From positions 1 to 64,000 of the forward strand of contig DWWL01000025.1 in assembly GCA_019119775.1 (NCBI GenBank): DNA of 64,000 nucleotides. The letters are read 5' to 3'. The notes under the pieces were generated by a model. The model had not been told where the DNA came from. It saw only the letters and a list, made by a program, of their open reading frames with translations, and made no database searches. Source of the DNA: Candidatus Lachnoclostridium pullistercoris. GTDB taxonomy: Bacteria; Bacillota; Clostridia; Lachnospirales; Lachnospiraceae. The position numbers and the translations under genes are program-made. Shown here in pieces: positions 1-64,000 of this stretch (its first letter is position 1; each line of letters begins with the position of its first letter).

Positions 1-42
1 GCTAAGAGCATGAGGCATTTGAGAGGCAGGATTGCTCAATCA

Positions 43-114
43 GGCCCCATGGTCAAGCGGTTAAGACATCGCCCTTTCACGGCGGTAACACGAGTTCGAA
101 TCTCGTTGGGGTCA
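43..114 (+). tRNA. tRNA-Glu (TTC anticodon)
   Basis: Cloverleaf: acceptor GGCCCCA/TGGGGTC, anticodon loop CTTTCAC, T-loop GTTCGAATC. Confidence 0.93.
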
Positions 115-132
115 TTAACCAAAAGCGAATAT

Positions 133-203
133 GGCGACATAGCCAAGCGGTAAGGCGTGGGTCTGCAACACCCTGATCACCGGTTCAAATCCGGTTGTCG
201 CCT
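133..203 (+). tRNA. tRNA-Cys (GCA anticodon)
   Basis: Acceptor GGCGACA/TGTCGCC, anticodon loop TCTGCAAC, T-loop GGTTCAAATCC. Confidence 0.93.
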
Positions 204-308
204 CTCAAGGAATCTCAAAAATTTTGAAGAACCAAAGTTTTTGGGATTTTTTTTGCGTAATTTTGATGTTTGCGCTCGTTTGCGTAATATTTCTGTGGGT
301 AAAGTAAG

Positions 309-342
309 GCCTCTCTGTCTGAAAGATAAAAGACAGAGAGGC
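309..342. terminator. Intrinsic terminator-like hairpin
   Basis: Perfect 12-bp inverted repeat GCCTCTCTGTCT / AGACAGAGAGGC, followed by a T-containing tract. Confidence 0.65.
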
Positions 343-360
343 TTTGATTATTGCTTAACA

Positions 361-675
361 TTATTCCGAGTAAGCAACCGAATGTATAAGTTCAAAAAAT
401 AATTCTTTTTGTTTGGGAGTTAATAATTCCCAGCTGTTTAACAATTCAGATTGTTTGTGATCCAATTCCCGATATGAACCTTCAGAAAAGAATTGAGCCA
501 TGGACATGTCAAAAGCGGTACATATTTTTTCTAAAGAAGAAAGAGATGGAAGCATATTTTTCCGGTACCAGGAAGAGATCGTAGATTGGGGCAGGCCAGA
601 CCGTACCGCAAGCTGATATTCGGTCCAGTTTCGAGCAGTTCTCTGCAAAGTGATTTTCTGAAGAACATCAATCAT
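361..675 (-). CDS. XRE-family helix-turn-helix transcriptional regulator
   Basis: HTH-like N-terminus (TEYQLAVRSGLPQSTISSWYRKNMLPSLSSLEKICTAFDMSMAQFF). Confidence 0.85.
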   Translation of the reverse strand: MIDVLQKITLQRTARNWTEYQLAVRSGLPQSTISSWYRKNMLPSLSSLEKICTAFDMSMAQFFSEGSYRELDHKQSELLNSWELLTPKQKELFFELIHSVAYSE

Positions 676-695
676 TTAGTACCCCCTACCTAAAT

Positions 696-720
696 AATAT
701 CGTTATTATAATACGATATT
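696..720. promoter_or_regulatory. Palindromic operator candidate 1
   Basis: AATATCGT-N9-ACGATATT, perfect 8-bp arms, between the XRE gene and the divergent GTPase gene. Confidence 0.6.
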
Positions 721-739
721 ATGTTGTAAAATAGTTATG

Positions 740-764
740 ATTATCGTATAATTAATACGATAAT
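740..764. promoter_or_regulatory. Palindromic operator candidate 2
   Basis: ATTATCGTA-N7-TACGATAAT, perfect 9-bp arms, shares the ATCGT core with candidate 1. Confidence 0.6.
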
Positions 765-830
765 AGTTATTAAAATTGAATGAATCAAGAAGACGAAACG
801 TGAACCGCAGCTTATGCAGAAAAGGTACTG

Positions 831-2315
831 ATGGAAAGGAATAGAAAAATGGAAAAAATAAGATTTGAAAATGAACAGATTGAGAAGATCTTCAATGAGA
901 AAACAGAACGGCTGAAAAAATTGGCAGAAGAGCCGGTATATAATGAAGCATATTTGTGGGATCAGACGGTGAATCGATATGCGACAACCATGGAGAAAGT
1001 GCGGCGCATTCTGCAGTCAGAGGAATTAAAGAATTATATCAGCTCTAAATTGCTGAAAAATATGGATACATTTCTGAAACGGTGCTCAAATGCGGAATTT
1101 CATATAGCTCTTGTGGGAGCGATTAAGGCGGGAAAATCTACTCTGATCAATGCTCTGCTGGGGTATGAATATGCTTCGACAAAGGTTACGCCTGAGACGG
1201 CAGCACTTACGAAATTCCGGAAAGGAGACCAGAATTATGTAAAAGTTTCTTTTTACTCCGCATATGAATGGGAACGACTTTGGCAGAGCGCCCAAAAAGC
1301 GAAAGCCTCTGTTTTTCTGGAGGAATATGAACAGCTCTCAGCAGATAATGAAAAGGATAAATGGGTTGGCCATGAGGAAGAACAGTTTATCTGTGAAACC
1401 AGGGATCAGCTGGTGAAGGAAATATCCCGGTGGACTTCGTCAAAATCTGCCGGCCATTATTTTGTGAAAGAGGTGGAAGTAGGACTTAAGGATTTTGATC
1501 TGCCGAAAGGCGTGGTGTTAGTGGATACTCCAGGACTGGACGATGTGGTGCAGTATCGTTCCGATATCACAAGAGACTATATTGACCGGGCCAATGCTGT
1601 GCTGGTTTGCGTGAAGTCCGATGCTCTCACTGGGCCGGAGCTGAAGACCATTTACAGTGTATTTGCCAATACGCCCAATAACCGGGAGAAGGTTTATATT
1701 ATTGCGACGCAGCTGGACACATTAAATGATCCGGTTCAAAACTGGAAAGAACAGCGGAAAGAATGGCTGAAATCGCTGAAAGGTAAGGGGGCATATGAAA
1801 GCCTTGAGCTGGCGGAAAAAAATCTGATTGGCGTATCCGCATATCTTTATACACTGCTTCAGAATTATTCGGAGATGCGAGAGGATGATAAGCAGTATTT
1901 AAAATTAGAATCTATTTTGCTGAACCTTGGGATTAGGATTTCCAATATTGAGGATCATAGGGAATTTCTGAATAACTTTACATATATTGGGAAGCTGAAA
2001 AACAAGATTCAGGACGAGGTAGTTGCCAATTACAAAAAGTATCTGAATGAGGATATTCGGAGTTCCTATATGAACTGCAGGGAAGAGATTCAGGAAACTA
2101 TGACAAAGCTTCGCGAGTCTCAGGAGGAAATGATCAGAACAAGCCGGGGCGGAATTGAGGAAATTCGGAAGAAACAGCAGGAATATGAGAAGAAATGTAA
2201 GGAGGCCGAGGCTGACCAAGAGGCTCTGGAGAGTGTGCTGAAGTTATTTAAAGATACCACCAGAAAGCGTGCCAGCGAATTGGAGAAGGCAATTAAATCG
2301 TTGGGAGGGAGATAG
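831..2315 (+). CDS. Dynamin-like large GTPase
   Basis: G1 GAIKAGKSTLINALLG, G3 DTPGLDD, G4-like TQLD, C-terminal coiled coil. Confidence 0.88.
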   Translation: MERNRKMEKIRFENEQIEKIFNEKTERLKKLAEEPVYNEAYLWDQTVNRYATTMEKVRRILQSEELKNYISSKLLKNMDTFLKRCSNAEFHIALVGAIKAGKSTLINALLGYEYASTKVTPETAALTKFRKGDQNYVKVSFYSAYEWERLWQSAQKAKASVFLEEYEQLSADNEKDKWVGHEEEQFICETRDQLVKEISRWTSSKSAGHYFVKEVEVGLKDFDLPKGVVLVDTPGLDDVVQYRSDITRDYIDRANAVLVCVKSDALTGPELKTIYSVFANTPNNREKVYIIATQLDTLNDPVQNWKEQRKEWLKSLKGKGAYESLELAEKNLIGVSAYLYTLLQNYSEMREDDKQYLKLESILLNLGIRISNIEDHREFLNNFTYIGKLKNKIQDEVVANYKKYLNEDIRSSYMNCREEIQETMTKLRESQEEMIRTSRGGIEEIRKKQQEYEKKCKEAEADQEALESVLKLFKDTTRKRASELEKAIKSLGGR

Positions 2316-2318
2316 ATT

Positions 2319-3086
2319 ATGATAGTGCCGATCATTGAAACATTAGGAACTGTGATGGGGACAGCGGGAAAGGCGATTATTCCTGTGGTTTTGGGAGGAA
2401 TCGGCGGCCTGCCGAAGCTGCTGAAAAAGATTTGGGAAAATCTGACCGAAGAACCGGCGAAAGAGGCTGCTTCGTTAAAGGCGGTGAATGATCAGTCTCC
2501 CGTGGCTGATGTGAGCAGAGCAGCCGAAGTGTTTGAAACGTACAAAGATCAGGTGCGGAAAGAAGCGGAGACGATTGAAAATGCGGTAGAAGAAGAGGTG
2601 GAGTACTTCCTGAAGGAAATAACCGCAATGCTTCAGGCAAAGGAGGATGTGCTGTCCCGATATCAGATCCGTCTGCCGAGGATTGAGCGGAAAACCCGAA
2701 AAATCCTCTCAAAAATAAAAGGACGGATAGATCATGAGATCAGCAGGACGGTATCTTTGGATAATCCGGAGTGCAAGCGGATTCTAGCTATGTCTTCCGG
2801 GAGCAGGAAAGAGGAGGAAATGAAGAAATTTTTCCAGAATGCCTTAGAAAGTGCATTGGAAACCGTATGTGATGAAATCAAGGAAATGCTGGAGGAAATC
2901 TTTGAGGAACTGGACGAAGAGATTCCTGGAGCAGTGGAGCGCAGCCGGGAGGAAGTAAAATGGTACAGCCGGGAATTAGAGCAGGTTGATTCGGAAAATT
3001 ATGTAAAAAAAACTGAAAAGATCATGGCGGAGGCAGCCGGTATTGCGGCAGGCTGCGATGTGGTGACGAGATTGATGGAGGGATGA
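2319..3086 (+). CDS. Coiled-coil GTPase-associated protein (uncharacterised)
   Basis: ORF 4 nt downstream of the GTPase; hydrophobic N-terminus then charged helical sequence; shares the SLDNPECKRILAMSSG...MKKF motif with the 3381-3872 ORF. Confidence 0.65.
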   Translation: MIVPIIETLGTVMGTAGKAIIPVVLGGIGGLPKLLKKIWENLTEEPAKEAASLKAVNDQSPVADVSRAAEVFETYKDQVRKEAETIENAVEEEVEYFLKEITAMLQAKEDVLSRYQIRLPRIERKTRKILSKIKGRIDHEISRTVSLDNPECKRILAMSSGSRKEEEMKKFFQNALESALETVCDEIKEMLEEIFEELDEEIPGAVERSREEVKWYSRELEQVDSENYVKKTEKIMAEAAGIAAGCDVVTRLMEG

Positions 3087-3090
3087 TGAT

Positions 3091-3872
3091 GTGGGCTTTT
3101 TGGGAAATTTACTGAACGGCATGAAAAAGAAGGTAAGAGAGGTTGGAAGAAGCATCGGAAGAGCAGTTGAAGGATTTGGCGAGATAACGGGAATTGACTT
3201 TATTGAAAATGCGGGCCGTTCGATACAGGACTTCTGTGCAGAGAGAATTTCCAAGGAAACATCTTACGACAGCCAGGCAGCAGATCTTTATTCCACCAAA
3301 CGTCTTACAGAAATCCTGGTGTCTTTTTCAGATGGGTATTAGATTATGCGGAAAAGATCGAAGAAGCGTGTATACAGGAAGTGGAAAACTGTTATGATGA
3401 TTTTATCCAATTGCTGGAGCAGGCAATGGAAGAAGGAGCAAACAGAGCTGGTTTAAAACGCCTTAAATCGGCAAAAACCAGGATCCGCCGTACGATTAAA
3501 GGAAGTGTCCGGACTCCGCTTGCCAGAAGAATGTCTCTGGATGATACGGAATGCCTGCGGATATTGAAAATGGATTCTGGAACGGAAAAAAAGGACGCTA
3601 TGAAAAAATTTACCCAGAAGGTCATTGATGAAGCACTGAAAAATACGGCAGACCAGGTCAAATTTTCTCTGGAAGAGCAGCTGGAAGATATTGAAGACTA
3701 TCTTACCGGGATTCAGGAAGAACAGCAGAAAGGTTTAAAGGCATTGAAGGAACAGTATGATGCCATGGTAGCAAAAGGGGATCAAGAGGCAACTGACCGG
3801 GAGAAAGAGTGCCTAGAACCGATGATTGTGTTGGAAGAGATCCGGCTGGCAGAGGCACTTTTGCAGGCTTAG
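3091..3872 (+). pseudogene. Frameshifted coiled-coil gene, paralogue of the 2319-3086 product
   Basis: ORF 3091-3342 is followed in another frame by 3381-3872. The second frame stays open back through WVLDYAEKIEEACIQEVENCYDDFIQ, so the two halves join by a -1 shift near the T run at ~3323-3327. Confidence 0.6.
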
Positions 3873-3884
3873 TAAAAAGTATCA

Positions 3885-4356
3885 TTGAAGAAGCAATACG
3901 GCCGCAGAGAAAAGAGGACCAGAATGAAATCAAGGGGTTTTAAAGCCGCTGTGATTCTGGGAGGGATTGGGCTGGCGGAAACTTTGCTGAAAACGGGAGA
4001 AAAAAGCAGTGAACAGATGGAAGACGAAGGATTTTGTAAAACGCCGGGAACTGGCTCGGGTATTCCAGGAAATGAATCAGGAAAGCGACAGGCGACAAGA
4101 AGAAATTCTGCAAAAAATTCAGGAAACCAGGCAGGAAGAAAGCGAGCAGATCGAAAAAGTAAGCAGAGACTTGAGAAAACTGATTGAGTATATGCAGCAG
4201 TTTAATGAAGAAAAATGGAACCGAATGCAGAAAACGGAAGAGAATAGCCAGGATAAGCTTGAAGATATGGAAAAACTTATCAAAATGCTGCTGCTGAATG
4301 AACTTTCTGATGATTTGGAGAAGGGGCTAAAGGAAAGAAATGGAAAAGGATTATGA
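3885..4356 (+). pseudogene. Possible frameshifted small coiled-coil gene
   Basis: ORF 3885-4187 (frame 0) and ORF 4009-4356 (frame 1); the helical coiled-coil-like sequence switches frame near 4010-4030. Confidence 0.4.
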
Positions 4357-4774
4357 ACTGGTTTTAAAGGCGTTGGGGGAAAATACATCCACAACGAATG
4401 AACTATTAAAAATTTTGGATTCAGAACTATCTCTGCCGAACATTCCTACACCTACTTTGGGTGGTGAAGTATTCTGGAATAATATCGCAGAATACGGCGG
4501 CTGGAAGCTGCAGCAGAATATGATCACTCATCATGCCAGAATTTTAAACAGCGATAATGTGAGGATTGCATGGGGAACGATCAATGGCATGATAAAAGCC
4601 ATGGACCGAATGGCTGCCCAGCTACATAAGTATGAGAAGAAGAAAAAGGAAACCTCCGGGGATAGGATTACTTTGATGGAAGAGCTGAAAAAATTAAAAG
4701 AACTGCTGGATATAGGAGCAATTACGCAGCGAGAGTATGACGAAAAGAAAAAAAGGATTATGGACCAGCTGTAA
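4340..4774 (+). CDS. SHOCT-domain-containing protein
   Basis: C-terminal LKKLKELLDIGAITQREYDEKKKRIMDQL matches the SHOCT pattern. Confidence 0.7.
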   Translation: MEKDYELVLKALGENTSTTNELLKILDSELSLPNIPTPTLGGEVFWNNIAEYGGWKLQQNMITHHARILNSDNVRIAWGTINGMIKAMDRMAAQLHKYEKKKKETSGDRITLMEELKKLKELLDIGAITQREYDEKKKRIMDQL

Positions 4775-4796
4775 GACAGGCGATAACATCTTCTAG

Positions 4797-4985
4797 GAAG
4801 AGGATCTGACTCCGGAATGTGGTTATTTTAAGGATACGCTAAAAGAGATACTGCCTCAGCTGGAGGATTATAAATGTCTGCTGGAATAGAAGTATTATCT
4901 GCATCCGGATTTGAAAGAGGTTCCAATGGAAATGAAGGATCTAGCGAAAATTTGGGAGAGAGAGTTTTTCTGTCTGGATGGCTAA
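4797..4985 (+). pseudogene. Decayed coding fragment
   Basis: Frame reads EEDLTPECGYFKDTLKEILPQLEDYKCLLE*KYYLHPDLKEVPMEMKDLAKIWEREFFCLDG* with an internal TAG and no visible start. Confidence 0.45.
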
Positions 4986-5004
4986 CAGAAAGGGGCAACA
5001 TGTT

Positions 5005-5520
5005 ATGGAGCAGAAAGAAATTTATTTAGGAAAACGCCGCTTTATTCAAGAGGGAACGGCAATGGCAGATGAATTCTTTAATCTGGCCAGCAGCGATGAA
5101 TACGCTGCGAAGCGATTATGTGAAAATCGTTGTTATAATCAAGCGGCTTATTTCTATATTCAGTCTATGGAAAAGTATATTAAGGGATATATTTGTCAAA
5201 AGATTAATGTTACAAATGAAACTTATGCCGAAATGTTAAGAGAACTGAAGCATTCTTTGAATGAGACGGTTGATTTGTTGGTCAAGATTATTTCAGGCAA
5301 TGAGGTGGGATTAAAGCAGCAAGTCGAATATCAGCTTAAAGTAGTCATTTTGCGGAATGTTAATTTTTCTGTGATGCACAATGCGGTTAGGTATCCTTAT
5401 TATTATGGGAAACGACAGCAATATTCCGTTACGGATATAAGGAGTGAAGACTGTAAAGTTTTAGAAGAAATTTATGCTAGCCTGAAGAACTATTTAAAGC
5501 AGCTTTCCCTTAGACTGTAA
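5005..5520 (+). CDS. HEPN-like domain protein (putative)
   Basis: YNQAAYFYIQSMEKYIKGYI...LKHSLNETVDLL resembles the HEPN helical pattern; start taken at the internal Met (MEQKEIYLGKRRF). Confidence 0.45.
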   Translation: MEQKEIYLGKRRFIQEGTAMADEFFNLASSDEYAAKRLCENRCYNQAAYFYIQSMEKYIKGYICQKINVTNETYAEMLRELKHSLNETVDLLVKIISGNEVGLKQQVEYQLKVVILRNVNFSVMHNAVRYPYYYGKRQQYSVTDIRSEDCKVLEEIYASLKNYLKQLSLRL

Positions 5521-5614
5521 GTATTCATAACATATATATATTATATCCTTGAACCAATTATAAACATTTCAGAGGAAGCGCCATACGCAAAAGAAGCTCT
5601 GGCGCTGCATCATC

Positions 5615-5710
5615 AGCGGGGACGGAGTGACGTCATATCTGGTTTTTATGAATTCCCATGACGGTACCGGGGCCATTAAGGCCGCCATGACTCTTGTCCG
5701 GGCGGCCTGA
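5615..5710 (+). pseudogene. Fragment resembling a DUF932 (phage/plasmid-like) protein
   Basis: SGDGVTSYLVFMNSHDGTGAIKAAMTLVRAA*; the NSHDGxGAI motif is typical of DUF932. Confidence 0.45.
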
Positions 5711-5823
5711 CAGGCAAGCTTGAAATAGGAGTTCTATTATGTTAATATGAGGTTACATAAAATGAACGAAATAAAGGATAGAGAATAAATGAATCGCATG
5801 AAGGAGGAGATTACAAAGCAGTT

Positions 5824-6678
5824 ATGACCAGTGAAAATAAGACTTGGAAACAGAATCTGGAAGGGCTGGAACGCTCATGAGAGACAATCGGAATCTCCAA
5901 TGACTTTCTGTTCGGAAAACTGATGAGGAAACATCCGGGCTTGTGCCAGAAGCTGCTGCAGAGAATCCTGCCGGAACTTGAAATTGACCATATCGAGGTG
6001 ATGGAAACCCAGAAGAGTATCGATGAAGATATAGACGCACGGAGCGTCCGTCTTGACGCTTATGTAAAAGACGATTCGGAACGAGTCTATTCGATTGAGA
6101 TGCAAATGACGGACACAAAAGAGCTGCCTAAGAGAAGCAGGTACTATTCAGCGATGATTGACCTGCAGCTACTGGATAAAGGAATGCGATACCGGTACCT
6201 GAATGATTCCTATATTATCTTCATCTGCCCCTTTGACTTATATGGAAAGGGAAGGCATATGTATACTTTTGATGGAAGATGCAAAGAGGACCCGGAGCTT
6301 ACGATTGGAGACGGAGCTACCCGTATTTTTCTGAATACGAAAGGGACTATGGAGGATGTGAGCGCAAGTTTGAGGGCATTCCTGGACTATGTGGACGGAA
6401 GGCTGAGCGATGACTCTTTTGTACAGGAACTGGAAGAAGCAGTAGATGAGGCAAAGAAAAATCGAGAATGGAGGCATGAATTTATGACCTTGATGCTAAG
6501 GGATCAGGAGAATATTGAGAAGGGAATCGAATTGGGGCGTACAGAAGGTCGCCAGGAGGGAATCCGTCTGATGGTGTCTGCTCTTCGGGACTTTGGAATT
6601 CCGAAAGAGGAAATCCGCAAGAAGATACAGGAGAAATACCAGCTTACGGAGCAGGAGCTGGAAGTATATTTAAAATAA
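5824..6678 (+). CDS. Rpn/PD-(D/E)XK nuclease family transposase-like protein, N-terminus interrupted by in-frame TGA
   Basis: ORF 5923-6678. Upstream in frame: MTSENKTWKQNLEGLERS-TGA-ETIGISNDFLFGKLMRK, so the first ~18 codons are cut off by TGA at 5878. Confidence 0.7.
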
Positions 6679-6713
6679 CAGGTCGAATATCAGAAATGAT
6701 TGTGATAATATAG

Positions 6714-6746
6714 AGCGGAAGCACGAAATTGAATAGTGCTTCCGCT
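6714..6746. terminator. Intrinsic terminator
   Basis: AGCGGAAGCAC / GTGCTTCCGCT stem then TGCTTTT. Confidence 0.7.
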
Positions 6747-6883
6747 ATGCTTTTAATTATTTTACCATCTTCCGTTCATGAAGTACTGCTGGCTCCCTGG
6801 ATACCCGGAATGCTAAGGATTGTTTGCCCTGGCGGGCCACAGTGTGATATAATTATGGCAGTCAAAGAATAGGAGATGCAGCC

Positions 6884-7762
6884 ATGAACACACGGCAGTT
6901 AATCACATTTATGCAGGTCGTCGAAAAGGGAAACCTTTCTGAGGCTGCTAAGGCATTGTCCCTTTCTCAGCCGGCTGTAACAGGGATTATCAAGAAATTA
7001 GAGTCTGAGTTTGAAGCTGAGCTGTTTATACGCAACGGCAAATCGCTTATCCTAAACAGCCAGGGGCGTCTGCTGTATAAAATGGCCAAAGAGCTGCTGT
7101 TTACTGAGGACCTGGCCCAAATAAGCCTGCAAACCAGCGGCAAGATTCGAAAAAATATCTGCATCGCCATGGATGCGTACAGTGATTACTTTTTTACCCT
7201 CATCGGTGCCTTTTCCCGGCTACACCCAGACTACTGTTTCATTTTTAAATCCAGGGCCTTTTCCATCGGTGCGGACTATTATTCCTCGGCAGATCTTTTT
7301 CTGACCTATGACTATATGATAGGTGGAAGAGAGAAAATTTCTATTGATCTGCAGGATCACCTTTACGCCATTGTGCCGGTAGAGCATCCTTTTGCCTCTC
7401 AGAAAAAACTGAGTCTGCCGGATCTGCAGGATCAATTTTTTGTGTTTTTGAGAGGGGCCAGGCAGGGGCAGTACGAACCCTGCTACAGCGAATGCATCGA
7501 AGCTGGATTCCTGCCAAAAGTCTCTTTGACTGTAGACATACCGGCGGCAAAGTATTCCACGATAGCGGCTGGCTGCGGAATCGGGCTGGTTTACAATACA
7601 AAAATAAAGCTGGCCGAAGCCACTCGCAACTGTATTCTGATCGACTGCGGTGAGGCGGCAGTCAAACAGGCTCTGTGCCTTGTATGGGGAGACAATTTGA
7701 GCGAGGATGCGCTCTGCTTTCTGGAATGGCTGAAAGAATACAGACGGGGAAATCCCGGCTGA
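6884..7762 (+). CDS. LysR-family transcriptional regulator
   Basis: LysR HTH N-terminus (MNTRQLITFMQVVEKGNLSEAAKALSLSQPAVTGIIKKLE). Confidence 0.92.
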   Translation: MNTRQLITFMQVVEKGNLSEAAKALSLSQPAVTGIIKKLESEFEAELFIRNGKSLILNSQGRLLYKMAKELLFTEDLAQISLQTSGKIRKNICIAMDAYSDYFFTLIGAFSRLHPDYCFIFKSRAFSIGADYYSSADLFLTYDYMIGGREKISIDLQDHLYAIVPVEHPFASQKKLSLPDLQDQFFVFLRGARQGQYEPCYSECIEAGFLPKVSLTVDIPAAKYSTIAAGCGIGLVYNTKIKLAEATRNCILIDCGEAAVKQALCLVWGDNLSEDALCFLEWLKEYRRGNPG

Positions 7763-7799
7763 GAAGGCTTTTGGATACTGCGGCAATGAGGGAGGACAT

Positions 7800-8702
7800 A
7801 TGAATATAAAAGCACAGGAGTACTTCATTCAATTAGCTAAATATCAAAATTTTTCCAAGGCGGCAAAGGAACTCTATATTTCGCAGACAGCTCTCAGCAA
7901 GATAATTGCCGGGCTCGAAAAGGAAGTGGGAGAACAGCTTTTTATCCGCAATAAAAACACTGTTTCTTTAAGCAACGCAGGTCTGGCCTACCTGAATTTT
8001 GCCAAAAAGACAGTAGACCTGTACCAGAAATCCAGGAAAGTTGTAAAAGACTCTCTGCTGGAAAAAGGGATTCTGCGCATCGGTCTGACTGCGCTGAACG
8101 ATACTCTTTTTAACGCTATTGGCATCCTGCACCAGCGCTTTCCCTATGCGCAGATTGAACTGTACAGTGATCAGATTTCCGCTGAGGCATTTTCTTCCTC
8201 TCGTCTTGACATGGTTATGCTGCCGGAAGATGAGGCGGGGGATCTGTGCTGCTGCGTAATTGCTGTGCGCAATCAGCTCTATGCCGTCATGAATGTGGAA
8301 CACCGGCTGGCCAGAAACAAGGTTCTGGATTTTTCCGACTTGGAAAATGAGGATCTGATTTTCTCTATTGAGGAGAACGGCCGGTTGGACACGGCTTATG
8401 AATACTGTGTTCATGCCGGCTTTACGCCGAAAGTTTCCTTTTTGTATAACGATTCCAAGTATCAGATGGATCTTATCTTAAATTCTTCCGCAATTGCGAT
8501 CTCTTTCAATCTGTTTCGGATTTTCCGGGAGTCAATGGACGGTCTTATTTCAATTCCGATCAATATCAGCCGGCCAATTCACGATCGACTGGTATTGGCC
8601 TATCATCCGGAAAATAAAAATCCTCTCATTGGCAAGCTGATACATTGCGTCGAATCCGCCCGCATTACCCGACAGAAAGCGCGATATGACACTTTTTTAT
8701 GA
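7800..8702 (+). CDS. LysR-family transcriptional regulator
   Basis: LysR HTH N-terminus (FIQLAKYQNFSKAAKELYISQTALSKIIAGLE). Confidence 0.92.
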   Translation: MNIKAQEYFIQLAKYQNFSKAAKELYISQTALSKIIAGLEKEVGEQLFIRNKNTVSLSNAGLAYLNFAKKTVDLYQKSRKVVKDSLLEKGILRIGLTALNDTLFNAIGILHQRFPYAQIELYSDQISAEAFSSSRLDMVMLPEDEAGDLCCCVIAVRNQLYAVMNVEHRLARNKVLDFSDLENEDLIFSIEENGRLDTAYEYCVHAGFTPKVSFLYNDSKYQMDLILNSSAIAISFNLFRIFRESMDGLISIPINISRPIHDRLVLAYHPENKNPLIGKLIHCVESARITRQKARYDTFL

Positions 8703-8917
8703 ATCATAACGTTTTTTCTCTCGATCTGCTTTTGTTTTCTTCCAGTTTAACTTTTTGTGATATTTCATCAGACTTTTTCATTTCACATCATCCTTTTCTT
8801 TGTGTAAAATAATCTTAAACCAATAAAAATCCAGCTTTATTATATGCTTTTCGAATAAAGCAGCCGCGGCATGTAGCTGGGATTTTATGACATTATGCAA
8901 AAGAAAAGGAGAGAAAA

Positions 8918-10222
8918 ATGACAACTGATATTGCAATCGTATTGATCGTATTTTTGCTGTTCATTGTCCTGATCCTCACCGGCAGAGCAAAAATACATGT
9001 CGCCGCTATGATGATTCCTGTCGCTTTGGAAGTCACTGGCGTACTCGGCTTTAAAGATGCCTGGGGCGGACTGCTCAACAGCTCCGTCATAATGATGGGC
9101 TCGATGTTCGTGATCAGCTCAGCCATCAATAAGACCAGTTTGGTCAGCCGTTTGAGCAAAGCTTTAATCAAGCCTGGAAGCTCGGATTTCAAGATCATGC
9201 TTGGTCTGTCCGTCCCGGTACTGCTGCTGGGATGTTTCATCAACGCTGCAACTCTGATTCCCATTATGCTTCCGATGATCACTGCCATTTGTGCTGAACA
9301 AAGAAGACCGGTCAGCAAGTTTGTTTACCCGGTCTGTGTACTGGCTCAGCTGTGGGCAGGCTTCATCCCGACTGGCGGAAATGCGGGAACCTATCTTGCC
9401 AATAATACTATCGTGGAAAATCTCGGCGGTGTAGGCACCTGGGGTTACTTTACGATCATGATTTCCAAGATTCCCGTGATTCTTATCATGGTTCCTCTGA
9501 TTCTCTGGTATTCGGTAAAGATTGCTCCCGATAACGGAGACATCCCCAGTCTTGAGGACAGTACAAAAGCTGCCGCAGAGGTTGCGGCTAAGGCTAAGAG
9601 AAAAAGCGGCACTCTTTCTGCTAATCAGGAGAAGGCTGTCATGATTATCTTCGCTCTCACCGTAATCGGCGTTGTGGCCTGCGCTGTCACCGGAAACAGC
9701 ACCTGGTGGCCGTCCTGCATCGCTGCTCTGGTTCTGATCTTCTCCGGTATCCTGACTGACCGTGAAGCTATCAGTGCAGTGGGAAATCCAGTTATTTTCA
9801 TTACAATCGGTACGCTGCCTCTGGCTACTGCCCTGAATGTTACAGGAGCCGACGTCCTTCTGGCCGATCTGTTCAATAAGGCGACAGGCGGACTGAGTCC
9901 TCTGATGACGATGCTGCTTATGTACCTTGTAACCTGCATTCTCACTCAGTTTGTCACCAACAGTGCTGTCAGCAACGCTTTCAAGACGCTGGCTGCCTTA
10001 ATCAGCGTCCAGAACGGATACGATGCCCGTGCTCTGATGCTGGCTGCGCAGGAGGGTTCGTCTAACTGCTACCTTTTCCCCGCGGCGGCGCCCGGGATGA
10101 CTCTGGCATACGAAGCCGGCGGATATACGCTGAAGCAGCATTTTAAGCAGGGACTTCTGCTTACGATTGTACGCTTGGCAATCTTTGCTGTGTATGTCCC
10201 GATGATATACCCTCTCGTATAA
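8918..10222 (+). CDS. SLC13/DASS-type anion permease
   Basis: Polytopic membrane protein; motifs such as TGGNAGTYLANN and FVTNSAVSNAF. Confidence 0.75.
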   Translation: MTTDIAIVLIVFLLFIVLILTGRAKIHVAAMMIPVALEVTGVLGFKDAWGGLLNSSVIMMGSMFVISSAINKTSLVSRLSKALIKPGSSDFKIMLGLSVPVLLLGCFINAATLIPIMLPMITAICAEQRRPVSKFVYPVCVLAQLWAGFIPTGGNAGTYLANNTIVENLGGVGTWGYFTIMISKIPVILIMVPLILWYSVKIAPDNGDIPSLEDSTKAAAEVAAKAKRKSGTLSANQEKAVMIIFALTVIGVVACAVTGNSTWWPSCIAALVLIFSGILTDREAISAVGNPVIFITIGTLPLATALNVTGADVLLADLFNKATGGLSPLMTMLLMYLVTCILTQFVTNSAVSNAFKTLAALISVQNGYDARALMLAAQEGSSNCYLFPAAAPGMTLAYEAGGYTLKQHFKQGLLLTIVRLAIFAVYVPMIYPLV

Positions 10223-10302
10223 AAATACATATCAGAATCCAATGAGAGACAGAAAGGAGGACGCACTGACTGTCAGGTTTCTGACAGCGGTAGCCAATAC
10301 AT

Positions 10303-12297
10303 ATGGAAAATAAAATTGTCTATTGGAATGGCGAGGACGGCCTGGAATGGAAGGCTGAGCTGGGAATTTACGAAAAGAAACCCTGTATTTATTCCCTTGC
10401 CTATGAGAAAAATAACCAGTGGTACACCCTGGGTCAGCTGCTCACCCCTCAGTTTAAAGTAGTTACCGGCAAGAGGACCACCCACAATCCTCAAAGGGAA
10501 AAGCCGGTGGGCTCCGATGAAAAGCCGGATTACCAGTGGGACACCTACTCCGATGATCCCTTCAGCAAGAAGGACGTGAGCGAAGCTGTTCAAGAATGGA
10601 ACACAGAACACATGACGGTAACGTCCTCTGGGAACAATACCACCGTCTCTTTCGATGGTCTGAAACTGGGAACGTTCAGCGGAGGCTGCGACTTCAACTT
10701 TTTCGACGGAACAAACCTCATCCGTATGGAGGCTGTCGCCTCCACCGAGGAGGACGGCGTTGCCTACCTGTATCACGCCGGCCTCGATGGTTTCGATATC
10801 GGCAAATTGTACTATGTTACCCCTAAGCGCAGGGAGATTTATGAGAATCCCGGCCTGCGCACTCACAGTGGTCAGGATCGCGACCGTGTACGGGTATATA
10901 CCAGAGGACGCACCCTCACGCTGGGACTTGCGAACGGTTCTGTTGCGGTCTTTCCTTCCCCTCACCGCTTTTTCTGGGGCGGACAGACTGAAAATATTGT
11001 CGGAAACAATTACTACATTCGGCAGGCAGGAAAAAAGACTATGGCGATCGGCATCCGGCATAATAAGACGCCTGAGCATTACAACATCCGCTGGCCCGGC
11101 TACAACGCAAAGCCCGGTACGATCCAGAGAATGTCAGCTTTTTTCATGCCCACTGCGGATTCCGTATATGTGACTCGCGCCCGGGTGATGAAATATACCA
11201 ACTTTGATCATCTGCGTGATCTGCCCGGGTATAAGAAGCTGGGCGCTCATATGCACGTTGGCGCACAGGCTGCCTGGCTGCGCGACCAGCGGACTGAAAG
11301 GCCTTGGGAAAAACTGACTAAGGAACTGGGGCTGGATATCTTTGCTCCCTGCGACTTCTGGGCAGAGGGCAGATGCGACGACAACAAAGAGGGACGAAAA
11401 TCCGATCTGGAACGCTATCAGAATATGGCAAAGTACTGCAGTACTCCCGATTATCTGGTGGTTCCCGCGGAAGAAATCGCAGACCGGAGCGGCAAAAAGG
11501 TATTGATTCGGTTTCACTGCATGTTCTTCCCGTCTAAGCCTCTTCTGTATTCCAGATGGCGGGATGATGACCAGGAGTTCGCGGAAAAACTGCCGGACGG
11601 ACGGACCTACTACCATTTGAAATCGGCTGATGATTTTGTGGAGATGTGCCGCCGTGAAAACAGCTTTATTCTGATGCCGCATCCCGATACTAAGGCCAAC
11701 GATGGACTGCCCTATGACTGCAGAGACGAAGCCTGGTTCAAGGATGAACGCTGGTTCGGCATTGGCTGCCGAATGCTGCCTGCTGACAATTCCGTCCCGA
11801 CGATGATCAGCGGCCGCACCGAGCGGGTATGGAATGATATCAATAATTGGAGCGATCGTCCCCGCTATATCATCAGCGAGCTGGATACCTACGGCAAAGT
11901 AGAGGAATGCGAGGAAGATTGGGAGATGTATCCGATGACTAACTGCACCTACGTGCAGCTTGACAAGGTTCCCAGCTCCGATAATTGGGAGGTTCTGACA
12001 GATGCTCTGCGCGAAGGCAGACACTTTTATTCCACAGGCGAGATTCTGCTGGAATCCAGCAAGATTGAGGACGGCAGCTGCGATGCCACCTTTAGCTGGA
12101 CCTATCCTCTGGCTTATGTGCAGCTGGTTTACTCCGACGGCCGGAATGTAAAGACCGTGGATATTCCTCGAAACGATACCAAGCCCTATGGAAAGGAAGA
12201 TATACATATTGATTTCCCGAAAGGAATGAAGTGGGCCAGAGTGCTTGCTACCGATATCGCAGGGAATTCTGCTTTCGGCATGCCGGTTTTTATCTAA
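10303..12297 (+). CDS. Putative CehA/McbA- or PHP-like metallohydrolase
   Basis: 664-aa ORF; GAHMHVGAQ, FAPCDFW and LMPHPDTKAND resemble metal-ligand blocks of PHP-fold enzymes. Confidence 0.5.
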   Translation: MENKIVYWNGEDGLEWKAELGIYEKKPCIYSLAYEKNNQWYTLGQLLTPQFKVVTGKRTTHNPQREKPVGSDEKPDYQWDTYSDDPFSKKDVSEAVQEWNTEHMTVTSSGNNTTVSFDGLKLGTFSGGCDFNFFDGTNLIRMEAVASTEEDGVAYLYHAGLDGFDIGKLYYVTPKRREIYENPGLRTHSGQDRDRVRVYTRGRTLTLGLANGSVAVFPSPHRFFWGGQTENIVGNNYYIRQAGKKTMAIGIRHNKTPEHYNIRWPGYNAKPGTIQRMSAFFMPTADSVYVTRARVMKYTNFDHLRDLPGYKKLGAHMHVGAQAAWLRDQRTERPWEKLTKELGLDIFAPCDFWAEGRCDDNKEGRKSDLERYQNMAKYCSTPDYLVVPAEEIADRSGKKVLIRFHCMFFPSKPLLYSRWRDDDQEFAEKLPDGRTYYHLKSADDFVEMCRRENSFILMPHPDTKANDGLPYDCRDEAWFKDERWFGIGCRMLPADNSVPTMISGRTERVWNDINNWSDRPRYIISELDTYGKVEECEEDWEMYPMTNCTYVQLDKVPSSDNWEVLTDALREGRHFYSTGEILLESSKIEDGSCDATFSWTYPLAYVQLVYSDGRNVKTVDIPRNDTKPYGKEDIHIDFPKGMKWARVLATDIAGNSAFGMPVFI

Positions 12298-12370
12298 TTA
12301 ACCAGATCTTCTGATCGATTCTTCGCCATAGTAGTTTCAATAATAGTTACACTGCCTCGAACAGAGGACA

Positions 12371-12408
12371 ACCGCCGGTTGTGTATGCAGCCGGCGGTCA
12401 TTTTTTCT
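12371..12408 (+). terminator. Intrinsic terminator
   Basis: ACCGCCGG / CCGGCGGT stem then CATTTTTT. Confidence 0.75.
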
Positions 12409-12608
12409 GCACAGTGCCGAGAAACGCAGGAAAATCGCTCCGCATCCCCCCTAATACTGGCCAATCCCGGAAAAAAGGGGTATAATCATGGTGTTTATGG
12501 CAAAATACACAGAAAAATGCGGATGTTTCCGGGGCGGGAAGACCTGCAGGGGTTAGGGCGCAGGAGGCTTTCAGGGGACAGAAGCGGAAGATAAGGAGAT
12601 TGGGCGGC

Positions 12609-14261
12609 ATGGAAAATTTTAATGGAGACAACAGCTGTATTCTTTCTCTTTCGGTACCTCTTCCGGAAGATATTATGAAGTTAAAGTGGGCGGGAGAATT
12701 TGAACAGGCGTGCAGGGTGATTGACCGAAGACTGAAAAAGGAACTGCCTGAAGAGCTCAGAAGACGTCTGGTGCTGGAGAAAGAGATCCTGCGCCGGATA
12801 CCTGGTCAGTATCCCTACACCTGGCAGGAGGCCGCAGAGAGGATGCGAAGCAATATCCGGGATTTTCAGGATGAGGAATTAAGGGAGCTGTGGGAAGAGG
12901 ATGCGGCTGACTGGATTTATATAAAGGGGAAAGTCCATTTTCGGGATAACTTTCTGGAAAATATTTTAAAAACCAGGGAGGACTACAGAAAACGGGTTAT
13001 TGATCCTGAGACGGAGGGAATGGGAAGCCAGGCGGATCTTCTGGACCGGACCATAGAGGAAATGAAGCGTGGTGGAGGAGCGGCGAGAGAATTTCAGATG
13101 AAGATCCGCCTGAAGATCAGGGAAGAGGCGGAGCGGGAAAATGCCAGGATCCGGGTCTATCTGCCGCTGCCGCTGGAATATGCCCAGGTGAGGAATGTCC
13201 GGCTGTCAGATGTCCTGATCGGCGGCAGGCCGGCGGGGGCTGAAGAGTATACGGTGTCAGCGCCGGACAGTGAGCAGAGAACGGTTTGCATCGAGACCAT
13301 TCACCAGCCAGGACAGACTTATGAAACGGAATTTGCCTTTGAAACACATATGAAATATGTGGATCTGAGCACCCCCAGGGCGCTGGAGCTCGCCTCGGAA
13401 GCGCTCTGCACAGGCGGCTCAGATGCCGCAGGAGAAGGCCGGGCGGCTCTGACGGAAAAACCTGCCGCGGAGACGTCTTGCGCAGGCGGCACAGGTGCCG
13501 CAGGAGAAGGCCAGATAGCTTTTCCGAAGAAAAAGAATCTGGCCGCGGAACAGGGACAGTCCGCCCTGGATGTGGATGATCCGTCCCTGTATCTGGGGGA
13601 GCGGCTGCCCCACATCCGTTTTACGCCGTATATTCGCGGTCTGGCCCGGGAGATCACGGGGGAGGAGAGAAATCCTCTGGTGAAGGCGAGAAGGATTTAT
13701 GATTTTATTACCACACGCGTAAATTATTCCTTTGTGAGAAGTTATCTGACTTTGGAAAATATTCCGGAGGCCGCGGCGGTTTCCCTGAAGGGAGACTGCG
13801 GGGTTCAGGCCCTTCTTTTCATCACTCTCTGCAGAGTGTCCGGGATTCCGGCCAGATGGCAGAGCGGACTTTTCGTGACGCCTCAAAGCGCCGGCTGCCA
13901 CGACTGGGCTCAGTTTTACATAGAGCCCTTTGGCTGGCTGTTTGCAGACTGCTCTTTCGGGGGATCGGCGTACAGGAATCATGCGGCCGAGAGGTGGAAT
14001 TTTTACTTTGGCAATCTGGATCCGTTCCGGCTTCCGGCAGCCAGGGAGTTCCAGGCGGACTTTGTGCCGGTCAGCCGTTATCTCCGAAATGATCCATATG
14101 ACAATCAGACAGGAGAAGCGGAATATGAGGACCGGGGACTGCTGCATCAGGAGTACGAGACCGATTTTCAGATTGAAAAACTGAATGTTATCGCGCCTGA
14201 GAGCGGAAGCAACGAAGCGGCAGTGGAAAACAACGGAGCAGCGGCAGCAGAAAACAGCTGA
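12609..14261 (+). CDS. Transglutaminase-like domain protein
   Basis: KGDCGVQALLFITLCRVSGIPARWQSG...GCHDWAQFYIEPFGWLFADCSFGG: Cys, His and Asp blocks of the transglutaminase-like fold. Start taken at the ATG of MENFNGDN. Confidence 0.85.
   Translation: MENFNGDNSCILSLSVPLPEDIMKLKWAGEFEQACRVIDRRLKKELPEELRRRLVLEKEILRRIPGQYPYTWQEAAERMRSNIRDFQDEELRELWEEDAADWIYIKGKVHFRDNFLENILKTREDYRKRVIDPETEGMGSQADLLDRTIEEMKRGGGAAREFQMKIRLKIREEAERENARIRVYLPLPLEYAQVRNVRLSDVLIGGRPAGAEEYTVSAPDSEQRTVCIETIHQPGQTYETEFAFETHMKYVDLSTPRALELASEALCTGGSDAAGEGRAALTEKPAAETSCAGGTGAAGEGQIAFPKKKNLAAEQGQSALDVDDPSLYLGERLPHIRFTPYIRGLAREITGEERNPLVKARRIYDFITTRVNYSFVRSYLTLENIPEAAAVSLKGDCGVQALLFITLCRVSGIPARWQSGLFVTPQSAGCHDWAQFYIEPFGWLFADCSFGGSAYRNHAAERWNFYFGNLDPFRLPAAREFQADFVPVSRYLRNDPYDNQTGEAEYEDRGLLHQEYETDFQIEKLNVIAPESGSNEAAVENNGAAAAENS
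13395..13520 (+). repeat. Imperfect tandem duplication, 72-nt period, in frame
   Basis: CTGGSDAAGEGRAALTEKPAAE / TSCAGGTGAAGEGQIAF; both copies contain GCCGCAGGAGAAGGCC offset by 72 nt. Confidence 0.7.
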
Positions 14262-14309
14262 AAAAGGAAAGAATCATTTGACTGAGGGAGAAAGGACTGA
14301 GAGGAAGCT

Positions 14310-15071
14310 ATGAGAATACTGCTGATCAGACATGGAGATCCGGATTATGAACACGACACTTTAACAGAAAAAGGACACCGGGAGGCGGCGCTTCTGGCAG
14401 AGGCGGCTCTTGATCTGAACCTGGGAAAATGCTTTGTGTCGCCCCTGGGAAGAGCGCGGGATACGGCGGAGTACTGTCTGAAAAAGACGGGGGCTTCGGC
14501 GGAGACCTTGGACTGGCTGAGAGAATTTCCGGCCAGGGTGGATCTGAACGCCCATCCTGAGCTGCGGGACGTCTATCTGAATGTCAGCACTGGGGGAGGA
14601 AAAAGAGGAATCTGGGACATGGTCCCCAGTTACTGGACGGAGCACGAGGAATATTTTGACGGAAAGAGATGGAGAGAGTCGGAGATTGCCGGATGCACGG
14701 ATCTGACGGAGACGTATGACCGGGTGATCCGGGCGTTCGATGAATTTTTGGCAGAGTGGGGATATGTGAGAGAACGGAACCACTATCGGGTGACCAGGTC
14801 GAATAAAGAGACGGTTACATTTTTCTGCCATTTCGGCATCACCTGCGTGCTGCTGTCCCGCCTGTGGAGCGTTTCTCCGGTGGTTCTGTGGCACAGCCTG
14901 GCGCTGGCGCCCACTTCGGTGACAGAGGTGGTGACGGAGGAACGGGAGAAGGGGATCGCCTATTTCCGCGGTCTGAGACTGGGGGATATTTCCCATCTGT
15001 ATGCGGGACGTGAACCGGCGTCCTTTGCGGCCAGGTTCTGCGAAGTTTATGAGGACGGGATCAAAAAGTAG
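14310..15071 (+). CDS. Histidine phosphatase family protein
   Basis: N-terminal LLIRHGDPDYEHDTLTEKGHREA and CFVSPLGRARDTAEY. Confidence 0.88.
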   Translation: MRILLIRHGDPDYEHDTLTEKGHREAALLAEAALDLNLGKCFVSPLGRARDTAEYCLKKTGASAETLDWLREFPARVDLNAHPELRDVYLNVSTGGGKRGIWDMVPSYWTEHEEYFDGKRWRESEIAGCTDLTETYDRVIRAFDEFLAEWGYVRERNHYRVTRSNKETVTFFCHFGITCVLLSRLWSVSPVVLWHSLALAPTSVTEVVTEEREKGIAYFRGLRLGDISHLYAGREPASFAARFCEVYEDGIKK

Positions 15072-15097
15072 AAGAGAACAGATAATAGAAAAATAAA

Positions 15098-15155
15098 AAC
15101 GCTGCGGTCCGGGGAATCCCCGTTGGGACAGAGAATATGTCCGGCCGCAGCGTTT
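15098..15155. terminator. Bidirectional terminator between convergent genes
   Basis: AAAACGCTGCGG ... CCGCAGCGTTTT. Confidence 0.7.
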
Positions 15156-15199
15156 TCTGCTCTTTTTTAGAGCGGGGGAAATGTTGCTGGCGGAAGAGA

Positions 15200-15916
15200 T
15201 CATTCTTTCCGGTTCAGGATGTAATCCAGGCCGTCCGGCCTGGTGTTCAGAATCAGCTCCTGGGGATAGCCGGCCTCCTCCGCCATGCGGATGGCCTCTG
15301 AGAGCTCGCCCACGTCGCAGCATATGTGGGCGTCGCTGCCCAGGATGATGGGCAGGCGGTATTCTTTGGCGGCCGCCAGCCAGGCGGACACATTTTTTCT
15401 GGCGTTCTGCCGGCCGGAGCGGGCTTTGAAGGAAGAATTATTGACCTCCAGAGCCACTTTATGCTCCAGAGCCGCGGGGATAAGGCGGCCGTACTCCAGA
15501 GGATAGCGGTCGTCATCCGGGTGTCCGATGATCTTTACGTACGGATTTTTCATGGCGCCGATGAGCGCGTCTGTGTTTTCCCTGGCAGATCCCGGGCGGA
15601 TGCAGGGGATATGAAGGCTGGCGATGACGTAATCCATCTTTTTTAAAACGGATTCGGGGAGATCTAAGGATCCCTCAAAATCCATGATGTTGGCTTCTGT
15701 GCCGGCATAAATCCTGACGCCCATCAGTTCTTCAGGAATGGCTTTGAAATTGCTGAAATAGATTTCCTGGGCGCTGCCGGGCATGGCCGGGGCGTGGTCG
15801 GACATGCCCATGGCGGCAAGACCTTTGGCGGCGGCCTCCTCTGCATTTTCTTTAATGGTACTGAACGCGTGGCCGCTGGCCACTGTGTGAGTGTGCATGT
15901 CAAAATATATTTTCAT
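15200..15916 (-). CDS. PHP-domain phosphatase (YcdX-like)
   Basis: DMHTHTVASGHAFSTIKENAEEAAAKGLAAMGMSDHAP...IIGHPDD...ILGSDAH. Confidence 0.88.
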   Translation of the reverse strand: MKIYFDMHTHTVASGHAFSTIKENAEEAAAKGLAAMGMSDHAPAMPGSAQEIYFSNFKAIPEELMGVRIYAGTEANIMDFEGSLDLPESVLKKMDYVIASLHIPCIRPGSARENTDALIGAMKNPYVKIIGHPDDDRYPLEYGRLIPAALEHKVALEVNNSSFKARSGRQNARKNVSAWLAAAKEYRLPIILGSDAHICCDVGELSEAIRMAEEAGYPQELILNTRPDGLDYILNRKE

Positions 15917-15928
15917 CGTTTTTTCATC

Positions 15929-16957
15929 CTATGCGCTGAGAGTGAGAGAAATCCGGTCTCCGGGATTGTACTCGTTCTGACTGCTGTCATATACAGTGAG
16001 AATGTCGTCGTGGTACTGGATGGAGTAGTGGATCTCTCTCCCGTTATACTGTTTGTTGGCGATGACGCCGGGAATGCCTTCTCCTTCCGGATGGATGGAA
16101 AACTGTTCCGGGCGGACGGGATAGAGTCCTTTGGAGCGGAATTCCATGGGGATCATGGGATTTTTTAAGAGAATCTTTTCCTGATCCAGCTGGAAGGAGT
16201 CGTCGTGCCACTGACCTTTCAGCAGGTTGCAGCGGCTGACAAAGGTGGCGGCAAAAACGGTCTGCGGGTCCATATAGATCTCCCTGGGGGTGCCGACCTG
16301 TTCGATCTGGCCGTCTTTCATGATGATGATCCGGTCCGCCATGGCCAGAGCCTCACTCTGGTCGTGAGTGACGTAGAGGATGGTGGCCCCGGTCAGGGTG
16401 TGGATGTTCTGGATCTCGCGGCGCATTTCGATCTTTAACTCCGCGTCCAGGGCACTTAAAGGCTCATCCATGAGAAGAATGGAAGGCCGGCCGACGATGG
16501 CTCTTGCCAGGGCAACTCTCTGGCGCTGGCCGCCGGAAAGTTCTCCGGGGAGACGGTCCTCGTAAGGCATTAAGCCGGTGCAGCTGATGGCCTGATCCAC
16601 AGCGGTCTTCTGATCAGCGGCGGACATATGACGGTGCCGCGGGCTTTTTAATGGGAATTCCACATGCTGGCGCACAGTCATGTGGGGCCACAGGGCAAAG
16701 GACTGAAATACCATTCCCAGATCTCTTTTCTCCACAGGGACCATATGCCCTTCTCCGGAATAAATCTGGTCGTTTAAACGGACAATTCCGGTTGTGGGCT
16801 CAATAAATCCGCCCACAATGCGCAGAAGAGTCGTTTTTCCGCAGCCGGACGGGCCGAGGATGGCGATAAATTCCCCGTCCCGGATGTCTAAATTAATTTC
16901 CCTGAGTGCCTGGGTGTCGCTGAAGCGTTTTGTTACTTTCTGTATATGCAGGCTCAT
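15929..16957 (-). CDS. ABC transporter ATP-binding protein (FbpC/PotA-like)
   Basis: Walker A GPSGCGKTT, signature LSGGQRQR, Walker B ILLMDEP. Confidence 0.95.
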   Translation of the reverse strand: MSLHIQKVTKRFSDTQALREINLDIRDGEFIAILGPSGCGKTTLLRIVGGFIEPTTGIVRLNDQIYSGEGHMVPVEKRDLGMVFQSFALWPHMTVRQHVEFPLKSPRHRHMSAADQKTAVDQAISCTGLMPYEDRLPGELSGGQRQRVALARAIVGRPSILLMDEPLSALDAELKIEMRREIQNIHTLTGATILYVTHDQSEALAMADRIIIMKDGQIEQVGTPREIYMDPQTVFAATFVSRCNLLKGQWHDDSFQLDQEKILLKNPMIPMEFRSKGLYPVRPEQFSIHPEGEGIPGVIANKQYNGREIHYSIQYHDDILTVYDSSQNEYNPGDRISLTLSA

Positions 16958-18638
16958 AGCCGGATACCTCCCTGTATTCCGATGTTAATTTCCGGCGGTT
17001 GGCCAGCCAGTAGCCGGCAATCACCAGTATGGTCACGATGACGGACATGGCGGCTGCCAGATTGTAGTCGCCGCCCTGCTGATAGTTGAAGATCGTCAGT
17101 CCGATGGTTTTGGTCCCTGCTGAGGCCAGCATGGACGACAGCGTCAGCTCTGTGAGCGCTGGCACGAAGATCATGAATGCTCCGGAGAGGATGGGACCGG
17201 TCAGCAGAGGGATCAGGATCTTGAACCATCTGGCCAGAAATCCCCGCCCGGATGCGGCGCAGGCTTCTTCCATAGCCGGATCCACCGTCAGAAGAGCTGA
17301 TCCGCTTCCCTTGATCTGGAGCACCAGATATCGGGTGATATATGCGATGATCAGAATGTTGATGGTGCCGTACACGCCGGGACGGAACCCGGGAATGGGC
17401 TCGACCCAGTGAAAGATCATGGCCAGGGCCAGAACGATCCCGGGAATGGCGTAGGTGAGCGAAGCACATTTTTCCAGGAGCACTGCCGCGCGGCTTTTCT
17501 TTCTTAACTTGGCGTAGGCGATGGCGGTGCCGGCCACGATGCAGACAGCGGTGGTGACGGCTGCCAGGAAGACGCTGTTTTTCACGGCAGCCAGAACGCC
17601 CCGGTTGTGGAAGACGAAGGCAAAGTTACTTAAGGTCAGGTTCTGGGGTGAAAATTTTAATCCGTAGGATTTCATGAAAGAGGTCATTATCATGGAAACC
17701 ATGGGGATGATATTTAAGACCAGGAGAACGGTCAGGATCCCCCACTCCAGAGCGATCCGGCGGGATTTCTTAAAAAATACCCGCACAGAGTAGTCCTCAC
17801 GGATGCTGTCCATTCCGGCTCCCCGTTTCGCGAAAAATCCTTCCAGCAGAGTTCCTGCCACCGCAATCACGGAAAGGATCAGAGAGAGGGCAGCTGCCAT
17901 GGGGAAGGCGCTGGGGCCAAAGCCGATGGCATTTTCATAAATGTAGGTGCTCAGCACCGGAATTCCGGATGAAATGCCCAGAAAAGCCGGCACGGAGAAG
18001 TTATCCACGGCGGACAGAAAGGCCAGCACGCTGCCGGCTGCGATCGCGGGAAGGGCGGAAACCAGATTGATTTTCACCATGGCCTGAAACTGGGTGTATC
18101 CGCAGGAGCGGGCCGCCCACTCCATATCCCTGGGGATCTTGCGCAGCATGTGGAGGACGTTCAGATACACGATGGGAATGTTGCAGATTCCCAGGACCAG
18201 AATAATGCCGCCCATGCTGTAAATATTTACCGCAGGAAGTCCGAGCGCGGTGAGAAAGGTGTTGAACGCTCCTTTGGCGCTCAGAAAACTGCTCCAGGAG
18301 AGTGTGATGATATAGGAAGGAACGATAAAGGGCAGAAGGATGAGAAACTCCATCAGCCCTTTTCTGCGGATATTGCAGTAAGCCGTGAGAAAGGCCAGGC
18401 CGCTGCCGGCGGCAGCAGCCAGAACCGTGGATGACACGGAGATGATAACGGTATTGACCACAGCTTCCCTCGTCCGTTCCTGCGCCAGCAGCGTCAGGAA
18501 ATTGTCCAGACCGTAACCGTCGCCTACGGTAACGGCCATAATAAGCAGGCGGACCAGGGGAAGGAGAAATACCAGGACGGCCAGCAGATAGACTGCTGTC
18601 CGGACTGCCGCCGCCCCTGCTTTGCGAGAAATGTCCAT
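16893..18638 (-). CDS. ABC transporter permease, fused two-domain (FbpB-like)
   Basis: Two permease halves; EAA-like segments (MEWAARSCGYTQFQAMVKINL; MEEACAASGRGFLARWFKILIPL). Confidence 0.9.
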   Translation of the reverse strand: MDISRKAGAAAVRTAVYLLAVLVFLLPLVRLLIMAVTVGDGYGLDNFLTLLAQERTREAVVNTVIISVSSTVLAAAAGSGLAFLTAYCNIRRKGLMEFLILLPFIVPSYIITLSWSSFLSAKGAFNTFLTALGLPAVNIYSMGGIILVLGICNIPIVYLNVLHMLRKIPRDMEWAARSCGYTQFQAMVKINLVSALPAIAAGSVLAFLSAVDNFSVPAFLGISSGIPVLSTYIYENAIGFGPSAFPMAAALSLILSVIAVAGTLLEGFFAKRGAGMDSIREDYSVRVFFKKSRRIALEWGILTVLLVLNIIPMVSMIMTSFMKSYGLKFSPQNLTLSNFAFVFHNRGVLAAVKNSVFLAAVTTAVCIVAGTAIAYAKLRKKSRAAVLLEKCASLTYAIPGIVLALAMIFHWVEPIPGFRPGVYGTINILIIAYITRYLVLQIKGSGSALLTVDPAMEEACAASGRGFLARWFKILIPLLTGPILSGAFMIFVPALTELTLSSMLASAGTKTIGLTIFNYQQGGDYNLAAAMSVIVTILVIAGYWLANRRKLTSEYREVSGYEPAYTESNKTLQRHPGTQGN

Positions 18639-18651
18639 ATCTGCCTCCTGA

Positions 18652-19731
18652 TTACTGGAACATCTGAGTAAACTGATCTTTGTCAGCTTCTCTGTTCTGG
18701 TACAGCTCGTTGGTATCCCAGGTCATGGGAGTGATCTCGTCAATGCTCTTAAAGCCTTCCGGCACGGCCACGCCGCTCTTTACGGGAGTATAGCCGATCT
18801 CTGCGGTCAGAGCCTGTCCGTCCTCAGAGAGAATATAGTCCACAAAAGCCTTCGCCAGCTCTTCATTGTCGGTTCCCTTTACAATGCCGATAGGTTCCGT
18901 GACGGCGGGAGAGCCTTCTTCCGGATATACAAATTCTACGGGAGCGCCGTCATTTTTGGAGCGGATCGCCATGTAATCGGCCAGAAGTCCGCAGGCTTTG
19001 TCGCCGGCTACAATGGCATTCTGAACGGCTCCGTTTCCTCTGTCAACGGTGATTCCGTTGTCTTTTAAAGCCTGATAGTAGTCCCAGCCCAGGCCTTCCG
19101 TTCTGGTGATCACGCCCAGGTTGTAGGCGGCAGCGCCGGAATATAAGGGGCTGGGCATGATCAGGCTGTCTTTATAGACGGGATCGGTCAGATCCGCGAA
19201 GGAAGTGGGAGCCGTGTCCACCAGGTCGGTGTTGTAGGCGATGCCGGTGGTGATCACCTTTGTGCCGGTGTACATATGATCCTTGTCGATATACTGCTCC
19301 GGAATTCCCTCAAGCTCCGGGGACTCATAGGCCATCAGAAGATTCTGCTCCTTTAAGGTTTCAAAGGTCACGTCATCGGCAACCAGGAGAACATCTGCCA
19401 GCAGAGAGCCCGCCTCATTTTCTGCCAGAACGCGGCTGACTACCTCCTCAGTTCCGGAACGGAATACATCCACCTGGATGTCCGGCCATTTCTGATTGAA
19501 GCCGTCGATGAGGGTCTGAATGTCCTCCTCTGGCTGAGAGGTGTAGAGCGTGATGGAGCCGGAAAGGTCTTCTGCGGCTTCAGAAGTCTCTTTTCCGCTC
19601 TCAGAAGCCTGGGTTTCTTCCTGGGAAGAAGCCTGAGTATCTGTGGAGACAGGGGCCTGGGAAGCCTGGCATCCTGCCAGGGAAACGGCTACGGCACTGG
19701 CTGTGATAAGTCCTGCAAGTCTTTTTTTCAT
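18652..19731 (-). CDS. ABC transporter substrate-binding lipoprotein (FbpA/AfuA-like)
   Basis: Lipobox SLAGC; extracellular solute-binding protein pattern. Confidence 0.9.
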   Translation of the reverse strand: MKKRLAGLITASAVAVSLAGCQASQAPVSTDTQASSQEETQASESGKETSEAAEDLSGSITLYTSQPEEDIQTLIDGFNQKWPDIQVDVFRSGTEEVVSRVLAENEAGSLLADVLLVADDVTFETLKEQNLLMAYESPELEGIPEQYIDKDHMYTGTKVITTGIAYNTDLVDTAPTSFADLTDPVYKDSLIMPSPLYSGAAAYNLGVITRTEGLGWDYYQALKDNGITVDRGNGAVQNAIVAGDKACGLLADYMAIRSKNDGAPVEFVYPEEGSPAVTEPIGIVKGTDNEELAKAFVDYILSEDGQALTAEIGYTPVKSGVAVPEGFKSIDEITPMTWDTNELYQNREADKDQFTQMFQ

Positions 19732-19742
19732 TGTGTTTCCTC

Positions 19743-20516
19743 CTAAAAAATAGTCTGAATAAAATGCAGATTTTCTGCTGCTGCGGAAAGCTCTCTCCCA
19801 TTGTCAAAGCCTTCAATGACTAAGGGCAGCCCGAAGCGGGCCAGCTGCGGGAGAAGTGCTCTCATATCATAATCACCCCGGTCAAGAGGTGTATGAAGCT
19901 GATTTCCTTTGCGGTTGCTCACATGAATTTTGGAAATGTGGGAACCGTAATCTTTAAGTGTGCGAAAGATTTCCTCCGTACTGTCACAGTGGGCGGCGTC
20001 CAGAGTATAGCAGAAACTGGAAAACATACTGCCGCAGATCTGCTTCATCGCCTCCATGGAGGTGGCGAACTCCTTCGGCGTTTTCTCCATGATCTCCAGA
20101 GAGATCTTGATCTGGAGCTTTCCGGCGTAGTCCAGGAGCTCTTTTAAAGATTCCCGCAGATAATCGCCGCTGTGCTCAGAAGCGCCGGGAAGCGTGTGGC
20201 GGCCGGGATGGACCGTCACTTCATCCAGTCCCAGGCTGTCCGCCAGTTCAATTGATTTTTTGACTTCCGCAACGGACTGGCGGCGGATGCCTTCATTTAA
20301 AGATGCCAGGTTTAAGTCCCAGCTCTGGCTGTGGACGCAGCTCTTTAAAGGGTAGAGAGCCGTCAGGCGCAGGTAGTCGTTGCGCCGGTATTCCCGGCTG
20401 AAGAACTGCTGCGCCCACAGTTCGATCCCGTCCAGCTGCGACCGGTAGGTCCAGTCGAAGATCTCCTCAAGGGAACAGTTCCACAGAAGTGAGGAGCTGA
20501 TGTAAATTGTTGCCAT
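19743..20516 (-). CDS. Sugar phosphate isomerase/epimerase (TIM barrel)
   Basis: GIELWAQQF, VTVHPG, ISLEIMEKTP, LDAAHCDSTEE and VIEGFD pattern. Confidence 0.82.
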   Translation of the reverse strand: MATIYISSSLLWNCSLEEIFDWTYRSQLDGIELWAQQFFSREYRRNDYLRLTALYPLKSCVHSQSWDLNLASLNEGIRRQSVAEVKKSIELADSLGLDEVTVHPGRHTLPGASEHSGDYLRESLKELLDYAGKLQIKISLEIMEKTPKEFATSMEAMKQICGSMFSSFCYTLDAAHCDSTEEIFRTLKDYGSHISKIHVSNRKGNQLHTPLDRGDYDMRALLPQLARFGLPLVIEGFDNGRELSAAAENLHFIQTIF

Positions 20517-20602
20517 TTCAAATCACTTCCTGTTGTTTGATGGGGCCATTATAGCAGAGGAATTGTAAAAGGACCTATCACAAAACTGTAAAGAATGAGT
20601 AA

Positions 20603-20644
20603 AAAATTGCATTTTTATTAAAATGAAAATAAAATTGCAATTTT
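20603..20644. promoter_or_regulatory. Candidate RpiR operator pair
   Basis: Perfect 14-bp palindrome AAAATTGCAATTTT at 20631-20644 and near-copy AAAATTGCATTTTT at 20603-20616, 28 bp apart, in the divergent intergenic region. Confidence 0.5.
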
Positions 20645-20661
20645 GAAATACCTGTGATAGG

Positions 20662-21522
20662 ATGAGAAAAAAGGAGGAAAGATACATGCTGAAGGAGATT
20701 TATGACCAATATAAAGAAGAACTCACCAAATCGGATCACAGGATATTCGGATATCTGATGGAGCACGAGCAGGAGCTGCAGATCCTGACCACGTCAGAGC
20801 TGTCAGCCCGTCTGGATGTGAGCACGGCCACCATTTCCCGCTTTTGGTCCAAGATCGGCTTTAAAAATCTCAATGAGCTGAAGCGGGCTGTATTTGAGAG
20901 CCGGGAAACGACGCCGTTCAGCCGGATGAGCGGCGCTCTCAGCCAGTGGGAGAAAAGCGGGATCTCGCCGGACACGGTCACAGCCCGCATGTGCTTTTTT
21001 ATGGAAAAAACATTCCGCGCCGTGACTCCGGAGATGATGGACCGGGCGGCAGAGATGATCCGGAATGCGGGGCGGATCTATCTGTTTGCCCCGGACGCGT
21101 CCAGGGGACTGGGCTGCATTCTGGAGTACCGCCTTCTCCGGCTGGGGATCCGGCTGATCACCCTCCCGCCCGGCTCCCAGATCTATGATTCCATGGTAAA
21201 TTTTGAAAAAGGCGACCTGCTTCTGCTGTTTGGATATTCCAGGATCCTGGCTGAGGTTCAGATCCTTCTCTCCTACGGCAGAGAGGCGGGCTGTCCGTCC
21301 ATTCTCTTTACGGATCTGATGGCGGGGGAGGAGCTGTCACAGGCAGATCTTGTGCTCTACGGCTGCCGCGGCGAGCCCAACGATTACCATTCCATGGCTG
21401 TCCCCATGCTGCTCATGGATATGCTGATTATGAAGATCAGCCAGGCAGCGGGAGGCGGGCTTGAGAAGGCGGTGCAGCTGGAGAAGCTCCGGGAAAAATA
21501 TGCCGGACTGATCCGGAGATGA
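20662..21522 (+). CDS. MurR/RpiR-family transcriptional regulator
   Basis: N-terminal HTH_6 (TTSELSARLDVSTATISRFWSKIGFKNLNELKRAVFE) and SIS-like C-terminal domain. Confidence 0.92.
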   Translation: MRKKEERYMLKEIYDQYKEELTKSDHRIFGYLMEHEQELQILTTSELSARLDVSTATISRFWSKIGFKNLNELKRAVFESRETTPFSRMSGALSQWEKSGISPDTVTARMCFFMEKTFRAVTPEMMDRAAEMIRNAGRIYLFAPDASRGLGCILEYRLLRLGIRLITLPPGSQIYDSMVNFEKGDLLLLFGYSRILAEVQILLSYGREAGCPSILFTDLMAGEELSQADLVLYGCRGEPNDYHSMAVPMLLMDMLIMKISQAAGGGLEKAVQLEKLREKYAGLIRR

Positions 21523-21723
21523 GGGAAGATCCCGTTTTGCGGAAAAAATCTGAAATTTCTGTAATAAGTGCAATTAACAAAATATTTTGAGATTACACAA
21601 AAGTTTAATGGAAATTTTGTAGGAAGTTCATTGCAAGAACCGGGAAAAAGATATATAATTTATCATACATTATGCTTAAAGTGAGGTTTTTTGAAAACGC
21701 TGCGGCAGAAAGGAGGGGATCCA

Positions 21724-22032
21724 TTGGCCAGAGAGATCATTGAGGAGATCCGCAGAGCGGAAACAGAGGCGTCGGAACGGTCTGCCGCCGCGCAGAAGCA
21801 GGCGGAGGAGATTCTTCAGGAGGCACAGGAAAAAGCTGCCGCGATGAAGAAAGAGATGATAAAAGCGGCCCGTCAGGCGGCTGAAAAAGAAGAGGAAGCT
21901 GTCCGCGGAGAGTGCGATGCCATGATGGCGGACGCTGGACGGCAGGAAGAGGAAGAAGGAAAACGGCTGGAAGCAGTTCTGGCGGACAAACGCCGGCAGG
22001 CAGTGGAAGCTGTCCTGGCGGAACTGATGTGA
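21724..22032 (+). CDS. V/A-type ATPase peripheral-stalk subunit (H/F-like coiled coil)
   Basis: Coiled coil AREIIEEIRRAETEASERSAAAQKQAEEIL; likely TTG start after AAAGGAGGGG; first gene of the V-ATPase cluster. Confidence 0.75.
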   Translation: MAREIIEEIRRAETEASERSAAAQKQAEEILQEAQEKAAAMKKEMIKAARQAAEKEEEAVRGECDAMMADAGRQEEEEGKRLEAVLADKRRQAVEAVLAELM

Positions 22033-22042
22033 GAGGAGGTGT

Positions 22043-24552
<2,510 letters not shown>

Positions 24553-24587
24553 ATATTTGACGACGATTGGAGAAGGGAGAGCGAGGT

Positions 24588-25181
24588 ATGGCTGGATTAG
24601 AAACTATCATCGGTCAGATCCGGGAGGAATCGGAGGAATCTGCAGCCAGAGTCATCGCCGACGCCAGACAGAGGGCGGAGGAGATATTGGAACAGGCCAG
24701 GGCAGAAGCCGAGGAAGAATGCGCCGGGATCGCGGAAGCCTCGAGACGGAAAAAGGAAGAGATCCTGGAACGGGGACGTTCCGCTGCCCAGCTGCAGATC
24801 CGCCAGGGTCTTCTGGCAAAAAAGCAGGAGATGATCCGCCAGGTCCTCTGCGAGGCTTTAAAAGAGGCGGAGGAGATGGAGCCCGGCCGGTATTTTGACG
24901 CGGTGGTCAGGCTGGTTGCTTCTTCGGCCATGGAAGGCCGGGGGACCGTCTATTTTTCAGAAAAGGATCTGAAGCGTCTGCCGGAAGATCTGGAAGGGCG
25001 GCTGAACGCCGCCGTGAAGGACAAAGGCGCAGAGCTGGTCATTTCCAGGGAGGCGCGGGATATTGACGGCGGATTTGTGCTCAGCTACGGAGGTATCGAG
25101 GAGAACTGTTCCTTTGCGTCCATATTTGATTCTGCCAGAGAACAGCTCCAGGACACTGTGCGGAAGGTTCTGTTCTCATGA
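24588..25181 (+). CDS. V/A-type ATP synthase subunit E
   Basis: N-terminal coiled coil, C-terminal GGFVLSYGGIEENCSFASIFD; operon position. Confidence 0.9.
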   Translation: MAGLETIIGQIREESEESAARVIADARQRAEEILEQARAEAEEECAGIAEASRRKKEEILERGRSAAQLQIRQGLLAKKQEMIRQVLCEALKEAEEMEPGRYFDAVVRLVASSAMEGRGTVYFSEKDLKRLPEDLEGRLNAAVKDKGAELVISREARDIDGGFVLSYGGIEENCSFASIFDSAREQLQDTVRKVLFS

Positions 25182-25217
25182 GAGGCGGGGAACTGAGAGA
25201 AGTAGGAGGAACTGGCG

Positions 25218-26183
25218 ATGGCAGAAAATCAATATTTATATGAAGTTGCCCGCATCCGGACGAAAGAGCTGTCCCTGCTGTCCGCCGATTTTTTTGAGCA
25301 GTTGCTGTCTGCCCCGGACTATGAGGCGTGCATCCGCCTGCTGAGGGAAAAAGGATGGGAAGGCGGCCGGGACGACTGGGAAGAGATGCTGGCGAAGGAG
25401 CGGGAGAAGACCTGGAAACTGATGGAAGAGCTGGTGGGAGATACCTCCGTGTTCGATGTATTTCTGTATGGAAACGATTACAGCAATTTAAAGGCTGCAG
25501 TAAAAAGCTGCCGCCACCGCACGGAGCTGTCCAATATCTACATCAGCCAGGGAACCGTGCCGGCGGACATCATAAGGAAGGCGCTTCAGGAGAACCGGTT
25601 TGAGGATCTGCCGGAGGCCATGCGGGAGCCGGCCAGGGAGGCCCAGAGAGTTCTTCTGCAGACGGGAGACGGCCAGCTCTGCGACATCATCATCGACCGG
25701 GCGGCCTTAGAGGCGATCTACCGGGCGGGCAGAGAGTCCGGCAATGAATTTTTAAAGCTCTACGGAGAGCTGACAGTAGCCTGCGCGGATATTAAGACTG
25801 CGGTGCGGGCCTGCAGAACGGGAAAGAGCCGGGAGTTTCTTGAGCGGGCTCTGGCCCCCTGCGATTCCCTGAACGTCAGGGAGCTGGCGGACGCGGCTGC
25901 TTCCGGCGCGGAGGCCGTGGAAAAGTATCTGGAGACGACGGAGTACCGGGAAGGAGCCGGAGAGCTGAAGGAATCTCTCTCCGCGTTTGAGCGCTGGTGC
26001 GACAATCTGCTGATCCGGCGGATCCGTCCGCAGCTCTACAACGCCTTCGGCCTGGGGCCGCTGGCTGCCTATATTCTGGCGAGAGAGAGCGAGATCAAAT
26101 CGGTTCGCATCGTGCTTTCCGGAAAGAAGAATCATCTTCCGGAGGAGTCGATCCGGGAAAGGGTGAGAGAGACATATGTATAA
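25218..26183 (+). CDS. V/A-type ATP synthase subunit C
   Basis: NAFGLGPLAAYILARESEIKSVRIVLSGK C-terminus. Confidence 0.93.
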   Translation: MAENQYLYEVARIRTKELSLLSADFFEQLLSAPDYEACIRLLREKGWEGGRDDWEEMLAKEREKTWKLMEELVGDTSVFDVFLYGNDYSNLKAAVKSCRHRTELSNIYISQGTVPADIIRKALQENRFEDLPEAMREPAREAQRVLLQTGDGQLCDIIIDRAALEAIYRAGRESGNEFLKLYGELTVACADIKTAVRACRTGKSREFLERALAPCDSLNVRELADAAASGAEAVEKYLETTEYREGAGELKESLSAFERWCDNLLIRRIRPQLYNAFGLGPLAAYILARESEIKSVRIVLSGKKNHLPEESIRERVRETYV

Positions 26184-26499
26184 AATTGCGGTGATGGGAG
26201 ATCAGGACAGCATCTATGGATTTGCCGCCCTGGGCCTGGTCCCGTTTTCCATCACAGATCCCCAGACGGCAGAGCGCAAGTTAAGAGAGCTGGCGGAAGG
26301 CGGCGATTATGCCGTGATCTATATCACGGAGGCGCTGGCGGCCCAGATCGAGGCGGAGATCGACCGCTACCGGTCGGCGGGACTTCCGGCGATCATCCTG
26401 ATCCCGGGAGCTTCCGGCAATACAGGGCGCGGCCTGTCGGCAGTCAAAAAGTCGGTGGAGCAGGCTGTGGGATCTGATATCATATTCGGCGGGCAGTGA
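26176..26499 (+). CDS. V/A-type ATP synthase subunit F
   Basis: Small ORF KIAVMGDQDSIYGFAALGL...YAVIYITEALA; operon position. Confidence 0.93.
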   Translation: MYKIAVMGDQDSIYGFAALGLVPFSITDPQTAERKLRELAEGGDYAVIYITEALAAQIEAEIDRYRSAGLPAIILIPGASGNTGRGLSAVKKSVEQAVGSDIIFGGQ

Positions 26500-26577
26500 C
26501 CGCCAAAACGGCGCCGCGGCGTTCCGCCCGGACTGGGCGGATGTCAGACAGGCTGCGGCGGCTGACAGGAGGTAGAG

Positions 26578-28353
26578 ATGAGCAGAGGCGTAATAAAAAA
26601 AGTAGCCGGACCGCTGGTGATCGCGGAGGGCATGAGGGATGCCAATATGTCCGACGTGGTGCGGGTGAGCAGCCAGCGGCTCATTGGCGAGATCATAGAG
26701 ATTCACGGAGATCAGGCTTCCATCCAGGTGTATGAGGAGACGTCCGGCTTAGGGCCGGGAGAGCCGGTGGAGTCCACAGGCGTTCCCATGAGTGTGGAGC
26801 TGGGGCCGGGCCTGATCGGAAGCATTTATGACGGAATCCAGCGGCCCTTGGATGATATTATGAAAGTGACAGGGGGAAACCTGCTAAACAGAGGCGTGGA
26901 GGTGCCGTCCCTGAAGCGAGACAGAGTCTGGGACTTTCAGGCAGCCGCTGAGACCGGGACCGCTGTGACGGGCGGAGATATCTTAGGCTGTGTCCAGGAG
27001 ACAGAGGTAGTGAACCACAAGATCATGGTTCCGCCGGGTCTTAAAGGGACGCTGACCGCCATTTATCCGGGAGAGCACACGGTGACGGATACGGTGGCGG
27101 TGATTACGGATGAAAAGGGGACGGAGCATCCCGTAAGCCTGATGCAGAGATGGCCGGTGCGGCGCGGCCGCCCCTATCAGAAGAAACTGTCCCCCGAGAT
27201 GCCCCTTGTGACCGGGCAGAGAGTGATCGACACTCTGTTTCCCATTGCAAAAGGCGGCGTGGCGGCCGTTCCCGGTCCCTTCGGTTCCGGAAAGACAGTG
27301 GTACAGCATCAGCTGGCAAAATGGGCCGACGCAGACATTGTGGTGTACATCGGCTGCGGCGAGCGCGGCAATGAAATGACAGACGTGCTCAATGAGTTCC
27401 CGGAACTTAAGGATCCCAAGACCGGCAAGTCTCTGATGGCCAGAACGGTGCTGATCGCCAACACCTCGGATATGCCGGTGGCGGCCAGAGAGGCATCCAT
27501 CTATACAGGAATCACCATCGCAGAATATTTCCGAGATATGGGATATTCGGTGGCTCTGATGGCGGATTCCACCTCCCGCTGGGCGGAGGCGCTGCGGGAG
27601 ATGTCCGGACGTCTGGAGGAGATGCCTGGCGAGGAAGGATACCCGGCTTATCTGGGTTCCCGTCTGGCCCAGTTTTATGAGAGAGCCGGGCGGGTGATCT
27701 CCCTGGGAAGTGAGGGACGGGAGGGAGCCCTCTCCGTGATCGGGGCCGTGTCCCCGGCTGGAGGCGATACCTCCGAGCCTGTGACCCAGGCTACGCTGCG
27801 GATCGTGAAAGTATTCTGGAGCCTGGATTCAGATCTGGCTTACAAGCGCCATTTCCCGGCTATCAACTGGCTGACCAGCTATTCTCTCTACGTGGACACG
27901 CTGGAAAAGTGGTTCAATGAGAAAGTAAACGACCGCTGGACCGGGCTTCGGGCCGAGATCATGCGGCTTCTGCAGGAAGAGGCGGAGTTAAACGAGATTG
28001 TACAGCTGGTAGGCATGGACGCGCTCTCTTCTCCGGACCGGCTGAAGCTGGAGGCGGCCCGCTCCGTCCGCGAGGATTTCCTTCATCAGAACGCGTTCCA
28101 CGAGACGGATACCTATACATCGCTGAACAAGCAGTACCGGATGATGGAGCTGATTCTGGATTATTACAGGAAAGCCGGGAAAGCGCTGGAGAACGGCGTC
28201 GCGATCGACCGGCTGGTGGCCCTTCCCGTGCGGGAGAACATCGGACGGTTTAAATATGTGGAAGAGGCGGACGTGGAGGCTGTTTTCCAGGAGACGGAAG
28301 AGCTGCTTGACAGTCAGCTTCGGGATGAACTGGGCAGAAAGGAGGACTTCTGA
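26578..28353 (+). CDS. V/A-type ATP synthase subunit A (catalytic)
   Basis: Walker [32 protein letters not shown]. Confidence 0.97.
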
Positions 28354-29726
28354 TGCCAAAAGAATACAGAACCATAGAAGAGGTGGCAGGTCCTCTGATG
28401 CTGGTGCGCGGCGTGCAGAACGTCACCTACGATGAACTGGGAGAGATCGAGCTGGCAGACGGGGAGAAGAGACGGTGCAAGGTGCTGGAGATCGACGGCG
28501 GAAACGCCCTGGTGCAGCTGTTTGAGGCGTCTGCCGGCATAAACCTGGAGTCCAGCAAGGTGCGTTTTCTGGGCCGTTCCATGGAGCTGGGCGTGTCGGA
28601 GGACATGCTGAGCCGCATTTTTGACGGCCTGGGCCGGCCGATTGACGGGGGCCCTGAGATCCTGCCGGAAAAACGGATGAACATCAACGGCCTGCCCATG
28701 AACCCGGCGGCCAGAAACTATCCCCAGGAATTTATCCAGACGGGAATCTCCGCAATCGACGGGCTGAATACGCTGGTAAGAGGACAGAAGCTGCCGATCT
28801 TCTCAGCTTCCGGCCTTCCTCACGCCAATCTGGCGGCCCAGATTGCCCGCCAGGCAAAGGTGAGAGGCACGAGCGAACCTTTCGCAGTGGTGTTTGCGGC
28901 CATGGGAATCACCTTTGAGGAGGCCAATTTCTTTATGGAGAGCTTTCGGGAGACGGGAGCTATCGACCGCAGCGTCATGTTTATCAACCTGGCAAATGAC
29001 CCGGCGGTGGAGCGGATCGCCACCCCCCGCATGGCCCTGACGGCGGCAGAGTATCTGGCTTTTGAGAAAAATATGCACGTGCTGGTGATCCTGACGGATA
29101 TCACCAACTACGCGGACGCCCTGCGGGAGATTTCCGCAGCCAGAAAAGAGGTGCCGGGACGCCGCGGCTATCCCGGATACATGTACACGGATCTGGCCTC
29201 CCTCTACGAGAGAGCCGGGCGGCAGAAGGGAAAGAACGGTTCCATCACCCTGATTCCCATTCTCACCATGCCGGAGGATGACAAGACCCATCCCATCCCG
29301 GATCTGACCGGATATATTACGGAGGGACAGATCATCCTGAGCCGTGAGCTGTACCGGAAGAATATCGCCCCGCCCATCGATGTGCTGCCGTCCCTGTCCC
29401 GACTGAAGGACAAGGGAATCGGCGAGGGAAAGACGAGAGCGGACCACGCGGATGTGATGAACCAGCTGTTTGCGGCCTACGCCAGAGGAAAGGACGCCAA
29501 GGAGCTGATGGTGATCTTAGGCGAGGCGGCCCTGACGGATATGGATAAGCTGTATGCCAAGTTTGCAGATGAATTTGAGCGGCAGTACGTATCCCAGGGG
29601 TATTATACCAACCGTGACATCGAGGAAACCATGGAGATCGGCTGGAAGCTGCTGCGGATTCTTCCCAGAAGCGAGTTAAAGAGGATCAAGGACAAATATC
29701 TGGATCAGTATTATGAGGAGAATTAG
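28353..29726 (+). CDS. V/A-type ATP synthase subunit B
   Basis: [46 protein letters not shown]-like, [37 protein letters not shown]. Confidence 0.97.
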
Positions 29727-29743
29727 GAAGGGAGGGGACTGTC

Positions 29744-30445
29744 ATGGGCACAAAACATGTAAACCCTACCCGGATGGAACTGACCAGGCTGAAAAAGAAG
29801 CTGGTCACGGCCATGAGAGGATATAAGCTCTTAAAGGATAAGCGGGATGAGCTGATGCGTCAGTTTCTGGAGCTGGTGCGGGAGAATAAGGAGCTGCGGG
29901 AAAAGGTGGAGGCCGGGATCAAGGAGGCCAATCAGAACTTTGTCCTGGCCCGGGCCGGCATGTCCCAGGAAGCCCTGAATGTGGCGCTGATGGCGCCCAA
30001 GCAGGAGGTTTATCTGGAGGCGGAGACGAAAAATGTGATGAGCGTTGAGATTCCGGTATTTCACAGCACCACCAGAACGCCGGATCCCAATGACATTTAC
30101 TCCTACGGATTCGCCTTTACCTCTGGAGATCTGGACGACGCGGTAAAAAAGCTGGCGGATCTCCTTCCCGATCTTCTCCGCCTGGCAGAGTGTGAAAAAT
30201 CCTGTCAGCTGATGGCGGCGGAGATTGAGAAGACCCGCCGCAGAGTCAACGCTCTGGAGCATGTGATGATACCGGAAACGAAGCAGAGCATCCGATACAT
30301 TACCATGAAGCTGGATGAAAATGAGAGAAGTTCCCAGACCAGGCTGATGAAGGTGAAAGACATGATGCTGGAGTCGGCCCACCACTATAAGGAGAAGGCG
30401 ATGGAGCGGGAAGAAGAGGCTCTGGAGGAAAACAGCACCGAGTGA
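29744..30445 (+). CDS. V/A-type ATP synthase subunit D
   Basis: NPTRMELTRLKKKLVTAMRGYKLLKDKRDELMRQF signature. Confidence 0.96.
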   Translation: MGTKHVNPTRMELTRLKKKLVTAMRGYKLLKDKRDELMRQFLELVRENKELREKVEAGIKEANQNFVLARAGMSQEALNVALMAPKQEVYLEAETKNVMSVEIPVFHSTTRTPDPNDIYSYGFAFTSGDLDDAVKKLADLLPDLLRLAECEKSCQLMAAEIEKTRRRVNALEHVMIPETKQSIRYITMKLDENERSSQTRLMKVKDMMLESAHHYKEKAMEREEEALEENSTE

Positions 30446-30477
30446 GATCATGTAAAGAGAACAGTGAGGGATAAGAG

Positions 30478-30506
30478 AAGAGCTGCCGCGGACCGCGGCA
30501 GCTCTT
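30478..30506. terminator. Intrinsic terminator
   Basis: AGAGCTGCCGCG-GAC-CGCGGCAGCTCTTTC. Confidence 0.8.
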
Positions 30507-30529
30507 TCAAATTGATGCTGAAGCAGAAT

Positions 30530-31363
30530 TTAAAGAAGTCCCAGTTTTTCAAACGCGAGATACAGCCCGTCTTCCTCCACATCTTCTGTGATCAGGTCTG
30601 CTGCGTGCTTGATCTCCGGGCTGCCGTTTCCCATGGCGACGCCGACGGCGCAGAATTCCAGCATGGGGATATCCACGGCAGCGTCCCCGAAGGCGATGGT
30701 TTCGGAGCGGTCAGCGCCCAGATGCTCTAAGAGGCGGGAGATGGCGTTGGCCTTGTTGATTCCGGAAACGCCCAGATCTCCGAACAGAGCGGTGGCCCCA
30801 GCACCGCCCCAGGTGCCGTTTTCCAGATCGGGAAACTGTTCTTTCGTGTCCAGAAAATCCTGGTAGCTGTTTAACAGATAGCTGATCTTATTTAAGTCGC
30901 TGCGGTAAAGTTCACCGCCGAAGATCATGTCCGGAAAAGCGTCGGAGACGGTCCGGATCTCAGCCTGGGATTTTCCCTTCCTGCGGCTGTATTCTTTTAA
31001 CGCGGGCAGGGCCTTCTGGGCAAAGCGTTCGCTGGCAAAGAGGCCGTTGTTGCTTTCCAGATAGAACTCCAGTCCGCGGCTGTGGAGCCAGTCCACCGCC
31101 CGGCGGCACTGGTCCGCCGTGATCAGCTGGTGCATCACCACCTGGCCGTTGTCCTCCACATAGCTGCCGTTTCCGCCGATCATGCCGTCCAAGCCGATCT
31201 CCCACAGTTCCGGGTAGACTTCAGCCCGGCTCCGGCCGGTACAGATATAAACGCGGTGGCCGTTTTCCCTGGCTTTTCTCACCGCCTGGACGGCAGATTC
31301 CGGAATGCGGCCTTCATAATCTACCAGAGTCCCGTCCACGTCCAGAAAGATAATTTTTCCCAT
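30530..31363 (-). CDS. HAD-superfamily Cof-type hydrolase
   Basis: MGKIIFLDVDGTLVDYEG; C-terminal AFGDAAVDIPMLEFCAVGVAMGNGSPEIK. Start taken at MGKII. Confidence 0.92.
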   Translation of the reverse strand: MGKIIFLDVDGTLVDYEGRIPESAVQAVRKARENGHRVYICTGRSRAEVYPELWEIGLDGMIGGNGSYVEDNGQVVMHQLITADQCRRAVDWLHSRGLEFYLESNNGLFASERFAQKALPALKEYSRRKGKSQAEIRTVSDAFPDMIFGGELYRSDLNKISYLLNSYQDFLDTKEQFPDLENGTWGGAGATALFGDLGVSGINKANAISRLLEHLGADRSETIAFGDAAVDIPMLEFCAVGVAMGNGSPEIKHAADLITEDVEEDGLYLAFEKLGLL

Positions 31364-31655
31364 AATGAAGTTCCTCCTCCAACCGGCGCAGGAAATGGAC
31401 GTATACGCTGCGCCAGAGAGCATTTTCCTCCCACTCTGCGAGGACAGCCATCCTCCGGCAGAGCAGAGACAGAGCGTACTGTTTCATTGTCATAGATTCT
31501 CCTTTTTCCCGCGGGTTGTCTTTCTTATTTTTGATGATTATAATTATAGTGTTTATATGCGGGAAAAACTATCAGGATTGCCCCGAAAAAGTATAAAAAT
31601 CGTATTTTTTTTGCAGCTGCAGAATATATGCGGCGGGATGAAAAGGAGGCAGGTT

Positions 31656-32552
31656 ATGAAGCGGCGGACAGTGGAGATCATGGGCGGGAGCTCGGAGGTG
31701 GTGCACTATGAGCGCCAGGGGCTGCCCCTTTATGTGGAGACGGCAGAGCTGTCCCAGTTTGCGGGGAAGAGGGCGGCCTGTCACTGGCATGACGATCTGG
31801 AGTGGATCCACATTCTGGACGGGGCCATGAATTACAATGTGAACGGCAGGGAGATCAGCCTGAAGACGGGAGATTCCCTGATGGTGAACGGGAGGCAGAT
31901 GCACTATGGCTGGGGTGCTGAAAACTGCCGCTTTATTTGCATTCTGTTCCATCCGTCTCTCTTTGGCGGCAATGAACTTCTGCAGCAGGAGTATGTGCGC
32001 CCGGTAGCGGGGAATCCGGAGCTGGAATACCTGTATTTTGACGGAGATGAAGAGGAAGGCAGAGCGGCGGGGAACCTGCTGAAGCAGATGGCTGGGGCAA
32101 AAGAGAGCGGACTGGCGGCGTGGGAGACGGATGTGATCGGCTTTATGTACCTGCTGTGGGGAAGGATACTGCGGGGAACGGGTGTGAGGACGGGAGCCGG
32201 CTCCGGGGCGGAGCAGGAGGACAGAGCCGCCCAGAAGGAGATGGTTTCCTTTATCTGCAGCCGCTACGGAGAACATCTTTCTCTGGAGGAGATCGCGGCG
32301 GCGGGCCATGTGAGCAGGAGCCGGTGCTGCCAGATCTTCCGGAAATATGTGGGACAGTCCCCGGTGGATTTTCTCAACACGTACCGCCTGAAAATGGGAA
32401 GAGACATGCTCGCGGGCACGGAAAAGAGCGTCACGGAAATTGCCACAGGCTGCGGCTTCAGTCATCTCAGCTATTTTTCCAGGCAGTTTGCAGCCGTTTA
32501 CGGGTGCACGCCCAGAGAATACAGGAAAATGGCGGAAAATTGCAAAAAATAA
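31656..32552 (+). CDS. AraC-family transcriptional regulator
   Basis: Cupin-like N-terminus and AraC HTH (EIAAAGHVSRSRCCQIFRKYVGQSPVDFLNTYRL...GFSHLSYFSRQFAAVYGCTPREYRK); start after AGGAGGC. Confidence 0.92.
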   Translation: MKRRTVEIMGGSSEVVHYERQGLPLYVETAELSQFAGKRAACHWHDDLEWIHILDGAMNYNVNGREISLKTGDSLMVNGRQMHYGWGAENCRFICILFHPSLFGGNELLQQEYVRPVAGNPELEYLYFDGDEEEGRAAGNLLKQMAGAKESGLAAWETDVIGFMYLLWGRILRGTGVRTGAGSGAEQEDRAAQKEMVSFICSRYGEHLSLEEIAAAGHVSRSRCCQIFRKYVGQSPVDFLNTYRLKMGRDMLAGTEKSVTEIATGCGFSHLSYFSRQFAAVYGCTPREYRKMAENCKK

Positions 32553-32674
32553 GGGTGTTCTTTTTCCATAGGGTGTGCTATAATCAGGTTCGGCAGTGAA
32601 ACGCGCCAACGCGTTAAAGCGGCGCGGCTTTCTGCCGGAGAAAATACATATCATATGATACAGGGGGAAAACCT

Positions 32675-34066
32675 ATGGAAGAGAAAGAGCTGAAAACACT
32701 AAATGGCTGGCAGTCCGCTCTGCTGCTGGTGCTGATCATTGCGTCAGTGGCTCTGTGCGTGGGGCTGAAGGTGGGAGGCCCCATGATCGGCCTGTTTCTG
32801 TCGTGGCTGATCATCTACGGCTTCTGCGTTATTTTCAGGATCGATTACCGCCAGGTAAATCAGGGAGCCTTTGAGGCTCTGCGGGTGGTGCTGCCCACCA
32901 TGGCCATCCTGATGGCCATCGGAGTGATGATCGGGACATGGATGCAGTCCGGCACCATTCCCACCATCATTGTCTACGGACTGAAGGCCATTAATCCTAC
33001 ATACCTGCTGACCTTTACCCTTTTATTTACGGCTGTGCTCAGCATGGTGACCGGTACGTCCTACGGCTCCGCGGGAAGTGCCGGAGTGGCAATGATGGCC
33101 ATCGGAAATGCCATGGGCTTAAATCCCGGCATGGTGGCGGGAGCCGTGATCTGCGGGGCGATGTTCGGAGATAAACTGAGCCCTCTTTCTGACACCACCA
33201 ATCTGGCTCCGGCGGTGGCGGGAGCAAAGCTGGGAGATCATGTGAAGAGCATGCTTTGGACAACAGTGCCGCCCATGCTCATCAGCATTGTCATTTTTAC
33301 GGTTCTGGGATTTCGCCAGACATCCGGCGGCTACGATCCGGGAGATTTAAACGTATACATTGATTATCTGGAAGGAAGTTTCCACATCGGTCTGGTGACG
33401 CTGATTCCGGCGGTGATCCTGATCGCCCTTCTGCTCCTGCGTGTGGGAGCGTTTGAGGCCCTGGGGATCGGCGCGGTGGCCGGCGGCGTGATCGCCATGG
33501 TAAGCCAGGGAAACAGCCTGCAGTCCGTGTTCAGCGTGGCCTATAACGGCTTTACCAGCGATACGGAGATTGCGGTGCTGAAGGCGATCCTCAACCGGGG
33601 AGGAATGAGCAGCATGCTCCAGTACGTGGCCATCATCACCTTCGCAGTGGGAATGGGCGGAATGCTGGAGAAGCTGGGCGTGCTGGATAAAGTGCTGTCC
33701 CTGTTTACCAGAAAGATCCACAGTGACGGTTCTCTGATTCTGGCTACCATGCTGGTAGGCTATGTGACCAGCATTGTCAGCTCCTCCAGCCCCATGTCCC
33801 ATGTGCTTACGGGACGGCTGATGCAGCCTCTGTTCAAACAGAGACATATTGAACCCAGGATCCTGTCCCGGTGTCTGGAAGACAGCGGAACGCTGGCCGG
33901 ACCCATGATCCCCTGGCACGGCTATGGGATCTACATGGCCGGGACTCTGGGAGTGGCCTGGTCACAGTACATTATGTTTGTGCCCCTTTTGTGGCTGACG
34001 CCGCTTTTCTCCATCTTTTACGGCTTTACGGGGATCTCCATTCTCCACACAAAGGAGAAGGACTGA
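32675..34066 (+). CDS. nhaC: Na+/H+ antiporter NhaC family
   Basis: Polytopic; TGTSYGSAGSAGVAMMAIG, GAMFGDKLSPLSDTTNLAPAVAG. Confidence 0.92.
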   Translation: MEEKELKTLNGWQSALLLVLIIASVALCVGLKVGGPMIGLFLSWLIIYGFCVIFRIDYRQVNQGAFEALRVVLPTMAILMAIGVMIGTWMQSGTIPTIIVYGLKAINPTYLLTFTLLFTAVLSMVTGTSYGSAGSAGVAMMAIGNAMGLNPGMVAGAVICGAMFGDKLSPLSDTTNLAPAVAGAKLGDHVKSMLWTTVPPMLISIVIFTVLGFRQTSGGYDPGDLNVYIDYLEGSFHIGLVTLIPAVILIALLLLRVGAFEALGIGAVAGGVIAMVSQGNSLQSVFSVAYNGFTSDTEIAVLKAILNRGGMSSMLQYVAIITFAVGMGGMLEKLGVLDKVLSLFTRKIHSDGSLILATMLVGYVTSIVSSSSPMSHVLTGRLMQPLFKQRHIEPRILSRCLEDSGTLAGPMIPWHGYGIYMAGTLGVAWSQYIMFVPLLWLTPLFSIFYGFTGISILHTKEKD

Positions 34067-34136
34067 CCGTTTTTCCCGTTCCGCCTTTTCAGCCGGCCTG
34101 TTTTTGGGTATAATGGACTGGTAAAGGAGGAGACGA

Positions 34137-34913
34137 ATGAATATTATTCTTGGAATACTGATCCCGTTTGCCGGCACGGCAGCCGGCGCGGCCTGTGTGT
34201 TTTTTATGAAAAACCAGATCCGGCCTCTGGTTCAGAAAATGCTCCTGGGCTTTGCCTCGGGAGTCATGGTGGCGGCCTCCGTATGGTCGCTGCTGATCCC
34301 GGCCATGGATATGGCTGCGGATATGGGAAAATTTGCCTTTGTGCCGGCTGCGGCAGGTTTTCTGCTGGGAATGGCTTTTCTGCTGGCCATGGACCGTCTG
34401 GTGCCCCATCTTCACATGGACCATAAGGAGCCGGAAGGCCCGAAGAGCAGTCTGAAGAAATCCACCATGCTGGTGCTCGCGGTGACGCTTCACAACATTC
34501 CGGAGGGAATGGCAGTGGGAGTGGTGTTTGCCGGCATGATGCAGGGGAAAGAGCTGATCACCCTGGCGGGGGCTTTTGCCCTCTCCATCGGGATCGCCGT
34601 GCAGAATTTCCCCGAGGGCGCAATCATCTCCATGCCGTTAAAGAGCGAGGGCTTAAGCAGGCAGAGGGCTTTTCTCTACGGGGCGGCGTCCGGCATAGTG
34701 GAGCCGATCGGCGCAGGGATCACCATACTGCTGGCATCCTACATCACGCCGGTTCTGCCGTATCTGCTGGCCTTTGCGGCCGGCGCCATGCTCTACGTGG
34801 TGGTGGAGGAACTGATCCCGGAGTCAGCGGAGGGAGAGCACTCCAATATTGGAACTATAGGGTTTGCTGCTGGATTTGTGCTGATGATGATTCTGGATGT
34901 GGCGCTGGGATGA
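34137..34913 (+). CDS. ZIP-family metal transporter
   Basis: LHNIPEGMAVGVVFA and QNFPEGAIISMPL motifs. Confidence 0.93.
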   Translation: MNIILGILIPFAGTAAGAACVFFMKNQIRPLVQKMLLGFASGVMVAASVWSLLIPAMDMAADMGKFAFVPAAAGFLLGMAFLLAMDRLVPHLHMDHKEPEGPKSSLKKSTMLVLAVTLHNIPEGMAVGVVFAGMMQGKELITLAGAFALSIGIAVQNFPEGAIISMPLKSEGLSRQRAFLYGAASGIVEPIGAGITILLASYITPVLPYLLAFAAGAMLYVVVEELIPESAEGEHSNIGTIGFAAGFVLMMILDVALG

Positions 34914-34943
34914 TCTGAGAGCAGAGAAATAGCTGCGGAGAAC

Positions 34944-34996
34944 AAAAGCGCGCCGCCGTCTGTCCTGTTTTGAGAAGGACAGACGGCGGCGCGTTA
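34944..34996. terminator. Strong intrinsic terminator between convergent genes
   Basis: GCGCGCCGCCGTCTGTCCT...AGGACAGACGGCGGCGCGTTATTTT. Confidence 0.8.
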
Positions 34997-35134
34997 TTTT
35001 GCAGGAAAGAATCCTGCTCCTCAGAGTTCTCCGCCTGCGGCGGGCCGCGAAAGCGGCATTTTCTTTTTCGCCGCAGTGCGATTCCCCACGGCTATCGGAC
35101 AGAGCTGCTGTCCGAGCGTCTGAAGATGAGCTCC

Positions 35135-36433
35135 TTAGATGGACAGACCCTTGTTCCGGCTGGCCGGCACGAAGGTCTGATCGTTTCCGTGGTAGATCGG
35201 TTTCCACTCTACCTTTTTCACCAGAGCCACTGCGGAGATGGGCACGTAGGTGAACATGAAGACCGGGAAAGTGAACAGATACAGGAATTTCTTCCTTGTG
35301 GGGATCTGTATGGCTTTCCACTCGGTGATCGTTGTGACCGCTCCGTACATCAGAAGTCCCAGGTAGAACACAAAGATCGTTCTGGCGATAAAGCCCAGGC
35401 ATTCCTCCACGACGATCTGTGCCTCCGGCGTCGGAAGGGTGGCGCAGGCGGTGAGCATGATCAGGTTGATGAGAATGGCCGCCAGAGTTAAGAACATTCC
35501 GGGAGCTACGGTCATGAACATATCGTAGCAGGAAAATCCCTTCCGTCCGCCGGCGAAGATTCCTTTTAACAGAGACAGGCCGTAGCGGTAGTCAATCTGA
35601 TAAAAGCCTTTGGACCAGCGCAGACGCTGATCCCAGGACTGCTTGAATGTCACCGGCTGCTCGTCGTAGATCACAGCCTTTTCACAGTATCCGATGACCC
35701 GCCCCTGCAGCGCGCAGTTTACGGAAAACTCAATGTCCTCCGTGAGCAGATGGAACGGCCAGCCGCCGTTTTCCCGAATCAGGTCCCCGGAGACTAAAAA
35801 TCCGGTTCCGGAAATGGCGCAGCTGGAGCCGACTGCCATTCTGGGAGCGTTTAAGAAACGGGCTTCCCGCAGAAACCACAGGCCGTATCCGGCGGAGATC
35901 CAGTTGGAACCGAAATTCTTGGAGTTGCGGTAGCTGGTGAGCGCCGCGTATTTTCCGGTGTCGAAGGTGGCGTTCATCTCCTTCACAAAATTCGGATCCA
36001 CGTAATTGTCCGCGTCAAATACAAAATAGCCGTCATAGTCATTTTTTCCTTCCTCTGTCAGACGGCCGAACAGGTAGTCCAAGGCGTAGCCCTTTCCCAC
36101 CTGCAGATGGTTGAATCTCCGGTACACGATCGCTCCGGCGTCCTCCGCCACCTGTGCTGTGTTGTCAGTGCAGTTATCCGCGATCACGTAGACATCCAGC
36201 AGCTCTTCCGGATAATTCTGGTCCTTCAGACTCTTTATCAGACCGCTGATGACGTTCTCCTCGTTGCGGGCCGAGATGATCGCCGCGTAGCGGTGCAGTT
36301 TGGCCGGGGTTTTCGTCCGGCCGGCGTTTCGCTTCTGTACAATGCCGATCAGCAGGTATCCCAGCTGGTACAAATACAGCAGGGTAAGGATCACTGCGAT
36401 GGCAGTGTTAAAAGATTGTGTGAATTCGTTCAT
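35135..36433 (-). CDS. Family 2 glycosyltransferase (membrane)
   Basis: AIISARNEENVISGLIKSLKDQNYPEELLDVYVIADNCTD; FDADNYVDPNF; QRLRWSKG (QxxRW). Confidence 0.9.
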   Translation of the reverse strand: MNEFTQSFNTAIAVILTLLYLYQLGYLLIGIVQKRNAGRTKTPAKLHRYAAIISARNEENVISGLIKSLKDQNYPEELLDVYVIADNCTDNTAQVAEDAGAIVYRRFNHLQVGKGYALDYLFGRLTEEGKNDYDGYFVFDADNYVDPNFVKEMNATFDTGKYAALTSYRNSKNFGSNWISAGYGLWFLREARFLNAPRMAVGSSCAISGTGFLVSGDLIRENGGWPFHLLTEDIEFSVNCALQGRVIGYCEKAVIYDEQPVTFKQSWDQRLRWSKGFYQIDYRYGLSLLKGIFAGGRKGFSCYDMFMTVAPGMFLTLAAILINLIMLTACATLPTPEAQIVVEECLGFIARTIFVFYLGLLMYGAVTTITEWKAIQIPTRKKFLYLFTFPVFMFTYVPISAVALVKKVEWKPIYHGNDQTFVPASRNKGLSI

Positions 36434-36868
36434 AATGTCTCTTCCCTCTTTTATAATTTCCCGCCAAAAGGCAGTTTTTCATATCATCAAAACACTACCA
36501 CATTTCCGGAATATTACAAGTATTTTTCCTGAATTTAATCAAAATTTAATATTTTCGTATGTATTTAGAAACAAGTGAAGGATATGTATTTTGAATGTGC
36601 AGATCAGGTTTTTAAACGGAGAATTAAGCGCTTTGTCGGTCAATTTTGAGAATATTTCACAGAATGCAAAAAAAACAGCTATGACGGAGGCGGGAATAGG
36701 AAAAAACTCTGTGGAAAATCATGTTTTTTCAGGGCTTTTCCCGGGACAAAGCTGCAATTTCCCTTCCTATTTCTTTGCTTTTTGCAGGGAAATCCGATAT
36801 AATAAAGCCAGAATCATGCCCGGCGTCCATGCGGGGCAAATACAATAAAAAGAACAAGAGGGATTTGT

Positions 36869-38248
36869 ATGTATCAGATAGATTTTAAAAAACCATGCTA
36901 TGTACATTTTATCGGGATCGGAGGGATCAGCATGAGCGGGCTGGCGGAGATCCTTATGGATGAAGGATTTTCAGTCAGCGGTTCTGACATGAAGGAGTCG
37001 GAGCTGACAAAGCATCTGGAGGCAAAGGGAGCAGAGATCGCTTACGGTCAGCGGGCGGCCAACATTACGGATGACATTGATGTTGCGGTTTACACGGCGG
37101 CGGTGCACCCGGACAATCCGGAGTTTGCCGAGGCGAAGAGGCGGGGGATTCCCATGCTGAGCCGGGCGGAGCTTCTGGGACAGATGATGAAAAATTACCG
37201 CCGGGCCCTGGGAGTATCGGGAACCCACGGAAAAACCACCACCACATCCATGATCACGGAGATCCTTCTGGCAGCAGGGGAAGATCCCACCATCTCTGTG
37301 GGCGGAATCTTGAACTCCATCGGAGGAAATATCCGGGTAGGCGGACCGGACCTGTTTGTGACGGAAGCCTGCGAGTACACCAACAGTTTCCTGTCCTTTT
37401 TCCCCACCATGGAGATCATCTTGAACATTGAAGAAGACCATCTGGACTTTTTTAAGGATCTGGAGGACATCCGCCGCTCCTTCCGCCTCTTTGCGGAGAA
37501 GCTGCCGGAGGACGGACTTCTTATTATAAACAGTGAGATCGACCGCCTGGAAGAGCTGACCGGCGGCCTGTCCTGCCGGGTGCTCACCTTTGGAAACGGG
37601 GAGAACAGTGATCTCTGGGCGGAGAATGTCCGTCACGACGAGTTTGCCAGAGCAGAGTTTGACATGATCCGGAACGGAGAGAAGCTGGGGCACATCGTGC
37701 TGGGCGTGGCGGGAGAGCACAACGTCTCAAACGCTCTGGCAGCGGCGGCGGCCTGCGCGGAGCTTGGAGTTTCCTTTGAAAAGATCGCCGAGGGCCTGAA
37801 GAAGTTTACGGGGACGAACCGAAGGTTTGAGAAGAAAGGGGAGATCGGCGGAGTGACGGTGATCGATGACTATGCCCACCATCCCAGCGAGATCCGCGCC
37901 ACGCTCACCGCGGCGAGAAATTATCCCCACAGAAAGATCTGGTGCGTATTCCAGCCCCATACCTACACCAGGACAAAGGCGTTTATGGATGAGTTCGCCG
38001 AGGCGCTGTCTCTGGCGGATGAGGTGGTACTGGCGGATATTTACGCGGCCCGGGAGACGGATACCTTAGGGATCAGCTCCCGCGATCTGGCGGAAAAAAT
38101 TGAAAAACTGGGGACAAAAGCCACCTATCTGCCGTCCTTCGACGAGATCGAGACATTTATTTTGGAAAATTGTGTGCACGGCGATTTGTTGATAACTATG
38201 GGGGCCGGAGATATTGTAAAAGTGGGAGAAAAACTGCTTGGACAGTAG
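36869..38248 (+). CDS. murC: UDP-N-acetylmuramate--L-alanine ligase
   Basis: HFIGIGGISMSGLAEIL, GVSGTHGKTTTTSM, IDDYAHHPSEI. Confidence 0.97.
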   Translation: MYQIDFKKPCYVHFIGIGGISMSGLAEILMDEGFSVSGSDMKESELTKHLEAKGAEIAYGQRAANITDDIDVAVYTAAVHPDNPEFAEAKRRGIPMLSRAELLGQMMKNYRRALGVSGTHGKTTTTSMITEILLAAGEDPTISVGGILNSIGGNIRVGGPDLFVTEACEYTNSFLSFFPTMEIILNIEEDHLDFFKDLEDIRRSFRLFAEKLPEDGLLIINSEIDRLEELTGGLSCRVLTFGNGENSDLWAENVRHDEFARAEFDMIRNGEKLGHIVLGVAGEHNVSNALAAAAACAELGVSFEKIAEGLKKFTGTNRRFEKKGEIGGVTVIDDYAHHPSEIRATLTAARNYPHRKIWCVFQPHTYTRTKAFMDEFAEALSLADEVVLADIYAARETDTLGISSRDLAEKIEKLGTKATYLPSFDEIETFILENCVHGDLLITMGAGDIVKVGEKLLGQ

Positions 38249-38447
38249 TTATCCACATTATCCACATAGTTTTCAACATTTTATGTAAAGAAGCTATGTG
38301 GATTTTTTGATTTACATAATGAATCGTCTGTAAATTTAAAAATGCTTGAATTTCCGCTGGATTCGACATATTTCCCTTAAATATTTAAGATTATGTAAAC
38401 ATTATTTCCACGATATCCACATTATCCACAATCCAGGCTGTGGATAA
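38249..38447. promoter_or_regulatory. DnaA-box cluster
   Basis: Perfect TTATCCACA at 38249-38257, 38258-38266 and 38422-38430; reverse TGTGGATAA at 38439-38447; one-mismatch ATATCCACA at 38413-38421; AT-rich spacer. Confidence 0.7.
38261..38308 (+). terminator. murC terminator overlapping a DnaA box
   Basis: TCCACATAG...CTATGTGGA stem followed by TTTTTTG. Confidence 0.6.
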
Positions 38448-38522
38448 AGGGTCCTATTTTCTTTTTAAATGGAATGTGTTATGATGGGAGCAGGAAATCT
38501 GCCTGACTGAGAAAAGGGGAGT

Positions 38523-39686
38523 TTGACTGTGAGAAATCAGTTTGAAATCCATGCAACCCTGGTTGCGGATGAATTTATTGATACATATATGGCTTCTGCC
38601 AACGGAGAGTATGTGAAAGTATATCTCTATATTCTCCGCCATCAGAATGAAAAAGTAGATCTGCCGTCCATCGCCGACGCTTTGAACCATACGGAGGCGG
38701 ATGTGCGCCGCGCGCTGGCTTACTGGGAAAAGATGGGGGTGTTGGGCGAATTAGGAGAGAATGCCGCCGGCGCATCTCAGGAAGATGCCGCCCGCGCGTC
38801 CCGGGGAAACACCGCCCATGCGCCCCGGGAAAACGCTGTTGGTGCATCCTGGGAAAATCCTTCCCGGGCATCCCGGGAGACGGCGGCCGCGGTCACGGGC
38901 ATTCCGTCCGGGACCTCCGGCAAAGAGGCGGCGTCAGCGGCTTCCCATTTTTCCCCCATGGCCGGGAGAAATGAAGAGGAAGCCGGGGGCCGGAAGACGG
39001 CCGGGGATAAGAGCGGAATCTCCGTGCCTGAAAAGCGGAAGAGCTATGGAAAGGCGGAGCTGGACCGGCTTCAGGGAGACGGGGAATTCAGCCAGCTGCT
39101 CTATGTGGCCGGACAATATATGGGGAGACTGTTAAAGCCCCAGGACGCGGATATGCTGGCCTACCTTTACGACACGCTCCGCATGCCCAGCGATGTGATC
39201 GAGTACGTGATCGAATACTGTGTGCAGAACCGGCACAACAGCATCCGCTACATGGAGATGGTGGCGCTGAACTGGCATGAGAAAGGGATCGACACGGTGG
39301 CGAAGGCAAAGGCGTGGACGGAGCATTTCAACCAGGACGCGTTTGCGGTGATGAAGGCGTTCGGGATCAATGACCGCCGCCCGGGCAATACGGAGTGGGA
39401 CACGATCGAGAGATGGTACAAGACCTGGGGCTTTTCCCGCCAGATGGTGGTGGAGGCGTGCAACCGGACGATGGAAGCGATCCACAAGCCCAGCTTTCAG
39501 TATGCGGACAGGATTCTGGAGGAGTGGCACAAGAACGGTCTGCGGACGCTGGAGGAAGTGGCCGGTGCTGAGAGCCGGCGGAAAAGACCGGCGGCGGAGA
39601 CGAAGAAGAGAAGCAATAATCAGTTTCACAATTTTGAGGAGCGTCAGACAGATTACGACGCTATGATTCTGGAGCAGTGGCAGTAA
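38523..39686 (+). CDS. DnaD domain replication protein
   Basis: C-terminal DnaD-like (PQDADMLAYLYDTLRMPSDVIEYVIEYCVQNRHNSIRYMEMVALNWHEKGI) upstream of a DnaC/DnaI-like ATPase. Confidence 0.92.
   Translation: MTVRNQFEIHATLVADEFIDTYMASANGEYVKVYLYILRHQNEKVDLPSIADALNHTEADVRRALAYWEKMGVLGELGENAAGASQEDAARASRGNTAHAPRENAVGASWENPSRASRETAAAVTGIPSGTSGKEAASAASHFSPMAGRNEEEAGGRKTAGDKSGISVPEKRKSYGKAELDRLQGDGEFSQLLYVAGQYMGRLLKPQDADMLAYLYDTLRMPSDVIEYVIEYCVQNRHNSIRYMEMVALNWHEKGIDTVAKAKAWTEHFNQDAFAVMKAFGINDRRPGNTEWDTIERWYKTWGFSRQMVVEACNRTMEAIHKPSFQYADRILEEWHKNGLRTLEEVAGAESRRKRPAAETKKRSNNQFHNFEERQTDYDAMILEQWQ
38757..38900 (+). repeat. Six imperfect 24-nt in-frame tandem repeats inside dnaD
   Basis: ENAAGASQ/EDAARASR/GNTAHAPR/ENAVGASW/ENPSRASR/ETAAAVTG. 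Confidence 0.8.
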
Positions 39687-39699
39687 AGGAGGATGAGAC

Positions 39700-40695
39700 A
39701 TGGCACTGAGCAATTCCCAATACGATGCCATCATCCGGGAGTACGGAAGACAGCAGCTTCAGGACAAGCATGAGCAGGATAAGCGGGTGGAGGAAATCTA
39801 CCGGGTGATACCGGCGGTAAAAGAGCTGGACGACGCCATCAGCACCACGGCGGTGGAAGCTGCCAGAAAGCTGCTGGCCGGAGATTCCGGCGCTCTGGAT
39901 CGAATGAGGGCGGATCTGGCGGATCTGCGGGAACAGAAGGAGATCCTTCTGCGGGCCAAGGGCTATCCGCCGGATTATATGGAGATGCGGTACCGCTGTC
40001 CGGACTGCCGCGACACCGGGTACGTAAATGGAAAAAAATGCCACTGTTTCCGCAAGGCGCAGATGCGGCTGCTCTACGCCCAGTCCAATATTGAAGAGGT
40101 GGTGAAGCGGGAGAATTTTTCCACGTTTTCCTACGAATACTATGATGATGAGAAGATCATTCCGGGGCTGGGAAAGACGGCCAGGGACCATATGCGCCAG
40201 GTGGTGGCGGCCTGCCGGCTTTTTATCGATGAGTTTAAAGAGACGAAGGGGAATATCCTTCTCACCGGGAGCACCGGAGTGGGAAAGACATTTCTGGCAA
40301 ACTGCATCGCCAAAGAGCTGATGGACCGGTATTATTCCGTGATCTATCTTTCTTCCGGAGACCTGTTTGATATATTTTCCAGGACAAAGTTCAGCTATCA
40401 GGATGAGGACGATATGAAAGATATGTACGGATATATCCTGGAATGTGATCTCCTGGTGATCGATGACCTGGGTACGGAGCTGAACAACAGTTTTACCTCA
40501 TCGCAGCTGTTTTACTGTCTCAACGAGAGACTGAACCGGAAGCTGGGGACGGTGATCTCCACCAACCTCTCTCTGAACGCACTGCGGGACACCTATACGG
40601 AACGTGTTACATCCCGGATCATGAGCTATTACCGGATTCTTCCCGTGTACGGGGACGATATCCGCCTGAAAAAGCGGCGGGAAGGCCGGGAATGA
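39700..40695 (+). CDS. DnaC/DnaI-like ATP-binding helicase loader
   Basis: LLTGSTGVGKTFLANCIAKEL, LLVIDDLGTEL, zinc-finger-like YRCPDCRDTGYVNGKKCHCF. Confidence 0.92.
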   Translation: MALSNSQYDAIIREYGRQQLQDKHEQDKRVEEIYRVIPAVKELDDAISTTAVEAARKLLAGDSGALDRMRADLADLREQKEILLRAKGYPPDYMEMRYRCPDCRDTGYVNGKKCHCFRKAQMRLLYAQSNIEEVVKRENFSTFSYEYYDDEKIIPGLGKTARDHMRQVVAACRLFIDEFKETKGNILLTGSTGVGKTFLANCIAKELMDRYYSVIYLSSGDLFDIFSRTKFSYQDEDDMKDMYGYILECDLLVIDDLGTELNNSFTSSQLFYCLNERLNRKLGTVISTNLSLNALRDTYTERVTSRIMSYYRILPVYGDDIRLKKRREGRE

Positions 40696-40791
40696 CCTTG
40701 ACGATTCGGGGCGTTGATGCTATAAATATACGGGTAATAATCCCCAGGCCGCCTGCGGCGGCGTCACAAAAAGACAAATAGGAGGACGAAG

Positions 40792-41970
40792 ATGATTTAC
40801 GAAGAGAAGACCATCGAAACGATACCAGTAGGACCCCTTGGGCTGATCCCGTTAAAGAGCTGTGCGGAGCTGGGAGAAAAGGTAAACAGACATCTGGTAG
40901 AGTGGAGACGGGAACGGGAGAGCGAGCACAAATCCACCATCGCGTTTACCGGGTACCAGAGGGACAACTACATCATTGATGCGCAGACCCCCAGGTTTGG
41001 TTCCGGCGAGGCCAAGGGAACCATTGAGGAATCCATCCGGGGAGACGATCTTTATTTTATGGTGGATGTCTGCAACTACAGCTTGACCTATTCTCTCTGC
41101 GGCATGGTCAATCACATGTCTCCCGACGATCATTTCCAGGATCTGAAGAGAGTGATCGCGGCAGCAGCCGGAAAGGCCCGCAGGATCAATGTCATTATGC
41201 CTTTCCTTTATGAGGGACGTCAGCACAAGCGTTCCGGAAGAGAGTCTCTGGACTGCGCGACTGCTCTCCAGGAGCTGGTGAGCATGGGCGTGGAGAACAT
41301 CATCACCTTTGACGCCCACGACCCCAGAGTGCAGAACGCCATCCCCTTAAAGGGATTTGAGACAGTCCAGCCCATTTATCAGTTTATCAAGAGCCTGCTG
41401 AAGGTGGAAAAGAACCTTCAGATCGACAGTGATCACATGATGGTCATCAGCCCGGATGAGGGCGGCATGAAGCGGGCGATCTTCTTTGCCAATGTGCTGG
41501 GTCTGGATATGGGTATGTTCTATAAGAGAAGAGACTACACGCAGATCGTCAACGGCCGCAACCCCATCGTGGCCCATGAATTCCTGGGCTCTGACATTGA
41601 AGGCAAGGATGTGGTGGTCATCGACGATATGATCTCTTCCGGTGAGAGCATGCTGGATGTGGCCAAAGAGCTGAAGATGAGAAAGGCGAGAAAAGTATTT
41701 ATCTTCTCCACCTTCGGACTCTTCACCAACGGTCTGTCCAAATTTGACGAGTATTATCAGAATGGTCTGATCGACCGCGTATTTACCACCAACCTGGTGT
41801 ACCAGACGCCGGAGCTTCTCACGAAGCCCTATTACACCAGCGTGGACATGAGCAAATACATCGCGCTGATCATTGACAATCTGAACCATGATGATTCCCT
41901 GAGCGAGCTGCTGGATCCGACAAAAAGGATCAACCGTGTACTGAATCTGTACCGCAAGGGAGAATATTGA
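40792..41970 (+). CDS. prs: Ribose-phosphate pyrophosphokinase
   Basis: GKDVVVIDDMISSGESMLDVAKEL PRPP-binding motif; PFLYEGRQHKR. Confidence 0.92.
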   Translation: MIYEEKTIETIPVGPLGLIPLKSCAELGEKVNRHLVEWRRERESEHKSTIAFTGYQRDNYIIDAQTPRFGSGEAKGTIEESIRGDDLYFMVDVCNYSLTYSLCGMVNHMSPDDHFQDLKRVIAAAAGKARRINVIMPFLYEGRQHKRSGRESLDCATALQELVSMGVENIITFDAHDPRVQNAIPLKGFETVQPIYQFIKSLLKVEKNLQIDSDHMMVISPDEGGMKRAIFFANVLGLDMGMFYKRRDYTQIVNGRNPIVAHEFLGSDIEGKDVVVIDDMISSGESMLDVAKELKMRKARKVFIFSTFGLFTNGLSKFDEYYQNGLIDRVFTTNLVYQTPELLTKPYYTSVDMSKYIALIIDNLNHDDSLSELLDPTKRINRVLNLYRKGEY

Positions 41971-41986
41971 TCGGGAATAAGAGAAA

Positions 41987-42027
41987 AGGAGCGGGCTGGA
42001 ACCAAAACAGGTTTCGGCTCGTTTTTC
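41987..42027 (+). terminator. Intrinsic terminator
   Basis: GAGCGGGCTGGAACC / GGTTTCGGCTCG then TTTTT. Confidence 0.7.
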
Positions 42028-42220
42028 ATTTCACAGAAAACCTTATCCCCTGTGAAATAAAACACTCCGGGGAATCACACTGCGAACTGCATAATTTTAC
42101 CAATTTTTTATAAAATCAGTATTGATTTTTGTGGAAGATTTCTGTATAGTAAAGATAGTCAATTCCGGCTGGGCGTTCTGCCCGCCAGTGTTTATCACAT
42201 TTTCAGGAGGCATATCTATA

Positions 42221-43270
42221 ATGATCAATTCTGATGTTCTCAAACTTCGGGAAAAGTTCCATCTCTTTCAAAATCAGGAAACGGCTCTCGCTGCAGTGCG
42301 CCGGAGCGCGGACGCTTATTATGAATTTCTGTCCATGGACCAGGAGTACCGGGATCAGATTCTGCAGTTTTTCACAGGTGAAATGGGCGTTAAGCTCACC
42401 TACGACACATTTTTTAAAAGAATATTCCGTCCGGACATCTGCCCGGAACGGCTGGAAGGGCTTTTGGGAGCTCTTTTGGGGGAAGCAGTTCAGGTAAAAG
42501 GAGTACTGCCCAATGAGGGCTTTCGCTTTTCTGAAAAGGCTTCCCTTGTCGTCATGGACATTTTAGTGGAGCTGTCGGACGGAAGCCTGGTCAATGTGGA
42601 GATCCAGAAGATCCCTTACGCATTTCCCGGACAGAGATGCGCCTGCTATTCTGCGGATCTGGTGCTCAGGCAGTATGCCAGGGTAAAGAGCGAGAGAGGA
42701 AAAAGCTTTACCTACGGCGATATTAAAAATGTGTATACAGTTGTCCTCATGGAGAAGAGCATCCGCGGAATCCGCGGCTTATCCGGACAGTATATCCACC
42801 GTGCCGAACAGCGCTTCGACACAGGGATCCGTCTTCCCATGGTGCAGAAATATGTCATCGTATCGCTGGACAGCTACAGAGAGCAGAAGCACGGCCTGGA
42901 GACAGAGCTGGATGCGTGGCTCCACCTGCTGACAGATGAAAGCCCAGGCACTATTTTGCAGATCGTGGAAAAATATCCGAAGTTTGAGGCAATCTATCGA
43001 GATGTATTTGAATTTATGAGAAAACCGGAGGAGGTGATCCATATGTTCTCAGAAGAACTCAGGATACTGGATGAAAATACGATACACTATATGATAGAAA
43101 AACAGAAAGAGGAGCTGGACGCAGCTAATCAGGAGCTGGACGCGGCCTATAAACGTCTGGCGTCAGCAGAACAGGAGAAGGAGCAGTCTGTAAAGCGGAT
43201 GCAGGAGGAAAATGCCAGGCTGGAGGAGAGGATCCGGGAGCTGGAGAGGCTTTTGGCAAAGAATGACTGA
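42221..43270 (+). CDS. Rpn/PD-(D/E)XK nuclease family transposase-like protein
   Basis: LTYDTFFKRIFRP...LVNVEIQKIPYAFPGQRCACYSADLVLRQY; start at ATG after AGGAGG. Confidence 0.8.
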   Translation: MINSDVLKLREKFHLFQNQETALAAVRRSADAYYEFLSMDQEYRDQILQFFTGEMGVKLTYDTFFKRIFRPDICPERLEGLLGALLGEAVQVKGVLPNEGFRFSEKASLVVMDILVELSDGSLVNVEIQKIPYAFPGQRCACYSADLVLRQYARVKSERGKSFTYGDIKNVYTVVLMEKSIRGIRGLSGQYIHRAEQRFDTGIRLPMVQKYVIVSLDSYREQKHGLETELDAWLHLLTDESPGTILQIVEKYPKFEAIYRDVFEFMRKPEEVIHMFSEELRILDENTIHYMIEKQKEELDAANQELDAAYKRLASAEQEKEQSVKRMQEENARLEERIRELERLLAKND

Positions 43271-43290
43271 CCAGATCCGAAGGAAAATGA

Positions 43291-43322
43291 AAAGGCTGCG
43301 GAATCTTAAGCTCCGCAGCCTG
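43291..43322. terminator. Intrinsic terminator-like hairpin
   Basis: AGGCTGCGGA...TCCGCAGCCT. Confidence 0.55.
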
Positions 43323-43338
43323 AACAGACCTTTCAGGT

Positions 43339-45183
43339 CTAAATATTGATCTGGTGATAAGGGATGTTTTCCTCATCCAGAATTTGAAGTTCTCTCCTGT
43401 GACAGGTGAAAATAATGCACTGACCGTCGTAGGTTTTGGACAGCCATTTTAATGCGGTTCTCAGCCGCTCATCATCATACTGGACAAAGCTGTCGTCGAA
43501 TATCAGGGGCAGCGGTTCATTCTCCCCCTGTATCAGCCTGGCCACTGCCATCCGCAGAGCCAGGTAGATTTGGTCCATGGTGCCACTGGACACCTGTTCG
43601 ATGGGAACCAGTTTGGTGCGCGTGTTCATAAAAATGTTCAGATTTTCATCTACGCTCATGCTGCTGTAGATGCCGCCGGTGATGCCTGCGATCAGATCGG
43701 AGGCTGTCTTGTTGAGAAGAAGGCCGAAAGAAGAGCGGATGGAGGTGGAAACCTCCGTCATAGTCTCCAGCGCCAGGTCGATGGCAGTGATCTCATCTCT
43801 TAAACGGTCATTTTCGTCGATGACATGCTGGAGAGCTGCCACCTGGTCACGGCAGAAGGAGAGCCGCTCCAGCTTCTTTTCCAGCTCCCACTGAAGCCGC
43901 TGCTGTTCTTCGATCTCTGTGGAGCAGGATTCCGCCTGCTTCTGGAGAGCTTCGATTTCTGTCTGCTGCTGACGCATGGACGCCTCAGATTTTTCCAGAG
44001 CAGCGTTTAAGCGGATAAATTCTTCCATCCGCTGAGAGAGGGCATTCATGGCGTCATCGGAGATGGAGCTGTCTCCCAAATGGCGGGCGAAGATCTCGCG
44101 GATCAGGCCGGCGCTCAGCTCCAGCTCCTTCTGATACCTTTTGCCCTTCATCCGCAGGAAAATGCCGGAGAATAAAAACAGGGCAGCCGGAAGGAGGAGC
44201 AGGGCCCCGATCTGGATGGAAAGACCGCCGAAGGGAATCAGGCCCGCGAGGAAAGCGGCGGAGAATGCGGCAGCTGCGGCGGACAGAAGAAAACAGACAG
44301 AAGCCAGGATCGTCCTGGATTTCTGCTCCGACGCCGCCTTTGCTGTCTTGTACTCCCCGTAAACTTTTTCCGCTTTCTGGAGATAGGTGCGGATGGAATC
44401 CTCCCCGTCAAACTGGTTGCTGTTTAAAATCTGGCGGCCTTTTGCGATTTTCTGAAGCAGGTCTTCCCGCTCGGCCCGCTTTGTGTTCAGCTGCTCATTC
44501 ACGTTCTTCTGCATGGCCCGGCAGGCGTTCAGCTGATTCTCAAACTCCGGCGCGGCGATTTCCTGCTCGATTGTCCGGATTTCGCCTAAGAGAGTGGTGT
44601 AATTTCTGGCAGCCTCAGGCACGATCTGATTTTCCAGATTCTTTTTCTGCTTTTTTAAGAAGGCGGCGGCTCTGGTTATGTTTAAGGCCATGCTGCCGGA
44701 GGTGTTTAAGTTGGCGATATAATTTTTCAGTTCAGATACCATGGAGCTGTCCGTGGCGCTCTTTAGCTGCCCGATGCTGATGGTATTGTTGTAGGAGGTT
44801 TCGGTGAGACCGCACAGCATCTGGTCGTAAAACGCCTTGTCGGGAGCGATCTCTTTTCCGAGAGTTTCGTTGATAATGTGGGTCGCTTTTTCATTTTTGC
44901 TGAAAATCCGCTCTATGCAGCAGACGGAGCCGCCGCTCTCCAGACGGAGCCGCCCCTGATAGCCGGAGCTTTTTTCCCAGGGATCATATTTGGTGTACAG
45001 ATCATTCCGGGAAGCCCGCCCCCGCCCCCGCTCGATGCCGAACAGCATGCCGCGGATAAAGGTGTGGAGCGTGGATTTTCCCGCCTCATTTTTTCCGTAG
45101 ACGACATTGAAGCCGTCCTGAAATGTGATGGACTTTTCGTGAAATTTTCCAAATCCGTTTATGTACAGATCAAGCAGCTTCAT
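43339..45183 (-). CDS. SbcC/YhaN-like AAA ATPase
   Basis: NVVYGKNEAGKSTLHTFI Walker A; central coiled coils; C-terminal VSSGTMDQIYLALRMAVARLI and LPLIFDDSFVQYDDERL. Confidence 0.9.
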   Translation of the reverse strand: MKLLDLYINGFGKFHEKSITFQDGFNVVYGKNEAGKSTLHTFIRGMLFGIERGRGRASRNDLYTKYDPWEKSSGYQGRLRLESGGSVCCIERIFSKNEKATHIINETLGKEIAPDKAFYDQMLCGLTETSYNNTISIGQLKSATDSSMVSELKNYIANLNTSGSMALNITRAAAFLKKQKKNLENQIVPEAARNYTTLLGEIRTIEQEIAAPEFENQLNACRAMQKNVNEQLNTKRAEREDLLQKIAKGRQILNSNQFDGEDSIRTYLQKAEKVYGEYKTAKAASEQKSRTILASVCFLLSAAAAAFSAAFLAGLIPFGGLSIQIGALLLLPAALFLFSGIFLRMKGKRYQKELELSAGLIREIFARHLGDSSISDDAMNALSQRMEEFIRLNAALEKSEASMRQQQTEIEALQKQAESCSTEIEEQQRLQWELEKKLERLSFCRDQVAALQHVIDENDRLRDEITAIDLALETMTEVSTSIRSSFGLLLNKTASDLIAGITGGIYSSMSVDENLNIFMNTRTKLVPIEQVSSGTMDQIYLALRMAVARLIQGENEPLPLIFDDSFVQYDDERLRTALKWLSKTYDGQCIIFTCHRRELQILDEENIPYHQINI

Positions 45184-46256
45184 GACTGGCTCCTTTCATC
45201 AGTGGTGTGCAGCAGAGCGTTGATCCCGTAGTAGAGCGCCTTCTTTTCAATGGGACTGGCGTTCTCCTTCTGGAGCGCCTGAATGTAGAAACCGATCATG
45301 TCGCTGGGATGCTCGGCAAACAGAGCGCTGAAATCGTACTGCGGCTCTGATTCATCAATGATCTCGGCAATTTTCCAGCGGTAGGACAGGGCGTCCAGAT
45401 CAAAACGCATCTCCGGGTCCCTCATGCCGCGGATCCGGAACCGGTAAATATGCTCCTGCCCCCGCTTTTTGATCTCCTCGTCGATCCGGTCCGCCAGCTC
45501 CGTGTTGGTAGTTTCCGGCGTGACGTGCACGGCCAGGGAGATGTACTGGGTTTTGGAGAGGGGAACGAATTCCAGGGAAGTCACCTTCCCCGTCATGTAG
45601 TTGATCTCGCCCGCGATGATTCCGTGACGCCCCGATTCCGTCTTGTCCAGAGGCTCCGGCGAGCCTGGGTAGGCCATTCGGTTTCCGGAAAAAATCTCCG
45701 GCTTGTGAATATGCCCAAGGGCGATGTAGGAGAAGCTGGTGGAAAGAAGCTGGTCCCGGTCAAAGGGGAGATGCTTGGAATCACCGCCGTGGGCCATGAG
45801 GACGGAGATCCGTCCGTTGGCGGGAGCCTGTACCCCAGCCAGGCGGTTTTCCGTGATCTCCGCCGTGTGGTAGGAAAAACCGAACACTTCCGTGTTGATA
45901 TCTTCAAAATAGACGGATGAAAGTTCTTCCCCCATAAAAAAAGTGACGTTGGAAGACCAGGTAAAACTGTAGAGAGCCGAGCTTCTGCGGATCCGGTCGT
46001 GATTGCCGGCAATGATGCAGACGTGGATTGCAGGAATCGTGGAAAACAGATAGTTGATCTCTTTTAGATCCCGCACTAGAGGCTGACTGTGAAACAGATC
46101 TCCGGAGATAAAAATACAGTCTGCATCCCGGGTTTTCGCCTCTTTGATGATGCGCACGAAGGTATCCTTGATAGCCTGGGCCCGTTCCCGGCTCCATGGC
46201 TTGTCGCTGTCCGGATTCATGCCCCAGTGAATATCTGCCGTGTGGATAAATTTCAT
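45180..46256 (-). CDS. SbcD/YhaO-like metallophosphoesterase (DNA repair exonuclease)
   Basis: MKFIHTADIHWG, ISGDLFH, IAGNHDR, LMAHGG; 4-bp overlap with the downstream ATPase gene. Confidence 0.92.
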   Translation of the reverse strand: MKFIHTADIHWGMNPDSDKPWSRERAQAIKDTFVRIIKEAKTRDADCIFISGDLFHSQPLVRDLKEINYLFSTIPAIHVCIIAGNHDRIRRSSALYSFTWSSNVTFFMGEELSSVYFEDINTEVFGFSYHTAEITENRLAGVQAPANGRISVLMAHGGDSKHLPFDRDQLLSTSFSYIALGHIHKPEIFSGNRMAYPGSPEPLDKTESGRHGIIAGEINYMTGKVTSLEFVPLSKTQYISLAVHVTPETTNTELADRIDEEIKKRGQEHIYRFRIRGMRDPEMRFDLDALSYRWKIAEIIDESEPQYDFSALFAEHPSDMIGFYIQALQKENASPIEKKALYYGINALLHTTDERSQS

Positions 46257-46312
46257 AGCAACCTCCCCGTTTCTGCCCCTTTTTGCGAAAAGGAACAGGC
46301 ATAATTTAAGAA

Positions 46313-46348
46313 ACGGGCTGCCAGAGAAGGCAGCCCGCATACAGATGT
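46313..46348 (-). terminator. Intrinsic terminator for asnS
   Basis: CGGGCTGCC / GGCAGCCCG stem with T-rich tract on the minus strand. Confidence 0.65.
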
Positions 46349-46364
46349 GCGCAGCGGCGCACGA

Positions 46365-47756
46365 TTACAGTTCGCAGTTGTTGACGGTCCGCGGGAAAGG
46401 AATCACGTCGCGGATATTGGCCATGCCGGTGAGGTACATGACGCAGCGCTCGAAGCCCAGGCCGAATCCGGCGTGCCGTGTAGAACCGTATCTGCGCAGG
46501 TCCAGATAGAATTTGTAGTCGTCCTCGTTCAGTCCCAGTTCTTTCATGCGGGTCAGCAGCTTCTCATAATCATTCTCCCTCTCGCTGCCGCCGATGATCT
46601 CTCCGATACCGGGAACCAGGCAGTCCATAGCGGCTACCGTTTTGCCGTCGTCGTTCTGCTTCATATAGAAGGCTTTGATCTCCTTCGGATAATCGGTGAC
46701 GAATACAGGGCGCTTGAACACCTCTTCCGTCAGATAGCGCTCGTGCTCTGTCTGAAGGTCGCAGCCCCAGAATACTTTATAGTCAAATTTATCATTGTTC
46801 TGTTCCAGGATCTTAACTGCCTCCGTGTAGGTAACGTGGCCGAACTCAGAATTGAGAACTCCGTTTAACCGCTCCAGGAGGTTCTTGTCTACAAACTGAT
46901 TGAAGAAATTCATCTCTGCCGGCGCATTCTCCAGCACATAGCGGATGATATATTTCAGCATTCCCTCAGCTACCCGCATATTGTCGTTCAAGTCTGCGAA
47001 TGCCATCTCCGGCTCGATCATCCAGAACTCAGCCGCGTGGCGGGTGGTGTTGGAATTCTCCGCCCGGAATGTGGGACCGAAGGTATACACATTGCGGAAC
47101 GCCATGGCGTAAGTCTCCACATTCAGCTGGCCGCTGACCGTCAGGTAGGTTTCCTTGCCGAAGAAGTCTTTGGAATAGTCTACGGCTCCGTCCTCCGTCT
47201 TCGGCGGATTGGCCAGGTCTAAGGTCGTCACCTGGAACATCTCTCCCGCTCCCTCGCAGTCACTGGATGTGATCAGGGGCGTATGGACGTATACAAAGCC
47301 CTGCTCCTGAAAATACTGATGAATAGCGTAGGCGATGAGAGAGCGCACGCGGAAGACTGCCTGGAACGTATTGGTTCTGGGACGAAGATGGGAAATGGTG
47401 CGCAGGTACTCAAAGGAGTGGCGTTTTTTCTGAAGGGGATAATCTGCGCTGGAAGGACCTTCCACCGTCACTTCTGACGCCTGGATCTCGAAAGGCTGCT
47501 TTGCCTGGGGGGTGGCGACCAGAGTTCCCTTTACGATCAGAGCCGCGCCCACATTTACCTTGCAGATCTCAGCGAAATTTTCCATGGTGTCGTGGTAAAC
47601 GATCTGGAGCGTGTCGAAGCAGGAGCCGTCGTTTAACACGATAAAGCCGAAAGCCTTGGAATCGCGGATGCTTCTCACCCAGCCGCCCACGGTGATTTCT
47701 TTGTCCAGATAGTTTTCACGGTTTTTGTATATTTCTTTTATGGTAGTCAGATTCAT
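46365..47756 (-). CDS. asnS: Asparagine--tRNA ligase
   Basis: [25 protein letters not shown] fold; [51 protein letters not shown]. Confidence 0.96.
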
Positions 47757-48086
47757 AACCGTATCTCCTTCTATTTCTTCCTATTTTATAATCTATTGGT
47801 GATTATACTGTATTTTTTACGGCTGTTCAAGGTTTTATGAAGAAATTATTCGTCGTCAGAAGTCGGGAAAATTCGCTGCGGCAGAGTAAATTCACCACAT
47901 GTGGGAAATAGCCATATACGGCATACTACATCTAGTGATACGGCAGGGAGGTGTAAATTTTGTGTAAAAAATGTCGGAAAATGCACAAAAAATGCGAAAG
48001 ATTATTCTGTAAATTGTTCACTATTTCCAAATAATGTGTTATAATACGTTTATAACTAAAATTACACAGCAAGAGGTGGTAACGCA

Positions 48087-49361
48087 ATGATTAAAAAAGA
48101 AATGATTGCCATGTTACTGGCAGGAGGACAGGGAAGTCGCCTCGGTGTTTTGACAGCGAAGGTAGCAAAGCCCGCGGTATCTTTTGGGGGAAAGTACCGT
48201 ATTATTGATTTTCCCCTGAGCAACTGCATCAACTCCGGCGTGGATACCGTGGGCGTTCTCACACAGTATCAGCCACTGCGTTTGAATACCCATATCGGAA
48301 TCGGTATTCCGTGGGATCTTGACAGAAATGTAGGAGGAGTTACGATCCTTCCGCCCTATGAGCGGAGCAAGGGCAGCGACTGGTATACGGGAACTGCCAA
48401 TGCGATCTATCAGAATCTGGAATATATGGAAATGTTTAACCCGGATTACGTCCTCATCCTTTCCGGCGATCACATTTACAAGATGGACTACGAAGTAATG
48501 CTGGATTATCATAAGGCCAATAATGCCGATATCACCATTGCTGCAATGCCGGTGCCGATCGAAGAGGCCAGCCGCTTTGGAGTGGTGATCACAGATGACA
48601 GCAACCGGATCGTGGAATTTGAGGAGAAGCCGGAACATCCCAGAAGCAATCTGGCGTCCATGGGCATCTACATATTCAAATGGAGTGTGCTGAAAGATGC
48701 CCTGATCAAGTTAAAGGACGAGCCGGGATGTGATTTCGGAAAGCATGTGATCCCCTACTGCCATACCAAAGGGGACCGGATTTTTGCATATGAGTACAAT
48801 GGCTACTGGAAAGACGTCGGCACTCTCGGTTCCTACTGGGAAGCCAATATGGAGCTGATCGATATCATTCCGGAATTTAACTTGTATGAGGAATACTGGA
48901 AGATCTATACCAACAGCGACAAGATCCCGCCTCAGTATGTGGCTGAGAACGCGGTGATCGAGAGAAGCATCATCGGAGAAGGATCGGAGATCTACGGAGA
49001 AGTGTATAATTCCGTCATCGGTTCAGGCGTGATCATCGGCCGCGGAACTGTGGTGAGGGATTCTATTATCATGCACAACTGCGTGATCGAAGACGGAGCC
49101 GTGGTGGACAAGGCTATTATCGCCGAGGACGTGCGGGTAGGAAACGGCGCGCATCTCGGCGTAGGTGAGTACGCTCCCAGCAAATACGATCCCAAGGTAT
49201 ATCAGTTTGATCTGGTGACAGTAGGAGAGCACAGCGTGATTCCGCCAAACGTACAGGTTGGTAGGAACACGGCGATCAGCGGCGTCACAGAGCCTGAGGA
49301 TTATAAAGACGGAATGTTGGCAAGCGGAGATTACATTATAAAGGCAGGGGGAGTACAATGA
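48087..49361 (+). CDS. glgC: Glucose-1-phosphate adenylyltransferase
   Basis: [44 protein letters not shown]; left-handed beta-helix C-terminus. Confidence 0.97.
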
Positions 49362-50479
49362 GAGCAGTCGGTATTATTTTGGCAGGCGGAAACAGCAAGC
49401 GGATGAGAGAATTATCAAATAAGAGGGCAATATCTGCTATGCCTATTGCGGGAAGCTACAGAAGCATCGACTTTGCCCTCAGCAATATGACAAACTCCCA
49501 TATTCAGAGCGTGGCAGTGTTTACCCAGTACAACTCCCGCTCCTTAAATGAGCATTTGAGTTCCTCCAAATGGTGGGATTTCGGAAGAAAGCAGGGCGGA
49601 CTTTATGTGTTTACGCCTACGATCACGGCGGAGAGCAGCGACTGGTACAGAGGGACTGCGGATGCTCTCTATCAGAATCTGACATTTTTGAAGAACAGCC
49701 ATGAGCCCTATGTGGTGATCGCGGCCGGAGACGGCATCTACAAGCTGGATTACGGCAAAGTGCTGGAATATCATATTGAGAAAAAAGCGGATATCACGGT
49801 AGTCTGCAAGGACATGCCGGAGGATGAGGACATCACCCGTTTCGGAGTGGTGAAGACAAACGACGACGGCAGGATCCTGGATTTTGAGGAAAAGCCCATG
49901 GTGGCCAGCTCCCACACGATCTCCTGCGGCATCTACGTGATCAGACGCCGCCAGCTCATTGAGCTGATCGAGCGCTGCGCCGCAGAGGACCGCTACGACT
50001 TTGTGAGGGACGTGCTGGTCCGCTACCGCAATCTGAAAAGGATATATGCGTATAAGATGGATACCTACTGGAGCAACATTGCTTCGGTGGAGTCCTATTA
50101 TAAAACAAATATGGATTTTCTGAAACCGGAGGTGAGAGACTTTTTCTTTAAGCAGTATCCGGATATTTATACGAAGATATGGGACAACCCGCCAGCGAAG
50201 TACAATCCCGGAGCTGCCGTGAAAAACAGTCTGGTGTCCAGCGGCTGCATTATCAACGGAACTGTGGAGAATTCCATTCTGTTCCGCAAAGCCTATATCG
50301 GCAACAACTGTGTGATCAAAAATTCAATTATTCTGAACGACGTATATATTGGAGACAATACCGTGATCGAAAACTGTATCGTGGAGAGCCGCGATACGAT
50401 CCGTGCCAATACTACTCATATCGGTACGCCGGACAATATCAAGATCGTGGTGGAGAAAAACGAGAGATATACGCTCTAA
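49358..50479 (+). CDS. glgD: Glucose-1-phosphate adenylyltransferase GlgD subunit
   Basis: [40 protein letters not shown]; 4-bp overlap with glgC. Confidence 0.95.
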
Positions 50480-50513
50480 TACGACAGTATTATGACAAAA
50501 GGGGTGCTTACTT

Positions 50514-50792
50514 ATGCAGATAACAGATGTAAGAGTGAGAAAAATCGAAAAAGAAGGAAAAATGAAAGCCATTGTTTCCATTACTATGGACAATGAGTTT
50601 GTAATTCACGACATTAAGGTGATCGAGGGAGAGAAGGGACTGTTTATCGCAATGCCCAGCCGGAAAGCGGCGGACGGAGAGTACCGTGACATTGCTCATC
50701 CCATCAATTCTGCTACCCGCGATATGATCCAGAATGTGATCCTGTCAAAGTACGAGATGACGACGCTGGATCTGCCGGAAGGTGAATTTTAA
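50514..50792 (+). CDS. spoVG: SpoVG family regulator
   Basis: [49 protein letters not shown]. Confidence 0.96.
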
Positions 50793-50921
50793 AGCCGGAA
50801 AAGGGAGAGTGTGTATGTGCGCGACAGTGCGGCATGGGTTGTGCCGCGCCGCCGCGCATCATTTTTGTACATGTTTTTTCATCGAAGATCGGACTGGATT
50901 TGCTGAGCGGAGGAGAATTGA

Positions 50922-51581
50922 GTGAAGAATACAGGTTTTGAGAAGCTGTCCTTCTGGGACAGGCTGACGGATGAGCAGAGAGAGCTGCTGCTGCGCCATG
51001 TGGGAGAAGCAGAATATGAGGAAGGGCAGATCGTGCGGGCGGCGGATTCGGAGTGCGCAGGGATTCTTCTGGTGAAGCAGGGGATCTTCCGCATGTCCCT
51101 CTGTTCGGACGATGGGAGAGAAGCGACGGTCTACCGCCTGAAAGAGGGGGATGTGTGCGTGCTCTCAGCCGCCTGCATGATTTCGGCCATATCGTTTGAC
51201 GTGCAGATACAGGCGGAAACAGCGGGCGTTCTGGAGATGATCTCTCCGGGAGTGTTTTCCCGCCTGATGAAGGAAAATATATATGTGGAGAATTTTGTCT
51301 ACCGGTCCGCCACGGAGCGGTTTTCTGATGTGGTGAATGCGGTGGAGCAGCTGCTTTTTATGACTCTGGAGCAGCGGCTGGTGAGCTTCCTTCTGGATGA
51401 ATCCGCCCAGGAAAAGTCGGAGGAGCTTCATTTTACCCAGGAACGGATTGCCATGGCGATCGGGAGCGCCAGAGAGGTAGTGACCAGGGGATTAAAAAAG
51501 CTGGCGAAAGAGGGGCTGATCGAGCTGTTCCGCGGGGGCGTGCGCATTGTGGACCGGAAAGGACTGTACGGAAAGCTGTGA
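50922..51581 (+). CDS. Crp/Fnr-family transcriptional regulator
   Basis: cNMP-binding-like N-terminus; C-terminal HTH FTQERIAMAIGSAREVVTRGLKKLAKEGLIEL. Confidence 0.9.
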   Translation: MKNTGFEKLSFWDRLTDEQRELLLRHVGEAEYEEGQIVRAADSECAGILLVKQGIFRMSLCSDDGREATVYRLKEGDVCVLSAACMISAISFDVQIQAETAGVLEMISPGVFSRLMKENIYVENFVYRSATERFSDVVNAVEQLLFMTLEQRLVSFLLDESAQEKSEELHFTQERIAMAIGSAREVVTRGLKKLAKEGLIELFRGGVRIVDRKGLYGKL

Positions 51582-51649
51582 GAGGAGGATGGGGAGAAAC
51601 CTGTCTGCCTGTCTGCAAAGGAGGGGCATATTTTCCGGGCCCGGCGCAG

Positions 51650-51682
51650 AAAAAGCCGGCGGAAATTTTCCGCCGGCGGGTA
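51650..51682 (-). terminator. Intrinsic terminator for trxA
   Basis: Minus strand GCCGGCGGAAA / TTTCCGCCGGC followed by TTTTTC. Confidence 0.7.
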
Positions 51683-51713
51683 GGCTGATATTGGGCTGCT
51701 GTTCTGATTTCCT

Positions 51714-52019
51714 TTAGTCCAGCAGGCTCTTTATCGCTGCTTTCGGCTGAACGCCGATGGATTTTTTAACGGGCTGGCCGTTTTTGAAGGCGATGACGGT
51801 GGGAATGGTCATGACGCCGTAGCGCTCTGCCAGTTCCGGCTCTTCGTCCACGTTCACTTTTCCCACCCGGAAGCCGTCTGCTTCCGCTGCCAGCTCGTCA
51901 ATGACGGGACCCAGCATGCGGCAGGGGCCGCACCAGGACGCCCAGAAGTCCACGAGAACGGGAGTGGGGGAGGAAAGCACTTCCTGATCAAAGTTTTTTA
52001 CTGTAAATTTTTCTGCCAT
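51714..52019 (-). CDS. trxA: Thioredoxin
   Basis: [34 protein letters not shown]; start at MAEKF. Confidence 0.96.
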
Positions 52020-52169
52020 ATCGATCGCTCCTTTATTGCTGTGATGAATTTTCATTTCTGCAGTGCGGGAATGCTGTCTGATCCCGCTGCCGTTTTTTCT
52101 TTGTTTCTGGCTTCAGTATAGCGGAAAGAAAGGCTGCTGTATGTGATAAAGTCACAAATGAAGAGGATC

Positions 52170-52730
52170 TTACAGAATGGACAGTTCCGCGGCTTTCTGG
52201 CGGATGCGCCGGAAATCTTCTTCTGCCTCTGCCACCCGGGAAGGGTCGCGCAGCAAGGCGGACGGGTGGAGAACGGCGGTGAGCCAGTAGCCCTTTCTCT
52301 CTGTCCACGTCCCGTGTTCTCTTGTGATGCGGAAATCAGGGCGGATGATCCTCTGGGCGGCCACCCGTCCCAGGCAGACCATGATCTTCGGGCGGATGAG
52401 CAGAGTCTCATACTTCAGATAATCGATGCAGGCAGCCTTTTCCTCCTCGCTCGGGTCGCGGTTGAAGGGCGGGTTGCATTTGATGATGTTGGTGATGTAG
52501 ATCTGGTCCCTGGTGAGGGAGACGGAGGAGAGCAGCTGGTCAAACATATGGCCGGCCGGTCCCACAAAGGGGATTCCCTGCTGGTCCTCCTGCCTGCCGG
52601 GAGCCTCGGCGATGAACATGATCCCTGCCTGCAGACTGCCCCGTCCCATGACGGAATGCGTTCTGGTGCGGCACAGGGGACAGCGGCTGCAGCTGTCCAC
52701 AAATTGTTTTAATTCTTCCCAGGTGTACAT
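52170..52730 (-). CDS. Uracil-DNA glycosylase, family 4-like
   Basis: [64 protein letters not shown]. Confidence 0.92.
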
Positions 52731-52868
52731 GATGGATTTCCTCCCCATTCCGGATTGCAGATTTCATAGATAACACTTTTGATATTATACCATGCAGTAT
52801 TGATGTTGTACATTTGAATCAGGGAATGTTAAACTTCTGCTATCAGCAAAGAGACGGAGGTAGAAGAT

Positions 52869-54053
52869 ATGACCTGGTTACCAATTATGGCCTTCACAGT
52901 TGTCGCAGTCATTTATGCGATCGGAGATTATGTGGCGGCAAAGACAAAAGGAGTGATTTCCTCCATCCTGGTGGCAATCATCCTGCTGCTTATCCTGGGA
53001 GGAACCCTGCAGCTGCTGCCGGCAGATCTGATGGATCTGTCCGGATTGAACGCTATGATCCCAACATTCGGCATGGGACTGATCCTTGTAAATGTGGGAT
53101 CCCTGATGAATCTGAATGATCTGAGAAGAGAGTGGAAGACCGTGGTCGTATCTCTGGCAGGAATTGCCGGCATCATTCTCATGGATCTGACCCTTGGAAT
53201 GGCGGTGTTCGGATTTGAGCGCGCCCTGGCGGCCATCCCGCCCACAGCGGGAGGAACGGCAGTGACCATGCTGATGACGGAAGCGGCCCAGGAGGTGGAC
53301 CGGCCGGATCTGGCCTCTTTCGTGGCGGCGGTGAACGCCATCCAGGTGCTGATCGGACTTCCCATCGCGTCATTCTGTCTGAGAAAGGCGGCGACCCGCT
53401 TTATCGCGGACGGAGGCCACAGCAGAGAGGTACATACCGCGGAAAAAGAGATCAATCTGAGAGTGGTTCCGCCGTTAAAAGGCTCTCTGGCTTCTTCCAG
53501 CACCATGCACTTTGCAAGGATCGGAGTGGTGGCGGTTCTGGCCCAGCTGTGCACCAATGTGACGGGAATCAGCACGGGAGTCACCTTCCTGGTTTTCGGA
53601 ATCGTGGCAGGTGCCCTGGGAATCGTGGAAAAGGGAAGTTTAAAGACGGCCGGAGGAGAGGGCCTTCTGATGCTGGCCACCTACGCATCTGTGGCGGGCA
53701 GTTTTGTAACCATGAAGTTTTCCGATTTTGGGGAGCTTCTGATCCCGGTGATCGGCCTTCTGGTGATCGGAGCGGCCGGCGTGGTGGTGGTTTCCTCCAT
53801 CGCCGGAAAGATCTTAAAATGGAGCCCGTACCTGGCTGTGGCGGCCGGCGTGGCCTGCCTGTTCGGCTATCCGGTGACTTATGCAGTCGCCATGGAGGTG
53901 GCTCAGGGCGTGACGAAAGACGGAGGATTTACAGAGGAAGAGGAACAGAGAGTGATCGACTATCTGCTGCCTAAAATGCTGGTGGCCGGCGTAGTGTCCG
54001 TGAGCCTGACCTCTGTGATTCTTGGAGGGCTGATCATTCCTGTACTGTTTTAG
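52869..54053 (+). CDS. Polytopic membrane protein, putative permease (DUF3100-like)
   Basis: About 10 hydrophobic segments; followed directly by an M20 peptidase gene. Confidence 0.55.
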   Translation: MTWLPIMAFTVVAVIYAIGDYVAAKTKGVISSILVAIILLLILGGTLQLLPADLMDLSGLNAMIPTFGMGLILVNVGSLMNLNDLRREWKTVVVSLAGIAGIILMDLTLGMAVFGFERALAAIPPTAGGTAVTMLMTEAAQEVDRPDLASFVAAVNAIQVLIGLPIASFCLRKAATRFIADGGHSREVHTAEKEINLRVVPPLKGSLASSSTMHFARIGVVAVLAQLCTNVTGISTGVTFLVFGIVAGALGIVEKGSLKTAGGEGLLMLATYASVAGSFVTMKFSDFGELLIPVIGLLVIGAAGVVVVSSIAGKILKWSPYLAVAAGVACLFGYPVTYAVAMEVAQGVTKDGGFTEEEEQRVIDYLLPKMLVAGVVSVSLTSVILGGLIIPVLF

Positions 54054-54194
54054 CCAGATTTTACAGCTGCCTGCGGAACCTGATCTGCAAAGCGGCTTTG
54101 AGTGAAGGGCATCTGCCCCCGCGGCGGCGGCCGGATGGACGTGAGGATACATCTGCCGGGATCGCTTTCCGCGGAAATGAAAAGGAGAATTGCT

Positions 54195-55364
54195 ATGTTT
54201 CATGTATCAGAGGAACTTAAAAATGAGATTATTGCCAACCGGAGAGCTCTCCATCAGCGGGCGGAGATCGCGTTTGACCTTCCGCAGACCAGAGCGTTTG
54301 TGACGGAGAAACTGAGAGAGTACGGGTATGAGCCCCAGGAGATGGGCGGAGGCATTACCTGCACAGTGGGAAAAGGCGGAAAGACCATTCTGATGCGGGC
54401 GGATATGGACGCCCTCCCCATGAAGGAGGAGAGCGGCCTGGATTTTGCCTGCACCAGCGGAAACTGCCACTCCTGCGGCCATGACTGCCATACCGCCATG
54501 CTTTTGGGAGCTGCAAAAGCGTTGAAAGAGATGGAAGGCGAGTTAAAGGGAACGGTGAAATTTATGTTCCAGCCGGCAGAGGAAGTGCTGGGCGGCGCAG
54601 CCGCCATGGTGGAGGCCGGCATCCTGGAAAATCCGAAGGTGGACGCGGCGTTCGGCCTTCATGTATCTGTGGGGCGGGAAGATTCCTACCCGGGCACAGT
54701 GCTGTGCACCCACGGAACTATGAACAATTCCGGGGACGCCATTAAGATCACGGTGAGAGGAAAGGACGCTCACGGCTCCCAGCCTCAGCTGGGGATTGAT
54801 TCCATCAGTATTGCGTCCCGGATCGTGATCGCTCTGGAGGAACTGACATCCAAGGAGATTCCCACCAACGAGGACAGCGTTGTGCTGGTGGGAAAGATCA
54901 CAGGCGGAACCACCTGCAATACGGTGGCCGGAGTGACGGAGATGGAGATTTCTGTCCGCACCCAGGGGCATGAGGAGCGGGCTTATCTGAAGCGCCGGGT
55001 TAAGGAGATCGCGGAGGGGATTGCCGCCACATTCCGGGCCACGGCGGAGGTGGAGTATCAGTACGGAATGCCGCCCCTTGTAAATGATGAAGCGATGATG
55101 AATGAGTTTTTGGGCTATATGAGAGAATTTCTGCCTGAGGATCAGGTGAGGGAGGTGCCGAAAGAAGGCGGCTGTGAGGATTTCACAGTGGTGAGCGAGA
55201 AGGTTCCGGCTGTTTTCCTGATGCTGGGAGCCGGGGACCGGGGAAGCGGTCATGTCCACGCCATGCACCATCCCGCCATGCAGGTGGATGAGAGCGCTCT
55301 GCCGGTGGGCACTGAAATCTATGTAAACTGTGCCATGAGGTGGCTGGAAGAGCACGAAAAATAA
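54195..55364 (+). CDS. M20-family metallopeptidase/amidohydrolase
   Basis: LMRADMDALPMKEESGLDFAC, GHDCHTAMLLGAAKAL, FMFQPAEEVLGGA; start after AAGGAG. Confidence 0.94.
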   Translation: MFHVSEELKNEIIANRRALHQRAEIAFDLPQTRAFVTEKLREYGYEPQEMGGGITCTVGKGGKTILMRADMDALPMKEESGLDFACTSGNCHSCGHDCHTAMLLGAAKALKEMEGELKGTVKFMFQPAEEVLGGAAAMVEAGILENPKVDAAFGLHVSVGREDSYPGTVLCTHGTMNNSGDAIKITVRGKDAHGSQPQLGIDSISIASRIVIALEELTSKEIPTNEDSVVLVGKITGGTTCNTVAGVTEMEISVRTQGHEERAYLKRRVKEIAEGIAATFRATAEVEYQYGMPPLVNDEAMMNEFLGYMREFLPEDQVREVPKEGGCEDFTVVSEKVPAVFLMLGAGDRGSGHVHAMHHPAMQVDESALPVGTEIYVNCAMRWLEEHEK

Positions 55365-55420
55365 AAAGACGGGCCAAAGACGGAGAAAAGTGCGGAAAAC
55401 CGTATGAAAACTGAAAGAAG

Positions 55421-55462
55421 GCTGTGAAGAATGAAGGATCATTTTTCACAGCCTTCTTTTAT
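55421..55462 (+). terminator. Intrinsic terminator
   Basis: AAGGCTGTGAA...TTCACAGCCTTCTTTT. Confidence 0.7.
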
Positions 55463-55470
55463 AAGCGGTT

Positions 55471-56112
55471 TTACCCGAGAGAGCCGGCGGGAACCGTTTT
55501 TATGGAATCCAGAAATGCCTGGATCTTGCTGCTCACCAGATCGAACGCCACGTCGTTCATGCCGCTGTTGGTGATGATGTCGGCGTAGACTTTTGTGGGT
55601 TCCACGTGAATGTTGTGCATGGGTTTTACTGTGGCCAGATACTGGTCGATGATATTTTCCAGGTCACGTCCGCGCTCTTTGGTGTCTCTGACGATCCGGC
55701 GGAGAATCCGCTCATCCGCGTCAGCGTCCACGTAGATTTTAATGTCCAGCATGTTGCGCAGCTGGCGGTCGCAGAGGACCAGGATGCCTTCCAGAAGGAT
55801 GACCGGCTTGGGCTCGACCACGATCGTTTCCTTTGCCCGGTTGTGAAGGCTGTAATTGTAGGTGGGGCATTCGATGGTGTGTCCCTCTTTCAGCTGTTTT
55901 AAGTGTTCGACCAGGAGTTCTGTCTCAAGTGCGTCCGGATGGTCGTAGTTCAGCTTTTTTCTCTCCTCGAAGGGCATGTCGTCGTGGGCCCTGTAGTAAT
56001 TGTCGTGATAGAGAACAGCGACCTGATCGCCGAACCGGTCTTTCAGACGGTTGGTAAATGTGGATTTTCCGGAGCCGGATCCCCCGGCAATGCCGATTAT
56101 CATTGGTTTCAT
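55471..56112 (-). CDS. udk: Uridine kinase
   Basis: IIGIAGGSGSGKSTFTNRL; YYRAHDDMPFEERKKLNYDHPDAL; start at MKPMIIG. Confidence 0.96.
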   Translation of the reverse strand: MKPMIIGIAGGSGSGKSTFTNRLKDRFGDQVAVLYHDNYYRAHDDMPFEERKKLNYDHPDALETELLVEHLKQLKEGHTIECPTYNYSLHNRAKETIVVEPKPVILLEGILVLCDRQLRNMLDIKIYVDADADERILRRIVRDTKERGRDLENIIDQYLATVKPMHNIHVEPTKVYADIITNSGMNDVAFDLVSSKIQAFLDSIKTVPAGSLG

Positions 56113-56181
56113 GTGTCTCCTCCGTTCCTGATTCAGCAGGAAACTGCCTCTCCCCGTTTCAGACGGCAGCCTGCGTGATAA

Positions 56182-56212
56182 AAGGCCGCCCATTTCCAGG
56201 GCGGCCCTGTTA
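56182..56212 (-). terminator. Intrinsic terminator
   Basis: Minus strand GGCCGCCC / GGGCGGCC then TTTTATC. Confidence 0.6.
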
Positions 56213-56349
56213 ATCTCAGTATACAACAAATCGGCGCGGCAGTACACCCCAATTTCAAAAAACGGCGGCAGGAGATTGAGACCGGCAGCGGGCGGCCGAA
56301 GACCGAAGCCGACAGCGGGAAAATGAGCCCGGCTGCACCGCGGACATAT

Positions 56350-57306
56350 TTATCCGGCAGAATGCTGCCCGTGGCGCAGATACCGTTTCCGGATGCCGCT
56401 CATGACGGTCTGGGAGGTGAGAATGCCGCCGGAAAACAGGCCGGCAGCCGGGTTGGGGCTGTTTAACAGGGTCATGGAGCAGTAGCTCTGGACCGGAAGA
56501 ATCTTCTGGGGCAGAAGGGCCAGCCCGTCAGGCAGCTCACCTTCGATAAAAGCGGGGACAAAGGCGCAGCCCAGCCCGGCCTTGACCATGAGAAAAAGAG
56601 CATTTAAGCTGTTCACCGGAGTGATGGCCCCAGGCTTCAGCCCGGCGCTTGTCAGCTGGGCGGTGCCGGCTTCCTCTGACATGGGTCCGGCCGGTTCCGC
56701 CAACAGGATGACCGTCTCCCCGTCCAGGTCCTTTTTCTGCACACCCCGTTTCTGCGCAGCCAGAAAGCGGGTCTGCGCCGTTTCCGCGGAGACGAGAAGT
56801 CCGGGAGCGGAGGAGAACATGCGGCGCACATCGATCTCCGTCTGCCCTTCCGGAAGACAGGTGTCGGGATGGGGGAAAATGACGTCCACTGTCCCATCTT
56901 CCAAACGCCGGATGAGATCAGAGTAGGCGTACTGGCTGACGGAGAGGCGGATGTCGGGAAAAAGGCTGTGAAATTCCCGGAAAAGCTGGGATACGAAGCC
57001 CATTTCATACTGTCCGATCCCCAGATGGAGAGAAGAGGCCCGGCCGCTGTAGGCGGTGCGGGCTTTCTCCAGCGCTCTCCGGTAGTGTTCCAGCATGGGG
57101 ACGATCTCGCTGTAAAAAGCTTTTCCGGCCGGGGTCAGCTCCACTGCCCGGTTGGTGCGGTAAAAGAGCTTGCAGCCCACCTCATTTTCCAGGGCGGCAA
57201 TGTGCCTGCTGATGGCGGTCTGCGCCACGTGACAGTCCTCGGCGGCCCTGGTAAAATTCAGGTGCTCAGCCACAGCCGAAAAATATTCCAGACGTTCCAG
57301 ATTCAA
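56350..57306 (-). CDS. LysR-family transcriptional regulator
   Basis: MNLERLEYFSAVAEHLNFTRAAEDCHVAQTAISRHIAALE. Confidence 0.94.
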   Translation of the reverse strand: MNLERLEYFSAVAEHLNFTRAAEDCHVAQTAISRHIAALENEVGCKLFYRTNRAVELTPAGKAFYSEIVPMLEHYRRALEKARTAYSGRASSLHLGIGQYEMGFVSQLFREFHSLFPDIRLSVSQYAYSDLIRRLEDGTVDVIFPHPDTCLPEGQTEIDVRRMFSSAPGLLVSAETAQTRFLAAQKRGVQKKDLDGETVILLAEPAGPMSEEAGTAQLTSAGLKPGAITPVNSLNALFLMVKAGLGCAFVPAFIEGELPDGLALLPQKILPVQSYCSMTLLNSPNPAAGLFSGGILTSQTVMSGIRKRYLRHGQHSAG

Positions 57307-57372
57307 AACAGTTTCCTCCTGTGTCTATACGTTCCATAATACAGTTTTTTATTGTAACGCAGCGGGAAACAT

Positions 57373-58362
57373 TTGTCTACCCGGCAAAACGGGAGAACGG
57401 GGCGGGAGAAAAGGGGAAAAACGTGGCGCGCGGCCGTCCTCTGTGATAAAATGAAACTGTTTTATCAGAATATAACAGAAAGGCGGCAGTGCAGTGTGAA
57501 AAACGGAAGGGAAAATGGTCTGCGCCGGAAGATGAGGAATATGAGCAGAGCTCTGAAAATGGAGCTGAGGGAGCACCGCAGTTCTTTTTTTGTATACATG
57601 ACTCTCCGGCTGGCGGTGGCGGCAGTGGCCGTTCTGCAGTTTTTAAATGGAAATTATGAAAATGTGTTCCTGTGCATTCTGTCCCTGATGCTTCTGGTGA
57701 TCCCGAGCGCCATGCAGCTGACTTTCCGTGTGGAACTTCCGCCGGCTCTGGAGATATTTATCCTCCTGTTCATTTTTGCGGCGGAGATATTGGGAGAGAT
57801 CGGAGAATTTTATCTGCGTTTTCCCTTTTGGGACACGGCGCTCCACACCATAAACGGCTTTCTCTGCGCGGCTATCGGCTTTTCGCTGGTGACGCTGCTG
57901 AACGACAATGAGAAGGTGGTATTCCGCCTGTCTCCGGTGTTCATGGCGGTTGTGGCCGTCAGTTTTTCCATGACCATCGGCGTAGTCTGGGAATTTTTTG
58001 AATTTGGGATGGACCATATAGCGGGTCTGGACATGCAGAAGGATACGGTGGTCCAGGAGATCCGCTCGGTGATGCTGGATCCGGAAGGCAGAAATATTCC
58101 GTATGTGATTGGACCGATCCGCGAGGTGGTGGTGAACGGGCAGGAACTGGGCGTGGGAGGCTACTTAGATATCGGGCTGATCGACACCATGAAGGATCTG
58201 CTGGTGACTTTTGCCGGCAGCCTGGTCTTTTCGGTGTTTGGCTATTTCTATGTGAAAAGCAGGGGAAAAGGACGGCTGGTGTCCCGCTTTATCCCCAGAA
58301 GAAAGGCGAGGGACCGGGAATTTTTGAGGATCGTGGAGGAAGAAGAGCGAAAAAAGGAATGA
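57373..58362 (+). CDS. Polytopic membrane protein (DUF2238/YjdF-like, tentative)
   Basis: Several TM segments; DTALHTINGFLCAAIGFSLV and FEFGMDHIAGLDMQKDT. The real start is probably downstream (around 57496-57540). Confidence 0.6.
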   Translation: MSTRQNGRTGREKRGKTWRAAVLCDKMKLFYQNITERRQCSVKNGRENGLRRKMRNMSRALKMELREHRSSFFVYMTLRLAVAAVAVLQFLNGNYENVFLCILSLMLLVIPSAMQLTFRVELPPALEIFILLFIFAAEILGEIGEFYLRFPFWDTALHTINGFLCAAIGFSLVTLLNDNEKVVFRLSPVFMAVVAVSFSMTIGVVWEFFEFGMDHIAGLDMQKDTVVQEIRSVMLDPEGRNIPYVIGPIREVVVNGQELGVGGYLDIGLIDTMKDLLVTFAGSLVFSVFGYFYVKSRGKGRLVSRFIPRRKARDREFLRIVEEEERKKE

Positions 58363-58471
58363 CGTAGAATTTTTACATGTTGATTCGACTATTCTAGTTG
58401 TTTAAATAGTCTGAAAAAATATATACAATAAGATAATTATCAAAATATATAAAAATAAATTTAAAAAAGTG

Positions 58472-58500
58472 TTGACAAAATAAGATCCGGGTACTATAAT
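58472..58500 (+). promoter_or_regulatory. Consensus sigma-A-type promoter
   Basis: TTGACA (58472-58477), 17-nt spacer, TATAAT (58495-58500); A/T-rich region upstream. Confidence 0.85.
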
Positions 58501-58506
58501 AAAGAC

Positions 58507-59065
58507 AACAGAAGAGATAGAAGAGAAAAATCTCTAAAGAGCTTATCTGCAGGAAGTTTTTTCAAAGGGGCGTATCCCGAAGAAGACTTTCTGAGAATAC
58601 CATCACAGAGACAGCGATATCTCAGATGAGGTATTTCAAAGAACAGTATCCTGAAGCGGAACATCTCAAAAAATTCAGGCAGGAGACGAGAAATCCACCG
58701 GAAATTGACAGAGAGCATCCAGAATAGGAACCTTTGAATAGGCTTGCGGCGAGAGATCCTCTCGGAAATGAATATCTCAGAAAAGGAGGTACAGTCCAAA
58801 GTACACAGGTGCTAATCCCCAGGAAGATTAAATGATCGTTTTGAGAGTCGATTTTTTTAAAAGTCACAGGACATGTTAAGAGAGTAGATGAAATTCGTTA
58901 AGAATAGAAAACGATCGGAAATCAAAAAATAGATTACTGATAACGGGGGATTTTATCAGAGCGAATGAAAGTTTCGCAATACAGGAAAAAGAGGTATAAT
59001 CCAATGGATACAATGATTTAGGAATGGGTACTGATTAGCAGAATCGGTATCCATTCCTATTTTAT
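58507..59065 (+). ncRNA. Candidate large structured non-coding RNA (~550 nt)
   Basis: Starts at the consensus promoter, no + strand ORF of 60 aa or more. Helices: AGAGAT/ATCTCT, CCTGAA/TTCAGG, GATCGTTTT/AAAACGATC, CTGATAA/TTATCAG, GCGAA/TTCGC. Ends at a 16-bp stem then T-rich sequence. Confidence 0.6.
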
Positions 59066-59075
59066 TGATCTTTTT
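59021..59075 (+). terminator. Terminator of the ncRNA candidate
   Basis: GGAATGGGTACTGATT / AATCGGTATCCATTCC (16 bp, 2 wobbles, 5-nt loop), followed by TATTTTATTGATCTTTTTT. Confidence 0.7.
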
Positions 59076-59230
59076 TCCATTCTTGATTCCCGTAGTTCTC
59101 TCGGAGATAAGCCGGACGGACATGACTGTGCGTCCATCCGTCGGCTGCCGCGAAAGTCCGATTCTTGCAGTTTGCTCAAGGGGAATTTTCAAGGGGGAAT
59201 TTGAGAAAAGTGAAATTTTTTGCCCATCAT

Positions 59231-59264
59231 AAAGCGGCCGGTTGAATTTCCGGCCGCTTTATTA
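59231..59264. terminator. Intrinsic terminator-like hairpin
   Basis: AAAGCGGCCGG...CCGGCCGCTTTATTAT, T/A flanks on both sides. Confidence 0.65.
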
Positions 59265-59324
59265 TAATATTAGATGCGGACTGCGGCGCGAAGCCGGATT
59301 TTTCATTACAGATTTGAGAAAGAG

Positions 59325-60338
59325 ATGGATATGAAAAAAATTCTGATTATCAATACAGGAGGAACTTTTTCCTCTGTAAAAAGTGAGGGCGGCCTGGCTC
59401 CCGGCTTGGGGGAGCACGATATTCTGGAAGAATTAAAAGTGGTGGCGAAAGACTGCCAGCTGGAATATGAAGATTTCTGCTCCTTAGACAGCGCAAATAT
59501 TCTGCCGGGCCATTGGGCGGGGTTAGCCGGGCGGATCGAGGAGGCGTGCCGGGAGTATTCCGGCATTGTGGTGATCCACGGGACGGATACCATGGCCTAC
59601 ACAGCGTCCATGCTGTCGTTTATGCTGTGGGGCGTGCCGGTTCCGGTAGTGATCACGGGAAGCCAGCTTTCGATCTCCCATCCGGTGGCGGATGCCATGG
59701 AAAACTGCCGTGCGGCGATTCATATGGCCAACAGCCGCTGCCCCGGCGTGTTTGTGGCGTTTAACCGGAAGATCATGCTGGGAGTGCGGGCGTCAAAAGT
59801 GAGGACCATGAGCTTTGACGCGTTTGACAGCATCAATTATCCGGATGTGGCGGAGATCAATGCGTTCGGCATGAGGATCCGAAAGGAGCTGATCCCGAGG
59901 CGGGCAGCGGTGCGCTTTCGCAGCGACACCAGCTTCTCAGACAAAGTGATGGTGGTAAAACCGGTGCCCGGGACGCCGCCGGAGATATTTGACCTGCTGG
60001 CGGATATGGGATGCCGGGGGATTGTGGTGGAGGCGTTTGGGCTGGGCGGTCTGCCGTTTGGCGAGAATGACCTCTGCGGCGCGGTGGCGCGGACGGTGAA
60101 AAAAGGCGTGGCGGTGGCGATCGGGAGCCAGTGCCGGTACGACGGCAGCAGCCTGGCTGTGTATGAGACGGGAAAACGGGCGCTGGCGGCCGGAGCCATG
60201 GAAATGTATGATATGACGACAGAGGCGGCGGTGACAAAGCTCATGTGGCTTTTGGGGAAGGATCTGACCATGGACGAGCTGCGGGAGAAATTCGGCGAGA
60301 ACCTGGTAAATGAGGTGAGCCCGCCCTGTGAATGCTGA
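59325..60338 (+). CDS. L-asparaginase (type I-like)
   Basis: ILIINTGGTFSSVKSEGGLAPG; VVIHGTDTMAYTASMLSFML. Confidence 0.93.
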   Translation: MDMKKILIINTGGTFSSVKSEGGLAPGLGEHDILEELKVVAKDCQLEYEDFCSLDSANILPGHWAGLAGRIEEACREYSGIVVIHGTDTMAYTASMLSFMLWGVPVPVVITGSQLSISHPVADAMENCRAAIHMANSRCPGVFVAFNRKIMLGVRASKVRTMSFDAFDSINYPDVAEINAFGMRIRKELIPRRAAVRFRSDTSFSDKVMVVKPVPGTPPEIFDLLADMGCRGIVVEAFGLGGLPFGENDLCGAVARTVKKGVAVAIGSQCRYDGSSLAVYETGKRALAAGAMEMYDMTTEAAVTKLMWLLGKDLTMDELREKFGENLVNEVSPPCEC

Positions 60339-60353
60339 AAACGGGAGTCTTAG

Positions 60354-61205
60354 ATGGAAAACAGAGAAGAAATGAAAAGGAAAAGCGGCGCGGGGGAGAT
60401 GCCGGGTGAGAGCGCGGGGAGCTCGGCGGACGCAGGATACCAGCAGCGGGTGCTGGAATTTGCCATGCGGGCGGGGCGCCTGCTTTTGGAAAACGGAGCG
60501 GAGATCTTCCGGGTGGAGGAGACGATCCAGCGGATCTGCCGCCATTACGGCGTCCGCTCCGCCAGCACGTTTGTCCTGAGCAACGGAATCTTTATCATGG
60601 CGGGCAGCGAGGATGAGCCGTACTATTCTGCGGTGCGCCACCTGCCGTCATGGGTGAACCGGCTGGACAAGGTGACGGCGGTGAACCAGCTGTCCAGGGA
60701 GATTGAGGAAAAACACTATCCGCTGGAGACGGCGAAAAAACGTCTGGAGGAGATCGAGGGGATGCCGGAACGGCCGAAGGCGGTCCGGATCTTGGTGGCG
60801 GGAATGGCCTGCGCCTGCTTCTGCTTTATTTTCGGCGGCTCGCCGGGAGACATGCTGTCGGACTTTTTTACGGGCCTTCTGGTGTACGCCTTCATTTTAA
60901 CGGTGTGCGGGGGCTTATCCAAGATCACGGCAAACGTTCTGAGCGGAGCGCTGATTGCAATCTGCTGCCTGATCTTTTACCACAGCGGGATCGGCGAAAA
61001 CCTCAGGCCCCTGATCATGGGAACGATCCTTCTGCTGGTGCCTGGACTTCCTTTTACCAACGGGATCCGGGATCTGGCGGACGGCGACTACATTTCCGGC
61101 GCGGTGCGGCTTCTGGACGCGGTGCTGGTGTTCATGAGCGTGGGAGCCGGCGCCGGCGCGGTATTCCTGGCTTATCATCATCTGTTTGGAGGTGTTCTGC
61201 TATGA
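60354..61205 (+). CDS. Threonine/serine exporter family protein (ThrE N-terminal type)
   Basis: FAMRAGRLLLENGAEIFRVEETIQRICRHYG; TM segments. Confidence 0.88.
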   Translation: MENREEMKRKSGAGEMPGESAGSSADAGYQQRVLEFAMRAGRLLLENGAEIFRVEETIQRICRHYGVRSASTFVLSNGIFIMAGSEDEPYYSAVRHLPSWVNRLDKVTAVNQLSREIEEKHYPLETAKKRLEEIEGMPERPKAVRILVAGMACACFCFIFGGSPGDMLSDFFTGLLVYAFILTVCGGLSKITANVLSGALIAICCLIFYHSGIGENLRPLIMGTILLLVPGLPFTNGIRDLADGDYISGAVRLLDAVLVFMSVGAGAGAVFLAYHHLFGGVLL

Positions 61206-61636
61206 TCGGACAGCTGGCCGCAGCATTTTTGGGAACGGTCGCATTTGGATACCTGTTTGGAATTCCACGAAAGTATTTTGCATACAGCGGTCTGTGCGGG
61301 AGTGTGGCCTGGGGCGTCTACGTGCTCTCCATCTGGGGATCGGACGTGATCGCGTCCTTTGCGGCGACGGTGGTGGTGACGCTTCTCTCCCGGTATTTCG
61401 CAGTGAAAAAAAGGTGCCCGGTGACGGTGTTCCTGATCGCCGGAATGATCCCCCTGGTGCCGGGAATCGGGCTGTACTGGACCTTTTACTACTTGGTGAC
61501 GAATCAGCTGGAACAGATGTCGGCCACGGGGCTGGTGGCGGTAAAATCGGCCTGCGCCATCGTTCTGGGGATCGTGTTCGTGTTTGAGATCCCCCAGAAA
61601 TTTTTCCGCGTGATCGCCCATGGAAAAACAGAATAG
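61202..61636 (+). CDS. Threonine/serine exporter family protein (small ThrE partner)
   Basis: MIGQLAAAFLGTVAFGYLFGIPRKYFAYSGLCGSVAWGVY; 4-bp overlap with the upstream gene; GGAGGTG RBS. Confidence 0.88.
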   Translation: MIGQLAAAFLGTVAFGYLFGIPRKYFAYSGLCGSVAWGVYVLSIWGSDVIASFAATVVVTLLSRYFAVKKRCPVTVFLIAGMIPLVPGIGLYWTFYYLVTNQLEQMSATGLVAVKSACAIVLGIVFVFEIPQKFFRVIAHGKTE

Positions 61637-61718
61637 ACGGCGCAGGAGGATCAGACCGGGCCTGGTATAAAAACGGAGCCTTCGGAGGAGACTGATCTGT
61701 GACGCCTGTTTTTTGAGG

Positions 61719-61750
61719 AAAGCCTGGCTGACGCCGGGCTTTCTGCTTTC
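61719..61750 (+). terminator. Terminator-like hairpin
   Basis: GAAAGCCTGGC-TGA-CGCCGGGCTTTC. Confidence 0.5.
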
Positions 61751-61916
61751 TGCTGTCTGGTCGGAAGAATGGGCCGTATCGGAAAAAATAAGAAATATGT
61801 AAAGGCTGACTGTCTTGCGCTTGCTCTGTTTTTCAGTTAAAATAATAAAAAACTGCCCAGGGAGCCTGCTCTTTGGGCAAAAACGGAGAAAACTACGTAA
61901 AAAGCGGGAGGTAAAA

Positions 61917-62840
61917 ATGATGAAAGAGACAGCACTGGTGATCATGGCGGCGGGGATCGGAAGCCGCTTCGGAGGAGGAATCAAGCAGCTGGAGCCGGTG
62001 GGCCCGGGCGGCGAGATTATTATGGACTATTCCATCTATGACGCGATGAAAGCCGGTTTTGACAAGGTTGTATTTATTATCCGAAAGGATCTGGAGAAGG
62101 ATTTCCGGGAAGTGATCGGAAACCGCATTGAGAAAGTGGCGAAGGTGGAGTACGCGTTCCAGGAGCTTGAGGATCTGCCGGAGGGATTTTCTGTGCCGGA
62201 AGGGAGAAAGAAGCCCTGGGGAACGGGACAGGCGGTGCTGAGCGCGAAAGGGCTGATCGACGGGCCGTTTCTGGTGATCAACGCCGACGATTACTACGGG
62301 AAAGAGGGATTTCAGAAGATCCACGACTATATGGTGAATGAGATGAGTGAGGACGGCGTCTATGACATGTGCATGGGCGGCTTTATCCTGCGCAATACCT
62401 TAAGCGACAACGGGACCGTGACCAGGGGCGTGTGCCAGTTAAATGATGACGGCACGTTAAAGGACGTGACGGAGACATATGAGATCCGCATGAGAGAGGA
62501 CGGAACGCTGCAGGCCCAGGACGAGCAGGGAAATCCGGTGCAGGTGCAGGCGGACCAGCACGTTTCCATGAATATGTGGGGACTTCCCGCATCGTTTATG
62601 GATGAGCTGGAGAAGGGCTTTCCGGAGTTCCTGGCCGGCTTAAAGGACGGAGATGTGAAGTCAGAGTATCTGCTGCCGAAGATCATTGACAAGCTGGTAA
62701 AGGAAGGCCGGGCGAAGGTGGCGGTGCTGGAGACGAAGGATAAATGGTTCGGCGTCACCTACAAGGAAGACAAGGAGACTGTGGTGGCGGCCATCCGGAA
62801 GCTGATCGCGGACGGAGTGTATCCGGAGAGATTATATTGA
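61917..62840 (+). CDS. Sugar-phosphate nucleotidyltransferase-like protein
   Basis: ALVIMAAGIGSRFGGGIKQLEPVGPGGEIIMDYSIYDA; VINADDYYG. Confidence 0.88.
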   Translation: MMKETALVIMAAGIGSRFGGGIKQLEPVGPGGEIIMDYSIYDAMKAGFDKVVFIIRKDLEKDFREVIGNRIEKVAKVEYAFQELEDLPEGFSVPEGRKKPWGTGQAVLSAKGLIDGPFLVINADDYYGKEGFQKIHDYMVNEMSEDGVYDMCMGGFILRNTLSDNGTVTRGVCQLNDDGTLKDVTETYEIRMREDGTLQAQDEQGNPVQVQADQHVSMNMWGLPASFMDELEKGFPEFLAGLKDGDVKSEYLLPKIIDKLVKEGRAKVAVLETKDKWFGVTYKEDKETVVAAIRKLIADGVYPERLY

Positions 62841-62878
62841 TGATGTGCTGATGCAGTGAGGAAGAGAACGGAGAATCT

Positions 62879-64000
62879 ATGAGTCGAATGAGAAAAAAAG
62901 CAGGAATCCTGCTCTGCGTGTTTATCGCGGCGATTGCTGTGTGTTTTGTGCTGACCCAAAATTTCCTGACCGGTGAGGAAGAACGGGTCTACGTCTCCAT
63001 GGAGGAGGCGTCTCTGCCGGTAGTGTATGTCAATTCCATGGGGCGGGAGATGAATCCCCTCCGCGGATATGTACAGGAGATGGATCAGACCGCAGCCGAC
63101 TCATTGACGATTCTTCCGGAGGACCGGGTGCTTTCTGTGAGGATCGCCGGGTACGGCGGCTCTGTGACGGGGATCCGGTATGAGATCCGCAGTCTGGATC
63201 AGGAGCAGCTGGTGGAACGGACGGCCCTGTCTTCCTGGGAGATGGGGGAGGACGGAGTGCGGGCGTCCCTTCCTATTCAGAATCTGATTGCAAGGGATGA
63301 AGCCTATGAACTCTGCCTGATCGCCGGCCTGGATGACGGGCGGGAGGCCCGCTACTATACCAGGATCCTGTGGAGCAGCGACGGGAGAGCCCAGGAGATG
63401 GTGGATCTGGCGGTGGATTTCTCCGCAAAAACGTTTGACTATGAGCAGGCCAGGGAGCTGACCACTTATCTGGAGCCGGATCCGGCGGCGGACAACAGCT
63501 CTCTGGGCCATGTGACTCTGCAGTCGGATTTTGACCAGATCACCTGGGGCGGCATGAATGTGCAGCCGGCAGGGGATAAGCAGGTTACGCTCCGGCAGCT
63601 GGACGGCATCATGGGCAATGTGGAGTTAAAATATCCGGTACTTGACGGAGTGGGAAACACCTACGAGGTGACGGAGAATTTCACCATGAAATGGGACGCG
63701 CAGCGGGTTTACATGATGAGCTACGACCGGACCATGGACCAGGTGTTTTCCGGGGATACGGATCTGATCAGCGGAAAACGGATCCTGCTGGGAATCGCCG
63801 CTGACCCGGAGATCACGGTGAAAAAGAGCGAAAATGAGAGGTATACGGCCTTTGTGGTCAACCGGGATCTCTGGCAGTTTGACCGGGGGGACAAGGATCA
63901 CGATGCTTCGCTTATGAAGCTGTTTTCCTTCCGAAGCGGGGACCAGACCGATCTGCGGGACAATTTTGACGGCCATGATATCCGGATTCTGGATGTGGAC
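62879..64000 (+). CDS. Hypothetical membrane-anchored extracytoplasmic protein (truncated by window end)
   Basis: MSRMRKKAGILLCVFIAAIAVCFVLTQNFLTG signal/TM segment; frame translated by hand stays open to the window end. Confidence 0.7.
   Translation, partial: MSRMRKKAGILLCVFIAAIAVCFVLTQNFLTGEEERVYVSMEEASLPVVYVNSMGREMNPLRGYVQEMDQTAADSLTILPEDRVLSVRIAGYGGSVTGIRYEIRSLDQEQLVERTALSSWEMGEDGVRASLPIQNLIARDEAYELCLIAGLDDGREARYYTRILWSSDGRAQEMVDLAVDFSAKTFDYEQARELTTYLEPDPAADNSSLGHVTLQSDFDQITWGGMNVQPAGDKQVTLRQLDGIMGNVELKYPVLDGVGNTYEVTENFTMKWDAQRVYMMSYDRTMDQVFSGDTDLISGKRILLGIAADPEITVKKSENERYTAFVVNRDLWQFDRGDKDHDASLMKLFSFRSGDQTDLRDNFDGHDIRILDVD

Follow-up and report, generated by a model that had tools for sequence, protein, structure and literature searches.

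A new RNA family of Lachnospiraceae ending in a conserved pentapeptide minigene

In a 64,000-nt contig segment of Candidatus Lachnoclostridium pullistercoris (hereafter the window), the plus strand at 58507..59065 carries the gene of a structured RNA of about 560 nt. This RNA belongs to a genuine and previously uncatalogued family, the members of which have a conserved pentapeptide minigene at the 3' end. Sequence comparisons give good support for a family that is restricted to Lachnospiraceae and occurs in about half of the sampled genomes; a dominant family of gut bacteria would thereby hold a widespread uncatalogued RNA for which Rfam has no model. The function is unproven. Every copy closes with a ribosome-binding site, followed by a conserved mini-gene of five codons and a terminator, so that the RNA probably engages ribosomes rather than being of the ROOL type.

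Promoter, terminator and fold of the RNA gene

The promoter (58472..58500, +) is of the sigma-A type, TTGACA-N17-TATAAT, with an A/T-rich upstream flank. It matches the consensus at 12/12 positions, as the first-pass annotation had claimed, and similarly near-perfect promoters, very A/T-rich upstream, precede most members of the family. The start of the RNA was inferred from this promoter, whose closeness to the perfect consensus makes high expression probable. At the other end, an intrinsic terminator (59019..59066, +) combines a stem of 16-18 pairs, the base of which includes a stop codon, with a U-tract. The 16-bp stem annotated at 59021-59057 does form when G-U pairs are counted (59021-59036/59042-59057), and it extends to 18 pairs (59019-59059).

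The computed fold energy of the 559-nt RNA was -150.1 kcal/mol vs a shuffled mean of -116.2 (z = -5.9, better than 100/100 shuffles). Since z was still about -3.2 after removal of the terminator, the structure of the RNA comprises more than its terminator. The gene is conserved in the genus and the family.

A long protein was considered for either strand and rejected. The window does contain minus-strand ORFs of 101 and 81 aa, but in relatives gaps that are mostly not multiples of three break every frame, so that no long frame survives across the interval in the homologues. The earlier statement that the interval has no convincing ORF thus holds for long frames, but it misses a conserved five-codon ORF at 59004-59021. 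The proposal of a structured RNA that is transcribed from a promoter and stopped by a terminator of its own is borne out by covariation and family-wide conservation, whereas its purely non-coding nature is not, the only part common to all copies being a Shine-Dalgarno/micro-ORF/terminator cassette. Because its only frame has five codons, a gene finder would miss the RNA. Between the RNA and an asparaginase-like gene lies a second strong inverted repeat (59230-59259, GCGGCCGG/CCGGCCGC), likely a further terminator.

Relatives share a 3' cassette

Nucleotide homologues with 74-88% identity were found in 7/8 other genomes of the genus; the copy in G008 is cut by the contig end, and that in G005 is a short version of about 260 nt, equivalent to the 3' half. 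Covariance model R1, built on the final 136 nt, gave matches in other genera, and these revealed a common 3' cassette: a Shine-Dalgarno site, ATG or TTG, five (rarely six) codons, a stop and a covarying terminator. A second model of the 3' end (R2), built from 34 sequences, matched 9/9 genus genomes, mostly at two loci per genome, and 215/397 sampled Lachnospiraceae genomes, about 45% being without a match. When a phylum-wide sample was searched with R2, only weak matches or background were obtained outside Lachnospiraceae; these weak matches (E about 1e-3, several spanning the hairpin half of the model only) were rejected as terminator background. Where loci carry an organism name, it is that of a member of Lachnospiraceae, Roseburia among them, except for one locus given simply as Clostridia bacterium. 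For the 85 members whose promoter could be recognised, RNA lengths of 130 to 779 nt were predicted (median 384, 45% A).

In the window, the cassette opens with the Shine-Dalgarno site GAGG (58991..58994, +), followed by a conserved UCCA before the start codon, the CC of which was invariant in 34 sequences. The micro-ORF (59004..59021, +) reads ATG GAT ACA ATG ATT TAG (MDTMI). Its start and stop were kept in 95/95 family modules taken from R2 matches, about 60 of which had not been used in building R2. Starts, all at the same place, were ATG in 74 modules, TTG in 20 and GTG in one, with no CTG; the in-frame stops were 48 TAG, 39 TAA and 8 TGA, and the length was five codons in 84 modules, six in 10 and ten in one. 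Starting at the stop codon, the terminator stem covaries at every modelled pair (16/16), with 95.3% paired among 95 distinct sequences and 302 double-changed cells vs 80 expected from shuffling. The RNA thus possesses the mark of dual-function or minigene RNAs, a conserved short frame that could be translated, complete with start, stop and Shine-Dalgarno site.

The window's own genome holds a second copy (contig C2:41681-41763, minus strand, promoter near 42109). This locus (L061, C2:41681-42109) has an MDEIV* cassette, belongs to another subclass and adjoins a convergent gene, presumably of the radical-SAM type. At two further loci, L165 (G143:C57) and L179 (G395:C12), two tandem RNAs occur, each with its own cassette and terminator, which suggests local duplication.

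Complementarity to the 16S rRNA 3' tail

Besides the cassette, the RNA contains an internal Shine-Dalgarno-like module (AAAGGAGGUACAGUCCA, 58782..58798, +), which has no start codon here and, in a computed duplex test, is complementary to the 3' tail of 16S rRNA; its k-mers are enriched in the bodies of family members. The most enriched body word set was AGGAGGUACGG[U/A]CC, and the corresponding module AAAGGAGGUACGG[U/A]CC lies within A-rich bodies of 130-780 nt, each with one or more Shine-Dalgarno modules. Most copies of the internal module are without a start codon; in some a start codon opens a tiny frame, e.g. MG*, MGT* or MGILHK*.

As the 16S end is unassembled in the window's own genome, the 16S tail GGCTGGATCACCTCCTTT was taken from family genomes in which rRNA is assembled, three of which (G021, G073, G078) carry the RNA. 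Both Shine-Dalgarno modules were computed to match this tail further than ordinary ribosome-binding sites do. The predicted duplex of AAAGGAGGUACGGUCCA with the tail reached -20.8 kcal/mol, and -14.7 when UCC was altered. Natural spacers gave stronger pairing with GGCUGGAUCACCUCCUUU than did their shuffled versions in each of 77 cassettes and each of 66 internal modules; because the modules are homologous, these count as one or two evolutionary observations and not as 143. Ordinary genes of the same loci (n=164) displayed no spacer effect (-12.53 vs -12.55), and TCC was present in only 7.

A Shine-Dalgarno-like site without a start codon and with predicted pairing to the 16S 3' tail is what characterizes a STAB-SD. 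The STAB-SD that stabilizes cry3A mRNA at its 5' end likewise lacks a start codon and can bind the 16S 3' end (PMC4113751); unlike in that element, the complement described here reaches toward GGA in the 16S tail, occurs repeatedly and stands in an RNA without a long frame.

From these features we tentatively favour, at rather less than an even chance, an independently transcribed Lachnospiraceae RNA of a new family that would engage ribosomes through its 16S-pairing module and its pentapeptide minigene. The body module would hold the 30S subunit in a STAB-SD-like manner, base-paired to almost all of the single-stranded 3' tail of 16S rRNA. A ribosome would initiate on the 3'-terminal minigene and run into the terminator hairpin with the stop codon at its base. 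Ribosome occupancy at both sites would set the stability and folding of the RNA. As a presumably abundant molecule, it would sense translation capacity in trans or serve as a sink for it, and no function of the peptide itself is required. Several points speak against ribosome engagement. A mismatch of 2-4 nt between GAGGU and UCC weakens the pairing with the 16S tail, and the conserved CC could serve RNA folding instead (GUCCA/UGGAU pairing). Furthermore, about 45% of the sampled family genomes are without a match, and a pure 30S-binding role leaves the great variation in the rest of the body unexplained.

An extended version of this proposal, which we regard as unlikely, is a whole class of abundant ribosome-capturing RNAs, in which repeated anti-16S-tail sites and an obligatory pentapeptide minigene set against a hairpin would sense or buffer translation capacity in Lachnospiraceae. 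To our knowledge, no class of RNAs dedicated to ribosome capture has been described. Should the RNA bind ribosomes, translation would be monitored or tuned in a new way; otherwise, the conserved pentapeptide of a widespread RNA would still have a role that is directly testable.

Structure of the RNA body

The body upstream of the cassette contains further conserved elements. All five short helices that had been proposed from the window alone are exact. Two of them, 58513/58530 and 58650/58674, were rejected as family features, since the alignment revealed that they are not retained in all relatives. The 5' domain (58513..58755, +), with two TTTCAAAG...GTATCC..GAAG units, aligned in part of the genus only and is missing from the shorter copies in G001 and G005.

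In the 3' half, covariation was found in the 9-bp helix (58834..58842 with 58908..58916, +; four covarying pairs among six genus sequences) as well as in a pseudoknot, and partly in two hairpins. Strand 1 of the pseudoknot, AAUCCCC (58814..58820, +), pairs with GGGGAUU (58946-58952), which is held in the loop of the conserved, partly covarying hairpin CUGAUAA/UUAUCAG (58937..58959, +). Across the subclass of the window (11 sequences, five genera), NAUCCYC faces the loop of the UGAUAA/UUAUCA hairpin in the same way, and 3/7 pairs change on both sides; these counts and those for the 9-bp helix come from short alignments of extracted arms. The second hairpin, GCGAA/UUCGC (58961..58977, +), exhibits three double-sided changes, its arms being ACAGU/ACUGU in G005. 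A second subclass is marked by a conserved hairpin loop, UGACGAGAAAG, with 29 occurrences in family loci (e.g. L116, L061, L176), in which the stems vary and pairing is kept.

These elements fit a trans-acting structured regulatory RNA, possibly an RNA-protein particle, in which the pseudoknot, the 9-bp helix and the hairpins would be the working part and the Shine-Dalgarno site and micro-ORF merely a 3'-end protection or decay mark. Structure beyond the terminator, the covarying pseudoknot and helix, and the conserved loop of the other subclass all argue for such an RNA; yet the body differs with subclass and length (130-779 nt) and the cassette is the universal part, and we consider this explanation possible but somewhat unlikely.

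Coding constraint on the micro-ORF

The consensus of the micro-ORF is M-D-E/S-I-V (also M-D-x-I/M-V). Among the modules, which vary synonymously, codon 3 was GA plus a purine (Glu) in 37/37 cases and AG plus a pyrimidine (Ser) in 24/24, Ser being encoded also by TCA; as the sequences are related, the Fisher value for this association cannot be read as a true probability. The choice of third base follows the first two in the manner required by the genetic code, and the constraint acts at the amino-acid level over codons 2-5. Judged by codon choice among the compared modules, this shows coding selection on the micro-ORF. At codon 4, Ile was encoded by AUA in 54/54 modules, a codon that accounts for only 9% (window) or 16% (loci) of all Ile codons. 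Whatever the amino acid, codon 4 ended in A or G in 94/95 modules, and a nucleotide-level cause of the AUA preference is therefore possible.

Both the amino-acid-level constraint and the invariable use of an otherwise rare AUA speak for the pentapeptide or its peptidyl-tRNA as the active product; as with bar-type minigenes or E-peptides, the target would be the ribosome or the tRNA pool. Short minigenes can indeed trap tRNA, and bacterial minigenes resemble the cassette in consisting of a Shine-Dalgarno site and 2-6 codons, although they usually lie in the leader of a longer gene and not at the end of a stand-alone RNA (PMC8708949). The purine preference at codon 4 allows a nucleotide-level cause, the window copy has AUG instead of AUA, and a peptide has no need of a leader of 250-700 nt; an active peptide thus appears doubtful.

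Genomic context

The genes next to the RNA differ between copies, which argues for an independent gene. By our assignments, the flanks comprise an RpiR-type regulator and a MATE transporter in G004, a MATE transporter and an asparaginase in G001, and unrelated genes in G005. A leader or riboswitch of the asparaginase gene was rejected on these grounds, this neighbour being common to only two of the copies examined (window and G001) and different in G004 and G005.

The downstream neighbours of 92 copies, which fall into several unrelated gene groups, lay on the same strand in 56 cases and on the opposite strand in 36. Directly downstream of 22 loci in many genera (e.g. L158, L165, L173), a same-strand homologue of one gene family was found, which we take by eye to be a GH3/NagZ-type hydrolase. 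Another 15 loci have a convergent downstream gene of one type, identified by eye as presumably radical-SAM-type. Conserved synteny at these 22 and 15 loci suggests old, vertical inheritance, and the GH3/NagZ-type neighbour may possibly indicate a functional link or plain synteny.

A translation-controlled attenuator, in which a ribosome on the micro-ORF would block the terminator and allow read-through into the next gene, could use the stop codon at the base of the terminator stem and would suit the 22 loci with a same-strand GH3/NagZ-type gene. It counts against this mechanism that Firmicutes commonly have an intrinsic terminator immediately behind a stop codon, and no conserved same-strand regulated gene follows the RNA throughout the family. 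Because the next gene faces the other way in 36/92 copies, and with downstream families that differ, we judge attenuation improbable.

Comparison with known RNA families

With Rfam 15 models at gathering scores, nothing but two tRNAs was matched in the window. Relaxed thresholds (E<=10) added only chance-level matches in the interval, and the element was without a match in 20 homologous loci; ROOL, GOLLD, OLE, raiA and every other Rfam family were rejected as its identity. A search of the window's own genome with the ROOL model (RF03087) yielded no match, a result that is weak alone because no control genome carries ROOL. By BLAST, phage and plasmid records gave no match either. One strict pattern found nothing in viral contigs; it excludes the window's own cassette and bears on relatives only. 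ROOL RNAs are located in phages or prophages or in tRNA islands (PMC12286853), whereas the neighbours of the window RNA are chromosomal genes.

A ROOL-like or other known large ornate RNA, the first suggestion of the initial annotation, is therefore largely refuted and highly improbable: similar size, promoter and terminator are set against the missing covariance match, the absence from the phages and plasmids searched and an about six-fold size variation among members. Its alternative suggestion, a new family, agrees with the negative Rfam searches of the window and the 20 loci, with covariation and with conservation across the family. Like ROOL, GOLLD, OLE and raiA, the RNA is a long structured Firmicutes RNA forming its own transcription unit; unlike them, it has no prophage or tRNA-island setting and contains a conserved micro-ORF. 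No published description was found in the literature searched, and an unnamed prior listing is possible in supplementary tables of large RNA screens, which lay outside the search.

By analogy, the closest mode of action would be that of a dual-function RNA in which a STAB-SD-like site is combined with an exceptionally short frame. It shares with SgrS/SgrT, RNAIII/delta-haemolysin and SR1/SR1P an independent structured RNA with promoter, terminator and short frame. The peptides of these dual-function sRNAs exceed about 25 residues, and the RNA bodies base-pair with mRNAs, whereas the frame described here has 5-6 codons and is set against the terminator. Just upstream of one copy lies a Clostridiales-1 RNA, of no known function (RF01699; L036:1032-1154, minus strand).
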